Positions 1 through 64,000 of a DNA stretch of 64,000 bases are shown in pieces. The notes beneath the pieces were generated by a model. The model made no database searches. It saw only the letters and a list, made by a program, of their open reading frames with translations, and was not told the DNA's origin. Numbering within the stretch: the stretch's first letter is position 1; every line of letters starts with the position of its first letter. The DNA is from Acrasis kona (Eukaryota; Heterolobosea; Eutetramitea; Acrasida; Acrasidae): NCBI GenBank assembly GCA_026419775.2, contig JAOPGA020001095.1, positions 19,049 to 83,048 of the forward strand, read 5' to 3'. A program made the position numbers and the translations under genes.

Positions 1-2
1 AT

Positions 3-1549
3 GCAGATTTAAGTCGCACTGACGATAATGGACTACCACAACAGAGAGGACAGATGATCTGTGTGTTGGCAATTCCTTCTTTTCTATCAATATCATCATT
101 TGTATCATTCATTAGTTGTTTTAAAAATAGAGTATGTTCATCATCAAACAAACGTTAACGCAAATAGTTGAACATTATTCGTATACTAAGGGATCAATCT
201 CCAAACAAGTACATGGCGCTCCTCTACTTTAGCGATCAAAAATCAGCAGATAGCTTCTACAAGCAATATAACGGAAAACCATTCAATTCCTTTGATCCAG
301 AAGATTGCAAACTGGCATTCGTATCGAGTGTTGAAATCACTTCAAAAGATGATCAATTTAACCAAACGTTTCTTCCTTATGCGTTCGTTTACATTCTTCC
401 ATCTTCTCTCACGTTATAATAGAAACGGACTGAGTGCTCTACATGATTCATTAAAAGAAAACGAAAGCACAAGCTCATCCACCACACCATTCTCCCATAA
501 AAATGCAAGTAAATGATTTTTACATTTTTCTAACGCGTAGTAGAATGAAATTCCAACGTGTCCTGTCTGTCTAGAGAGATTAGATTACGAACACTCTGGC
601 ATCATTGCAACATTATGCAACCACAGCTTTCATTCCGATTGTTTCACAAAATGGGGAGATGGAACATGTCCAGTCTGTAGATTCTCAATAAGCGACACAA
701 GCGTCACTTGCGGAGTGTGCGACACCAACGACAACTTATGGATATGCTTAACGTGTGGAAACGTAGGATGTGGACGTTACGCCAACGCACATGCCAGAAT
801 GCACTTTGAAATGACACAACATACCTATTCGATGGAAATCGAATCACAAAGGGTGTGGGATTATTCAGGAGATGGATACGTACATCGATTAGTTGCCAAC
901 AAGGCCGATGGTAAATTAGTAGAGGTGGCGAATCCAGGAGAGAAGGGAATGGACGAGTTGGCAGAAGCAAGATACAATTCAAAACTAGACATGGTGGCGA
1001 TGGAATACAATGAATTATTGACGCAACAATTATCGAGCCAACGCATGTTTTTCGAAGCAAGAATCGGAGAAATTGAAAAGGAGAAGGAATCACAGATTGA
1101 AAACTTATTGGCCGAATTGGTTAGTTTTAGAGCGGAGAGACAAAAAATGCACAACAAGATGGAGAAGAATCAAAATCAAATCAAAAAGCAAAGCGAGGAA
1201 GCTACATTTTGGAAACAATTAAACACTACATTGATCGAAAATCAAAAACAGGTAAATTGTTTATTTTTGTGTGATTCTCATTATATAGTTTAAAGCTAGA
1301 ATTGAAAATATGGAAAAACAATTCGAGTTGAAATTATCGCACAAGGATTCAATTATTAATGAGCTGAAAGATGAGATTAAAGACTTGTATATGCACCTGG
1401 AAACAAAGAGCAAGATTGATTCGAATCCAGAGATTGAAGGCGGCAGTTTGGTACTGGTGACGCAACCCAATCACAACCAGTCACATCAGCAGGAGTCTGT
1501 GAGTTCTCCCATCAAGGGTCCAAAGAAGAAGGTTGGCAGGAAGAAGTAA
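3..1549 (+). CDS. BRAP: BRAP2-like RING E3 ubiquitin ligase (5' end cut by window edge)
   Basis: The reading frame is open from base 3, so the gene starts outside the window. Domain order: the BRAP2 RRM-like domain (ICVLAIPSFLS, then RDQSPNKYMALLYF and NGKPFNSF), a RING-H2 finger (CPVCLE..CNHSFH..CPVC, about 560-680), a UBP-type zinc finger (CGVCDTNDNLWICLTCGNVGCGRYANAHA) with the family hallmark QHTYSMEIES..VWDYSGDGYVHRL, then a long coiled coil and a basic C-terminal tail (PKKKVGRKK). This order is diagnostic of BRAP2/IMP, a ubiquitin ligase and Ras/MAPK modulator in animals. Introns at 132-167 and 1252-1288 are clear and in phase. Between about 360 and 544 at least one more intron is needed; a Ser/Thr-rich piece (about 424-508) is probably an exon, but I could not find splice sites that join it in phase. 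The gene converges on the next one with a 77-bp gap. Confidence 0.88.
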
Positions 1550-1625
1550 ATGTGACTTGCAAAAATGTAATGTATTCCCAATATAAAGTCAATCTGTATT
1601 TATTATACAACATGGTTCGTTTTCA

Positions 1626-3188
1626 TCAAACTTGTGGTCCGAACATTTCTCTCATCTCCGCATCACTAAAGGTTGGTGGCATGTCACAAAGTATGGATTG
1701 ATTTGCGCTTTCGCTCACCGCACTAATAAAGGGTACAAATGATGCATTCGGCACGACCTGCTCAAATCGTTTAGGTGTTGTATCGCCATCCTCAAGCATT
1801 TCTGTCCTTATTAGAGTTGTGCTTGAATCCAACGGAGCGATCGTGGTGATCGTCTGTGTGACTGTGGTCAAAGTTCCATCTCTCAGACTCCTGTATCCTT
1901 GTTTTGCCAAATTGACTGAGAAAAAGTTCTCAACTTTTGTAATCAATTCTCTACCAGCAATTTCAGGGTCGGATGATCCTATCTGTTTTCCAAGTCTGGA
2001 TATGTGTGGAAATAAAATAGAAGCATCGTCAAAGTTATGATGCTTAGTTCCTTTTATCTCTTCGTCGTTTACCTTCTCACCACAAAGATCGGACAAGTAC
2101 TTCATTCGGTTAATGTTCTTCTCCCACTGCCACTCGTCGCTATTGAGGAACAGCATGGGACTTGGGTGTTTGCGGAACCTTTGGATTCGTGTGCGGAACT
2201 TTTCAAACTTTTCATTATATCCGTTCAAATCAAACTCCTCGACGGGAGCCATAGGAAACAAGTAAGAGTCAAGAGCGCAGCAACATTTCAAAGTTAAAAC
2301 ATCTGTTCTTGTTTGATCCAGGAACAACATGGAGGAAATGGCTGTGGCACCACCAAACGAGTGACCCATTATACCAATCTTATCCAAGTTCATGTGACCG
2401 CTGGGCGGGAACTCGGAAGGCTTGGGCTCGAGTTCCAAAAATTGTAATTTACATAGTACGGACTTGATGTTCCTGACTCTTATCTTTAACTGGTGATTTC
2501 TATACGTATAACTGTCTTCATGTTCCGCTAGATCGCTGAAACTTAGTCTCTTTCCATCTGGTCCAATCTTCTTCTTGACTAGTTCGTCTTGCTGTCTTAT
2601 TTGATCGGTTGAGTAGAAATCACTTCTGTAGGCGTCAAAATCTAAGTGGTCTCCTGTAGGGTAGAGTACAGCCAAACTACTACCATCTGTGTGATAAGGT
2701 GCAATTACAACGTATCCATTGGATGCCATGTTCTCACAAATGTATGTGTAGTGTTCAGGGACACCGTACAAGCCGTGACTAAAGATGATTACTGGGTAAC
2801 TGTCGCGTTGAGAGCTAATTGGAATGTAGGGGGCATGTGCACCAGGTTTTTGTTCATAATGCTTGCGGTGAAGAAGACTAATTGCCGTTCGTCTGTGCTG
2901 TACGTGCTTATTTGTAGTGTAGGAGTTCGTCCTCGCGTTCATTATGTGGGTCTTCACAACAACCTTCGGCATGGGTTTCAAAATGTTCCACATGTAAGGA
3001 AACATCTCTTTGGGCATATATCTACTCTTTTTTACGTCCTTGTGCAACTTATCTGCATCTATCGGATACCATATTTTGACAAGCAAGCCGTTGGGGGCTG
3101 CCTTTTTATCATCAATGTCAGTTGTCCAATGCACTGTCTCGGTCGCAGTGACATAGGGACCTGTAGGTGGGGGTATTGTTTTTGTCAT
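1626..3188 (-). CDS. Platelet-activating factor acetylhydrolase (isoform II family)
   Basis: Intronless 520-residue alpha/beta hydrolase of the PAF-AH isoform II/plasma family, which removes short or oxidised acyl chains from the sn-2 position of phospholipids. Visible family marks are the N-terminal segment ending VKIWYP, the oxyanion block YPVIIFSHGLYG (131-142), the nucleophile elbow GIMGHSFGGAT with Ser277, a likely Asp307 in ALDSYLFP, and His383/His384 in KGTKHHNFDDAS. There is no signal peptide, so the enzyme is probably cytosolic, like PAFAH2. The tail of about 100 residues after the hydrolase core is longer than usual. Start chosen at the first ATG, which directly precedes conserved sequence. 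Family assignment is firm; the natural substrate is unknown. Confidence 0.87.
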   Translation of the reverse strand: MTKTIPPPTGPYVTATETVHWTTDIDDKKAAPNGLLVKIWYPIDADKLHKDVKKSRYMPKEMFPYMWNILKPMPKVVVKTHIMNARTNSYTTNKHVQHRRTAISLLHRKHYEQKPGAHAPYIPISSQRDSYPVIIFSHGLYGVPEHYTYICENMASNGYVVIAPYHTDGSSLAVLYPTGDHLDFDAYRSDFYSTDQIRQQDELVKKKIGPDGKRLSFSDLAEHEDSYTYRNHQLKIRVRNIKSVLCKLQFLELEPKPSEFPPSGHMNLDKIGIMGHSFGGATAISSMLFLDQTRTDVLTLKCCCALDSYLFPMAPVEEFDLNGYNEKFEKFRTRIQRFRKHPSPMLFLNSDEWQWEKNINRMKYLSDLCGEKVNDEEIKGTKHHNFDDASILFPHISRLGKQIGSSDPEIAGRELITKVENFFSVNLAKQGYRSLRDGTLTTVTQTITTIAPLDSSTTLIRTEMLEDGDTTPKRFEQVVPNASFVPFISAVSESANQSILCDMPPTFSDAEMREMFGPQV

Positions 3189-3290
3189 GGTTTGTTTCCC
3201 AAGCGCGGCGGGGGCGTCTATTAATATAAGCGGGGCTTTGTCCGAATGTTTTATTTAGAACAAACAAATTTCCTTGTAATAAACTATTTT

Positions 3291-4413
3291 TTATGAGATA
3301 CTTTTTCTTGTTTTTTTTACAGGCGAATAATCTGAATCGTCATCATCGTCGCTTACATTAGATGTTGACTTCCTCTTCTTTGTTGGTGTCTTGACTCCCG
3401 GATCTATCTTCTTCCTTCTTCTCTTTGGGAGCTTTTCTTCTGGAACTAAATCTTCGATATCCTCTTCTTCCTCCTCCTTCAATTTTTTTTCTTTTTTAAC
3501 AGATTTCTTTTTAGTTTTCTTCTCCTTGACGTTATTTTCATAGTATGGACATAACTTTTCTACTTTTGAAAGCGAACAACGATTACATTTGGGTCCTATA
3601 GGAGAACAAACAGTTTGACCGAAGCCTACTAGTAGATAATTGACCCGATCCCATTCATCTTTTGGAAGGAATTCTTGGAGTGCTATTCTGGTCTGCTCTG
3701 CTACTTTTGTGTGCACCCATTCCAACCTATTAGATATCCGATGTACATGTGTATCTACGCCAATCCCTACAACTTCCTTCCAACCTGGCATTAATTAAAT
3801 AATAAAAATGATGAAAATTACCACAAGACATTGTCAGATAGGCCATTTTCGGGCCTACACCTGGCAGCTTCATGATTTCTTTAACATCTTTTGGGACGTC
3901 ACCATTATAAATGTCTTTTAACATTTTGGTAGCTTTTAAAATGTAGACGGCTTTGCGCTTTGAAATGTAAACGATCAATAATCAATTTCGAAATACTTTA
4001 TAAAAACTTGCAGGGTATATCAACTTCTCGAGAGTATCTGTTGATGTCTCCAAAATTTGATCAATTGTACAACCGTGTTGTTTAAGCTTAGCCATTGCAG
4101 CAGCAGTAACTTGATCTTTTGTTTGTGAACTCAACATGAGTGAGATTAGAGTCTGATATCTATATATTTTTTGCTGCTGCTCAATCTCCTCAGGTGTACT
4201 ACCCTCAACTTTTGCAGCATTTTCTTGACACCCCATTGTATCTACGGGTGCATTGTAACCAGGTCCATCTGGATTTTCACGCATTTCTCGTATAAGAGAG
4301 TATTGCTTTTGAAAAGTACTTTGTTTAATGTTCACTTCAATTTTTTCACTTATGATCTCATTTTCATTGATCTCCTGCTTGACAATATCTGGTTCGCTTT
4401 TCACTTCAGCCAT
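3291..4413 (-). CDS. NTHL1: Endonuclease III homologue, bifunctional DNA glycosylase/AP lyase
   Basis: Three exons (4413-3997, 3957-3822, 3784-3291; introns 39 and 37 nt) give 348 residues. The protein excises oxidised pyrimidines in base-excision repair. Visible are the core start [17 protein letters not shown], the helix-hairpin-helix [10 protein letters not shown] with the catalytic Lys position, the catalytic Asp in GVDTHVHRI, and the iron-sulfur ligands C-x6-C-x2-C-x8-C. The last spacing is normally five residues, so the loop carries a three-residue insertion. After the cluster comes a Lys/Glu-rich tail of about 80 residues ending [11 protein letters not shown], absent from textbook Nth and probably a nuclear targeting or DNA-binding tail. 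Start: MAEVKSEPD at 4413. An in-frame ATG at 4485 would add 24 partly hydrophobic residues and cannot be excluded. Head-to-head with UTP25. Confidence 0.92.
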
Positions 4414-4735
4414 GTTTGAACTTGAAATTATTGTAAAGTAGAGACAACCCGCTATTAGTTTCATGTCTCTCACATTGACATGCAAATCTATTTATGAAAA
4501 TGCGAATGATCTTAATTTGTGGCGAATTATGGCGAGGTTTAATCACATTTGTTCTAGTATTTGGATTGCATTGAACTTGTGCACGATAGGATATAACTTT
4601 GTGCATTCATTGCTTTGGCTTTGAAATAGGATCTATTCTAATAGGGGAAATTTTCGGTGTTGGTCCTGTTCTCCAGTCTAATAATATTATTACAAAAAAC
4701 AATATTCTAATAGGAAGTTGACTACAATTAACACA
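4414..4735. other. Divergent intergenic region between NTHL1 and UTP25
   Basis: A 322-bp AT-rich spacer between two diverging genes, so it must hold both promoters. No convincing coding segment, tRNA or repeat is visible. The minus-strand reading frame here continues the NTHL1 frame only to an alternative ATG at 4485. Confidence 0.5.
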
Positions 4736-6781
4736 ATGACTTCAAAAAGGAGGAAGGAAGTGGCAGAACCAAAGTCGAAATATGATCTGCTCGTGTCATC
4801 ATTGTCAAACGATGCTGTGAAGGATTTGCGCAAGAGGATTTCAGAGGAGAGCGAACCTACTACTAAATTATCGATGAGACCAACAAAGAAGATGAAGAGG
4901 ACTGTCAGCAGAAAAAAACCTGATGAGACACCAATATACATAGATTCCCACGCATCAACATCACACTTCAAAACATTCAAGTCAAATCAAACTTTTGTTG
5001 AACAAACCAAAAATGATGTATCCGATCCCAAATACGATAAATTCAAATTATGTTTCAACTTTACTCGTCAGCAAAACTCTGTCTGGTATACATTTTTAAA
5101 CAAACCAAGAACAGAAGAAGAGCTGATTAGATTGAAACAAGATTACGAAAACAACAAACGCTTCGCACAAGTAGAAAACATAGACGAACTGTACGCCGTG
5201 CTTGGAAAGAAGATGGAATCCAACGTCGTGTTAAATTTACCCTCGCCCATCAATGATGTGGTACAAGATGGATTGGTGGAAATTGATTTGGCATCAAAAT
5301 GGATGGAATACTTACAAGATACCGGCTGCGTCGATCCATTCAGAAACGATTTTCAAAAATGTTTATTCACATTATTCAACGACTACAGAGATGTGTACTA
5401 CCCACATTTAAACAACAGAAACAAACAATGTGTGGTCGAGTCATACGTACTACATGCCATCAACCACCTCCTAAAAAAGAATAGATACAATTGGTACAAT
5501 GACGACAAGAGAGACATTATAGGTGATACCTACCAAGTAAGAGATAAAGGCTACAACCAACCCTGCGTCTTGTTCCTAGTACCCAACAGAAGGCAAGCTC
5601 TGGAGATTGTACAAATCATGTTGGCTCTCATGCCCAAACTAATATCCATCAGAAGAGAAGAAGCATTCGAGCTCACCTTCTCCGACATTGATGATCTCGA
5701 GCATTCCGACGATGAAGAAAGTACTCCTCCTGTAGATAAACACGCAGGAAAACCAGAGTGGTTTAAAGAGTTATTCAAGGGAAATACCGATGATGACTTT
5801 AGCATGGGTCTCACTCTTCATCATGCACATGGTCAGTTCGAATTGCTTAGCAAAGTATTGTCATCTGACATTATCATTGCAACGCCAGTGGCCATTCAAA
5901 GAGAAAACAGCTCTGGAAGATACGATAAGGTCCTATCTTCCATCGAGCTATGCATCATTGACCAGAGCGATTATATATTGATGCAAAATTGGGAGTACGT
6001 GGTGGAATTGTTCCACAAAATCATCAATCAAGTGCCTACTAACAGGGGCAGTTTTGATTTGGATTTTACAAAGATTAAAGACTACTTTGTGTATGATTTC
6101 GCAAAGCAATTCAGACAGACCATTCTAATAGGTCGCTACGTCAGTCCTGACGTGAATGCACTCTTAAATCAGTGCAGCAACGTTCGTGGTCAAGTCAAGA
6201 TTAGAAATCCATGTCCAAACGGTATTGCATCGAGCATACAGGGCGTGGTTAGTCAGATATTCGAGCGATTCGAATGCAAAGATCTGCACAAGCTCGAAGA
6301 TGATCGATTTGATTATTTTATAAACGAGATTTACCCAAGAATGAAGAAAAGTCCCGATGGTATCTTCTTAATCATGGTCAGCAACCATGTCGATTTCATT
6401 CGAGTTCGAAATTTCTTACAGTCGGAGCATGCCCCCTTCGTGGGTGTGTCCGAACATTCTGAAGATGCCACCAACATGTTGGGCAGGTTCAAGAGGCAGA
6501 CTCAAACCATGAACTACTTGTTGTATACCGAGCGTCATTATTACTTCCATGCTCCAAAGTTGAAGGATTTTTACTTCAATCAAGTTGTGTTTTATTCTCT
6601 TCCTCAAAATGATTTTGTTTATAAGGCTTTTGTGGGTAAGCTGACCAGTAGCAAGACCGACCATAGCAGAGCGTTGACCATGTTCTGTAATTATGATGCT
6701 CTGGCTTTGGAGAGAATTGTTGGAACGAACAGGTGCCGGTCGTTGTTGACCTCCCAAAATAGTACTCATCTGTTTGATTAA
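4736..6781 (+). CDS. UTP25: U3 snoRNP/SSU processome protein UTP25 (Def family)
   Basis: A single exon of 681 residues, a nucleolar factor for 18S rRNA processing. The fold is a degenerate DEAD-box helicase: the positions of helicase motifs are recognisable but catalytic residues are lost. Marks seen are VLFLVPNRRQALEIVQ (motif Ia-like), DDFSMGLTLH, SDIIIATPVAIQ, and the UTP25 signature CIIDQSDYILMQNWEYV, where the DEAD box is replaced by DQSD. Near the end, FYFNQVVFYSLPQNDFVYK matches the C-terminal UTP25 block. The N-terminus is basic and acidic, as is usual. Start: ATG at 4736; upstream in-frame codons are not ATG. The gene is followed at 94 bp by the actin-bundling protein gene. Confidence 0.9.
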   Translation: MTSKRRKEVAEPKSKYDLLVSSLSNDAVKDLRKRISEESEPTTKLSMRPTKKMKRTVSRKKPDETPIYIDSHASTSHFKTFKSNQTFVEQTKNDVSDPKYDKFKLCFNFTRQQNSVWYTFLNKPRTEEELIRLKQDYENNKRFAQVENIDELYAVLGKKMESNVVLNLPSPINDVVQDGLVEIDLASKWMEYLQDTGCVDPFRNDFQKCLFTLFNDYRDVYYPHLNNRNKQCVVESYVLHAINHLLKKNRYNWYNDDKRDIIGDTYQVRDKGYNQPCVLFLVPNRRQALEIVQIMLALMPKLISIRREEAFELTFSDIDDLEHSDDEESTPPVDKHAGKPEWFKELFKGNTDDDFSMGLTLHHAHGQFELLSKVLSSDIIIATPVAIQRENSSGRYDKVLSSIELCIIDQSDYILMQNWEYVVELFHKIINQVPTNRGSFDLDFTKIKDYFVYDFAKQFRQTILIGRYVSPDVNALLNQCSNVRGQVKIRNPCPNGIASSIQGVVSQIFERFECKDLHKLEDDRFDYFINEIYPRMKKSPDGIFLIMVSNHVDFIRVRNFLQSEHAPFVGVSEHSEDATNMLGRFKRQTQTMNYLLYTERHYYFHAPKLKDFYFNQVVFYSLPQNDFVYKAFVGKLTSSKTDHSRALTMFCNYDALALERIVGTNRCRSLLTSQNSTHLFD

Positions 6782-6874
6782 ATAGTCATTCTTGTAAATT
6801 GTGTAATCTTTTTGTTGTAATTTCCATCTGTCATCTGTCAAATACACATCAAAACCATTTAAAAAGCATCAGAC

Positions 6875-7639
6875 ATGCCTGAAGGAAGTGTGACACAGAG
6901 TCCCTTTGACAAGGAAGCCTTCAACGCGGTTTGCAACAAGAACTACAAGGGTCAATGTATTTTCTTCCTCAACGCATTCTGGGCCGAATTCCAAGCTGAA
7001 GCTCCAAGAGTCTGGAACGTGTACAAAAAGTTCGTAGAGCTAGACAATGGAAACGAGGAAGGAAAGTCTCTTGATACTTTCAGCTCTAATCGCTTGTTGG
7101 AAGCTTTTGGTCAAACACTAACCGTGATCCAGCTCCGCGAAGAGATGGCCAAGGTAGACCAAAACGATGACAAGAAGATGGGTCCTCTTGAGTACTTGGT
7201 TTATCACTACAAAGTCCAAATCAAGGAACTATTGTCAAGACCTCAAGGAACAGATGAAGAAATGGAGAAAGCTAACCTCGCTTTACAAAAGGTTCAAGAT
7301 GAGATTGATGCCATTGAAAACCAAAAGAAGAAGTTACAAGCGTTGGCAAAGGGTGAAGACTTCAAGGCAACCAGAGCAAAGAACGAGTTGGCCCAACTAT
7401 TGGCTCAAGATCCTCTAGCATTGAACAAAGCACAAGTTGACGCCAAAGCAGCCGTAAAGAAGGCACAAAAGTCAGCAGGTGACAATCTCACATCCCAAGG
7501 TCAACTTTGGTGGTTACAAAAACAATTGGAAGAGGCAGCAAGATACAAGCCAAAGGGTAACTTGAGCTCACCAGCCGCCTTCAGCCCCATGATCTCCCCA
7601 AGAGGTTTTGGATCTGCTTCACCAACAACACCAAAATAA
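6875..7639 (+). CDS. abpB: Calcium-regulated 34 kDa-type actin-bundling protein
   Basis: The 254-residue intronless protein resembles the Dictyostelium 34 kDa actin-bundling protein, which crosslinks filaments in filopodia and is inhibited by calcium. Matching landmarks in order are FFLNAFWAEFQAEAP near residue 30, an EF-hand-like stretch KVDQNDDKKMGPLEYLVYHYK near 95-115, the helical ANLALQKVQDEIDAIENQKKKL, then KGEDFKATRAKNELAQLLAQ, the Ala/Lys-rich AQVDAKAAVKKAQKSAG, and the C-terminal QLWWLQKQLEEAARYKPKG. The EF-hand loop looks imperfect, so calcium binding is uncertain. Codon use is biased toward frequent codons, as in a highly expressed gene. Only 12 bp separate its stop from that of the converging helicase gene. 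Identification rests on memory of the family. Confidence 0.85.
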   Translation: MPEGSVTQSPFDKEAFNAVCNKNYKGQCIFFLNAFWAEFQAEAPRVWNVYKKFVELDNGNEEGKSLDTFSSNRLLEAFGQTLTVIQLREEMAKVDQNDDKKMGPLEYLVYHYKVQIKELLSRPQGTDEEMEKANLALQKVQDEIDAIENQKKKLQALAKGEDFKATRAKNELAQLLAQDPLALNKAQVDAKAAVKKAQKSAGDNLTSQGQLWWLQKQLEEAARYKPKGNLSSPAAFSPMISPRGFGSASPTTPK

Positions 7640-7651
7640 CAATTTTGCATT

Positions 7652-10600
7652 TTATAAATCTTCATCGTTTAATAATTCATCAACTTTTCTCTTTTTTTGA
7701 ACAGGCGTTGTGGTAGAAGGCCTTCTCTCATGAAACAAACCCAAACTTTTTCTTGCATTCGTTGAAGGTGGCGGCGACTTGGACTGAAACATGAACCGAC
7801 TCGCATCAAGAATAGTTCCACCACTCTTGTTATCTGACTGCACTATTGGCCGGTATTTTTTGGAGGAAATCTTGGTGGTGTTACATTTCTTGACGGCGTT
7901 AGCTTATTGGCCAACACCGGAGTGCTATTAATGACTGGTGGTGATGTGTTGGGCGGTGGTGTTGATGGAGAGGGCTTTTTAACAAATGCAGTAGTACTAG
8001 GTGCCACAAGGGACGGCGACGGAGCAGGCGGTGGTGGAGGAGTGGTCGGTGATTTGATCTCATCGCCAAGATTGGTTGAAAATTCTAAATTCTTCAGAAT
8101 CTTCTTTGGCTTCCTTAACGTCAGCAAATGTCCTATTGAACTGATACTCCTTTGTTTTGTTCAACACATTAAAGGGTAACTCATCCGTCGATGATTTCTT
8201 GAACAAGAAGTTCTCCAATAAATTCTTGCTGTTGATCGTTGCGCCGGTGACGCCCGTCGTACTTTTGGTTCTAGTGGTCGGAGGTGGAGGTGTTGGTTTG
8301 GGTTCCGATGATAATGGTTGCGTTACAATTTCATCCAAATCATCTTGAAACACGAATTCTTCTTCGCTCACGTCCATTTCGATTTCCTCCTCTCGATCAA
8401 TCTTTACGTCCAATTCATCTTGAATGTCATCAAATTCATCATCTTGATTACTTGGATCTGATGATTCATCAGAATCGTCATTGTGATCATTTTCATCATC
8501 TTGGTCATTTGAATTCATCTTATCGTATGACATGTGCTCTCCGTTCCAATGGTCGCTCCTGTCGATTTCGCCATCGACTGTCTCTCCCACCACGTTCACC
8601 TTCTTCTCCAACAATGGCCATAACTGCGTGTCGTCCAACGTTCCTGCGCCCAATAAATATTTTATTGTAACGCTGTTACTTTTTTGACCAATACGATGCA
8701 CGCGATCTTCGCATTGTAAAAGTACACCTGGTGTGAAATGTAATTCTGCAAAAATAACCATGCTGGATGCGGTCATGGTATATCCGGTACCAGCAGCCAA
8801 TATACTTAGAATGGCACATTGACATTTTTTATCGGTTTGGAATCGTTGAACGAATTCGTCGCGTTTCTTGGGTGGAGTATGACCGTCGATACGAATGTAT
8901 TCCACTTTGTTTTTTTTCATGCATTCTTCCAATCCATCCATGACGTCGCGATGATGTGCGAATATTAAAAACTTTTCCTTGGTCTCCAAAACTGTTTCCT
9001 TTAGATATTCCTTGATGGGTTCTAACTTTGCCATTCCTGTTTTTTTGTACATTTGCATCCATTGTTTGTTCTTGTCAAAGTTGACATCACTGTAGGTCAG
9101 TAGGTCCGTGGCGCGTCGCAACTCGGAAGAAGCACTTTTCATACTTTTGAGACCGTCGTCGATCAGATCCTTGTTTTTTCCTGATAATGTGAGGTAGATG
9201 CGTTGCCGTTGTTTGGGTGGTAATTCCTTTAGTACTTGATCTTTTCTTCTTCGGATCATGAATCCCTTGCTGAGCATGTAATTCATTTCTAAAGTGTGGC
9301 TGCTTCCGCTTTCGTTGTAACCGTATCCAGCATCATGTCCTTCGCAGTAGCGCACGGAGAAATCTACTCTGTTCATAAAGTTGGTCTTGACGCAGTTGAG
9401 TTGTGAATATAATTCTATGGGACGTGCTAGTGCTGGTGTTCCGGTGATTAGAACGACTCGTTTGGCGCATGTGATTAACGGCTGTAGCGTACGGCTTCTT
9501 TGTGTCTTGCCGTTTTTAATGTAGTGTGATTCATCGAGGATGATTACTTTGTAATTGCGTGCTTCAATCTTCTTGTCCATCCTGACCGCTAGATCGTAGC
9601 TCAAAATGTCCACCAGTCCTGTCAGCTTGTGGCGACCAGTAAGGCAAATGTTTATATCTTCTGATCTAATGTGTGGCATTAACCACTGTTCCAATTCATT
9701 GCTCCAATTGTATCGCAAACTACTTGGACAAATGACCAAAAGTGGCCACTCGTCACGATAATACTGTGCTATGGAAACTATAATTGTTAAATGTATGCTG
9801 ATCGTGCGTACTCACTGGCTTGTATCGTCTTTCCGAGACCCATTTCGTCGCCAATTAGCAGTCTTCCTTGCCTTTTGACTCCAAAAATTACTCCCTGTTT
9901 CTGGAATGGTCTAAGTGAATTTCTAAGCCGTGTTGGTAATTTATCCCAGTTGACTGCATCATTATAGGTTGTGAATTAATGTGACGACTTACCGTCTTTT
10001 TCATCTCTTTCAAACACTACTGGCTCGAATGACGAAATCAATCTTGACGCGCTACTGGGAACCATGTAAATGTTAATGGGAGCAGTACTTTTTAGCAGTG
10101 TATCTTTGACTTTATCATAATCATTCCAAGGGAATAAATAGTCTCCGAGTCTGCGCTCTCCATTTAGTTTAACTAGTTCCTTCTCAACCAACTCCGCAGG
10201 AGCTTTCTGCTTCGGAAGCCTTACAAGCAAACAATCACTTCCTATCTCTTTGAAAGTTATCGTAGCATGTTCTTGCTCGAGAGATGAATCTTCACCCTCT
10301 GGTTCATCTCCCTGATCTTGCTTAATCATACCATAGCTACTGCTCACCATCTCAAAGTGTACTTCATAAGCATACCCCTTTGTGTTCGAAACCATGTTCT
10401 GTGTAGCTTGAGTGGCTGGTTGAGACTTCGCTGCTAAAAATGATTGATCAGTGTCCCAGTAGAAGCAGCAATTATTTTCTGACGGGCATACAACAAAATA
10501 TTTTCCTTGATTCGGCCCCTCTTTTTTTACCTGCCTTCTTACTAGATCTATTTGATGTTTTTCGCAGTGTGTGGGTGGTGGTTTATTTGGTGTGTTTGCA

Positions 10601-10860
10601 TTATTTGGTGCAGCATCGGTGGTTTGTGGTCTAGGTTTTGGTGGGGTGTATGGAGTGTATGGTTTATCTACAGATGATATAACAGCACTTGGAGTCGGTC
10701 CAGCATCCGCCCATTGAAAGTAGTTGCATTTGTCAGCAGCGTTAAAGTTCTTTGGGCATGTATAAAATTTTCTTCCTTGATTCTCATTTGGTTTGTTTGA
10801 CGTACGAATGGCTGCTAGTTTTCCACAATTGCAAACTACAGCATCTTGTTTATAAGACAT
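7652..10860 (-). CDS. SMARCAL1/ZRANB3-like SNF2 helicase with two N-terminal GRF zinc fingers
   Basis: Start ATG at 10860. Exon 1 (10860-9993) encodes two GRF-type zinc fingers (CNCGKLAAIR..GRKFYTCP..CNYFQW, and CEKHQIDLVRRQ..GKYFVVCP..CCFYW) and a HARP-like domain (YEVHFEM..DYLFPWNDYDKVKDTL..SFEP). Exon 2 (9953-9816) carries LRPFQKQGV and the Walker A GDEMGLGKT. Exon 3 (from 9777) has DESHYIKN (DESH box), TGTPALARP, the helicase C-terminal lobe (IDGHTPPKKRDEFVQRF) and HRIGQK. This is an annealing-helicase architecture that remodels stalled replication forks. The acidic and Pro-rich tail passes through one or two more introns: a 47-nt intron ending near 7833 fits well, but the junction near 8060-8127 could not be placed in phase. 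The HARP-like call is moderate; GRF and SNF2 are clear. Shares a 140-bp divergent promoter with the next gene. Confidence 0.85.
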
Positions 10861-11000
10861 CGAGTAATATGCCACTTGACACCTTGTGTGGTATAAGTTG
10901 TCAGCAAAATATTCAAGTTATCATAACAATAATAATTACAATCCCTTGTCAACCAATCTTTTCGTAGAGTACATACAAAGGACCGTTTGATGCATGTAAC

Positions 11001-12083
11001 ATGTCCCGCAAGCAAACACGATTATCGCTACCAAACACCACGATCGTATATATCATCGAGTATGCATGTGCGGACGCCAAGGTGTTGTCCTCCCTCGAAA
11101 TTACATGCAAATTTTGCCGCTCGGTCATAACAAACAACCATATAACGAATAACAACCAAGATACAAATCGTGTAATACCGTGGAGAGAATGTTTTAAACA
11201 CAATTTTAGAGACCGTTACGAGTGGATACTGGGGAAGTGTACGAATCGAATACCGCCCGTTTTGGACGCTAACACTTGGAAACAGCATTATCAAATGGAA
11301 ATAAAAGGCTTGGATTTGGAGAGTAGAATGTTAATAGAAACTGCCCCTTACAATGTAGACCAATACATGGCCGCTAGAAGCAGTGACCTTTTAGAATATT
11401 CAAAAACCGGTAAATATTTCTCGCAACCAAGCATTTTAGTACTCGGAGATCAGCACGTCGGCAAATCAAGCTTTGTAAGACAATTCGCTCACGGACAGTT
11501 TTATAACTTTGGAGGCCTTCTGCCGACGGACCATCAACACACCATACTTTTAAAAGACGACATTAAACTAAGCAGCAGCTCAATCGATTACGTTTGGTTA
11601 CATTTAATGGACTCACAACACAGCTCTTGCGTCAAGGAGCCTACGGAGGGGAATTGGCCTCGCACCAACCATTGGGTCCGTGGTAAGGGAGAAATACTCG
11701 CCGCGGACGCCTACATTATACTGTTCGACATTACTAGACTAAATACATTACAATACATTGAAGCCTGCCTAGAACGAATCATGTCGTGGAGACATGCTAC
11801 ATCGCATGATCAAATTCCGGTCGTCATCGTGGCGAACAAGAGGGACCAAGTGTATTGGGAAAAGTCATTTGACGAAGAGGCTTTGAAAAAAAAGGTTAAC
11901 GATAAATATCATCAAGCCTATCCTTTTTGTGTTATATCGTGTAAGATACGTGACGAAGTTGACAAGACTGTTCGGCAAGTGATACAAGTTTATAGAGAGA
12001 CCAAGAAGAGAAATGGATTTCAATATTCCAATCATCAACTGGGTCGTGTACAAAAACTAACTGGAATGATTAAATTATTTTAA
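11001..12083 (+). CDS. F-box-like/Ras-superfamily GTPase fusion protein
   Basis: A single-exon 360-residue protein. Residues about 8-75 look like an F-box (LPNTTIVYIIEYACADAKVL, then an aromatic block WRECFKHNF). Residues 143-340 form a small-GTPase domain: P-loop GDQHVGKSS (149-157), the beta3 position reading LHLMDSQHSS instead of DTAGQ, the base motif NKRD (279-282) and SCK in place of SAK. The switch II DxxG glycine is missing and a 25-residue insertion follows it, so GTP hydrolysis is probably altered or lost. The C-terminus has no CAAX or Cys pair for prenylation. A plausible role is nucleotide-controlled substrate recognition for an SCF ubiquitin ligase, but that is inference. The GTPase fold is clear; the F-box call is moderate. 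Confidence 0.75.
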   Translation: MSRKQTRLSLPNTTIVYIIEYACADAKVLSSLEITCKFCRSVITNNHITNNNQDTNRVIPWRECFKHNFRDRYEWILGKCTNRIPPVLDANTWKQHYQMEIKGLDLESRMLIETAPYNVDQYMAARSSDLLEYSKTGKYFSQPSILVLGDQHVGKSSFVRQFAHGQFYNFGGLLPTDHQHTILLKDDIKLSSSSIDYVWLHLMDSQHSSCVKEPTEGNWPRTNHWVRGKGEILAADAYIILFDITRLNTLQYIEACLERIMSWRHATSHDQIPVVIVANKRDQVYWEKSFDEEALKKKVNDKYHQAYPFCVISCKIRDEVDKTVRQVIQVYRETKKRNGFQYSNHQLGRVQKLTGMIKLF

Positions 12084-12130
12084 TGTTTATTGATGTGAGT
12101 GGCAACGATTTTTTTGTCTTTGAAGCAATT

Positions 12131-13573
12131 TTATATTTTATTCCTCAAATTGAGAAAAGTTGTATACAGCTCTTCAGCTCTGTCATCCACATCAGCGCAA
12201 ACTCCCTTTGCGTTGGTGACATAAGAAAATGTGACACCTGTTTTAGCATCCCACAACAACAATGAACCACCAAGTCCGAACCAACCAGTTGCATTCAAGA
12301 AGGTGCTAAACCCACCATAAGTGTACGTAAAGTTTCTGTTAAATGTGAGGTCGTGATAAGCCCCTGCAACTTTATTCGCCCTGCGAATTATTTTAGGATT
12401 CTTAATTAATTTGATCCCATCAACTGCTTCACCATCCAGGGACATGGTGTGTGCGATTTTAGCAATAGAGTGCGCATTTGAGAACCCATTGGCAGAGAGC
12501 ATAGACCTAACGCTTCTGTAGTGTTTACTGTCAAGATAATCCAAAGTAAAGCCTTCGAAAATAGGGGCAGCCTTGGCAAATTCAGAAGACGAGTTTAGGT
12601 AAGTCAACATTGTTTCCCTCCCATGAAGCACAGGAAGAAAAGGAATATTAAAAAACATTCTTGGGACGATTTTTATAAGAATTTTATACATTGGGTATTC
12701 ATAAAAGGGACTGTACCGATCTTCTTGATGCTCCGGAAGACCATAACTAAACTCGACATTTAATTTTGAGGCAATTTCATCCTGCATGAATTGATTGGCA
12801 TCACGATGCAAAGGATCAACTCTTCTAATCAGTTCATTCAAATAAAATCCTGATGAACTAATGTGATATGCTGTTTTACGCTCTCCACCGAAGCAGTGGC
12901 TCTGGTTTGAAAGAAATGTAGCAAGTTGGTTTATTTTATCTTCGGCCAGCAGCGAATATGGTATGAGTGGATTTAAAAATGTCAACCCTCCTGACTACAT
13001 TTTGTTAGTAATTAAATTATTAACGCCATACATGTTGCAGAAGGTCTGTTACTGTAACGTTCTCTTTGTTGTTTACGGCAAATTCTGGCCAGTATGAGGC
13101 AATAGGTTCATCGTAGTTTAAGTGCCCTCTATCAACGAGTATTGCTATTATAATGTTTGTCTTTTAAATGTTAGTAATTGAGTGAATCAATTTTACTATT
13201 GCTTTCCCGACAGAAAATACATTTTGAAGTCCTTCTCTAATGGGTTTGTCTTTTTTTCCCTTGATGTGACCTCCACACAAATTTACAACTTCGATACCAC
13301 GATCTGTTATGCTTGATTGTGAGAATTTCTGAATGAATACATACCAAATATCGATATACATGATGCCATATCCCTTCCTTGATCAAATATATTTTGATAT
13401 TTTAATTTTAAAGATTCATACTTCTCATTTGTGTATCCCTCTACTTCCACCAGATCTGGGCAGCTTACCCCAAGCAGAGTACAGAAGGGAGAATGAAAAT
13501 TTCCACCTTCTATTACTGCATAAAGTAGAACAGCAACAAAACAGAGTGATATTTGAAGCCCTATCCGTAACAT
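12131..13573 (-). CDS. Secreted serine beta-lactamase-like (LACTB/esterase-type) protein
   Basis: Four exons (13573-13345, 13303-13197, 13160-13032, 12994-12131; introns 41, 36 and 37 nt) give 442 residues in one frame. An N-terminal hydrophobic stretch (LQISLCFVAVLLYAVIEGG) is a signal peptide or anchor. The class C beta-lactamase/esterase fold shows IFDRGIEVVNLCGG, the nucleophile motif FSVGK (SxxK), AILVDRGHLNYDEPIASYWPEF, HSGGLTF, and the second motif region YHISSSGFYLNELIRRV. Near the end, GWFGLGGSLLLWDAKTGVTF matches the final conserved block. Such eukaryotic proteins are usually esterases or peptidases rather than antibiotic hydrolases; the substrate is unknown. The downstream 3' end converges on the GTPase gene with a 47-bp gap. 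Confidence 0.85.
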
Positions 13574-13775
13574 TACAATTTTTAAAATTATGTTTTGTTG
13601 TTTTACAAAGAGCTAAAGTAATGAAAAAATTTATCGATCATGGGGTTATAATGGTAAAGAAATCATTTTTAAACCTATTTCAAACACAGGAGCCATGCAT
13701 CGTGAAAATATTGGATAAGTTAGGTCGCAAGTCCAAGCATCATCATGATGTTGGCACGGAACACAAGTTGACCTC

Positions 13776-14030
13776 ATGATGGTCATGAAAAACTCATTCG
13801 TAAAGACTTTTCACGCGAGAGACCCAGTGCGCCCAGAGTGTTCTTTCTTTGTTGGCCCTACACAGTAGAACTCCAATCACCTCCTTCCTGTTATCGAAAG
13901 AGGAGGACATGTTATACTTTTGGCACCAAGTTCAAGCGGTAAAACAACAAGAGTCTTGTCTCTAAAAGATCAATTAAACGCCACAGGCAAATATTATTGC
14001 ATCTACATTGTCGCATCATCCATTCCTTAA
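13776..14030 (+). pseudogene. Degraded P-loop NTPase fragment
   Basis: An ATG at 13776 opens a frame reading FHARDPVRPECSFFVGPTQ, interrupted by TAG at 13866-13868, then continuing in the same frame with VIERGGHVILLAPSSSGKTT (Walker A) and RVLSLKDQLNATG..YYCIYI, ending at TAA 14028-14030. The Walker A and following helix are well preserved, but the rest of an ATPase domain is absent. I recall similar sequences in large protist and fungal families of Crinkler-like or SAM-linked ATPases; that link is inference. One stop plus truncation argues for a pseudogene. Confidence 0.6.
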
Positions 14031-14405
14031 CGAATAATATTTTCGAGAGTAGAACAATCACGCCGCAATTCATCGTCGGATCCGTCATAAATCTAAGCCA
14101 TTATCGCTTGATGTGAAACAACAATATCCTTCTCTTTGGCCTACTGCGGTTTCGATAGAAACAATGTCGTTGTCACATCCATTTCATTTCATTATTCCTT
14201 GAAACTCTGACTTAATTTCGTATTTTCGTATCCTTTACCGACGGTAAAAGGCCACTAAAGTGTAATGTCACATCATATCTGTTTTACAAGCACGCACAAT
14301 TCTATACTGATTGGGCATGTCAGATGTTAGACATTTGAAAGGTTTGATTACAATAACAAAGCTTAGGAAGACAATAAGAACAATATGTCAGTGAAAGTAA
14401 CAAGT

Positions 14406-14890
14406 TTATTTCTTCTTTTCAAGACGTTTCAGACTTTCACGTAGTCTCTCCATGTATTTTGCTTCCTTCTCCGGATTTGATTCCATGACAGGAAAATGTA
14501 TTTTGGGTAGTACAATGTTGTTCGGATTGGGTGCTTGTTTGACGTTGTTTGTGCCTAATTTCATCTGTCTTTTTGTCGCTCGCACGCATCTTGCCATAGT
14601 GTCTCCCTCAGAAGTAGGAACAGTCCTTCCGGTTGCANTGTCTATGGCAGTAACAGGCACCTCATGGTAGCAAAGTTTGGTAATTGTTGGTTTACCCTGT
14701 ACTTTTTTGCTCTGTTGCAGGTACACTGTTAGGGGAAAAGCCAGTCGAGTTTCGTATTTTTAATGGCAGTGTCGGTGTTGACATCGGCAGATGTAGCGAA
14801 TTCACCGAAGATGTTCCTAAACTGTTGTTCTATCTTTTTCCATTTTGATATATTGTCTTTCTCAACCAAATTAGCCAAAATAAATAATTT
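14406..14890 (-). pseudogene. Unrecognised gene remnant containing an ambiguous base
   Basis: The minus strand is open from a TAA near 14762 down to 14406, encoding about 118 residues ending MERLRESLKRLEKKK, but there is no ATG before an internal MARCVRAT. A different frame immediately upstream (about 14880-14745) reads like real protein (NIFGEFATSADVNTDTAIK, then TKLDWLFP) and ends in TAA exactly where the lower frame begins. A splice acceptor-like tract lies at the overlap, so this could be a two-exon gene or a frameshifted remnant. One base (14638) is N. I do not recognise the family. Confidence 0.4.
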
Positions 14891-14977
14891 TTTTACAAAA
14901 CGAGCAAAGTTTGGAATACAGGAGTACTTTTATTTTTGATTCACTTGCTCGACCTCCGACGATACTAGTTCCTGAAA

Positions 14978-15384
14978 ATGCGTAGTGTCCCAACATTTAG
15001 AGTTACTACCTATTTAACAAGAAAGCAGTTGCTTGCACTGTTAATAGATGATTTAATTCTTGGTATGAAGAATGGCTACTACGTTTATCATGCAGGACTT
15101 GGGAGTATGTTAGAATCAAGATCAACTTGTCATTTGTTATTGCTGACATGCCCGAGAGAAATGATTTGTGCTCAATGATCGCACCCAACGCAAACAACGG
15201 ATGCTACAAATGTCATTGTCCACATGATAGTTACCACATGACGTTCAAACAAATCAAAGCAGAAAACGCAAATGCAATGAATCGTAGGAAGCATGAGGAC
15301 CGAAATGTTGATGAACAGGGACTCACGGCTCGGGACTACAAGACTCCTGAAAACTCATTCAATCGAATCAAGTCTATTAAGTAG
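14978..15384 (+). pseudogene. Broken DNA-transposon transposase fragment
   Basis: Two overlapping frames read as one protein after a frameshift near 15110: first DDLILGMKNGYYVYHAGLG, then EYVRIKINLSFVIADMPERN, continuing with DLCSMIAPNANNGCYKCHCP. The pattern (receptive VR..L..IIADMPER, a middle segment, then GC.KC) is what I know from cut-and-paste transposases annotated as transposase-domain proteins in fungi and protists. The protein continues to SIK* at 15384. No terminal inverted repeats were identified. It is best read as a decayed transposon remnant. Confidence 0.55.
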
Positions 15385-15551
15385 CCGAAGAAGCTGCTCC
15401 AGCGCAAACAGATCCGAAGACTTTGAGTACATTCTCAGTCAATGAGGTGTGTTTGTGGCTTCAACAATCTGGATCAGAACCATTCCTTTCATATATATAT
15501 GATAAACCAATTTATGTTATAATTAATTACACTAAAGTGACCACGTCGTGA
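15381..15551 (+). pseudogene. SAM-like domain fragment
   Basis: The frame starting at 15381 (not with ATG) reads TLSTFSVNEVCLWLQQSGSE before losing similarity; this looks like the first half of a sterile alpha motif (the W/F-S-V-x-x-V-x-x-W-L pattern). It ends at TGA 15549-15551. No complete SAM domain or gene surrounds it. Call is tentative. Confidence 0.35.
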
Positions 15552-16273
15552 CGCTAAAGCCTCACTCCTTACAAACCTATTAACATAGTCATTGGAACAT
15601 ATATCTGAAAACTAAAAACATTAACTTACTGACTTAACAATGCATTGACCACGTCATGCACAAACTGTATTTTGACTTTAATAAACAAACGCTTTACTCT
15701 TATACCTGTAATGGTTTAGGAGGGCACAAGTCATTCAAAAGTGTCATTTAGTAAAAACATTTTTATTGTTTCTCAATCAAGAGAACACACGGTCTGTTCA
15801 CAACAATCTACCAACCACAAACTTATTCACTAAACCAGCCGCGATGACCCACAACTTATGATGCTCCCTTTGTACCTCCTTGATATCTGTTTTATATGAC
15901 CTATAAGTGTACTTGCAGACTTTCCACATTTTAATGTACAAAACCTTCACCTTACTTTTTAGGGGACGAGGTGTTTTATGATTTTCGTTGTCTAATGACT
16001 TCTAATACTTTTGACTAGATCTCTTGATCTTACGTCTTGTGTTGTCGATAAAAATGCAAGAAAATTTGGTCAAATAAACCCGTCAAACGAAGTGACAACA
16101 AAACCAAAATGATCTCATCGATTTTTATAATCGTTCGCGTACAACTGAATCCGCCAGATCAGCGAAAGGGGTATAATTTGGAATTACGGTTGTTATTATA
16201 AGTAGCTAAATACAAAATAAATGTTGTTGATAACACTTCAAGAACAATAGATTGACAACAAATCATGGTACAT
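15552..16273. other. Gene-free AT-rich spacer
   Basis: About 720 bp with no credible coding segment, tRNA or long repeat. It continues the degraded region that begins near 13.6 kb and ends at the stop codon of the desulfurase-TtcA gene. Confidence 0.5.
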
Positions 16274-19200
16274 TTATTTCTTTGGTAACTGAATTCCTCT
16301 TCTCATCAATTCCTGTACCAACGCATCCGTGTCAACCTTTCTCAACATTTCAACAGTGCTTGGAGTCCTCCTCTTATGTTCGTGATCCTTTCCTTTCTTC
16401 GTGACCTGCTGCTTCTCCTCTTCCTCTTCCTTCTCCTCCACAACATCAACCTCCACCTTCTCCTCCACCTGCTGCTCCTTTTGTTCATCGCTCTTCTTGT
16501 ATTTATTTTCGCTCCTCTTGAATTTTTTATGGCCATCAACAATCATGTCCTTATCCATCAATGGTCTCATGGCCTGTTGAATGCTATAAAACAAATGAGG
16601 ATACAAGTGCTCTTGATTACTCAACAAGGTCTTTACTCTAGCTCTCTCCTTTGGAATTTCGAAACAAGCAGGGCAGTTCTCGTTAATAACGGGCAACACT
16701 TGTTCCTGAGCAAAAATCTTCAAATCCTTTTCTCTAACGTACACCAAGGGACGTATCACTCTCAAATCTCCCTCGTCGATGGTGTAATGAGCCTTCATGG
16801 TGCGCAAGAATCCATTATGGAATATGCTCATCATGAAGCTCTCTGCCAAATCGTCAATGTGTTGACCTAGCGCCAGCACGTTATATCCTTCTCTTCTGGC
16901 AGTGTTGTAGAGAATACCTCTCTTCATTCGGCTGCACCAACTACAAATACTAGTGGCCTGGCAGTCCTTCGCCACTTCGATAATGTTTTGACTCTCGAAA
17001 AAATAAGGCACGCCCAACTTTGCAAGGTACTTTTTAAGTGGAGATGGATCGTATGCATCAGTTTGTGGATCCACGGTACATGCTCCAAATTCAAAATTGA
17101 CCATACCTGTTCTCTGCAAGTTCTTTAGACAATGTAACAATGTAAGAGAATCCTTTCCACCAGATAATCCCAATAAAATTCGATCGCCATCTTTGATCAT
17201 TTCAAACTCTTTGATGGCCTTTTTCATGGGGGTCATTATTTTTTTGGCAGGTACCTTCGGCCAAAGTGTTAATTTGTTCTTTTTAGATGGTTGAGTGGGA
17301 ACGTCAGCCATCATTGGTTGTGGCGATTCTTCTTGTTTGTCGTTGACTGTGTATTCGTTATCGTCATATAAATCCAATTCTTGCGGAACGCATATATTCT
17401 CTACAGGTGTTAATTCTAGTGGAGAAGATGATGGATAAGTCTTTGGAATAAACACAAATGGTCTGTTGCTCTTTGTGTTATTGATTAATTGTCGATAAGC
17501 TTCGCTAGGGTACAAGAACCATCTTAGGCGATCCGAATCTACGCTTTGATGTAATAAATTAGATTGTTCCGGCACGGTATTTGCGTTCGATACTTGATTC
17601 AACAACAACAAGGCTTCCTTCTTGTAAGCATCGTATTGTTTGTGCTTTTGGTTGGCTGCAATTTGTTGATTAACTGGTTGTCTATAAGTCATCTTTCCAT
17701 CTTGATAACTAACGTTACTTAACCAACGACGAGTCGAGAACTTCTTGTTATTAATGTGATACCACTCGCCTGTTTCTGGATAAAATGTATATTGTGGTAA
17801 AAACTTCCATGCATGTTCACAAGCGAATGAAATGGCCCACAACACGTAATCCACTGTTTCTTGATCGAAAAAGTAGTTCAGATTGATTCTGGTGAAACCA
17901 GGTCTCAAGAATTCTTGTTCGTTATTGTTTTTTACGTCTTGGAACAGTAATTCCTTTTCGAAGCTCTTTGCTAGCGGTTGGTCCATTCCTAATAGACGTA
18001 ATCCATAAGGACCTGCACATGCACATCCTCCTCTCGTTTGAATACCGAACAAATCGTTCAAGAAGATGCTCACGAATCCATAGTGTAAGTATTGAGTGTC
18101 GTGCTTGATTAGGAACGAAAAGATTGGTAATTTGTCGTGATGGGTGGGACCCAAGAGTACCAAATTGGGATTTTGTACTAGTTTTTCGGTAGCGCGTTGA
18201 GTTAGCGAGCGCTCCGCTTTTGTAATGTAATCATCTCCTACTGCTTTTTTTAATTGAAAGATTAAACCCGTGCGCACGCTTCCGACGATGCTCGGAGTGC
18301 CTCCTTCTTCTCTTTCATACTTTTTCTTCAAGTAGGTATGATCGTCGTCGGTGACGAAGAATACGGTACCACCACCTGGATGTTGTGGTTTCTTTTCGTT
18401 CAAGAACATGTGCTTCTTGACGATCAGTACACCAGGCGTTTCTACGCCTCCGATGAATTTATGAGGAGAGAAGAAGATTGCATCCTTTCTGGCATCAACG
18501 TGTTCGTGATCGTCGCTCTCTTGTGATTTGATGTTTGGATTCATGTCAATGTTTACATAGGGCGCGGCACATGCATAATCCCAAACTGCGAATGCTTTGT
18601 ATTTGTGAAGCAGGATGGTGATTCCGATGGTGTCGCTTAGAATACCGGTAATGTTGCTGGCGGCGCTGAATGCTCCGATGAGTAGGGTGCCTTCTAGATT
18701 GGAATGTTCCTTGAGTTGACTCTCCAAGTGAGCAACGTCAATGTGACCTTGAGATGTCTCCTTGATGTTGACGACCTTGATTACATTTCTTGATTCACGC
18801 CATGGCAGAATGTTGGAATGGTGCTCGTATGGACCGACGAACACTATTGCTTTTTGGCCTCCTTCTGCATCCAGGTTCAACAAGTGGATGAGCTTGTTGA
18901 GTGCTGAGGTGGAACCACTACCGGTAAAAAGTAAAATGTCCTTCTTGGAGCAGTTGGTGTTGTTGCGCACGATTTGTCTTGATTCAAGGCGGAACAAACT
19001 AGATTGATACCCAGTGACCGAAGTCGAGGTGTGTGTATTGGCGTACATTGTTAACACCTGAGACCTCACATAGTCTTCAATAAAAGTAAGGGCTCTTCCA
19101 CTAGCCACATAATCGCAATATGTGACCATTCTGTATCCGAATGGCGATTTGAACATTTCATTGTCTCCTATGATTGAATCTTGAATGTGTCTGACGAGTT

Positions 19201-19348
19201 GTTCCCTCTTGTCTTGCGTGTATTCGATATCTTGTTGGCCTTCCTGTTCATCGATAATATCGTCCAGGCGGAAGAACTTTCTGGAACCCAGCTTCTGCTT
19301 GACAACATCAACAGACATCTTCAATTTCACAAACGTATCGAACTTCAA
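16274..19348 (-). CDS. Cysteine desulfurase-like aminotransferase V fused to TtcA-type tRNA thiolase
   Basis: An intronless 1024-residue protein. Residues about 65-515 are a class V aminotransferase: GSGSTSALNKL (143-153), HHSNILPWRE (176-185), the PLP Lys297 in FFSPHKFIGG, GTPSIVGSVRTG (350-361) and a Cys-bearing loop RGGCACAGPYG (439-449), the place of the catalytic Cys in desulfurases. After a linker (about 540-690), residues 700-930 are a PP-loop ATP pyrophosphatase of the TtcA family: SGGKDS (729-734), CSWCSRMKRG with a CxxC (802/805), ALGQHIDDLAESF, IRPLVYVREKD, and CPAC (892/895) in place of the third Fe-S ligand. TtcA makes 2-thiocytidine-32 in tRNA using sulfur delivered by a desulfurase; here both steps seem joined. 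The tail is Glu/Lys-rich. Start: first ATG; a second at residue 11 is possible. Confidence 0.88.
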   Translation of the reverse strand: MKFDTFVKLKMSVDVVKQKLGSRKFFRLDDIIDEQEGQQDIEYTQDKREQLVRHIQDSIIGDNEMFKSPFGYRMVTYCDYVASGRALTFIEDYVRSQVLTMYANTHTSTSVTGYQSSLFRLESRQIVRNNTNCSKKDILLFTGSGSTSALNKLIHLLNLDAEGGQKAIVFVGPYEHHSNILPWRESRNVIKVVNIKETSQGHIDVAHLESQLKEHSNLEGTLLIGAFSAASNITGILSDTIGITILLHKYKAFAVWDYACAAPYVNIDMNPNIKSQESDDHEHVDARKDAIFFSPHKFIGGVETPGVLIVKKHMFLNEKKPQHPGGGTVFFVTDDDHTYLKKKYEREEGGTPSIVGSVRTGLIFQLKKAVGDDYITKAERSLTQRATEKLVQNPNLVLLGPTHHDKLPIFSFLIKHDTQYLHYGFVSIFLNDLFGIQTRGGCACAGPYGLRLLGMDQPLAKSFEKELLFQDVKNNNEQEFLRPGFTRINLNYFFDQETVDYVLWAISFACEHAWKFLPQYTFYPETGEWYHINNKKFSTRRWLSNVSYQDGKMTYRQPVNQQIAANQKHKQYDAYKKEALLLLNQVSNANTVPEQSNLLHQSVDSDRLRWFLYPSEAYRQLINNTKSNRPFVFIPKTYPSSSPLELTPVENICVPQELDLYDDNEYTVNDKQEESPQPMMADVPTQPSKKNKLTLWPKVPAKKIMTPMKKAIKEFEMIKDGDRILLGLSGGKDSLTLLHCLKNLQRTGMVNFEFGACTVDPQTDAYDPSPLKKYLAKLGVPYFFESQNIIEVAKDCQATSICSWCSRMKRGILYNTARREGYNVLALGQHIDDLAESFMMSIFHNGFLRTMKAHYTIDEGDLRVIRPLVYVREKDLKIFAQEQVLPVINENCPACFEIPKERARVKTLLSNQEHLYPHLFYSIQQAMRPLMDKDMIVDGHKKFKRSENKYKKSDEQKEQQVEEKVEVDVVEEKEEEEEKQQVTKKGKDHEHKRRTPSTVEMLRKVDTDALVQELMRRGIQLPKK

Positions 19349-19527
19349 ATATTGTAAATTATCCGCACTTCAATTGAAGCGACCACACACGCGACTTCAT
19401 ATCGAAGACCAATATAAGAAGACTTGAGATAATAAATAAAATCATGTTTATTATATTACATATTTTGTAGGCTTAATCAACATACATTTTGTGCACTGTA
19501 CAATTTTTCCGTTGGTTTCATTTACAC

Positions 19528-21330
19528 TCAAGAACAAGCCACGAATGTTGACTTCTTGCTAGAGGAGTTTTTTACGCTCTTGGGACTCCATAATGATTCT
19601 GAAAAGAAGTGTTGTATTTGGTTGGATCCCGAAGGTGTCAAAGAGTTTAGGTTGGTCGGCGTGCTGCTTGTTGGCGTGGTGGATCTAGTGGTCATGTTGT
19701 GAGCTCCTCTTGAACTGTCTTCTCCTAATAACAGACCACTGTCGCTCATGTTGCCAGTGTTGAAGTTCAATGACTCAAAGTCATAGTCGTTACCTTGTAT
19801 GGTTTCGTCTAAACTTATGCTGAGTTTGTTGTACTTTCCGCTTTGACTGTCTAGTTGCTTTGTTGGTGACTTGCAGTAACTCTGGCCGAATGGATTAAAT
19901 ATCCGTTCTTCGCTCTCAAGTTTGAGTTTGTCGCCTTCAAGGTCAAGCACGTGTGTTTTGAATCTCTTTTCATCTGGTTCTTCATTGTGATGGGAATCTT
20001 CGGCACGTAGATGAATGTCATCGAACTGTCCTATGCTCTCTTCAGAGACACCTTCGTCCATCCTTAGTTTTCTTTTGACACCAACAAAGTTTGCGTTGCT
20101 GTACAATTCGAACTTGGGCATGTCTGACACGTATGGAGATGAAGATGTACTTTGGTTGTTGAACCCTGTCATTATTCCACGATTGTTTACATTGTTGAAT
20201 CCAGCACCCATCATCTGTACCGGTGGATTGATCACGACGTGTCGGAGTACATCTGGCGCTGGACCTTCGGAAACAGCAGAAAAGGGTTCCTCGTCGTCCT
20301 CGTTACTACTCAAACTGTCTTCTCCGAGATCCTGAGATGGGGATTCGCCTGGGCGTGCCTTGTCGTGTCTTCTCGATAGAGTAGAGTTCCAGTGGTTCTT
20401 GATGGCGTTGGCAGTTCTTCCGGGAAGGCACCTGCTGATCTTGGCCCATTGGTTTCCATGCTTGGTGTGCATTTCCACAATGATGCTGTCCTCTTGGTTT
20501 GTCCATGCCTTCTTGTTGATCTTTGGATCCAAGTGGTTCAAGTACCTCTCTCTGCATTGTTTCCCGATTCTACCCTTGAGGTGACTAGCAATGAAGCTCC
20601 ATCTCTTGGCGCCATATTTTTTCACAAGCTCGACGAGCTTCTTATCCTCCTCTTCGGTCCACGATCCTTTAATGTGGAACTCGAGCTCGTCCTTTAGGGT
20701 AACGTTATTGGGGGTCGTGCTCATCTTTTGCATGAGGGGTAATGACATGGGAGTAGAAGGCGTAGACGGCGGAGTAGTCAAGTGAATGTGTATGGGTTTT
20801 TGTTGTTGTTGTACTTGCTGTACTTGTTGTATCATGTTATTCACAGCTTGGTGTTGCACTTGCTGGTGTTGCTGCACAAAGGGATTGTTCATCATTGGTG
20901 AGGAGGGCATGTGTGGAGGAGTAGAGTGCGAGGGTATTTGTTCTACGGGCATGCTCAGCTGCATCATTTCTAATACTCTATTGTATACATGGATGGGTAA
21001 TTTACACACGACGAAGGGCTCGTCATTTTTTTGTACAAGGTCGACAATCGGTAGAGAGTCAGTATACATGACGCTGGGCATGCTGTTGCTGTTTTGATTG
21101 TGTATCACACTCGACATCATGTTATTATTGTTGTATTGTTGGTCGAGCATTACTGCAAAGTGCTGCCCGCTCGGCACCTGATTACTCTGTTGTTGGGGGC
21201 TATTAAGGGTAAAGTTTATTTGGTTCTGCTTTTGATTTGCGCTGTGGTTAGTTTCTTGTTTTACACTAAAGTCGTGAAGGAACATCTTTTGGTTGTGAAT
21301 ATCTCCGAAGTGGTCGGATACCAAGTTCAT
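19528..21330 (-). CDS. R2R3-type MYB transcription factor
   Basis: A single-exon 600-residue nuclear protein. Two MYB repeats lie at about residues 220-320: R2 is GSWTEEEDKKLVELVKKYG..W..IA..L.GR.GKQCRERYLNHL, R3 is AWTNQEDSIIVEMHTKHGNQW..IS..LPGRTANAIKNHWNSTL. All tryptophans expected in R2 are present; R3 begins AWT and retains the later W residues. A full R1 repeat is absent, as in plant-type R2R3 factors, though the repeat sequence resembles animal c-Myb. The flanks are low-complexity (Gln, Asn, Ser, Thr-Pro), typical of activation regions. A conserved-looking segment at about 92-125 (VVCKLPIHVYNRVLEMMQLS) is unassigned. Its 5' side faces a gene-poor 1.25-kb region. Confidence 0.92.
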   Translation of the reverse strand: MNLVSDHFGDIHNQKMFLHDFSVKQETNHSANQKQNQINFTLNSPQQQSNQVPSGQHFAVMLDQQYNNNNMMSSVIHNQNSNSMPSVMYTDSLPIVDLVQKNDEPFVVCKLPIHVYNRVLEMMQLSMPVEQIPSHSTPPHMPSSPMMNNPFVQQHQQVQHQAVNNMIQQVQQVQQQQKPIHIHLTTPPSTPSTPMSLPLMQKMSTTPNNVTLKDELEFHIKGSWTEEEDKKLVELVKKYGAKRWSFIASHLKGRIGKQCRERYLNHLDPKINKKAWTNQEDSIIVEMHTKHGNQWAKISRCLPGRTANAIKNHWNSTLSRRHDKARPGESPSQDLGEDSLSSNEDDEEPFSAVSEGPAPDVLRHVVINPPVQMMGAGFNNVNNRGIMTGFNNQSTSSSPYVSDMPKFELYSNANFVGVKRKLRMDEGVSEESIGQFDDIHLRAEDSHHNEEPDEKRFKTHVLDLEGDKLKLESEERIFNPFGQSYCKSPTKQLDSQSGKYNKLSISLDETIQGNDYDFESLNFNTGNMSDSGLLLGEDSSRGAHNMTTRSTTPTSSTPTNLNSLTPSGSNQIQHFFSESLWSPKSVKNSSSKKSTFVACS

Positions 21331-22585
21331 ATTACGGATTTGGGGTATAAGATTGAACAGTAGGTTTGCTCTACTGACGTGTTCAAGGTTTGTAGATTTT
21401 TATCTGTGTTGTTTTCTTGCTCACAGAGGGTGTTTAAAATTATAAATAACACACGGACCAATGAAAAATATTTTCAGTTCCCATGTATGGAATACCAAAT
21501 CCTTTTTAGATTAAGGGGTCCAAATAATGTAAGGGCGGCGAATATCTCGTAAAAAGTAATTTTATTGGAGCTTTAAAATTAGATTTTTAAATTTAAATTA
21601 CAATATCCTTTTTGAGTTGGTTGACTCCCGGGGGACTTGAATTACGAGGGGTCCAACAGGATATTGTAATCCGTACGTGTCAAGAAATATTGTCGACACT
21701 AGCGACTTACGACGAAGCCTGAGACGTTTATGCTTCTTTATTTCAGATCCTGTAGCGCATCCAGCCAGGTTACGGAGGATTAGACGGAATTAAATAACAA
21801 ATCATTGCTTATAAGTTTACAGGTAAGGTAGGCGTAGTATCACTACATGCATAAGGTGTTGGATTTCTGTCCTGTTGCAACTATTGTTGATCTACCGATT
21901 TTGCTATATTTCCCTCATGTTGGTAACAAAGCCATCTTTGCCTTAAATGTTCCATTATAGCACCTCTGTACCTCACTCTTATTGTGTTTGACGTTGTCAC
22001 TATTGGTGTGGCCCAATACTTTCATACAATACTTTCCTCCTTAGTCTGTTTGCATACTCTCTATGCATTACTCTTGTCGTGTGTTTTTGTTTAAAAAGTT
22101 TACCGCATCGCAGTTAGTTTCGGTCGGTTATGGTCGTTGATCGGTTAATGCTTTTCTATAGTTGGATGTGCATTGTAAATGGATCCCCGCAGTCCAGTTT
22201 TTCTGCTACCGACATAACACCCGAAGTTTGACAGACAAATTATCACAATATCAACGAAAAGAGGTTAATTAGGAGCACCAAGAATTTAAAAAGAGTTATA
22301 TTTTATGTTTTGATTGAACTGAAAAAGGATATTTGAACAACTTAATATTAAATGTGAGCACAACATTGTAGAGATCAGATCGGCTTTTGGAAAGTTATCG
22401 GTAACTCCTTCTAAATTAATGCGATCATGCGCTTCAGATTCCTCATCTCCCGAATGCCATTAAAAGAAAAATCTTAGAGCTCTATAGTTTTGCATGCAAA
22501 TCCAAATACATGAACTTGAATTTTTTATTGCATCTCTCGAATCATCACCCTAACGCTAAAGAAATTGTTTCACAAGATTAATTTA
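21331..22585. other. Long gene-poor intergenic region
   Basis: About 1.25 kb between the MYB gene and the decayed cholinesterase-like gene. I see no supported coding segment. It contains a perfect 13-bp inverted repeat (listed separately) and a repeated GGGGTCCAA motif near 21514 and 21648. The MYB promoter should be at its left end. Confidence 0.5.
21597..21670. repeat. Perfect 13-bp inverted repeat with 48-nt spacer
   Basis: ATTACAATATCCT at 21597-21609 is the exact reverse complement of AGGATATTGTAAT at 21658-21670. Additional partial pairing (GTTGG near 21616 with CCAAC near 21653) lies just inside, around a GC-rich CCCGGGG core. It could form a hairpin or cruciform, or be a tiny decayed MITE; no flanking duplication was recognised. 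Confidence 0.7.
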
Positions 22586-24355
22586 ATGAAAACTGTGCAA
22601 AATTTTACAATCCTTTTGAAATGTATGATGTTTAGAATAGTCTTTATTATTGTGCTGCTTACTTGTGTGAGTGCATCACAAAAATTGAATGTAAGGACAA
22701 AAAGCGGACTAGTATCAGGAATAAAAGATTCAGCGTACATGTTTTATGGAATTCCCTACGCACAACCACCAATTGGTTCGTTGAGATTTCGCTCTCCTCA
22801 ATCTGTTTCATCATGGGATGGAGTACTTGATGCCGGGAAACCTGGTAGTATTTGCTATCAAGAGCAGTACAAAGGTGCAATGAGTGAGGATTGTCTTTTC
22901 CTGAACATTTTCGTCCCACCAAGTGTTGGAGTTGGTGAGGAGTATTTGACTGGGTCTTATCCAATTATGATCTACTTCAGTGGTTTGTTAACAAACTTTG
23001 TGTTAAATTCACATAAAAAGGCGACCAACGATTTACAAGCGGAGGTTCCAACTTTCTGAAGCCCATTTACTTGACAAAATCAGAAACAACACAGAGGGAG
23101 CAAATAATAATAACATTTAATTACCGTGTTGGGGCCTTTTGGATTCTTCTATGATGGGAAGGAGGGTAACAGTGGACTTTTAGATCAACTTCAAATGCTT
23201 AGCTGGGTGAAGCTAAACATACAACTTTTTGGTGGAGATTCCAAATAGGATTACTCTATTCGGTGATGCATCTGGTGCTTATAGTATTGTATGTATTGTT
23301 TTTATAATTAAACTTAACATGAACGTTAGCTCTCTCTTCTAGCCTCACCAAAAGTAGAGGATAATTTGTTTCAATCCATCATCCTACAGAATCCATGGAT
23401 ACAAGTAAAAGAAAAACAATCAGAAGAATCATTGCGTGCATCAGATGAACTATTCACAAAAAGTGGTTGCAACGATCTGCTCTGCTTACAAGATCTTACA
23501 GCCAATTCTCTATTACAACTCTCGACAAACATTACATTTGCACCAACCATAGATGGATCATTCTTAAAGACTTCAATCGAAGAATCGATCCGCAGCAGAG
23601 ACATTAAAAGAAAACCCATCATTCTGGGGTCAACCAAGTACGGAGATGCTTGTAAGGAATATGTTCATTTACCTCAAAACACAACTGCAGAGGATGCCAT
23701 CTTGGAACTTTACAAAGAAAATGGATTATTGACGACGAATCAACTTTTAAGGTACTATGACCTGATGCAAGAGGGATCACCTAAAGAAGCTCTCATGACC
23801 ATTTACACAGACAAGATGACGCACTGTCCAACTCGTCACATGGCCTCCAGTCTGTCGTCGTTGGTACCTGTATACGTTTATCTACTTAATGTAACACTCA
23901 ACACCAGTCAACCATGCACGTTAAATGGAGGAAGATTAACCGACACATTACTACTATTTCCGGAGAGCGTTCGATTAGGGATTATACCTGGATTGAAGGA
24001 ACTTACATTATCACCAGAACTAAATCATACATCCAATCAATTGGTTGCCCTGTGGACTAACTTTGCACATTTTCCGAGAGATGTAACGCATCCCTTTGAA
24101 AAATATGAGCACTCACATCAGGTCGAGTTATTGATTCACAACACGAACATGAGCTTGATACACGAGAGGATGAACATAGTATGTGATGTGTGGGATTATC
24201 CTAATAAGCAATTAATTATTACTGTCGCCGTTGCCACATCAGTTTTGATAGTGGTGTTAATAACCTTGTTGTTGGGCTTTTCGGTTCCAAAGTGTGTAAA
24301 AATATTAAGAAATAAGAAGAAATCCTCTCCATCTCCCTACGAAGAAATATTCTAA
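22586..24355 (+). pseudogene. Cholinesterase/carboxylesterase-like membrane protein, disrupted
   Basis: The N-terminal part (to about 23056) has a signal peptide (FRIVFIIVLLTCVSA) and clear type B carboxylesterase sequence: KSGLVSGIKDS, YGIPYAQPPIGSLRFR, EDCLFLNIF. Similarity then continues in other frames: GGSNFLKPIYLTKSETTQRE, then GPFGFFYDGKEGNSGLLDQL and MLSWVKLNIQLFGGD, then FGDASGAYSI. Two frameshifts and a TAG (about 23250) break it, and the nucleophile motif GESAG reads GDASG, so the catalytic Ser is gone. A 54-nt intron probably lies at about 23289-23342. From 23343 to 24355 the C-terminal half is intact and ends in a transmembrane helix (LIITVAVATSVLIVVLITLL) and a short basic tail, like neuroligins. 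Either a pseudogene or an inactive adhesion-type homologue with assembly errors. Confidence 0.75.
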
Positions 24356-24395
24356 TAAAAAATTTGTTTTTGAAATTTGCTTCTTTATTCACACC

Positions 24396-27300
24396 TTATT
24401 GCAAATTTTGAATGCTCTGCTTTACATTGTTAACAAACTTTACAATCTGGTTCTTTTGAACAGGCTTGGTGACATAGGAATTCATACCAGATGCCAACCC
24501 ATGTTCTTGATGCTCCTGTCTCGCGTTGCCGCTCAAACCAACAATAAAAACAGCCTTTTTATTTTGTTCACGTTCATATTCTCTAATCTTTTTTGTACAA
24601 TCCAAACCATTCATTCTAGGCATGGACACATCCATGAGCACCAAATCAAACTCTCCGCTGGTATACTTTTCGTATCCCTGAACGCCATCATTGGCAGTCT
24701 CACAAGTACAATTCAAAGAATTTAACATTTTCACGATCACCCGCTGATTGATTAAATTATCTTCCACCACCAACACATTCAAATTAATCAACAATTGTAA
24801 ATCTTCAACGCTCTTATCCGATATACCAATATCGCTCACTCTCCTCTGGCTCTGTCGATAATGATTGGCCTGTTCATCTGCCGCCTGTTCGCACACCATT
24901 GTAAAGTTAAACTTGCTTCCTACGGTCATTCCGAATTCCTTTCCAGATTCCACCCATATCCTTCCGCCCATCAACTCTGATAACATCTTACTTATAAACA
25001 AACCTAATCCACTTCCAGAGTACTCGGACATGTCTCTCTGAGTGGCTTGGACGAATCGATCGAATATGCTGACGCGATCCAACGCATCGACGCCCATTCC
25101 CGTGTCAATCACGCTGAACAACACCTCTAGCTTATTACCAGCTGCCACCTGCACCACATCGCAGTGAATCGTCACTCCGCCTGTCTTTGTAAACTTGATG
25201 GCGTTGCTCACCAAGTTGATCAAGATTTGAGATAGTCTGTTGAAATCAGCAATCACTATCAGTCCCTTCACTGCATCGCTCACATCATCCACCAACGATA
25301 TTTGTTTCTTGTTAGCATCCGCTATGAACATTTGCTCCACCGATTGGATCAAATTAAAAGGCGACATGGGTCTATTTACCAACTTTACCTTGTTCATTTC
25401 CAATTTGGAAAGCGTGAGCACGTCGTCGGTAATTACTTTTTGATACAAACCACACGCCTGAATAGCCTCTGCGCATGAGTGAATGGAATCAAGGTGATCA
25501 CCGAACTTCGATACGTATTGAGTTAGATTTAATGCTTCCAACTCTTGAGTAATTGTTTTTAATACTTCGCAATTGCCCAATAAACCTTGAATTGGATTTC
25601 TAATCTCGTGACAAATTCTATCGACGAATTCTTCCTGTAGCTTATGATACTGTTGTTCCTTTTTACGATTAGCTTCCGCTTCTGCCAATTCCTTCGTAAT
25701 TCTCATTTGGCTCGAGAAGAATCGAGCGTTCTCGAGAGAAATAGCCACTTGGGTGCTGAGTATGGTCATGACGTTAACTTGATCTGGTTTGAAACAATCG
25801 GTCGTTAGATTGTTTTCCATGTATAACACAGCTACGACTTTTTGTTTTCTGGTCACCGGCAAACACATCATTGACTTTATTTTATTTTTCATCACATAGT
25901 CATCTTGAGCGAATAAAGCATCTTCGTGAGCACATCGACTCACAATGATTGATTTGGTCGCTGATACGTGATTGATGGCATGGATGGATCCATTGGACCA
26001 CGTACTTAGTGCAATGTTGCACAAAGAGTCTTGATTGCCGTTTGATTGTGCTTTGACTCTATCGCCCACCACAATGGCTCCCATGCTAGCATTAGCCGTC
26101 TTGACTATAATGTTGATAATGTTGAGCAATAGTTTATCGGTGTCAATGTCGCTGGAGATGATGTGAGAGGCCTTGATGATGTTTTGAATGTCGTAGGTGA
26201 CCAAATTCATGTTGATTGTTTTCGTGGCGTATTGGTCTGCGTCCTCGCTGGTGAAGCTAGTGACGGTGATTGGATTGCTGCTGGACTCTCCGTGCGAATG
26301 ACTAGTAACGAATGGGAATTCGTTCTCCAATAATTCTAATTTCTTGATGGCGCCCCATTTCTTGTACCGATTATAAGCATCGGTGATGCTCGCGTTTGCA
26401 AATCGAACGGAATCCAACGTGAATAAGAATCTGCCCTCTAATTCAAGCGCTAATGCTTGTTCATGAATGAATTTTTGTTTTTTGGCCTCCAGAATGGCCT
26501 GTTGATAAGTTTCGAGAGCTGCATAGCGGCTCTGTTCCACATAAGCACTATATTCTGCCTTTACTAACAATAATTTGTTATAAAAGTTATCTGGACAATA
26601 TTTTGACCATAAAGTCAATAATCGAATGTCCTCCTTTAGTCTAGTTTTGATGTTACGGATGGTGCTCTTGTATTGATTGGCATGTGGTTTGATGGCTCTT
26701 AGTATTCTAATCATGTTTAGAGAATTAAACATTGCATGATAGGATAGAGCAAAAAAGGCTCTCGCAAATACGACTCTCTCGTCAATTTCCTTTAGAGAGC
26801 TCAACTTTCTGCTCACGAACGAATCCAATGTTTCGGTCTCTGAACAATAATCTGGCTCCAACATGAACTCTAACATGCTCTTAAAAGCAAATAAAACACC
26901 GATGGGCGTTCCGGTCATCATTCTACTCAATATACTCTGCACGGCCTCGCCTACGGTTGGTTCTGGTACTTTACCGAGTAATATATCAAAGGTACCGATG
27001 GTAGCTGAAGAAATGTCCATCATGGGTTGATTATGATGCTTCACTGCTAATTGTTGACTATACAACATGTCCTTCATGGCAATATTAATTTCGTAACCTG
27101 CATAAATGATTGCAGGACTGCTAACGCTAATGGTAAACATTGTATATAATACCTCACCACATTCCATGCCCATATCGAATACTTCTTTACAGCTCTTGAT
27201 TGAATCGCTGAGTGGATAAAACCAATGACGCACCATACAATTATACAAGTGAACAGCTCTCGTACGTTCCGGTAATTGAGTAGGGAACAAATCATCCGCG

Positions 27301-30300
27301 CAATGGATAATAATCTCTGCTAATTCCTTACCAAGATCGAATTGTTCCTTACTGAGAAGCGTCAGTGTATAAAGAACGGCCACTGCGCTAAATTCTGCAT
27401 TGATGCACGTGCTAAGCATGATGCGCGCCGATATGCTAGAAATGACTGGATACAGCACTTGATCGCCCATGAAACTAGCGATGCACAGTGCCTGGAACGT
27501 GGTAAATAACACAGCATCCTCGGGTCGAGGCTCGCCCACAATCTTTTCGATATTAATTTTACGAGTGACTGGATCTCGTAGTCCATCCAGTAACTCCTCG
27601 ATGGCAATTCGATCCTTTTCGAACAATGGATCGGCAATTTCGGCCACGCTAGGAGGCATCACCAAATTGTAATGCTTGAGAACGTCTCTACCGAATCCAA
27701 GTGCCAATGGACAATTAGAGAACGAATTGGCCTTGGTGATGCACAAGCTATAAACGCTTCCGAGCTCCAATTTCGTTTTGCCCCTCTCGAGCAACATTTC
27801 GGTAATTTCGTCCGAGTGAGCGAAATCACTAACCAAAAAATAAGTCACCGCCAATTCCATGTACAATGGGAAGATCAAATCGTGATACTTTTCCCAACAT
27901 TCTTCTTGATTGGTGCATAATGCCTTTATGCATTCGATTCCTTGGTGGAAATAATTAAATGCGTTGGAGTAGGACGCCGCTTCTTGATTCTTCTTTCCTG
28001 CTTGTAAATTCATTCGAGCAATTTCTTCGATTTGAATGGTGACGGGGCGATCGTCCAACGAAGAAACGTATTGTGCGTATTGTGAATCGTTCACGAGTTG
28101 TCTTCCCTTGTTCAGGTGGTCAACCACGTCCAACATGTTCTTTGCTTGTTCCTTTTGTAAATGACGAGCATCTCTATCGTCCGTTTCGTGTTTCTCCGAT
28201 AACAACCGATCGTTTGCAAATAACCATCTCTTGCCGATGGACCAATGAATGAAATTTCTTTCGGATTGATTGGTTCGTAAATGAGCCGCTTCTTGTACTC
28301 TATCGTGCGCAAAGTGCATTCGATCGTCGTAAACGACCATCATGCCTGCATCAAGCACTGGATACAAATCTTGCATCACGTTGTCGACGGGCAAGTCCAT
28401 GGCGATGGACAGCACTCGAATGTCAAAGTTGTTTCCCATGCACGAGGCCCATTTGAGAGCCTTTTCGGTTTGACCTCCGAATTGTTTGATTCGATGGGTC
28501 ATGAGGGTGATGACGTTGCTGGTGATGCTTTGTAAACGAATCTTGTCCATGTTCCACTGCCACACCCTTCCCTGTCTCATGATTAACTTTTCGCTGTATA
28601 ACGTGGTCATGAACAAGTGTACGAAGAATGGATTGCCTTCTGTTTTTAAATGTACGAGATCGGCAAGTTCAGCAATGTCGTCGGTTGATGTGGAGGGCGT
28701 TGGTGATCTTGATCTGGACGTGTTGCAACCGCTTCCTTGTAGCGTATCGGATATCCATCGATTAACTACTTGTGAGGGTAACGGCGTTAATACAAAATCA
28801 GTCACTTCCATCAAGGTGCGCATGTGGTCGATCATCTTGACGGCGGGATGTGACGGCGTCACTTCATTGTCTCGATAAGCGCCTACGAATAATAAATGTC
28901 TTGTTGTTTGTAGGATCATCTGTATCATGGCGACGCTCTCTCTATCGGCCCATTGTAAATCATCTGACACGTGTTAAAAATGCGAAAGCAATCGTTACTA
29001 ACCTAAAAACACTACCAACGGCTTCTCCTCTTGCACGAATACATTCACGAACTTTCCGAAAATTAGATCCAGCCTATTTTTGGCCTCCGCAGGTGCTATT
29101 TTTAGTACAGCAGGTTGTTCTCCAATCACTTGTTGCACTTCGGGTATCAAATCGATAATCAGTGTGCCTAGACCTCCAACAGCCTCCAAAATTCTCTTCT
29201 TCCACATCGCCAATCTATTCTCTCCTTCTCCAAGGATTTGTTTGATGAGGCCTTGAAATGACTCAATGATTGCGCTGTACATTGAACTTCTTTCCATTTG
29301 GTCATACTTTGAATGTTATTACTTTGCATTGCTTTGTGCTTACTTTTCCACTCGCAAAATATCCATAATGCATGTGTGCTGATCTCTGCACTTCTCTCAC
29401 GAGAGATGATTTTCCTAATGTGTTGTTGAGTGAAACTGAAATGTCGTCATACCTATACCAGAATATCCAGACACAAGCATCATTTCTGTAACACCTGTTT
29501 TTGACACTTTCTCAAAAGTACTGATCAACTCGCCTATCTGCTTCTCTCTACCGTATAAATGTTTGGGTATGTTGAAGCGCTCTACATAATCCGTAGAACC
29601 TATGGCGAACCATTCAATATTGTTGTTTTCGTCGATTCTATTCTGGCATTCACTCAAATCATTCTGAAGTCCCTGCCAAGACTTGTATCTCTCATTTGCA
29701 TCCTTGTTTAAAAGTTTCATTACGATGTCCGAAATGACTTTCGGTACTTTGTTTAAAGGAGGAGGTTCGACGGCTATATGACAATGTATAAGCTCCAAAA
29801 TGTCTTTACTAACAAAAGGCACACTTCCAGTAAGGAATTGATAGAAGGACATTCCCTAAAAATGATTAAAAATCAAACTTTCAAGAAAAATTACCAAACT
29901 ATAAAAATCTGTCCTATAATCTATTCTTCTATTAATTCTACCAGTTTGCTCTTTAGATTAAGAGTTAGTTTTAACATTCGAGTGACAAATGTACCCGGCG
30001 AAAGATATGCTAACGTTCCGTATACTTTCTGTAGAGCTGTCGTCGCCCTTTCTGTTTCTTCTTGTAGTCGTGTTGCACAACCAAAATCGATCTGGTAGAC
30101 GGTTCCATCTTTTGTCATTATCATGTTCGCGGGTTTCACATCTTTGATTACAATCATTCGACATTCCAATTGATCGCCTTACCTTTATGAATTACATTGT
30201 TCAAATGAATTTGTCTTAGTCCCTTGACACATTCAAGTGCTATGGTTAAAAAATGTTTAATTGAGAATCCCTCATCAGGAATGCTCGAGGACAATACTCT

Positions 30301-30600
30301 GCCCCCCACATCCTGCATAACAAGAGCTATCGTGCTCTCATCCTCCGAGTCGTTCATTTGCGCCTGAATTAGTTGGATTGGTTTAATGACATGGGTTGCG
30401 TCTTTGCTCGCTTGGAGCCCGACACTATATTCTCTTTTTAATTGCCTTATTATACCAGCAGTTGCATATTTTTCTGTATGTGTTTTGACAACAACGCTCT
30501 GTTGGTCTCTTGTGCATCGAAGCACCTGAATATGTTTCCCTGCGTAAAGTATCTCTGTGACCTCGAACTCATCTCCAAAACGTCCACTAAAACTTTCCAT
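24396..30600 (-). CDS. Giant hybrid kinase: Ser/Thr kinase-ATPase-GAF-histidine kinase-receiver
   Basis: Seven exons (30600-30183, 30141-29995, 29950-29895, 29855-29453, 29414-29344, 29306-29003, 28963-24396) sum to 5967 nt, giving 1988 residues in one frame. Residues 1-about 290 are a protein kinase (VVVKTHTEK, catalytic loop HKDVKPAN, DFG in IDFGCATRL, YLSPEQTGRIN). About 320-640 is an STAND/AAA-like ATPase (YGREKQIGEL, Walker A SGYSGIGKSS, Walker B-like VVFLDDLQWAD). A long helical TPR-like region follows, a GAF domain (about 1385-1560), HisKA with the phospho-His in CHEIRNPIQG (about 1584), HATPase (SNAIKFTKTG, DTGMGVD, GSGLGL), and a receiver with the phospho-Asp in LMDVSMPRMNG (about 1910) and the conserved Lys in VTKPV. 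This matches group X fungal and amoebal hybrid kinases acting in stress phosphorelays. No membrane segment, so it is cytosolic. Confidence 0.93.
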
Positions 30601-30787
30601 CGGATGAATCTAATGTGAAGGTGGACAATTGGATTTTTGTAAGCTGACAATTTTAGGTTAGTTTATCCACGAATACCCAAATAAAAGCAATGTTTCGACT
30701 TCCGAATGAATAGTAGATAGTGGTATGTAAGTGTATGTTTTCAATCTTCGTAATGGAGGTTAATTATCCCAAATTAATTCTAATTGT

Positions 30788-30803
30788 CCGCTTATCTGTC
30801 AGC
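30788..30803. repeat. Left target-site duplication of the retrotransposon
   Basis: CCGCTTATCTGTCAGC directly adjoins the poly(T) run that is the element's poly(A) tail. It matches the right copy at 31525-31543 except that the right copy has three extra bases (CTG). Confidence 0.7.
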
Positions 30804-31524
30804 TTTTTTTTTATAAATCGCATTCTGCGATAAGCTTTATTAGGTGGAGTGAAATGATTAAAAGCCGCTCCTAGCGGCGAAGTGCTTCATTAGATTCCCA
30901 TAGCCATCCCGTTGGGTCTTGTGTGCACTTGATCAAGATGGTTGACCTGACACCGTTTATTAGAAATTATTTACATGTGTATAAATGACTCTATACAGCT
31001 GAAGGTCCGCCTAGCTTGGCGGATTTGATGGCATGGATTGCGCAGCGCGCGTGCCAGATGGAATAGGAGGTTTCCATCAAGATGGTTGATATCTTCCTCA
31101 ACACTTGGAGTGGCTTTTTGACTGGTATCTTATTTGAAAAGCGCTTAACTACTTCCATACTAACCAAGTAAACTAGCGTAAATAGTAGCTTTGCACTTGT
31201 CAGTCATAGGATGTTCATCAAAGTCAAAACCACTTTGGTGTAGTGTGAACGGAAGACCCCAGAATTTGAAAGAGCCCTTTATGAGTGATCCAGGCAGCAT
31301 GTTGCTTTGAATCAGATCATTAATTGATCGCATTGCATCATAAGTGTATGGCAAATTTTTGCGACAATTTAGAAGCACATGGGATTGGTCCTCATATTGC
31401 AAACAACACCTCGGGCATTTGGTGTTGCTAATTTGGTTGTTGTTGTCCCAATACTGCATTTTAGAGAGTGTGCAGAGTTGATTGGAACGGAGACGGAGGA
31501 GGAAGATCTGTTTAGGTCGTGAAC
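30804..31524 (-). mobile_element. 5'-truncated non-LTR (LINE-type) retrotransposon insertion
   Basis: On the minus strand the element begins immediately at the right target duplication with coding sequence RPKQIFLLRLRSNQLCTLSK, then a zinc-binding RVT tail CPRCCLQYEDQSHVLLNC (C-x2-C..H-x4-C), typical of the end of LINE reverse-transcriptase ORFs. The frame shifts once near 31166, after which it reads VKRFSNKIPVKKPLQVLRKI and ends at TAG 30991-30993. A 3' UTR of about 180 bp has two perfect small hairpins (30864-30878 and 30817-30831), and the element closes with A9 (T9 at 30804-30812). Length 721 bp; the upstream endonuclease and RT domains are missing. It is inactive. Confidence 0.8.
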
Positions 31525-31543
31525 CGCTTATCTGCTGTCAGCA
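31525..31543. repeat. Right target-site duplication of the retrotransposon
   Basis: CCGCTTATCTGCTGTCAGC matches the 16-bp left copy with a 3-bp insertion. Within it starts a perfect palindrome (31531-31547), so the extra CTG may be slippage at a hairpin. Confidence 0.65.
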
Positions 31544-32251
31544 GATCTCTCCTCTAAAAATCAACGTACAGATTCTCTAAAATCACAGAGCAAAATTGAA
31601 AAAAATAACTTTAAGAATAAAACTGATCTAACAATCTCGACACTTGAAATCTATATAGTTGGTGCCTCCGTGGTCTAGTAGAACTTGAAAACAATTTTGA
31701 AAAAATGACCTGTGAAAAATTTATGTTGTTAAGTACTTGACCTTTTGAACTGTTTCGAGTGAGAAAAATAACAACTGACATTGTACAATAACGCTTATCG
31801 TTGGTTATCCCACAGCCGAGATTTAGGGACTCAATTATACTTTAATTTCACAACATAATCGATATATGGCAATTAATCTGTATATTTTATTAACAACTGT
31901 ATCACTATATTTTCACGTACCCCGATTATGGCACAATTATTCTACACTCAAAATAACTGTCACTAGGGTGGCTTGTGCAATCTTAATCACCAGATAGAAT
32001 TTAATGTATCTTAAAAAACCTGAGTGAACAATAAGTATAATGGTACGGACAATGTGAGGCAAAGGAATATTTAGAATGACTTAAAAAGACAGGACATTTT
32101 GATTCTGACTGAAACAGGGTCATACATCAATAAAATGGAAATTATCAAAATATCTTACTACTTTTTTATTGTAAATTTTACGAACGAGTGGTTATTGTCC
32201 TTTGTCTACTGTTGGACAAAATAGTTAAAAAATACGAGTAGACACAAACAA
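31544..32251. other. Gene-free AT-rich spacer upstream of the EF-hand gene
   Basis: About 700 bp with no supported coding sequence. A GTGGTCTAGTAG string near 31669 resembles a tRNA A box but has no B box or cloverleaf partner. The EF-hand promoter must lie at the right end. Confidence 0.5.
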
Positions 32252-32995
32252 ATGTTGGCGATGGACCACACCACGAGGCCAAGGAGACAATCCACAGTTA
32301 CAGTCAAGGAGCAAGTAAACCATACCTTAAGCAAAGACGAGCTAGTGATGTTAAGGCATACATTCAGTCTATTTGACAGAGACGGTGATGGCATCATCAC
32401 AGCTACGGAGCTAGGAAGCGTTCTTAAGTCCTTGAACCAAGGCATCTCTCATGCTGACGTAAAGGCACTTATACATGAGGTGTCCAATTCTGATGTGATA
32501 TCATTTGATGAATTCGTAACCTTGATGAGAACTCCAGCTTCTCAACCAAACCAATCACGCTCCACAATGAGGAGAGGTTCATTACCCGGGTCACCCAAGA
32601 CTCCAAAAACACCAACCAGCCCAACTACTGGTTTATTTGGCGCTTTTAGCAAAAAAGCTACGATATCTCCAACAACTCCCAAAGCGCCAATTAAACCAAC
32701 TTCCAAACCATTCTCAATCTCGAACCTTTTCAAGAAGAAGATTGTAGAAGTGGAAGATGATGTTGTGGAGGACATGGACCCACTTGATGAGATGAGACAG
32801 GTCTTCAAAGTGTTCGATATTAATGGCGACGGATTTGTTAGTATTTCAGAAATGAAAAACATTATGAGTAAATTAGGCCTTGGAATCATGATGAATGAGG
32901 ACGAACTTAGGAGTTTGTTCAAGCTTGTGGATAAGGACGACGACGGCCACATTAACTTTGATGAGTTCGTGCAACTCTTTAGCATGAGCTCATAA
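32252..32995 (+). CDS. Calmodulin-like EF-hand protein with long Pro/Ser/Thr linker
   Basis: An intronless 247-residue protein. Canonical calcium loops are DRDGDGIITATE (42-53), DINGDGFVSISE (189-200) and DKDDDGHINFDE (227-238). EF2 (about 78-88, VSNSDVISFDEF) has lost the loop ligands and should not bind calcium. The two calmodulin-like lobes are separated by about 80 residues rich in Ser-Pro and Thr-Pro with basic patches (RRGSLPGSPKTPKTP), likely a disordered, phosphorylatable linker. Ordinary calmodulin is 149 residues with a short helix here. Likely a calcium sensor with a built-in regulatory or anchoring segment; partners unknown. Confidence 0.88.
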   Translation: MLAMDHTTRPRRQSTVTVKEQVNHTLSKDELVMLRHTFSLFDRDGDGIITATELGSVLKSLNQGISHADVKALIHEVSNSDVISFDEFVTLMRTPASQPNQSRSTMRRGSLPGSPKTPKTPTSPTTGLFGAFSKKATISPTTPKAPIKPTSKPFSISNLFKKKIVEVEDDVVEDMDPLDEMRQVFKVFDINGDGFVSISEMKNIMSKLGLGIMMNEDELRSLFKLVDKDDDGHINFDEFVQLFSMSS

Positions 32996-33096
32996 ACTAC
33001 AAGCCAAGAGAGAGTTGTAGGGGTGTACAGTTGTTTTTGTATATTTTGGTGTAGTATAACATCATCAAATATTTAATGTAGTAAATGTTGTGTTTA

Positions 33097-34413
33097 TTAA
33101 TTTATGTTTGACAATTGCTCTTCACTTGCTTCGTCGTTTAAGAACATGTACTCTCTCGTAGAATTTCCAAACCTAACAAGGTCAAACTGTTTGATTTGAT
33201 AGTAACGAGAGTCATCCACCCTCGCACCATTTAAAAACGTCCCATTCGTGCTCGCAAAGTCAATCAAATATGGCTTTATTGTCAAATCAGCCACTTGGTT
33301 GTACGCTAAAATTCTTTTATCATTAGGATTAGCCAAAACACTCCTAAACACAATGGCAGCATGTTGTTTGCTACAAGAAGGATGGTCGGTCGGAATATCG
33401 ACAGCATTCCTGTCTCTACCAAACCGAAAAGACACTTTATTCAGCAACACTGGGTTCTTTTGGTCAGTTACATCCTGACCATCTTTGCTAATATACACAC
33501 GCCAAACAGGCTTAGAAGGTGGTGGACGAGCTTCTACTGGCTCCGTCCACTTTAAAACAACACCAGTGTTTTCCATTTTTAATGACTGCTCTGCAAGTTT
33601 TCCTGACGGCTCAAAATTTGGTAGCTCTTTTATTATGTCCTCTCCTTTGGTCTTGTCTTGGTCTCTTGCTTCTTGCTCAGGATTGCCCCACACTTCTTTC
33701 CTACCACTTCCACCTCCTCTTCCTCCTCTTCTATCCTCATTTCTTATTTCTTGTTCTTCTTCTTTCTTGACTGGTCTTCCATACTTTTTTTCTAGTTCCT
33801 CCTTTCTTACTCTTTCCTTCTCCTTTTTTTGTAACTCAAAAATCAAATTTTGTTTTTCTCGATCCAACTTTGTTTCTAAATAAGCTTCTGCATATGTCCT
33901 TTTTGTTGACCTTTCGGCATCAGTTAATTTCTTTTTTGAGAAAGGATCGAAGCGTTCTGGTGATAATTGTCTTTTTCTCCATCTTGCTCTATATGAATCC
34001 TCTCTGTCTGCAATACGAGATGTTCTTGTTGATGCAAAAGGATCTTCTGCTTCTTTACCGATGATTTCTGCAGTTTCGTTTAGAAATTTTTGTGGAGCAC
34101 CGTAACGATCTTTAACTGCTTTTCGCCAATTCTCTGATTCATCTTCTTCGTCGTCATTTAGTTTTTTCACATCAGCTAAATTTTTAAACCCCTTGAATTC
34201 ATTCTTGTTCAATATAGATGTTGGTTCGTATTGGTCTTCAATCACTCTTTCTGTTGATCCATATAAATGTGCGTCATAGGTTGATTTTGTTGCGGAAAAT
34301 GCAACACCGCGCGAATCTGTTGATAATCTTTCTCTTCGCAATTTTTCATTTTTTATTCGTTCCTCCTCGTCCTTTTTCCGCAGCCTACCCTCTAAATCAA
34401 CCCCACCAAACAT
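33097..34413 (-). CDS. SF3B1-like N-terminus joined to a SNIP1-type FHA domain
   Basis: Single exon, 438 residues. Residues about 30-195 resemble the N-terminal region of splicing factor SF3B1/SF3b155: ATKSTYDAHLYGSTE, DPFASTRTSRIADREDSYRA, then SPERFDPFSKKKLTDAERST and RTYAEAYLETKLDREKQNL. A charged, Gly/Arg-rich linker (about 198-260) follows. Residues 262-430 match SNIP1/Pml1/DAWDLE: PNFEPSGKLAEQ, GVVLKWTEPVEARPPPSKPVWR, FRFGRDRNAVDIPTDHPSCS, KQHAAIVFR and DFASTNGTFLNGARV, a complete phosphothreonine-binding FHA. SNIP1/Pml1 belongs to the RES complex on the activated spliceosome, beside SF3b, so the fusion makes sense as a nuclear splicing factor. The FHA call is firm; the SF3B1 likeness is from memory of conserved peptides. 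Confidence 0.87.
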   Translation of the reverse strand: MFGGVDLEGRLRKKDEEERIKNEKLRRERLSTDSRGVAFSATKSTYDAHLYGSTERVIEDQYEPTSILNKNEFKGFKNLADVKKLNDDEEDESENWRKAVKDRYGAPQKFLNETAEIIGKEAEDPFASTRTSRIADREDSYRARWRKRQLSPERFDPFSKKKLTDAERSTKRTYAEAYLETKLDREKQNLIFELQKKEKERVRKEELEKKYGRPVKKEEEQEIRNEDRRGGRGGGSGRKEVWGNPEQEARDQDKTKGEDIIKELPNFEPSGKLAEQSLKMENTGVVLKWTEPVEARPPPSKPVWRVYISKDGQDVTDQKNPVLLNKVSFRFGRDRNAVDIPTDHPSCSKQHAAIVFRSVLANPNDKRILAYNQVADLTIKPYLIDFASTNGTFLNGARVDDSRYYQIKQFDLVRFGNSTREYMFLNDEASEEQLSNIN

Positions 34414-34485
34414 TTTTTACTTGAAGTTGACCGACTTCCTAAATATCCAGTCATTGCTAGATTATCGTTAAAAATTTAAAATAAA

Positions 34486-36408
34486 ATGGCAGCAAGTGGG
34501 AAGGGCAAGAAGCAGAAGACACCAACACCGCAGACACCAACAAAAAACAAGATATCAAACTACTTTAATGTTGTAAAGAGTCCTATGAAGGACGCCACAC
34601 CCAAGAAAGATTCAATTCAGGATATCCGCCCAAAGGAAATGCTTACTGTCGCTAATAATACCGACAACAATGCCGATAGTGATAACGATGTTGTGAAGAA
34701 TAGTCCAGTTAGTGATGATGATGACATCTTCAATTTCACTTTCGATTGTATTACCACAAAGGCAGAAGACCAAAAGATTTTATCTGAACTTGACGACTTG
34801 ATTCAATTAAACAAGAACGCCCTAAGCGACACTAAGAGATATTATGAATTAAAAAGAAGAAGAGAGGAAGGCGAGGAGGAAATCAAACAATTAGAGTTAA
34901 CAAAGGTCAAAGAAAGAGAACAAGAGCTAAATGGCAATCTTGTCATGCCAACAGCCGCCTTCTTCGACGACGATGACGACGCCTCTAGAGATTTAAATAA
35001 AGTCACCAAAATGGCCAGGGACACTTCTGTTGGCTTTATTTCATGTGAAGATTCAATGCTGAAGCAAGTTCAAGTATACAATCATGTTGGTTTTAAAAGT
35101 AATGACTTCACTATGAACCTATCAAATGATGTAAGAGTCTGTATTGCAAACAACAAAAGAAGGACAAGGTCACAAGAGGAGGTTCAACTTGTACTGAAGG
35201 AACTCACTACATTCATTAACGACGATGACCTAAGCACAGGTTACTTCATGACTGGCATGAATCTTTTGAAAAGAGAAGATGTCAAGCTAGACGCCCAACT
35301 ATTTTTGGACGCATTTGAAAAGATGAACCTATTCAGCACCACACCAAGCGACCAACAATTACTAAACGAAGCAGAATCGAGTACGGTCATTATTAGAAAC
35401 CTAACAAACCTAATTGGAGTGCTAATATCACAACTGTATGATTCAGATTACAGCACTACGCACATTCTTAAACTGTTGGAAGCAAGTTTATTCATTGAAT
35501 GCTGCGATACTTTGAATTGTCCACAAAATGCTTCATTGATGTTCTCCTTATGCGACGTGCTTTCGACACGTTCAGTACAAGAAGAAGAAACACAAAGCAA
35601 AGTGATTTCGTCGTTCGTCAAGATTGTCGACATGGGAATACATGAAATTAATCTCGAAGGCTGCAAGTACAAGTACATTAACAAGCAAGCCTATCAATTA
35701 ACCACCAGCGTACTTAATCGTCTTGCATCAAGATTACCAAACTTTATGAATCGGGTCAGGAGGGCAGTAAACTTACAAGTCATCACACAATTATTGAATA
35801 TTGAAGCGAGCATTCAACAAGAGGACACACAAATACCAACAAACATTCCAAAAAGAGAATTAGAATCAAAGAGGGTTCAATTCGACCAATCATCATCTTT
35901 CAAGATTACCGACGATGGCAGCATGTGCAGCGATGAAACATTTGTTGTTCTTGTTTTGGACGCCATTTACAATAACCTTGACCAAGCATCCATGCTAATG
36001 AAGAATTCCGTGACCGAACGATATGCACTTTTGAGCGTGGCCTATCAGGGAATGGATCTCTTTACAAGATCGTTTTGTATTGACCAAGTAACTGCAAATC
36101 AACAATGGTATGATGTCCCATCAATAACGGGTCAAGAACAAAATCAAGCACAAGAGGTGGGAAAGAAGCGGAAACGCGAGGACAATGACACCGAAACACT
36201 ATTGAGCAAAGTAAGAAGCAGATGTGAGGAACTTGGTAGAATGATTCAAGATCGCAAACGATATGCAGCGAGTTCTCCGCTTGTAGTTCTATTTTCGACA
36301 TTTATACAAGAGGCTTGTGTTTGTCTGAAATTTACAATAGATGAAAGGATTCTTCGGAATGAGAGCCGAAAGGAGAAGAAGCAACAAAAACTTGTATTCT
36401 ATAAATAA
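34486..36408 (+). CDS. Unrecognised 640-residue protein, probably nuclear and helical
   Basis: I do not recognise this protein. It begins with a basic Thr-Pro-rich segment and TKNKISNYFNVVKSP, which resembles a PCNA-interacting (PIP-like) motif without the usual Gln, then an acidic Ser-rich stretch and FNFTFDCITTKAEDQKILSE. A charged coiled-coil segment (about 100-150) precedes a mostly alpha-helical body (about 210-480) without catalytic motifs. A basic segment GKKRKREDND (about 565-575) may be a nuclear signal. The layout is faintly like SMC5/6 loader subunits (SLF2/Nse6 class), but this is a guess. The gene diverges from the FHA gene with a 72-bp gap and converges on pyrophosphatase with a 16-bp gap. 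Confidence 0.6.
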   Translation: MAASGKGKKQKTPTPQTPTKNKISNYFNVVKSPMKDATPKKDSIQDIRPKEMLTVANNTDNNADSDNDVVKNSPVSDDDDIFNFTFDCITTKAEDQKILSELDDLIQLNKNALSDTKRYYELKRRREEGEEEIKQLELTKVKEREQELNGNLVMPTAAFFDDDDDASRDLNKVTKMARDTSVGFISCEDSMLKQVQVYNHVGFKSNDFTMNLSNDVRVCIANNKRRTRSQEEVQLVLKELTTFINDDDLSTGYFMTGMNLLKREDVKLDAQLFLDAFEKMNLFSTTPSDQQLLNEAESSTVIIRNLTNLIGVLISQLYDSDYSTTHILKLLEASLFIECCDTLNCPQNASLMFSLCDVLSTRSVQEEETQSKVISSFVKIVDMGIHEINLEGCKYKYINKQAYQLTTSVLNRLASRLPNFMNRVRRAVNLQVITQLLNIEASIQQEDTQIPTNIPKRELESKRVQFDQSSSFKITDDGSMCSDETFVVLVLDAIYNNLDQASMLMKNSVTERYALLSVAYQGMDLFTRSFCIDQVTANQQWYDVPSITGQEQNQAQEVGKKRKREDNDTETLLSKVRSRCEELGRMIQDRKRYAASSPLVVLFSTFIQEACVCLKFTIDERILRNESRKEKKQQKLVFYK

Positions 36409-36424
36409 ATCATGTAAATTTAAT

Positions 36425-37178
36425 TTATTGAGGCTTTCCACTGAAAAAGTTCTTGTAGAGCTGGAATTTGGGGGACATGAAGCCTTCCTTTTGAGAGTTG
36501 ACATACTCTTGATAGTGTGTAACTCCTTGAACGATGATGGCCTTGGCTTCTTCTGGACCCTTGTAACCCTCGACGACAACAACCTTCTTCTCAAGCTTCT
36601 TGTAGTCTTCGAAGAAGCTAATCACGTTAAAAAGAAATAAAACGTGGTTGGGCTTACATTTTCAATTCGGCAAGTTTGTGTGACGGAAGCTCGTTGATGT
36701 TGTTGTAATCACGGTATTCGGGGTCGTCAGCATGAACACAAATGATTTTGTGGTCAGGTTCACCACAGTCTAAAATTCATTAGTCAAGAGTGAGAAACGA
36801 ATACTTACCAACCATAAGCATGACTCCGATAGGTTTGACTCTAAGGAAGGCCAAGGGTACAACAGAGGTTTGCATGAGAACCAAAACATCGAGGGGATCG
36901 TGATCCTCACCGTATGTTTGGGGAATGAAACCATAGTTTGCGGGGTATACCATAGAGGAGGAGAGGATACGATCAACCTTGACTAATCCTGTGCCTTTAT
37001 CTAGTTCGTACTTTACTTTGCTACCCTTTGGGACCTCAATTACTGCATTAAAAATCTCGGGGGAGTTTTCTCCAATCTATACAATTTATTCATGCTGAAA
37101 TCATTAATATATACCTCTAAATCGTGCCACGCGTGAGCCTATGTTGATGAGAAACAATAAACCTATTCTACTTACCAT
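36425..37178 (-). CDS. Soluble inorganic pyrophosphatase (family I)
   Basis: Five coding exons (37178-37176, 37138-37115, 37076-36809, 36769-36658, 36617-36425) give 199 residues. Exon 1 encodes only the start Met, exon 2 is a 24-nt microexon (AHAWHDLE), followed by [20 protein letters not shown]. The active-site block [13 protein letters not shown] holds the metal-binding Asp residues (PROSITE D-x-D-P-x-D pattern), with [20 protein letters not shown] upstream and [15 protein letters not shown] and FFEDYKKLE downstream. It hydrolyses PPi made by biosynthesis. Eukaryotic family I enzymes often have about 280 residues; this is nearer bacterial/plant size. Start chosen because splicing restores the conserved WHDLE. 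Confidence 0.92.
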
Positions 37179-37442
37179 TGTTCGTTTGTTTCAATTGGTT
37201 TTGATTAGTTGTTACAATCTTAAATTAAGCCTTCTCTTTATTTGGACATAATATAAAAACATACTATGAATGATGGTCTGGCGTATTTCGATCATGTTTT
37301 AGAGCTCATTACATATACTTCTGAGATATATACACGTGCATATAACATAATCAACATTGCGATCAGTAGAAAAATAATTAACAACTTAGGTTCTTTATCC
37401 CTTAAAAATACGAAGATCTCAAAACATTGAATTTCACAAGAT

Positions 37443-37922
37443 TTATTTGTATGACAAGCACTTTGCCAAGATAGTCTGCTCGTCAATTTCAGAAAAATCT
37501 GTCCCTTGGATTTCGATTTGTAACCCGTTCAACTTCTTCTTGACTTCGCTTTGGGTTCCAGCGTAGACCATCTTGTGCTTGACCTTTGCTCTATCTGGAA
37601 TCCAGGCTATGAAAACAATCTTGTTGCGGTCGCCATCGTCAGTTTTATAAGCAAAATCGAAAACAATGTAGCGTGGAACGGTTGGGCATTCTGTCTTAAT
37701 CTTTTCAAGTAGCGACTCATACGTGAAATCGCCATTTTCCTTCTTTCCTGCCTCCTTCAAAACAACATTCTTTGGTTTGTCATCATCATCCATACCTAAA
37801 ACTAGGTATCTGGAGTCGTGTTTTAGCTTTAAATCGTTGTATGCAGTGACAACGTTATCTTCAATTCTTACTCCTGTAGACTTTTGAAAGATTGATACTC
37901 AGAACATTTTGGCACTTACCAT
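37443..37922 (-). CDS. Cofilin/ADF actin-depolymerising factor
   Basis: Two exons: 37922-37920 (ATG only) and 37880-37443, with a 39-nt intron, giving 146 residues. The mature N-terminus STGVRIEDNVVTAYNDLKL carries the regulatory Ser after Met. The actin-binding core is present: RYIVFDFAYKTDDGDRNKIV and FIAWIPDRAKVKHKMVYAGT, followed by the long helix SEVKKKLNGLQIEIQGTDFS. The protein severs and depolymerises actin filaments and is off when the N-terminal Ser is phosphorylated. The intron right after ATG is also known from other amoebal cofilin genes, from memory. Confidence 0.93.
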
Positions 37923-38104
37923 GGTGAATAGATTGTTTTTGTTTAGATATCCTAGCAAATAATATACAGTTTTGGTTAAAGTTGACCGTAGCTTAATAAA
38001 AACGCATTTGATTTTCAAGTTGATCGTCAATTATCCAATGCAAATTTCTCTTTGTAAATGACGTGTCCAGGAACCAACAACACAACAATAAACAAAACAA
38101 TATT

Positions 38105-39597
38105 TTATTTTGACGTATTTAAAAGTTTCTTCTGCTTTTGTTGCGCCTGTATGATATCTCTCACTTCAAACACCTGACTGATGGCTTGCTTGAAACATTG
38201 AAAGTTGTAATTAATCAAACCAATCTTATCAAAATTAGATTTGTTGATAAGACACACCAGAGCAAGGTACTTATTGACTTCACGCAAGTAGAGAACAGTG
38301 CTTTTTGAAAAAATGAATACCAAAAAAAATGTTTCGTTACTTACTCGTTATTGAGCTTTATAACACTGCTGCTGTCCTCGTCGTAGGCGAAGGAATCGTT
38401 TTGGTCCTTCATTCCATAAATGCAAGAAACGTCAATCACTACATCAATCATGTCGCTACAAAGTTCGTATGTGGTGTTGTCGACGGGTGCACTGTCTGTC
38501 GCAATGTATATTTTGCTTACAACGTCGAACAAGAAGGCCTTGTCAAGTCTTGAACTCTGACGAATGATTAGTAAACATGTGTAAAAGTAGCACTTACTGA
38601 GACAAGCATGTCGAGTAAATTCTCAAGAGTTGGTAACTGAGGTATGAGTTTCTGTATAACTTTGCTAAAGGCTTCAAATATGCTGTGATCGTAAATGCTT
38701 GTGAGTTGGTATCTGATGGGAATGTTCTGAGGTATTTGATTGTCCTGTGCATGGTCCGCTAATTCTTCTTGTAGGCGCTGTTGAATGTCTTGTTGTATTT
38801 CTTTACAAATGTTAGGATTAATGAAAAATGATTTAGACTAACGAATTTTGAGGTCGTCTGAAATTCCATCCATTTTGTGGATGAATACTTCAAAAATAAT
38901 GTTTGGGTTAACTTTATATGCTTGACACACTGTTTGATGTAATTTAGAGATTGCTTCAACACAATTGTCCTGAGCGTCAATAACAAAAACTAGAGCACCA
39001 CAACCACCAAAAATCAAATCGCTTTCGAAAGTAGAGTCGAAAAAGTCAATCTGCCCTGGGAAATCCCAGATTTGAAACTGCACAAAGCTATTATTTGAAA
39101 TGTCTTGAACGTGAGTTTTTTAAAATTCCTGCTGACAAACCATTTTTAACAATTTTATTTGTGCTCTCTAAAAAAAGAGTATCATGCGGAGACATTTTTT
39201 GGAAGACAACCTTTTGAATGCTTGATTTTCCACTTCGTCTTAGGCCCATCAACAATATTCTTGGTTTGTCGTTTCCAGATGTAGATCCAGAACCATTTGT
39301 TATGTTCCTAACACTCTATATGGTTTATTAGAATTATGATACGTTTCTAATTACGCTTTTAGTAGAGGCGATATTTGTTACAGGACTAAAATTGATGCTG
39401 TTTTCCTTTCTACTTATACTTTTTCTTTCAAAGTTCTTGGCATCTGACGAAGTGTGAATTTGAAATTCATCTTCATCCTCGTAGCCATAGTCATTGGCAA
39501 AAGTGTCATCATAGTCGTCCTCATCATCATCATTAAAGCCGCCATCATGAGGACCACCATCAATATCATAGTCCTGGTAAAGTGGTGGTGAATTCAT
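38105..39597 (-). CDS. RRAGC: RagC/D (Gtr2) GTPase of the TORC1 pathway
   Basis: Six exons (39597-39355, 39315-39141, 39103-38843, 38800-38598, 38556-38345, 38300-38105; introns 37-44 nt) give 429 residues. An acidic N-terminal extension ([16 protein letters not shown]) precedes the P-loop [40 protein letters not shown] (switch II), and IHKMDG (base recognition). The C-terminal roadblock half is intact: [20 protein letters not shown]-like sequence, [32 protein letters not shown], and [12 protein letters not shown]. RagC/D pairs with RagA/B to bring TORC1 to lysosomes. Several segments are near-identical in pattern to human RagC. An in-frame ATG at 39633 would add 12 residues. Lies in tandem just downstream of a Rab-like GTPase. 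Confidence 0.93.
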
Positions 39598-39770
39598 TTT
39601 TATTTGTAAAGAACACGATTTGAACAATGGCATTGACCCAAGGTAAACCTTGGTGTATTCGAACTAAATCGTGTTTGTGTGGATGGATAACAGATTTTTA
39701 ATTGGCAATAGAACTAAAAGATACACTATGATGACCCAAAATCAATAAAAAAAGTTCTACATAATAAAGT

Positions 39771-40527
39771 TTATTGCAATGTAAATCTTTCTTGGACACC
39801 ATGAATCATTGCATTAAAGGTCTCCTGAACATTAGTCTCATTTTTTGCACTTGTCTCAAAATATCTAATGCCTGCTTTCATAGCAAACTCCTCTGCTGTC
39901 TTACTATTAACTACTCTATTCGCCTCATCAGTCTTGTTGCCAACCAAAACTACCGCAACACTCCTGTTGCAAAATTGTTTAATACTTTTCAACCATTTTG
40001 GTAAGGTTGAAAAAGATTGTAGTGAGGTGACATCAAACACAACTAAAACTCCTTGCGCCATTCTAAAGGTTACATGCGGGACTTAACAGAAATTTCGACT
40101 TACGAGTTTGACTTTTCATCTAAAGTGATCCTGTCCTCAACGTATACCACTGTTTCTTTTCTATCAATTGATACCCTCTTCTGCCTTCCTCCTTGCCTTG
40201 AACTTTAATCAGGTGATGTGGTGCTACTTACTTGACATTTGTCTGTACTTCATCTCCAGCGGCCGAAGGGTATGGAGCACCAACGTATGCCTCAACTAAA
40301 GAACTTTTTCCAACACCACCGTCACCGATAACTAAAATATGTACTCCATCGGTTATTGTTGGCTTTTCTCTGTTAGCGTTGCTTTCGACATAATCCCAAT
40401 GAAGATTTTCTTCCCTGTTGTGACTATTAATAACTTCTGTCTCTTGTTCTTCGTCATAATCTACATCATCGTTCATAATAGCATCTGTCGTGTCGCTAAC
40501 GCCAGTCGAGGTAAAGAACTTCTTCAT
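39771..40527 (-). CDS. Atypical Rab/Ras-like small GTPase
   Basis: Three exons (40527-40232, 40202-40104, 40062-39771) give about 228 residues; a 44-nt rather than 29-nt first intron would be equally in phase and drop five residues. After a 70-residue acidic N-terminal extension come the P-loop GDGGVGKSSL, NKTDEA (G4) and ETSAKNET (G5), with VLVVFDVTSLQSFSTLPKWL typical of Rab/Ras. Where DTAGQE should stand the spliced sequence reads EDRITLDEKSNSMAQG, so switch II DxxG is missing. The C-terminus ERFTLQ has no prenylation Cys. It is therefore probably a soluble, atypical GTPase, perhaps constitutively bound to nucleotide. Head of a tandem pair with RagC/D. Confidence 0.78.
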
Positions 40528-40631
40528 ATTGCCTATCAGAAAATATTGATATTCCTGGGTTGACTGAAAGTATGATAAGAGAACAAAATGTTGTCATGTA
40601 AATCGAAATATACCTTAAAAAGACCAACATT

Positions 40632-41834
40632 TTATTTTGATTTCAGCTTTCTCTTCTTGGCTATCTTCTTTGGTTCCTTCGGAGCACGGAGAGCAGCTCC
40701 ACCAGGTTGGAAGTCATCAATTTCATCATCAAACAAATTCTCATCAAATGTTTCAAATCTTGGAATCGGCTCTTTTGGAGGATGATCCGGTGGCTTTTGG
40801 AACACCGAATCAAGATCCTTCGGAACAACAGAATTAAACTTCTCCTCGTCACTCGAGTCATCTGCATCAAAGAAGAATCCATCTTCTTCATTCTCCGAAT
40901 CACCCGAATCAAATTCTCCACCGTAATCATCGTCCTCATGAGCATCATCAAATATCCTGATGGGCATTTTCTTTTTTTCAACTTTCTTTTCCGGCTTCTT
41001 TTCTGGCTTCTCCCGTTTATCAACTTGTGGCTTGTTGTGCCTATGTACTGCTTTTTGGTTGAAGTAGAATTGATTTTGGGGCCATAGTTGGAACCCACTG
41101 CGCGATTGCACAGAGACGGGAAGACTGTCTAAAAATTCAATGGCTTCATCATGTAATTGATTAAGTTGATATCCCTTGATGAGCGCCCCTATTACTCTGC
41201 TCGCTGTGGTGGGTTCTTTGAGTAGATGGTCTGGCATTTTTTCGAATACTTCAACGGCTTTGGTGATGGAACCTACTCTTGAAAATCCATCTATGAGCTC
41301 TTGTATGGTGTATGCGCTTGGTGTGATTCCCGCTTGTACCATGTCTTCTTGAACACTGAATGCCTGATCTGGTTTGTTGAGAGAGCACATTAATTCAATC
41401 AGCCTATTGTATGCGAATAAAGTTGGTGCAAACTCTTTTTGCTTCATTTGTTCGTACACAATCTTGGCATTATCAAGGTCTTTGTTTTTCGCATATCCAT
41501 CTATGACTTTCGTGTAGAAATTCGTGGATAATTTTTCTATGGGAAGTGATGATACAATCTCATGGGCTTTTTCTACTTGTCTGCTTCTGAGGAGCTCCGA
41601 TATTTGTTTGTATGATTCTTGATCTCCTAATTGTGCTTGAGATTTATTTTGGGTTGCATCTTGTGAAGGTTCTCCAGCAGATTGATCAGATGTGTTGTCT
41701 GGTTCTCTGGTTGGTTGTGTGTATTCTGATGTTTGCTCTGAAGTTGAGTATAGTTTGTTAATGTAATTGGTCTTTGGTACAATTACTCTTATTGTTGATA
41801 TCCGTCTTGGTATAATTCGAACATGTCCCAACAT
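40632..41834 (-). CDS. Mitochondrial PPR-repeat protein
   Basis: Single exon of 400 residues starting at 41834. The N-terminus (MLGHVRIIPRRISTIRVIV, then TNYINKLYS) is basic, hydroxylated and without acidic residues, as in mitochondrial targeting peptides. Helical pairs of the PPR type follow: FYTKVIDGYAKNKDLDNAKI with VYEQMKQKEFAPTLFAYN, then LIELMCSLNKPDQAFSVQED, GITPSAYTIQELIDGFSRVG and KAVEVFEKMP. About four to five repeats are visible, few for a PPR protein. The C-terminal third is very acidic and basic in blocks, ending in KKIAKKRKLKSK. Likely acts on organellar RNA. An upstream in-frame ATG (41915) would overlap the divergent TDP1 gene and is unlikely. Confidence 0.83.
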   Translation of the reverse strand: MLGHVRIIPRRISTIRVIVPKTNYINKLYSTSEQTSEYTQPTREPDNTSDQSAGEPSQDATQNKSQAQLGDQESYKQISELLRSRQVEKAHEIVSSLPIEKLSTNFYTKVIDGYAKNKDLDNAKIVYEQMKQKEFAPTLFAYNRLIELMCSLNKPDQAFSVQEDMVQAGITPSAYTIQELIDGFSRVGSITKAVEVFEKMPDHLLKEPTTASRVIGALIKGYQLNQLHDEAIEFLDSLPVSVQSRSGFQLWPQNQFYFNQKAVHRHNKPQVDKREKPEKKPEKKVEKKKMPIRIFDDAHEDDDYGGEFDSGDSENEEDGFFFDADDSSDEEKFNSVVPKDLDSVFQKPPDHPPKEPIPRFETFDENLFDDEIDDFQPGGAALRAPKEPKKIAKKRKLKSK

Positions 41835-41878
41835 CTTGTGTGTATGATGTATGAATTTGAGATTAGCGTTGACCGAAA

Positions 41879-43321
41879 ATGAAGAGATCGAGGACAGAGG
41901 AGAACTCACCAACAAGCAATAAGAAGTTCAAGCAACATGAAGTAATCAGCGTAGATAGCGATAGTAGTTCTGATGAATTTGAACAAGAAGTACAAAAAGC
42001 CATTCAAATGAGTTTGGTCAGTGATGAAAAATTCATTCCAAAGTACACAGGAGATAACATCTATTATAATGAGTTGCCAACAAACAGAGAGAAATCAAAT
42101 AGTCAGTATCTCATCACCATTAAAGAGTTGTTAGATGTAGACAACTTGGAGAGTGCAGCACTATCTTCATTCTGTCTAGACTTTGATTTTGTTAGATCTC
42201 TGATCCCAATGGAAAAAAGAATGATTCCTCTTACATTAATTAAACATTGGAGCAAAGGACAAGGAGAAGACGACGAGAAGCAAGGAAGAACATTAGTACA
42301 AATAGGGAAATCGCCAGTGTGTATTTGTCATCCATACCTCTTGCCCGCATTTTCAACCATGCATGCAAAATTAATGTTACTAGAATTTCCAAAATTCCTT
42401 CGTGTTGTGGTATCATCTGCAAATCTCACAACTTTTGATTGGGATTGTTACACGCAGTGCATATGGGTGCAAGATTTTCCCAGATTAAAAAAGGATCAAA
42501 AAGTCACTAGTAATTCGTTCCAAAAAGATTTGTGTGAATTTTGGTCTCATTTGACTTGTAAACTACCTCATGAGTGGCTCAAGAGATATGATTTTTCTGA
42601 AGCCAAAGTAGATTTGGTGCCAAGTGTGCCTGGATACCACACAGGTAAAGCAAAGACTCAATACGGTCACATGTGCATTAGAAATCTGATTAAAAATAAC
42701 ATAACAGCGCAGCAAGCGCAGGTATTAAAAGATAAAGATTTGTATTTTCAAATGTCCAGCATCGGTACTTTGGGTACAAAATGGCTGTCAGAATTTGCAA
42801 AATCAGCTAATGTAGATTATGTTCCTGTGTTGCCTGCAAAACAGAAAAAATTAACTGCAAGCGAAACGTCTTCTTCTTCTTGTGTAAATCAGCTCAAAAT
42901 TGTATTTCCAAGTGTTGAAACAGTAAAAAGCAGCACTCTTGGTCTTCGAGCAGGTGGTATGATCCATTTAAAATTGAATGCTTATTCTGGAAAAGAATTT
43001 CCTACTCATGCGTTATGTGATTATCAAAGTAATTTGAAATCTCAAGAAGGTAATCTTGCACACGCAAAGATCATGGTACATAAGAGCGATCCTACCCTTG
43101 CAAATGGACGTGTTGGTTGGGTGTACGCAGGAAGTCATAATTTTTCTATGGCGGCTTGGGGAAGACTTCAAAAGGATGAAACACAGTTGCAGATCTCAAA
43201 TTATGAGCTTGGTGTGTTCTTTAAGAACCTGCCACCTAATTTTCAATTGCCATTTAAAACACCTGCCAAGTCCTATGGGAAGAACGACAAACCTTTTATT
43301 TTGGATGAAGTAAATAAATGA
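41879..43321 (+). CDS. TDP1: Tyrosyl-DNA phosphodiesterase 1
   Basis: Single exon of 480 residues. TDP1 removes topoisomerase I peptides from DNA 3' ends. The two HKN motifs are present: His162/Lys164 in MHAKLMLLEF with SSANLT after it, and His395/Lys397 in LAHAKIMVHKS with GSHNFSMAAWG. Other landmarks are CIWVQDFPRL, SSIGTLGTKWL and GWVYAGSHN. Before the catalytic domain lie a nuclear-type segment (KKFKQHEVISVDSDSSS) and a ubiquitin-interacting-motif-like helix EFEQEVQKAIQMSLVSDE (about 34-50). The UIM-like helix is unusual for TDP1 as I know it. The gene ends one base from the stop of the converging 123-residue gene. Confidence 0.93.
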   Translation: MKRSRTEENSPTSNKKFKQHEVISVDSDSSSDEFEQEVQKAIQMSLVSDEKFIPKYTGDNIYYNELPTNREKSNSQYLITIKELLDVDNLESAALSSFCLDFDFVRSLIPMEKRMIPLTLIKHWSKGQGEDDEKQGRTLVQIGKSPVCICHPYLLPAFSTMHAKLMLLEFPKFLRVVVSSANLTTFDWDCYTQCIWVQDFPRLKKDQKVTSNSFQKDLCEFWSHLTCKLPHEWLKRYDFSEAKVDLVPSVPGYHTGKAKTQYGHMCIRNLIKNNITAQQAQVLKDKDLYFQMSSIGTLGTKWLSEFAKSANVDYVPVLPAKQKKLTASETSSSSCVNQLKIVFPSVETVKSSTLGLRAGGMIHLKLNAYSGKEFPTHALCDYQSNLKSQEGNLAHAKIMVHKSDPTLANGRVGWVYAGSHNFSMAAWGRLQKDETQLQISNYELGVFFKNLPPNFQLPFKTPAKSYGKNDKPFILDEVNK

Positions 43322-43322
43322 T

Positions 43323-43694
43323 TTAATATAATTGCATGTTTACAAATTTTCCGTTAGAGAACCCGTACGCAAAGTTCGCAACACTTGGGTTATCCAAACC
43401 TCCATCGATGGTGAGTACTTGTAGCGATGGCTTTACCTTCACGGTGGTTCCGTTAGTATCTTTGTTCTTATAGGTTGTTAACTCTCCTCCTTCGATTTTT
43501 AGTTCTATGAAATCCTTTCCATTTTCGTTACGTAGGAAACCCCATGTCCCTGTGTACTCCTCCTCTATTTCAGTCTTTTTTGGCTCATCAACGTTGTGAT
43601 AGGCGGCTGTGAATCGGTTGTTTGCTGTGAGTATGACTCTTTGGTAACCATTGTCTCTAAGTTGTTGAAAACGCAGTGTTCGGTTTGTAGACAT
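43323..43694 (-). CDS. Small orphan protein (123 residues)
   Basis: No family recognised. The ORF begins MSTNRTLRFQQLRDNGYQRV and is rich in charged and Thr residues, with alternating beta-strand-like segments (TWGFLRNENGKDFIELKIEG, VKPSLQVLTIDGG) suggesting a small cytosolic beta-barrel. There is no signal peptide or membrane segment. Supported as a gene by its size, ATG context, tight packing and codon use like its neighbours. Confidence 0.6.
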   Translation of the reverse strand: MSTNRTLRFQQLRDNGYQRVILTANNRFTAAYHNVDEPKKTEIEEEYTGTWGFLRNENGKDFIELKIEGGELTTYKNKDTNGTTVKVKPSLQVLTIDGGLDNPSVANFAYGFSNGKFVNMQLY

Positions 43695-43870
43695 ATCGCA
43701 ACTACTTTTCCTTTATTTTTTGTAAGGCGAAGAGCGAATGAAGTTCAGAAATGTCATATCAAAAACAATCATAATTATTAGCTTTTGTGATAAACACTTC
43801 TTTAACAACTTAGAATATCACTCCGCAGTGCATCACCTTGAACTGAAACACCTATCAACATTACAAAAAA

Positions 43871-46800
43871 ATGAAAACTAACATGATCACACAGTGTACA
43901 TTGTTACTTGTGTGTGCGATAACAACTATTGTTTGCCAAATATCTTTCCCGATCAATGCAATTGGAGAACCTTATAAGAACTTTGCAAACGAGAAGACTT
44001 TCGGATACTACACGCTGGAGACAAGTCTTCTTCCAACGCTGACTGGTGATCAGGAGCTATTTTTTTCAGTAACACCATTCGTCGGGGATGCTGATCTATA
44101 TGTTTCAAACACCAAATTCCCAGTAAATGAAGATGTACCGAGCTGCTCTCACTGCTTTCTTCAAGCAGCATCACACAACGAAGAGATTTTATCTATAAAG
44201 AGAAGTGATGCCAAGTACCCAACTGGACCTAGAATCTTCGTTGGAGTATATGGGTATAGACAAACAGAGTTTACAGTTACTGCATGGACTAGTGTCTCAA
44301 ACGTAACCATGCTGGACGGAATCCCCCAAGTAGGATCGGTTAAAAGCCAAGAGTATGCTTACTTCAAGTACTCTCACCTGAACAACCAAAATTTTACAAT
44401 TAGCATTACCCCCCGTAGTGTCGGGTTTGTAGACATGTACATGTATGTCACAAAAGACCCCACCGTTAAACCAAGTCCAACTTCCCACCAATGGACTGCC
44501 ACCCCATACTTCAGTGTTGTAGAGGTTGATCCCACTTTGTACTCACAATTCCCAAACGACTACTACGTTGGTGTAACCATCAACAACGCAGAAGAAAGAA
44601 AGTTGTTTACTTTGAGTGTCACAACAGCAAATAACTTTACAAGGATCATGGAAGGAATACCTTTGAGCAACCACTTGCAGCCAGGAGTCTACAAATACTA
44701 TACATTTGATGTAATGAGTGATTATCAACAAAAAAGATTAGTAATCCTAGTCACCCCAATATCTGAAAGCGATCCTGATGTTTTCGTTGTTTCTAACCTT
44801 GATCGTGGGCTACCAAGTAGCAGCAACTGTGAATATTGTCGAACAACTGTTGGTTCCGATGAAGTCAACATTGAAGCGCCAAAGCAAGGAACCTATTACA
44901 TTGCAGTCAGAGCATTCTTACATGACTCAGAGTTCCAGATAACAGCCTACACACAAATGCAAAGTGTTGAACTTAATGCTGGTATTCAAGTCAAGTCGCA
45001 TGTAGAGACTGGAGAGTACAAGTACTTTAGGTATAACCACAAGAGCTCCTTTGAACTACTTGACGTCATCGTCACTCCCTCCGTTGGTAGCGTTGAATTA
45101 TTTGCTTCGAAAGAAAACATGAACCCAGACAAGGAAAAGCACACGTTACCCACGTCAAGCATTGGAAGCGTAAGGGTCCTAAACGTTGGAACCAACAACA
45201 ATGGATATTTTTACATGTCAGTTCTTGGTAACCAAGCATCAAACTTTTCCATCACAGCAACAACCAATGTCACTTACAAGTATCTTACCGACGGAGTTGC
45301 AGCCTATGCTGAGAGATGCGAACATCAACAATATCGTTACTTTATATTCGACTTTAAGAAGGAAGACTTGATCAGCAAAGGATCCATCTCCATCACAGCC
45401 GTCACCATGTCAGGAGATGCCGATCTATACGTTTCTAATCAAGACGAACCAAGACCAACAAAATCAAAACATGTTTGGAAGAGCGCAGGTTTCAGATCAG
45501 ACACAGTTACCATCCTCGCTAACGACGAAAAAGTTCAAGACAAACGATTCTACATTGCAGTCCATGCTTTTGGAGAAAACACAAGGTTCAACCTTCTTGC
45601 ACACTACACCGGAAGTACCATTCGATTATCCGACGGTCAACCAATCACATCGTCCGTGGCCTATTCCCAATATGCATACTTTGAATTTACCATCTCCGAA
45701 ACATTTTTGGGTCCAGTAAAGATCAGCGTTACGCCCACATCTGGACACCGAGTGAGCGTTTTCGTAGCAAGAGAAGACAACCAAAGACCAACCGCACAAC
45801 ATCACACATACAGATCAACCGACTTTGCACAATCAACCGTCAACATTGAATCAGCCTCACAAGGATCATATTACATTGGAGTTTTGGGATATGCTTCCTC
45901 CGCATCATCCATTCCATTCACCATCTCAGCATCAAAGGGAGATGAAGTTTTGCAAATTAATCGACAATCGGTCCAAAGAAGTTTATTACAATCGGAACAA
46001 GACGGTTACTTTTTCATGTTCGATCCCTCATCCGATTCCAACATTGAACATTTAAGCATTAGCGTCACCTTGATCAGCGGAAGAATTCAACTCCAAGTAG
46101 ATCCGGTCACCAACGTTACATATCATTACAACGATCGACACAATTCGTTAGGAAGCGTGATTATGATTCACAAATCATCCCCCTTTACAACGAACCATTG
46201 GACCAATCAATGGAAAGCAAAAGTAACTGCACTAGAAACGAGCGATTACTTTATTCAAATTGCATCTGCACCCAATTCGACTCACATTTCGTCCATGTTA
46301 TCTTTCAACAGTCACGTCGAGCTACAAGAAGGAGTTCCACATTTACAATCGGTTCCATTCCAAAGCAGATTTATTTATTCGTTATATCTACCCTATGTCG
46401 ACAAACAAGAAGATTTACAAGATTACATAATCACCATTCGAATGTTGAGCGGATCGATTAGTTTATATGCATCTCAAGATCCAGAACAACCTCCATCTCC
46501 AAACCACCACACATTTGCTTCTGGAATCATCAAAAAAGATTTCACGATGCACATTGACAAAAAGTCATTAAAGCCAAGCGTGTTCTGGGGCAATTACTTG
46601 TACATTAGTATCTACGGTCACACGTTCGATATCATTTTTAATAATTTCAATAAATTCGAAATGAGCATTTATAGGAGCAACCAACCAAGGTATTTATCTC
46701 AAGATCAACCCGTGCTACAGAGCACCTCCACAAAATTCATGAGATATAACGTGCTCAACTCCAACGCAAGACCAGAAGATTTGGAAGTGTTTGTCGATTC

Positions 46801-47740
46801 TTGCATGGATGCTAATCATCCCGTGCCTCCAATATTCGGCGATTCCATCTTGCCATTTCCAAATTCTACTTTTCATACTTACCAATCTACTTTCAAATCG
46901 AAATTCACTCGCTATTTGAAATCGGACGAGAAGAGAGCAAAGGACGAAAAGGTGTTTTATTTGACCGTGGAGAATGATTTGAATGTGGAGAGCAACTATA
47001 GTATTTATGCAACTACGTTGAGCGATAGTAGACCCGTCGTAAAACATTCTAAATTATCGGCGAGATTTGATTCCGAAAATTCGGATGGGGGCGTTACCTT
47101 CGAAATGGAAATACCGTTGGCAAGTCACCCCGATCGATACTCGTCGGGCCATAATTATATTTATAACATTTATGCTAGACAATTGACGAATCAAGATTTG
47201 GAACATTTGGAAGATTTTAATTTCGATACGCCATGTGCAATTAATCAACATGGATATAGAGTACATTCGATCTACTCCGATCGGTTCAATGACACTGCTG
47301 GTGTCGGTAGAATAAAAGCCAAAATGGGACCTTTCGATCGCAAATTGAATCATGTTGTGAATGTGATTGTGCATTCGAATGCTATGGAGGGATTAACTAA
47401 TACTTATAATAAAGCGTTTGTGATTGGCGGTGTGTTTTATGATAGTTATCCACCTAATACACCTGTTCAAATTGTTGGTTATGTTTTCTTGTCCTTGTTC
47501 ATCATCTTGTTGGTGTTTGCTGTCTTGTTTTTGATTTATATGATTGTTGGAATGGCAATCAAGAGTCAAAAGGGTTATAGCGGTTGGCAAGCACTTCCTA
47601 ATAGCTTTATTTGGATTAAGCTCGTGAGCATTTTGACTTGTAATAGGTATCCTTCTGGCGAGAATTACGGCACGTTACAGGATGATCGTTCATCTACTAG
47701 AAATGTAACGACGAGTTCGGGTGCTTATGGATCTGTGTAA
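43871..47740 (+). CDS. Large surface protein with about nine PPC-like beta-sandwich repeats
   Basis: Single exon, 1289 residues. An N-terminal signal peptide (CTLLLVCAITTIVC) is followed by about nine modules of roughly 110-130 residues. Each has the pattern Y-x-Y-F-x-(F/Y), then ISVTP, (G/S)-x-x-x-LYVS, then H-x-(W/Y), then a strand pair YYIAV-x-(G/A) and F-x-(I/L)-x-A; the clearest marks are VGDADLYVS and MSGDADLYVSNQDEPRPT. This resembles the bacterial pre-peptidase C-terminal (PPC) fold. After the repeats come a Cys-bearing juxtamembrane part, a transmembrane helix (YVFLSLFIILLVFAVLFLIY) and a 60-residue cytosolic tail. Later modules are diverged. Probably a cell-surface adhesion or receptor protein; function unknown. 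Confidence 0.83.
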   Translation: MKTNMITQCTLLLVCAITTIVCQISFPINAIGEPYKNFANEKTFGYYTLETSLLPTLTGDQELFFSVTPFVGDADLYVSNTKFPVNEDVPSCSHCFLQAASHNEEILSIKRSDAKYPTGPRIFVGVYGYRQTEFTVTAWTSVSNVTMLDGIPQVGSVKSQEYAYFKYSHLNNQNFTISITPRSVGFVDMYMYVTKDPTVKPSPTSHQWTATPYFSVVEVDPTLYSQFPNDYYVGVTINNAEERKLFTLSVTTANNFTRIMEGIPLSNHLQPGVYKYYTFDVMSDYQQKRLVILVTPISESDPDVFVVSNLDRGLPSSSNCEYCRTTVGSDEVNIEAPKQGTYYIAVRAFLHDSEFQITAYTQMQSVELNAGIQVKSHVETGEYKYFRYNHKSSFELLDVIVTPSVGSVELFASKENMNPDKEKHTLPTSSIGSVRVLNVGTNNNGYFYMSVLGNQASNFSITATTNVTYKYLTDGVAAYAERCEHQQYRYFIFDFKKEDLISKGSISITAVTMSGDADLYVSNQDEPRPTKSKHVWKSAGFRSDTVTILANDEKVQDKRFYIAVHAFGENTRFNLLAHYTGSTIRLSDGQPITSSVAYSQYAYFEFTISETFLGPVKISVTPTSGHRVSVFVAREDNQRPTAQHHTYRSTDFAQSTVNIESASQGSYYIGVLGYASSASSIPFTISASKGDEVLQINRQSVQRSLLQSEQDGYFFMFDPSSDSNIEHLSISVTLISGRIQLQVDPVTNVTYHYNDRHNSLGSVIMIHKSSPFTTNHWTNQWKAKVTALETSDYFIQIASAPNSTHISSMLSFNSHVELQEGVPHLQSVPFQSRFIYSLYLPYVDKQEDLQDYIITIRMLSGSISLYASQDPEQPPSPNHHTFASGIIKKDFTMHIDKKSLKPSVFWGNYLYISIYGHTFDIIFNNFNKFEMSIYRSNQPRYLSQDQPVLQSTSTKFMRYNVLNSNARPEDLEVFVDSCMDANHPVPPIFGDSILPFPNSTFHTYQSTFKSKFTRYLKSDEKRAKDEKVFYLTVENDLNVESNYSIYATTLSDSRPVVKHSKLSARFDSENSDGGVTFEMEIPLASHPDRYSSGHNYIYNIYARQLTNQDLEHLEDFNFDTPCAINQHGYRVHSIYSDRFNDTAGVGRIKAKMGPFDRKLNHVVNVIVHSNAMEGLTNTYNKAFVIGGVFYDSYPPNTPVQIVGYVFLSLFIILLVFAVLFLIYMIVGMAIKSQKGYSGWQALPNSFIWIKLVSILTCNRYPSGENYGTLQDDRSSTRNVTTSSGAYGSV

Positions 47741-47897
47741 ATGAATAAATGATTGTGTTTATGTTTTTCTAATTGTTTATTTGGTTGGACGGCGTTTCGT
47801 TCGGTTATAAGTGTTGTAAACCGGCTTAATCGAGGAGTAATTATTCCGGTTTTGATCTGGTTAAATTCCGTGACAGTCTTTTTTTTCATACAAGAAA

Positions 47898-49377
47898 ATG
47901 GCAACAAAGGTCGATCAGAAGAGAGTAGAGGAGCTCGTCAACAACGAGTTTGAAAAGACAATCATCAAGTGTTTAGAGGACTACATCAGGATTGAAAACT
48001 TGTCCCCTTCCTACGATAGCCAATACGCTGAGAATGGTAAACAAGAGGAGGCGGTTGATCTATTGGTTAGATGGGTCAATGACCAAAACGTACCAGGGCT
48101 CAAACTAGAAACCTTGTGTGCACCAGGAAAAACTCCCGTAATCTTCATAGAGTTTGACGCCACCAAGGAAGGAGCCCCAACTGTGCTTGTAAGTCTCCTA
48201 TTGTCACCTCCAATTAACCTCAATTTAGCTTTATGGTCACATGGACAAACAACCACCATTCACAGGATGGGATGAGGGATTAGGCCCATACAAACCAGTG
48301 ATTCGTAAAGGCGAAGATGGCGATAGCTACCTTTATGGACGTGGTGGCGCTGATGACGGCTACGCGATCTTTGCCGCTGTTACAGCAGTCAAAGCACTCA
48401 AGGACCAGAACATTCCACACGGTCGTATCGTAATTCTGATTGAAGGTTCAGAGGAGAGCGGCTCTCCAGATCTGCCATACTACATTGAAAAACTATCCGA
48501 CCGCATCGGAACACCAAGTCTTGTTGTCTGCTTAGATTCTGGCGCTGGAAACTACAAGCAACTTTGGATCACAACATCACTAAGAGGTGTCATCGTCGGT
48601 GACATTGACGTTTCATTGATCACAGAGGGTGTCCACTCCGGATCAGCATCTGGCGTAGTGGCAGATTCCTTCAGAGTTGCCCGTCAACTATTATCAAGAA
48701 TCGAAGACGAGAAGACCGGAGAGATTTTAATCAAAGATCTCCACGTAGAGATTCCACCACAACGTTTGGAGCAAGTCAAGGTGACTGCCGAAGTCCTCGG
48801 AGCAGAGTTTGTAGCATCTTACCCACTAAACAAAAACACATTACCAGTCGAGAGCAATTTGCCAGAGCTCATGTTGAATCGCACTTGGAGACCAACGTTG
48901 ACCGTGGTTGGTGCTTCGGGACTTCCCGATGCAAAGATTGCCGGTAATGTGCTGAGACCAAACACTAAATTAAGGTTGAGCTTCAGACTACCACCTTCAT
49001 TGGAGGTGAAGAAAGCAGAGCAAGCTATCAAAGAAGCCCTCACCAAGGACATACCCTATAACGCAAAGGTTGAAGTCAATTTGGATCACGGTGGTGCTGG
49101 TTGGGACGCACCTGCAACTGTTGATTGGGTCGAAAAGGCCGTCCAGGGTGCTAGCAACAGATACTACGGAAAGCCAGCCGTCTACCAAGGAGAAGGTGGT
49201 AGCATTCCATTCATGGGAATGTTGGGCAAGAAGTTCCCCAAAGCTCAATTCGTGATTACTGGTGTGTTAGGTCCAAAGTCGAATGCACATGGACCTAACG
49301 AATGTATCAATCTTGACTACACAAAGAAGTTGAACTGTTGCATTGTGGATATTTTGGCAGATCATGCTGAAAATTAA
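47898..49377 (+). CDS. M20 metallopeptidase, CNDP2-like cytosolic dipeptidase
   Basis: Two exons (47898-48188, 48229-49377; 40-nt intron) give 479 residues. It shows the M20 zinc-site motifs: YGHMDKQPPFTGW (first His, Asp), YGRGGADDGYA (bridging Asp), IEGSEESGSPD (catalytic and metal Glu), LDSGAGNYK (metal Asp) and, near the end, the final His in SNAHGPNECINLDY. Length and motif spacing fit carnosine dipeptidase 2/cytosolic nonspecific dipeptidase and its yeast relative. No signal peptide, so it is cytosolic and probably manganese-dependent, cleaving dipeptides. Joining the exons restores LLYGHMDKQP exactly. Confidence 0.92.
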
Positions 49378-49435
49378 ATAAACGAAACTTTATATCTGCG
49401 TGCTCTTCTTGTTACTTCTGAAGTTGTAATAAAGG

Positions 49436-49683
49436 ATGTCTGAAAATAATTCGGTTAAGCAATTACTTGACACTGATGTTAGTAAATTCCTAGCTTCGAT
49501 AAAGGGGTGAAACTCAGGAGGTGAAGTTGGAAGAGTTACAGAAAGGTGTTGAGATCAAGGCATCATTGATGAAGGAGGTTTTCCCCAGAAATGTTGAGAC
49601 TTGCTCAACTCTTTACTCACGGAGAATACGGATATGACACATATGTCTCTGTTCTAATCAACAACGACAGGAACATATTGTAA
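49436..49683 (+). pseudogene. Short gene remnant with two frameshifts
   Basis: Three consecutive pieces read as protein in three different frames: from an ATG at 49436, SVKQLLDTDVSKFLASIKG to a TGA; then ETQEVKLEELQKGVEIKASL with MKEVFPR; then LRLAQLFTHGEYGYDTYVSV to TAA near 49683. Codon texture is like a real gene, but no intron signals of local type reconcile the frames. I do not recognise the family. It occupies most of the gap between the dipeptidase and RhoBTB. Confidence 0.45.
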
Positions 49684-49713
49684 AAATAAAACCGAACTTC
49701 GGTTCATCTGAAC

Positions 49714-51448
49714 ATGGAACAACTGAAGTACGTGGTTGTGGGAGATGGAGGGTGTGGAAAGAGCTGTTTAATAATAACCACTGTTACAGGAATTTATCCA
49801 GAGCACTATGTTCCTACTGTCTTCGACAACTACAACCATGCCTTTGTGTATGACAATCACACTTTCAACATAGTGTATTGGGGTATGCTTTAACATGTAA
49901 AATTCTAACAATTATAGATACTGCAGGACAAGTACTATTATGCATAACTTCAACAATTCTAACACGTTGTAGGAGGATTACGACAGACTAAGACCACTAT
50001 CATATCCAAATACAGATGTATTCGCTATTTGCTTTTCGTTGAACAATCGAGCATCGTTCGACAACATCAATGAAAAATGGTTACCGGAAATCGTGCACCA
50101 CTGTCCAGGATCGACAATCATACTTGTAGGAACCAAATCAGATCTTAAAACACAAAACTTGATATCCAATGAAGAAATTGACGGACTCTTAAAACGCGGG
50201 TTTAGTTGCTACGTTGAAACAAGCAGCTTTAGGGGTTCAAATTTGAATCAGTGGGTTGAGCGTGGAGTTCAATATCATTTAAGCCGGTCTTATCCAAAAT
50301 CAAAGAAATCCAAGAGAGTTATATTCCCACCAACCCTGCCCCCTCAGGAAAAAGCACCCTACATGGAAATAGAAAGCTCCACTTTTGATCAAGTGCTCGA
50401 ATACTTGAGACTCGACGCCTCCACTTCTGACGTTGATGTTGTATTAGGTGATTTGGTCATTCCTTGTCATCGAATTATCTTGGCGTCTGGTTGTCCGTTA
50501 TTTTGTAAAAGTCTAGGAGTAGAAGATGATCGTCAGACCGATCAAATAAAAGATGAACATCATGTAATAAAAAGTATTGAGTCTGGAACAGATCAAAACC
50601 GTCATCGAATAATCATTGATGATCAGAAAGTTAATGTTTTTTGTCTTCAAAGATTAATTGAATTTATTTATAGCGGTAACCCATGCATCGACGGATGTGA
50701 TAAAAATGACATTGAAAAGTTAACGAATGTAGCCGATATGTTTCTTCTTCCAATGTTGAAAGGATTTGTTGAGAACTTTCTTGGTGGTGAATCTGATTTT
50801 AATCCCAGCATCACTACTTTTGTAAATGATCAAGTTGCATACAGTCTTTTACATTTATTCTTTGCAAAATCATTATGGAGCGATGTTACTTTTTTGTTTG
50901 AAGGTAGAAAAGTTCCTGGTCACAGAAGCATTGTGATGGCTTCTTGTAAAGTACTAAGAGCGACATTGAGTCCACCGTTCTTCGATGGAATGAATGAAAT
51001 TGAGATCGAAGTATATGACTATAACACTTGTATGGCTTTTCTTGAATACTTGTATACAGCTCATCTCAATATTACTGATGAGACTGCTGTCCCTCTTCTT
51101 GGTATTTGTAATCAGAATAACATGACGCGTCCAATAACGCTATGTGAATTAGCAATCTCAAAAACAATCGAAAGAGAAGTAGCAGATGGTATTGAGAAGG
51201 CGAATGTGGATGTCATTGGGTTGTTTTCCGTTTCCCAGATACACAATGCGCATCAGTTAAATAAATTTTGTATGCACTTTATTTGTACAAACTACAGGAT
51301 TATGAAAAAGAGAACAGAATGGTCACAACTTGATAAAGAAGATGAGAAGCATATAAAATTGAATCAATGGCCTCCCAAGTGGTATTGGCATGAGTTAAAG
51401 AATTATGAGAAGGATTTGAAAAAAGACAAGAAGTGCATCTTGTCTTAA
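49714..51448 (+). CDS. RhoBTB: Rho GTPase with tandem BTB domains and CAAX end
   Basis: Three exons (49714-49882, a 14-nt microexon 49918-49931, 49973-51448) give 552 residues. The Rho domain has [12 protein letters not shown], effector loop [12 protein letters not shown], switch [22 protein letters not shown], and GTKSDL. The microexon encodes DTAGQ. Two BTB domains follow: one at [20 protein letters not shown] with an insertion before its second half, one at [20 protein letters not shown]. RhoBTB proteins act as Cullin-3 adaptors. The protein ends KKDKKCILS, a polybasic CAAX box expected to be prenylated, which typical RhoBTB1/2 lack. This architecture is known from animals and Dictyostelium. 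Confidence 0.93.
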
Positions 51449-51603
51449 AACTTTTTAAATAAAATACATATTATAAAACTTTTTTGTTGGGTTGGAAAGT
51501 TTTAAAAATGTATTGAACTAGGGTTAGAACCGTTGATGGTCTCGTATGAATGAAAGTTAGTCAACTAAACTCCTTACAACTTTTCTTCGTTGTTCGGCGG
51601 GAA

Positions 51604-52266
51604 ATGTCAACAATCATAAGGAGAAGGAGAAAGATCGTTAAAAAAACATTGGAAGACTTGCCAAGTAAACAGGATAACAAAGAAAACGAAGATGATCACA
51701 AAGTACTTACTCAAACTGTCGTAACTCCGTCTAAATTGAAGCAACCTCAACAAAGTGTGATTTCACTTGCACCAAAACAGAACACGCCAGCCAAGCTACG
51801 ATGCTCACTAACACCACTACAAAAAAGATTTCTTCTTAAAACACCAACGTTTAAAAGGGGCATTTCTAAACCACACCTTACCAAATTAACTTTGTCGCCA
51901 CTTTGTGCAGTTGCACCAGTAGTTGATAACAATACACCGGTGGTAAAGGAGAGGAAAACTAAAAAATCTAACTCTTCTGAGAATATTCCTAAAGATGTAA
52001 CCGAGGAGCAGTTAAAATTGAACTACAAACTTGTGCACATGAAGAAGTGGTGTGAAATGAATGGTGAGAAGAGTTCGGGATCTAAATCCGATGTTATAAA
52101 TAGAATTTTAAAAGTCCAGCAAGTTAAAATGATGAGTATTCCAATGACAAGTCCAGCTCTCCGTAGGGTTAAACAAAGCAACGATGTTTCATCTGAGCCA
52201 AAGGAAACTCAAGACGTAACAGATACCTTTCGGACAAATCCATTCTTTTATGATGAGGTGATGTAA
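51604..52266 (+). CDS. SAP-like domain protein, probably nuclear
   Basis: The frame is open from an ATG at 51550 but the basic run MSTIIRRRRKIVKKTLEDLP suggests the start at 51604 (220 residues). The middle is basic and rich in Thr-Pro and Ser-Pro (TPAKLRCSLTPLQKRF, LKTPTFKRGISKPHL). At about 150-180 the segment YKLVHMKKWCEMNGEKSSGS with KSDVINRILKV fits a SAP DNA-binding motif (helix, then G-x-K-x-x-L/V-I-x-R-I). Likely a chromatin-associated protein; its precise role cannot be said. Family call is moderate. Confidence 0.6.
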   Translation: MSTIIRRRRKIVKKTLEDLPSKQDNKENEDDHKVLTQTVVTPSKLKQPQQSVISLAPKQNTPAKLRCSLTPLQKRFLLKTPTFKRGISKPHLTKLTLSPLCAVAPVVDNNTPVVKERKTKKSNSSENIPKDVTEEQLKLNYKLVHMKKWCEMNGEKSSGSKSDVINRILKVQQVKMMSIPMTSPALRRVKQSNDVSSEPKETQDVTDTFRTNPFFYDEVM

Positions 52267-52393
52267 ACCCTATGTATTATTAAAATAAATTGAATGTCCC
52301 TAACATTAAATTAACTCCACCTGAAGTGTTTACCCATACCTATTTATGTTCTCTTTTGTAACAATCCGATCTAATCGAAACCGGATAAAAAAA

Positions 52394-52813
52394 ATGAGAA
52401 ATAACAGAGCACTTTTTGTCTTGTTACTAGCAGCATGTATTGCATTAACGCAAGCTTATAACTTATCAGAGCTGATGAAGTATCTATCAAACGACGAGAA
52501 AACCTGTAACACCCCCCAAGATATCGCTGTTTTCAATAAGACTCAATCAACATTCAACTCAGATGTTGCTAAATGTGGATTAACTTGCCTTGGAAAAAGT
52601 GAATGTATAACTAATTGCATTATTGAGAAAGAGCAGGTTACAAAGGGATGTGCTTTATGTTACACAGACAATGTACATTGCATAGTTTCAAACTGCCTAT
52701 CTAAATGCTTTAATCCTAAAGCACCAGCATGCAAAGAGTGTAACAAGAAAAATTGTGTCCCAACACTAGTTGAATGTAGTAAGGTAGATCCAAAGTTGTT
52801 ACCCAAGGACTAA
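52394..52813 (+). CDS. Secreted cysteine-rich protein (139 residues)
   Basis: Starts at the ATG at 52394 with a classic signal peptide (RNNRALFVLLLAACIALTQA, cleavage after AQA-like site). The mature part has about 16 cysteines arranged in C-x3-C and C-x2-C groups (CGLTCLGKSECITNC, CALCYTDNVHCIVSNCLSKC, CKECNKKNCVP), ending VDPKLLPKD. No family recognised. Likely a disulfide-rich secreted or lysosomal protein. Small gaps of 127 and 128 bp to neighbours. Confidence 0.72.
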   Translation: MRNNRALFVLLLAACIALTQAYNLSELMKYLSNDEKTCNTPQDIAVFNKTQSTFNSDVAKCGLTCLGKSECITNCIIEKEQVTKGCALCYTDNVHCIVSNCLSKCFNPKAPACKECNKKNCVPTLVECSKVDPKLLPKD

Positions 52814-52941
52814 TTCAAACTTTAAAATAAACCTTTTTTGAATGATTTTACATAAATAATGTCTTCATCGTATAATTGATCTTGTTGTATGACATGGGGA
52901 ACACTTGTTGAGGGCTCAAATACATTCCAAATTACAACGAG

Positions 52942-55900
52942 ATGGATGATCACCTAATATTTGATGTTGAAGGTGATGACGATGTCCAGGAGCGTTTGGG
53001 TTCAATAATTAATAACACAAACAGAAGAAACATTATAACGATAGAAGATGACCCTGTTGTAGATAGAACTCAAGAACAATTCACAAATCGAAATCGCAGG
53101 GATCCAACTGTATTTCATGCAGATGAAATAGCAAACATACAAAGACAAATGACGCACATACATCATCAAATGCAAACAGAGACTCAAAGACGTAGACAAC
53201 TGGAAATGAACGAGGTAGAGGCGAAAACTGTAATCAACACTGCAGAAGATACAAACAGAAAAGTTAGAATCCCAATTGAACTTGCCGATGTGCTCAAACC
53301 ACATCAATTAGAAGGTTTGAGGTTTTGTTGGAGACATATAGTAACCGCTAAGCGAGCAGATTTGAAAGGATGTGTACTGGCACACTCCATGGGGCTGGGA
53401 AAAACTCTTCAAATGTATGCTTTGGTGTTCATGTTCCTCAAAGAACGGGGAAAGGGCGGGGGCGATAGAGTTTTAATCCTATGCCCCAAAAGCGTTCTAC
53501 TTAACTGGAAGGATGAGTTTGAAATCTGGGGCAAAGCCTGTCACATGGATAAATTCAACATTTTTGTTTTGGACGATAATGTGAAATCGAGAAAGGACAG
53601 AGAGGAACTCGTCCACGAATGGAGCCTGAAAATGGATAACAAAGAAAAAGGAGGTGGCGCATTAATCATGACTAATGATCAGTTTTGGCGTCTCGTCGAC
53701 ATTCAAAAGAGACAAACAACCAAAAAAGGACCTCAAGTTGACTATTTAAACCCACAACACATTTACATGCCAATGCAACAAAGAGTCAATGAGAACCCAA
53801 AACCAAACAAACAAAAAAGCGAACAAGAAGTACAAGAAAAACAAGGTTATCATCAACGCATGCGAGACATGCTATACAATAAGACCAATCTTGTAATAGT
53901 TGATGAAGGATCAAGATTGAAAAATCACACAACAAATTTCTCCAGAGCGGCACACCGTATCAAAACAAAAAACAGAATCATACTAACCGGTACGCCCCTT
54001 CAGAACAATCTCGACGAATATTACAACATGGTTAACTTCGTAAGGTATCGTTATTGGACCAGAAAAGAGTTCCAAAAATTCTTTACCGAACCCATACAGG
54101 AGGGTATGAAGCGGGATAGTCCCGCAATAGCAGTCAAACAAATGAGAGATCAATCTCATGTGCTTTGTTGTGAATTACAAAAAATGGTTGACCGAAAAAG
54201 TCAAAAAATTCTTCGAGATAGTTTACCGAAGAAATATGAATATGTAATCAGTTTTAGATTAAGTGCCATACAAAAACAATTATATTCGTTGTTTTTAAAA
54301 GCAAAGGGTGGCAGTCCCTACGGAAAAAATATTATTTATTTTGCATGTATGCTCGGTAAAATTATAGATCATCCTGATATGTTACTGTTGTATTGTAAAA
54401 GAGCAGGCATACATAATTTACGTGACCAAGAGAACAGGTACAGAAATATTATGGGTTTACCAGAAATTCCAGATTTTCAACCAAGCGATGATGACGATGA
54501 CGAAGATGACGACGACATGTTTGGCGCACAACATGTTATAACGCCTCCAAAAAAGAAGAGAAGATTGGAGATGCGAAATTCTGTTGTAATTGATTCAGAT
54601 GATGAAAATGTTCAAATAAAGAATGATATGGATAGATTTAGCGACACAAAGACCTTTATCGGGTTAGAACCCGAAGTGATACGAGTAATAGATGACGATG
54701 AACAAGACATTGTTCAAGTTGACCAAAAAAATTCAATCAAATTAGATCCATTCAAAATCGAACCAAATGCACCTCACTCACAACCTCGATCCACAACCAA
54801 AAAAGAGAAGAATGATGACGATGATATCTTTAATCAAGATATCTTGTCAACTCCAGTTCGGTCAGGTATAAAAAACGAATCACCGCCCCATTCAACTCGA
54901 CGTTATAATGTAATTGACATTGATGAAGAGGACGACGACGATATCATCGAAGTGAACACATCAATCAACAACTCACGACCTGCTCCTTCAAATCATCATC
55001 GAATCAAAAACGAATCTGCAAAAAAAAACTCAAGATCACCACCCACACCAAAAGCACAACAAAATGAATCGACATCCACAACACCCAACTCCAACAAGAA
55101 GAAGAAGAAGAAGAAGAGAAGAAGGAATCAAAGTGACGATGAGAATGACAATCATCAATCTGATTCGAATCATAATCTTGACGAGGAGCAACAACAACCC
55201 ATACAAGATGAATTCATCGACAAGGAACAAGAAGAGGAAGAATTTAGAAATTTATTCGAAGCAGGGATGGAAATCGATCCATTAGAATTTGGACAAGATG
55301 ATTTTAGGTGGGCAAGGCCAGTTCTCGAAGCAAATTACATTCACAAAAGAGCATGGCACAGTCCAAAGATGGAATTCCTATTAAGGCTAATTGCCAAAAT
55401 TTACACAACCGATGAAAAAATGTTAATCTTTACTCAACACACTGAAATGATTGATGTGATCGAGGACCACTTTACGGCCTATCCAGTACCACTTCCGGAT
55501 GGAAATAAGATCATCTTACAAGAAAATGTAGATTATTTGAGATTAGATGGGAAAATTTCCAGCTCAATCAGAAAAGATTTGATTGATAATTTTAATAATG
55601 TGAAGCATTCGAGTCGAATTTTTTTGATTTCTACCATGGCTGGTGGACAAGGCATAAACTTGACTGGAGCTAGTAGAGTGGTGGTATATGATGTCACTTG
55701 GGATCCCACGTGGAGTAGTCAAGCCATTTTTAGAGCGTATCGATTCAGACAGACGAAACCCGTTCACATTTATCGATTCGTAACGTGTGGTACCATAGAG
55801 GAGAGAATATGGTTGAGGTGTATTGCCAAAATGTGGTTGTTTAAAAAAATAGTAGATAGTCAAAATCCACTTCGTAGAATTGGATTAAATGATTTGGACT

Positions 55901-56448
55901 TGTATAAAAGCGATGGCATTGATGATCAACACGTACAGAGTAACTTGATGTTGAATCCAACGCTGTATGATCAAGATGTAATCTTGAAAAGTCTATTGGG
56001 TACTTTGAAAAGCGATGCATGTGATGACGCTTTGATTCTACATCCTGTGGACGTGACGCAGGAACAAATTGATACGGATCAAGTGAATCAGGCACAACGA
56101 GCAGTTGCCGCTCCTAATCATGTGATGAATCAAGATGAAGCTGATTATGAGCAGAGAGGTGGAGAGTTTGATGTAAAGAAGAAAATTGCAAGTGTTTATT
56201 ATTTTGAAAGTTTATATTTGGAAGACCCGAGCGAGAAACTGTCAAAGGAGGATGGAGATGCAGCGATGAGGGCGTATCAGGCACAGATGGAGCCTGTGAG
56301 GATGGCTAGAGCTGCGGCTATGGTAGGTAGAGAGGAAGATGAGTACAAAACAGATGAAGAAGTTGAAATACAGGCCGTTCCTGCGCTACAGGATGAACAG
56401 GAACAACAAGTTGAGCAGGTTGAACAGAGGCTTTTACTACTTCATTAA
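52942..56448 (+). CDS. ATRX/RAD54-like SNF2 chromatin remodeller
   Basis: Single exon, 1168 residues. SNF2 motifs: LKPHQLEGLRFCWRH, Walker A CVLAHSMGLGKTLQMYAL, motif II VDEGSRLKNHTTNFSRA (ATRX has DEGH; here the His is Ser), LTGTPLQNNLDEYYNMVNFV. An insertion of about 280 residues, acidic and Lys-rich, splits the two lobes as in ATRX. The second lobe has YLRLDGKISSSIRKDLIDNF, STMAGGQGINLTGASRVVVY, and WSSQAIFRAYRFRQTKPVHI. The Q-rich acidic tail ends the protein. No ADD domain is present. Likely a nuclear histone-H3.3/heterochromatin remodeller of the ATRX/ARIP4 branch; the branch choice is from the RFCWRH..KGCVLAHSMGLGKTLQ pattern. Confidence 0.88.
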   Translation: MDDHLIFDVEGDDDVQERLGSIINNTNRRNIITIEDDPVVDRTQEQFTNRNRRDPTVFHADEIANIQRQMTHIHHQMQTETQRRRQLEMNEVEAKTVINTAEDTNRKVRIPIELADVLKPHQLEGLRFCWRHIVTAKRADLKGCVLAHSMGLGKTLQMYALVFMFLKERGKGGGDRVLILCPKSVLLNWKDEFEIWGKACHMDKFNIFVLDDNVKSRKDREELVHEWSLKMDNKEKGGGALIMTNDQFWRLVDIQKRQTTKKGPQVDYLNPQHIYMPMQQRVNENPKPNKQKSEQEVQEKQGYHQRMRDMLYNKTNLVIVDEGSRLKNHTTNFSRAAHRIKTKNRIILTGTPLQNNLDEYYNMVNFVRYRYWTRKEFQKFFTEPIQEGMKRDSPAIAVKQMRDQSHVLCCELQKMVDRKSQKILRDSLPKKYEYVISFRLSAIQKQLYSLFLKAKGGSPYGKNIIYFACMLGKIIDHPDMLLLYCKRAGIHNLRDQENRYRNIMGLPEIPDFQPSDDDDDEDDDDMFGAQHVITPPKKKRRLEMRNSVVIDSDDENVQIKNDMDRFSDTKTFIGLEPEVIRVIDDDEQDIVQVDQKNSIKLDPFKIEPNAPHSQPRSTTKKEKNDDDDIFNQDILSTPVRSGIKNESPPHSTRRYNVIDIDEEDDDDIIEVNTSINNSRPAPSNHHRIKNESAKKNSRSPPTPKAQQNESTSTTPNSNKKKKKKKRRRNQSDDENDNHQSDSNHNLDEEQQQPIQDEFIDKEQEEEEFRNLFEAGMEIDPLEFGQDDFRWARPVLEANYIHKRAWHSPKMEFLLRLIAKIYTTDEKMLIFTQHTEMIDVIEDHFTAYPVPLPDGNKIILQENVDYLRLDGKISSSIRKDLIDNFNNVKHSSRIFLISTMAGGQGINLTGASRVVVYDVTWDPTWSSQAIFRAYRFRQTKPVHIYRFVTCGTIEERIWLRCIAKMWLFKKIVDSQNPLRRIGLNDLDLYKSDGIDDQHVQSNLMLNPTLYDQDVILKSLLGTLKSDACDDALILHPVDVTQEQIDTDQVNQAQRAVAAPNHVMNQDEADYEQRGGEFDVKKKIASVYYFESLYLEDPSEKLSKEDGDAAMRAYQAQMEPVRMARAAAMVGREEDEYKTDEEVEIQAVPALQDEQEQQVEQVEQRLLLLH

Positions 56449-56696
56449 ATATGTCAATGTATAAATTGTGAATTGCAAACACAGCTAGCAACGATAGAAA
56501 AAATTTGAATATTACCTCCATCACCACTTGGATCCTTTTTGTGATGTGGTACTCTGATATTTCAACTCTAACCATAGCACAATGACTGTAGTTTGACCGT
56601 TTTTGAGTCAAGAGAACTTGTCAATTGGATGTATCTTTGAAGGTTCCCAACACTGTAAAACACCCAACGAAACTTGAGATAAAACTGAACATATTT

Positions 56697-56779
56697 GCCT
56701 CAAGCGTGGATCGAACACGCTACCTTACGATCTTCAGTCGTACGCTCTATTCTTTATTTCCCAGATGAGCTATTGAGGC
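56697..56779 (-). tRNA. tRNA-Phe (GAA) with enlarged D-loop
   Basis: Reading the minus strand: acceptor GCCTCAA pairs with TTGAGGC (7 bp), discriminator A, D-stem GCTC/GAGC, anticodon stem TACGA/TCGTA with loop CTGAAGA (anticodon GAA), and T-stem GCGTG/CACGC with loop TTCGATC. All stems pair perfectly. The D-loop is 19 nt (56766-56748) against the usual 7-11: after the conserved GGGA it carries 11 additional bases (AATAAAGAATA). There is no anticodon-loop intron. A TTTT run 10-15 bases downstream can stop RNA polymerase III. Confidence 0.9.
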
Positions 56780-57051
56780 TATAAGTTATTTTTTGATTGA
56801 TATACAGCTACAAAAATTAATCTGTTATAATGTGTCTACATCAAATATTTTCATTTTAAGTTAGGGAGGAATCCAGTCATCTTGTTTTACAAGTTGGCCT
56901 CCCGCGGCCTTTGAAATAGAAGTCACCGGAGGCAATTCGGAGTGACGTTCAACCGGGGAATGTGGGGAGCGTACTTTTTATTTTCCGGACAGGAAAATAA
57001 GATCATCAAATAGGCCTTTGGAAACACACTCACTCATAAACATATAAACAA

Positions 57052-59088
57052 ATGGACAAACACGTCAATGATGTGTATAGTATGATTCCTAAGGAACTAC
57101 TAGGACATCTCCCAAGCGAACTGTTTGAAAAATCAAGTATCAAAGCAGCAATGAGACTACTACAAACATTAATATTCATGGCGGCTGGCATCGCCTTCTT
57201 GTTCCTGCTTCCATGGTACCTACTACCCATATCATGGATCTGGCTTGGAATTGTCTGTCTTGGACTTTATGCAGTTGCAGATTCGTGCTCAAGAGATTCA
57301 TTTTTCAACGAAAAGAACATCCCAAGCTGGCTCAATAAGATTGTTGGAGCTGCTTGCATGATGCCACTATTAATTCCTTTTGAAAATTTCCGTCTACACA
57401 ACGAATTCGAACAAACAGCAAAACCCCAACAAGAACAATCTGACGAGGACGAGGCAGACCCCTTGTGGTTCATTGCATCTTTCAAGGAATGGGTTAGCAG
57501 CAACATTTATGTAGAGGGCAAACGCAGCGTTGTTCTCAACATGGTTTGCGTCTACGTGTTCGCAGCAATCATCTTTTCCCTCACCATTTACTTTTCAGGT
57601 GTGGCAGGTCTCTTCAAGTACTACCTCGGCCCTCTACTCACCTACCACTTCATGATGAGCACTGTGCTAAAAGCAGACGAGAAGAATTTAAAGAACAAGA
57701 AAGCCTCCATCACAAATTTCCCAAGGCTCATTGAAGTGCTCACAAACTATGTAAACCACAACAATAGTTATCAGATTCGATTCAAGTGGAAGAAGAACAA
57801 CAATCAAATCAGCGACTTGTTACAATACATTCCCTCTTACAATTTAGGAGAGGCCAAGAGATTGCTTCGCGAAAAGTTTGGAAATAATTTGGAAAAGATC
57901 AACGCGGCCACCTTCTCTTGGAGATCCCTCTTAGAACACTACGATAACATTGACTGGATCATGTGTGTGTACTTGTTGGGTAGCGTAGCACTTTCATTCT
58001 ATGCCATCTTTGCTTGCGAATACAATTGGCGCACTTATCTACTTTGTTTCCTCGGATACTATATTGGAGGCATCAGCATCACCATGGGTTATCATCGTTT
58101 GTTCGCACATCGAAGCTACAAGGCCCACTGGAGCATCCGATCCTTACTTTTGATCGTCGGCACCAGCACATTCCAAGGAAGCGTTCTTCAGTGGTCATCC
58201 GATCATCGCATCCATCACCAACACACGGACACTGACAAGGATCCATACAACATTACAAAAGGATTCAATTACGCTCATTGGGGATGGTTATTCGTCAAGG
58301 ATGCCGCTCGTAACGAATTACACGACGTTGATGACCTTCAACAGGATCCACTGGTCATGTTCCAACACAATCACTACAAACCATTAGCCGTATTTTTGGG
58401 ATACATTTTACCAACACTCATCGCAGGTTACTTTTGGGGTGACTGGAAAGGAGGTTTCCTACTGGGCGGAGTTTTATCCAAAACACTTTTACAACATTGT
58501 ACTTTCTTTATCAACTCGTTGGCACACTCATGGGGAGACGCAAATTGGAGCGACAAGAGGACAGCCAGAGATTCACACTTGGTCAGTTACGTAACCTTTG
58601 GGGAAGGTATTCATAACTTCCATCATGAGTTCCCACATGATTATCGCAACGGAGTACATTACCACCATTACGATCCTGGCAAGTGGTTGATTTGGTTGGC
58701 TAATCAATTCGGTCTCACGTGGGATTTGAAGAGAGTGGAGGAGGATAATTACACAAAGGGTCATTTGCAAATGTTGCAAAAGAAACTGGACGAGGAGCAA
58801 GAGAAACTCAATGTACAAAAGAATAGGATGAATTGGGGACCTAGTGTGGAGTCACTACCAACCATTTCAAGAAGAAATGTAGATAAAACAATGATGATTA
58901 TCGATGGAGTGGCACACGACTGTAGCACGTTTGCATCCATTCATCCTGGTGGAGAGACTATTTTGAAACCATTTTTGGGTAGAGATGCTACCAGAGCGTT
59001 TAATGGATCTGTGTATAATCATTCTAATAATGCAAGAAATGTACTGGCAACACTTCGTTTATACAAGGTGACTGATGATTCAAAATAA
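57052..59088 (+). CDS. Degenerate delta12-like desaturase fused to delta9 acyl-CoA desaturase and cytochrome b5
   Basis: Single exon, 678 residues. Residues 300-560 are a stearoyl-CoA delta9 desaturase with all three His boxes: HRLFAH (348-353), HRIHH (385-389), HNFHH (521-525). Residues about 612-672 are a cytochrome b5 domain with heme ligands His631 (HPGG) and His657, as in fungal Ole1. The first 290 residues resemble a delta12/omega-3 membrane desaturase (SWIWLGIVCLGLYAVADSCSR and PLLIPFENFRLHNEFEQT, then YYLGPLLTYHFMMSTVL and LLQYIPSYNLGEAKRLL), but the His boxes are ruined: HECGH reads DSCSR and HRRHH reads FRLHN. The N-half is therefore a likely catalytically dead membrane partner. Acts in the ER. 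Delta9 and b5 calls are firm; the delta12 likeness is inferred. Confidence 0.9.
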   Translation: MDKHVNDVYSMIPKELLGHLPSELFEKSSIKAAMRLLQTLIFMAAGIAFLFLLPWYLLPISWIWLGIVCLGLYAVADSCSRDSFFNEKNIPSWLNKIVGAACMMPLLIPFENFRLHNEFEQTAKPQQEQSDEDEADPLWFIASFKEWVSSNIYVEGKRSVVLNMVCVYVFAAIIFSLTIYFSGVAGLFKYYLGPLLTYHFMMSTVLKADEKNLKNKKASITNFPRLIEVLTNYVNHNNSYQIRFKWKKNNNQISDLLQYIPSYNLGEAKRLLREKFGNNLEKINAATFSWRSLLEHYDNIDWIMCVYLLGSVALSFYAIFACEYNWRTYLLCFLGYYIGGISITMGYHRLFAHRSYKAHWSIRSLLLIVGTSTFQGSVLQWSSDHRIHHQHTDTDKDPYNITKGFNYAHWGWLFVKDAARNELHDVDDLQQDPLVMFQHNHYKPLAVFLGYILPTLIAGYFWGDWKGGFLLGGVLSKTLLQHCTFFINSLAHSWGDANWSDKRTARDSHLVSYVTFGEGIHNFHHEFPHDYRNGVHYHHYDPGKWLIWLANQFGLTWDLKRVEEDNYTKGHLQMLQKKLDEEQEKLNVQKNRMNWGPSVESLPTISRRNVDKTMMIIDGVAHDCSTFASIHPGGETILKPFLGRDATRAFNGSVYNHSNNARNVLATLRLYKVTDDSK

Positions 59089-59160
59089 AAATTTTTTGAT
59101 ATTGTTCATTTGGTTCTCTGATGGTCTTGTTCAATAAAGCGAAAATTGTAAAAAAATTGT

Positions 59161-60955
<1,795 letters not shown>

Positions 60956-61129
60956 GTTCACGTGCAATTCTTTGATTGAAACAGTTACAACAAAAAGAAT
61001 GAAGGTGAAGTTTGCAATTGTCTTCGGTATAAAAACAAGAAGAATTGCCACCAACAGAATGCAAATGTTTACACTCAGCCATACACAAATTTAAACTCTC
61101 TGAATTAAAATACATTGATGCAAAATGAA

Positions 61130-61888
61130 ACATTTGATGATGGCCTATATTATCAACAGGAGAAAAACTAAAGATGAAAATTCGGGCTTAAAATCAAAAG
61201 AACTTTACTAAACACAACGTTTCGCATCAATCAACTCCACAGGTACTTGCACCGGAACCTTTGTTTACGTGTATACACGAACACAATCACAAAAACAATC
61301 AAGAATACAATTACACAAAAGCAACAACTCCAATCACTTTACCAGCGATATCACCTCCACTTAGCATGCTCTTTCTCTTTGGAGGTGCTGTTGAGTTTGT
61401 ACCTAAAGCAGATCCCTTTTGGTTCCATAATAGTTTAACATCATTGTGTTGTTAGTCGCAAGATTACTCCTGGATGGAGAATTGGTTGTTGTCATACATA
61501 TAAAGAAATAATCTTCCAATATTGCATAAATCATACTGTCATCAACAACGTAGTTGATAGTCAGTGTTTGCTTGTATGTCTACCTGTTGGTCGCTTGTTG
61601 TATCTGTTTTTAATCTAAACTGTTGTCTACCTGCACTTGGAAAGTACTTTCACTCTTTTGGGCAAGGGTAATATCAATTGAAACAGAACTACATGAGAAG
61701 CCTCTACACATCAAAAGTAACATGGCATGTTTTTTCTAACAGCCCTCAATAGTTTTTGAGTCAGACTTCAAAGAGACCTAAATCTGTTCTCCTCCGATTC
61801 ATCAGAGGACACATTGGTGAAATGTACACATTATCTATTGAATTTATTTTATACAAGTGCGTATTCAAGTGCCATACAAAACGTTTAT
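61130..61888. other. Gene-free spacer between ELP3 and CHMP2
   Basis: About 760 bp. A plus-strand frame at 61261-61455 has some hydrophobic residues (SMLFLFGGAVEFVPKADPFW) but no start, splice or family support. No repeat or RNA gene recognised. Confidence 0.45.
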
Positions 61889-62607
61889 CTATTTTTTTAG
61901 TTTTTCTAAACGAGCCTGAAGGTCGTCATCTTCTGCCTCTTCTTTTGCAGAAGATTTCATTTTGCCACTTGGGGTATCTCCGATTTGACCTGACATGTCA
62001 AGACCTATTTCGTCCAATACCTGAGCGACTAGTCCCTCCTCCTCATCTTCATCCCCATCTTCTGCCATAACGTCATCCATCATATCACCAACCATCTCCT
62101 CTTTCATGTCCATCATTTCAGACTTGAATTGTTAACATTTACAGTATTTATAATTGCATTACCTGTTGAGCAAAGTCCCTCATAATCTTCTGCATGGATG
62201 GTAGATCCATTTGCTTGTTCATCAACTGCATGGTTCTAGCTACACCTTTCATAGCGTTTGTCATTTCTGCAGTTGAACTTAAAGTGGTTAATTTGAGGGA
62301 AACCGCTTGCAATTGTGCCTTCATTCTATAGAATTTAGTGACGTAGTGCCTGGTTCTGACCAAGTCTTTCGCCATAATTTTCACTGGCTCCATTTGATTT
62401 TGTTTAGCCAAGCGTTTCATATCAGCAATCAACTTCTTCTCTTGCTGCTGCATTTTCTCCCTCTCTCTTTCGAGCTCTCTTATCGACCTTTCGACACTAC
62501 GTTTGTATTCACGCATTAGCTCCTTGGGAGTTTTCTGCTTCCCTATTAACAATCAGATTAACAATGGTTAGGGTAAACGAACCGAACAACATATCGATGA
62601 TGGACAT
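61889..62607 (-). CDS. CHMP2A: ESCRT-III subunit CHMP2/VPS2
   Basis: Three exons (62607-62583, 62542-62163, 62122-61889; introns 40 nt each) give 212 residues. The Snf7-type helices are clear: MLFGKQKTPKELMREYKRSV, then QQQEKKLIADMKRLAKQNQM and VKIMAKDLVRTRHYVTKFYR, ISLKLTTL-like and MQKIMRDFAQQSEMMDMKEE. The C-terminus ends DDDLQARLEKLKK, a MIM1 motif that binds the Vps4 ATPase. ESCRT-III drives inward membrane scission at endosomes and in cytokinesis. Similar length to human CHMP2A. The first intron follows the ninth codon. Confidence 0.95.
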
Positions 62608-62776
62608 TGTCTTGAATTTGTTGTAAAATTGAATTGGACACTTCTTATTAGAAACTTCATAGATATAACAAACAGACAACAAAACATCTGTTCCAACTAT
62701 TCCTTATTAGATTATTAAGATAATGTAACAAAGAAAGGAAACAAATCAAAAAAATCAGAGGAAACAGATTTAAATT

Positions 62777-63767
62777 TTATTCAACATCTTTCACTACACG
62801 AATATATTTTTGTAATACCAGCTGGTAGAACCACGGAATATTGCTGGTAATGTCCATCATGAAAGAGGTGGCGAAAGTGAATGAAATGTTAGGTGTGTCA
62901 TTCGAAAGTCCATCAATGATAATCTTGGCTGCTTTGTCACTGCTTATCATAAAGAACTTGTCGCCTTTGTACGCATCAGCCATACTTGTCTCTACCCAAC
63001 ACGGTAAGACATTATTTACTCTAATGTTTTTACTAGCATACTCCCTCCTCAAATTAAAAGCAAAGTTTGTCACATAACCCTTTGTGCAACCATAAACATT
63101 TGTTAGCATTGGTATTTGAGCAGCCTTCGAACTGACGATGCAGATCTGACTGGTTTTGTTTTTGTTGTGCTGTAGAAAATATCTTATGGCGGGATAAACA
63201 GTGTTCAGTACACCATGTAAATTAATGTTGATGACTTCTCTTTCCATGTCCTCCTTCACTAAAGAATCATCAAGTTTCGTCTTTTTCTGATCCCTCATGA
63301 TTGTATCTACATTGTCAGAATTTGATCAAACGCTGTCATACACTGCGAAACACCAGCATTGGCTATAACAAGATCTAGGTTGGGTTGTGATTTTATAATC
63401 TCATCCATTTTTTCACGATCAGTAACATCAGCAACATAAATTGCAACATTAGCACCTCTTTTTTGTCTTTTAGTAGTCGTAAAAAGTAAACTTACTTTTT
63501 TTGACAGATCTCTTTCACTCTCTTCAACTTCTCCTCGTTTCTTCCAAGAAGAATTAAATTTTTTGTTCCATTAGCCGCATAGGTTTTAGCAAGAGATTCT
63601 CCTATCCCACTGCTTGCGCCAGTAATCAAAACTGATTTCGGAGGGGCGGTTGGTTTGAACGTCAAAGAGTCATACAGTTGATGCACTATGTAAAATGGTA
63701 GAAGTATCAAGTTTAAAATTATAGACAATAATAGAACAGCAGAATCATAAACAAAGTCTAGTGGCAT
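62777..63767 (-). CDS. Membrane-anchored short-chain dehydrogenase/reductase
   Basis: Three exons (63767-63496, 63457-63342, 63306-62777; introns 38 and 35 nt) give 305 residues. An N-terminal transmembrane segment (SAVLLLSIILNLILLPFYIV) is followed by the classical SDR NAD(P)-binding motif TGASSGIG, LLGRNEEKLKRV, VADVTD and NAGVSQ. The catalytic Ser is in IVSSKAAQIP and Tyr-x3-Lys in VYGCTKGYVTNF. Arg after the first strand of the fold favours NADPH. Likely an ER lipid, steroid or 3-ketosphinganine reductase; the substrate cannot be told. Joining exons restores NAGVSQ..RDQKKTK without a gap. Confidence 0.88.
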
Positions 63768-64000
63768 CGGTTCTGAAACTTTTCGATCATAACATCAATA
63801 AACTCCTAATAATAGATGTTCACAATATTACAAAGATATAAGGTTGAGCTGTACCTATCAAAATAAATTAGCCCCAAACAATAACTAAACAACTTCTAGA
63901 ACTTGTCACAAGTATTAGAAGATAATGGATTAATGCCCAACTCGAACGAACCCAATACAAGAATCTCAGATACAAATACGATAAATAAAGAACCTGCAAG

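Follow-up and report, generated by a model that had tools for sequence, protein, structure and literature searches.

The locus examined here raises the question of whether a eukaryote can hold, in one polypeptide, both a cysteine desulfurase and the tRNA thiolase that it supplies. Bacterial TtcA depends on a [4Fe-4S] cluster and on sulfur that comes from IscS, and how it handles this sulfur is not well understood (PMC5372745, PMC5372739; here and below, published work is cited from the available portions of each paper). The window, a 64,000-nucleotide stretch of contig JAOPGA020001095.1 from the heterolobosean Acrasis kona, contains a long reading frame that a sequence-only reading had taken for a single polypeptide with a desulfurase-type and a TtcA-type half. 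The analysis confirms this architecture: the frame is unbroken, and Pfam and NCBIfam models match in both halves.

One reading frame encodes two enzyme-like domains

The frame (16274–19348, minus strand) encodes 1024 amino acids with no internal stop in the ORF listing, and an assembly search found it once in 37.35 Mb, within a stop-free frame of 1031 codons. Its listed start is a TTG, and its first ATG, residue 11, lies at 19318. The relative P0002 begins at the place corresponding to this ATG, and the fusion protein is therefore probably 1014 residues long (gene at 16274–19318, minus strand, with the TTG-extended frame reaching 19348). Residues are numbered below from the ATG unless marked "TTG frame", in which each number is higher by 10. 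The adjoining ORFs encode eukaryotic proteins (Utp25, SNF2 helicases, BTB and Myb proteins), so the contig is not a stray bacterial one.

The window protein was aligned with its 120 best listed matches, one of which, P0001, is its own product. The residues K297, H176, H177, C442, C444, the motif SGGKDS, C802, C805, C892, and C895 (TTG frame) are invariant in all 121 rows, while the remaining motif letters differ among rows (E175, for example, is kept in 101 of 121 and P295 in 78 of 121). The two-domain residue pattern is not due to chance. As judged from sequence, a desulfurase-like and a sulfur-accepting domain thus lie in one chain with both residue sets intact, as in fusions of the CD-Rhd type.

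The N-terminal half is SufS-like

The Pfam family Aminotran_5 matches residues 77–456 (TTG frame; E 3.4e-36), placing the SufS-like cysteine-desulfurase domain at 17981–19120 on the minus strand. The NCBIfam SufS model matches residues 75–448 (TTG frame; E 4.1e-32) with 112 bits, far below its cut-off of 475 bits, and the front half falls below the curated NCBIfam cut-offs of every desulfurase family. We assign it to a distinct SufS-like clade, not to SufS itself. It has the layout of a fold type I PLP enzyme with an active-site lysine and a loop cysteine at the SufS position. The class V aminotransferase character, the PLP lysine, and the loop cysteine had all been recognized in the sequence-only reading. 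The lysine, K287 in SPHK (K297 in the TTG frame; 18458–18460), aligns with the lysine of SufS and of IscS. The His-His of an EHH motif (18818–18823) aligns with the EHH of E. coli SufS, and we presume that the active-site histidine lies at this position. A Cys-Ala-Cys sequence in the catalytic loop (18017–18025) contributes the cysteines C442 and C444 of GGCACAGPYG (TTG frame), the second of which, C434 from the ATG, aligns with the loop cysteine of SufS.

The solved folds nearest to the front half are SufS-type desulfurases, among them E. coli SufS, which is deposited also as a selenocysteine lyase. Comparison with E. coli IscS gave nothing above noise (best E 0.61), and an IscS origin is rejected; of the initial interpretation, the desulfurase-type/TtcA-type fusion stands and the IscS-like donor half does not. 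The front half is 25% identical to SufS, a group II enzyme, and differs from it in several respects. Its loop reads CxC where SufS has HHC, its C-terminal part is longer and carries an RWF motif, and its putative acceptor is fused in the same chain, whereas SufS is partnered by SufE or SufU. The C-terminal extension (17423–17950, minus strand) contains the motif RWFLYPSE (17501–17524), in which R, W, F, and P are each conserved in at least 118 of the 121 fused rows.

The C-terminal half is TtcA-like

The PP-loop family PF01171 matches residues 724–887 (TTG frame; E 2.6e-16). The NCBIfam TtcA model matches residues 690–956 (700–966 in the TTG frame; E 1.8e-66) with 224 bits, whereas TilS, TtuA, and NcsA reach 66, 49, and 36 bits, and the TtcA-like domain (16451–17251, minus strand) covers model positions 20–284 of PRK10696. 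The score is under the 272-bit cut-off, and we therefore do not class the rear half as an equivalog of the E. coli enzyme, TtcA, which itself scores 514 bits; bacterial relatives of about 250 residues, P0134 and P0156, are also under the cut-off with 207 and 192 bits.

The family motifs SGGKDS, CSWC, and CPAC occur as the sequence-only reading had described. The PP-loop SGGKDS spans residues 719–724 (729–734 in the TTG frame; 17147–17164), CSWC starts at residue 792 (802–805 in the TTG frame; 16934–16945), and CPAC starts at residue 882 (892–895 in the TTG frame; 16664–16675). CSWC and CPAC are the only CXXC motifs in the whole protein, and since two such motifs define TtcA group I (PMC3980101), the rear half is assigned to that group by motif count. 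In E. coli TtcA, Cys 122, 125, and 222 are critical and ligate the cluster (PMC5372745). All three have aligned counterparts here, Cys 122 and 125 in the first CXXC motif and Cys 222 in the first cysteine of the second. The two proteins share the PP-loop and both CXXC motifs and are 37% identical over 230 columns, but E. coli TtcA is a separate protein of 311 residues supplied by IscS. The rear half is nearer, at about 60% identity, to the bacterial TtcA type of about 250 residues, whose rows bearing bacterial names come from Gammaproteobacteria or Acidithiobacillus.

Between the halves lies a linker of about 49 residues (633–681; 17276–17422, minus strand) that is modelled with pLDDT below 50 and is probably disordered. 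A charged tail (16277–16543, minus strand) has mostly low pLDDT, below 50 at residues 928–985, and is predicted to end in a short helix.

The fusion is widespread in eukaryotes

A protein search, akin to the check that the sequence-only reading had proposed, found both Pfam domains in each of the 120 matches listed, the best of 7849; fused proteins were seen only among these 120. The nearest named relatives among the matches listed are the heteroloboseans Willaertia, Percolomonas, and Naegleria, and the named organisms in the best 120 of 7849 are all heteroloboseans or invertebrates, the latter comprising, as we take the names, sponges, Trichoplax, cnidarians, molluscs, annelids, a brachiopod, a nemertean, arthropods, tardigrades, echinoderms, hemichordates, and amphioxus. 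Vertebrates, fungi, plants, and bacteria are absent from the named rows of this set, in which many rows are nameless. Many of the invertebrate records are labelled "uncharacterized", and a function is now proposed for them.

Among the matches listed, echinoderms, amphioxus, and the oomycete Albugo have front halves that lack a TtcA domain. Those of echinoderms and amphioxus, about 730–840 residues long (P0258, P0268, P0269, P0271, and P0282), are apparent paralogues beside the fusion. Balamuthia P0246 (829 residues) also holds part of the TtcA half. A loose pattern check of P0241–P0359 found the PP-loop in 7 of 119 entries, with the CxC pattern absent in two and the lysine pattern in three.

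Of the 120 rows, 67 contain the pattern R-x-[FL]-[YFH] somewhere in residues 1–150, and 56 of these have it in residues 1–35, as compared with 9 of 693 control windows; 53 fused rows are without it. With regard to a mitochondrial location, these counts argue only weakly against long transit peptides, to which P0075 looks by eye like an exception.

In the bacteria searched the two halves are separate proteins

Standalone bacterial class V aminotransferase-like proteins of about 580 residues are 43–48% identical to the front half in the best segment. They occur in Myxococcota, Actinomycetota, Acidobacteriota, Chloroflexota, and others, and share with the front half the CxC loop and the C-terminal extension, including RWFLYPSE. 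At least 577 such relatives were confirmed and 80 of their loci examined, many of them on short contigs. Within the flanking DNA available, no TtcA-like ORF or fusion lies near the front-half gene in any of these 80 loci. Whole-genome searches of 19 genomes holding the gene recovered the fusion in none; 8 of the 19 have a TtcA-like gene, and 11 gave no match at E 1e-15. Likewise, no match covering both halves was found in 114 gammaproteobacterial genomes, nor in 132 distinct bacterial genomes overall. A bacterial operon or fusion link is rejected for the loci and genomes searched, and the earlier statement that the halves are separate proteins in bacteria holds for all of them. Both halves are bacterial in type, and in view of the missing linkage they were probably joined in eukaryotes, not inherited as a bacterial partnership. 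The lack of linkage to ttcA (80 of 80 loci; 11 of 19 genomes) also indicates that the native bacterial role of the front half is not tRNA thiolation.

Among neighbours in the 80 loci, an ABC-transporter ATPase (identified by eye) forms the largest group, with 10 loci, and frequent neighbours look mostly incidental. An Lrp/AsnC-like ORF lies near the gene in seven loci (L054, L065, L068, L073, L075, L078, and L080). In six of these it is on the opposite strand and no more than about 0.6 kb away, and in L073 it was confirmed by Pfam.

The TtcA type nearest to the rear half could be placed relative to the canonical type in the 114 gammaproteobacterial genomes. At E 1e-25, a hand count gave 35 genomes with the near type (46–63% identity to the window protein), 55 with the canonical type (31–41%), 1 with both, and 25 with neither. 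The two types co-occur in 1 of the 89 genomes with either, as compared with 16.9 genomes with both expected under independence, and a count of one or none has a probability of 6e-12 if shared ancestry is ignored; the genomes are not independent, and the exclusivity may be due in part to ancestry. Two versions of a single enzyme would be expected to replace each other in this way.

Trees are consistent with an old joining

A tree of the TtcA half was built by a quick, bootstrap-free search from the window protein, 32 of the 120 fused rows, and all 120 unfused matches. A branch with support 92 separates all 33 fused rows from a group of 84 unfused ones, to which the five rows bearing bacterial names all belong. 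The other 36 unfused rows fall inside the fused part of the tree; named among these 36 are Limulus P0125, Rhipicephalus P0157, and P0184, whose name is cut at "Amorp". The label "fused" requires 17 changes on this tree, and long-branch warnings apply to P0109 with P0155 and to P0111 with P0126.

The front-half tree, from a search of the same kind, comprises the window protein, 31 fused rows, 22 labelled unfused, of which at least six actually contain a PP-loop, and 51 labelled bacterial, of which 40 are every second of the 80 loci and 6 of the other 11 are nameless. A branch with support 99 parts all 32 fused rows from the 51 bacterial-labelled rows and one unnamed row. P0253, nameless and labelled eukaryotic, groups with bacteria, and odd letter make-up was flagged in 11 rows, the window protein included. 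Both trees are unrooted, and together they fit one acquisition of each half, an old joining, and later loss or splitting. The intronless ORF, in which the sequence-only reading saw a possible hint of transferred origin, has halves of bacterial type; a recent transfer is contradicted by the support-99 split from the bacterial front halves.

Relation to known systems

The closest published counterpart is Toxoplasma gondii TGGT1_294380, named "TgTtcA" in a 2022 paper, which has a PP-loop match at 1353–1528 and class V aminotransferase matches at 62–149 and 571–719 (PMC9420914). It was assigned by family to TtcA/TtuA and to s2C32, and the tagged protein was found in cytosol and nucleus (PMC9420914). 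By its published domain description, TgTtcA shares the pairing of class V aminotransferase and PP-loop with the fusion protein; in the available text it is presented by domain diagram, tag, and location and is not called a desulfurase fusion. A natural desulfurase–acceptor fusion, Pseudorhodoferax CD-Rhd, has been shown to be bifunctional (PMC8931425), but its acceptor is a rhodanese and not a tRNA thiolase. Among eukaryotes, plant ABA3 joins a desulfurase domain to a second one (PMC8931425), in that case a MOSC domain serving molybdenum cofactor maturation, in contrast to the TtcA-like domain found here.

SUF fusions in excavates have been described, and a desulfurase–TtcA fusion was not found among them in the available portion of that paper (PMC6006210). 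No paper title naming such a fusion was found in the literature search. Already known, then, are both parts, the idea of a desulfurase–acceptor fusion, and the domain pairing in one apicomplexan (PMC9420914); new, as far as the literature was searched, are the residue-level desulfurase–TtcA case, its wide invertebrate and heterolobosean occurrence, and the bacterial-side evidence.

The modification s2C is assigned to archaea and bacteria (PMC7694415, PMC5372739). One review contradicts itself in its available parts, with s2C in bacterial and archaeal tRNA in the text and in "Bacteria, eukaryotes" in a table (PMC9695239). A spot matched to bacterial TtcA in a broccoli proteomics paper, from the portion available, is not counted here as evidence.

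A probable self-supplied tRNA thiolase and its alternatives

Taking domains and residues together, we consider it probable that the gene encodes a bifunctional, self-supplied tRNA 2-thiolase, with 2-thiocytidine (s2C) at position 32 of cytosolic tRNAs as the likeliest product. The N-terminal PLP domain would take sulfur from L-cysteine and hold it as a persulfide on C434, possibly by way of C432. The TtcA domain would bind a [4Fe-4S] cluster through C792, C795, and C882, its PP-loop would adenylate the target base, and it would insert sulfur received from the tethered desulfurase, within one chain or across a dimer. The low-confidence linker may allow the rear half to contact the desulfurase loop, whether in the same chain or in a partner chain; a disordered linker gives proximity of the halves, which is no proof of channelling. 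Group II desulfurases are weak without an acceptor, and in the natural desulfurase–rhodanese fusion the joined acceptor raises activity (PMC8931425); by this analogy we infer that the rear half acts as the sulfur acceptor of the front half. Candidate tRNA substrates exist, since C32 is present in 27 of the 30 best of 59 tRNA matches, many of them copies, and C32 together with A38 in 23 of the 30, including Arg(UCU). Counting against this reading, both halves score below the curated NCBIfam cut-offs, the standalone bacterial front-half gene shows no link to ttcA in the 80 loci, and published sources place s2C in archaea and bacteria (PMC7694415, PMC5372739).

That this two-step enzyme thiolates another base, such as U33 or a cytidine elsewhere, appears unlikely. 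Trypanosomatids belong to Discoba, as do heteroloboseans. In favor of such a target, s2U33 is known in trypanosomatid tRNA-Trp (PMC5372739), the rear-half type is only 37% identical to E. coli TtcA, and the available sources nowhere state the near type's own target. Yet TtcA is by far the best NCBIfam match of the rear half, gammaproteobacteria have the near type in place of the canonical one, and no trypanosomatid is among the named rows listed, from searches not aimed at trypanosomatids. A shade less likely again is a front half that acts on another amino acid, or as a selenocysteine lyase, without feeding the rear half, the fusion being regulatory, structural, or a union of two separate tasks. 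Divergent Lrp/AsnC-type neighbours are a known arrangement of amino-acid catabolism genes. Their presence in 7 of 80 loci, six with this orientation, hints at an amino-acid-responsive role of the bacterial gene, and the missing link to ttcA and the CxC loop in place of HHC speak in the same direction. However, the loop cysteine pair, PLP lysine, and histidine pair are conserved in every fused row, and a transaminase would have no need of the cysteine. SufS-type desulfurases are also the closest of the solved folds, with the E. coli SufS among them deposited as a selenocysteine lyase as well.

That the fusion is an artefact of the gene model or the assembly, or was recently transferred from bacteria, is very improbable and already contradicted. 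A single intronless ORF with bacterial-type halves could suggest either, but both domains recur in all 120 listed matches (best 120 of 7849), which derive from several sources, the neighbouring genes are eukaryotic, fused and bacterial front halves are split with high support, and an epitope-tagged Toxoplasma protein of like architecture ran at the expected size, with additional smaller bands (PMC9420914).

With donor and acceptor in a single chain that can be purified, the self-supplied thiolase would make the sulfur source of TtcA-type enzymes testable. A further prediction is that animals and protists contain a thiolated nucleoside, for which no measurement of s2C in a eukaryote was found in the available portions of the literature on TtcA and tRNA thiolation. 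In our judgement the case is evenly poised for the broader proposal that many eukaryotes, ranging from heterolobosean amoebae through molluscs and ticks to amphioxus, form tRNA s2C by one self-feeding enzyme that arose early in eukaryote evolution out of two bacterial genes unrelated to each other. Were this true, s2C would have escaped notice because the gene, to our knowledge, is missing from yeast, human, and the usual model species.

Other reading frames in the window

The immediate upstream neighbour of the fusion gene (19528–21330, also on the minus strand) encodes a two-repeat Myb protein. A leucine-rich antisense ORF of 164 residues (16376–16870, plus strand) faces the 3′ part of the fusion gene, including the charged tail, and looks like a by-product of low-complexity sequence. 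Farther along, a 1524-residue ORF (24396–28970, minus strand) resembles a hybrid histidine kinase, with GAF, HATPase, and response-regulator domains, and an ORF at 50039–51448 (plus strand) combines partial Ras and BTB domains and is Rho-BTB-like by eye.
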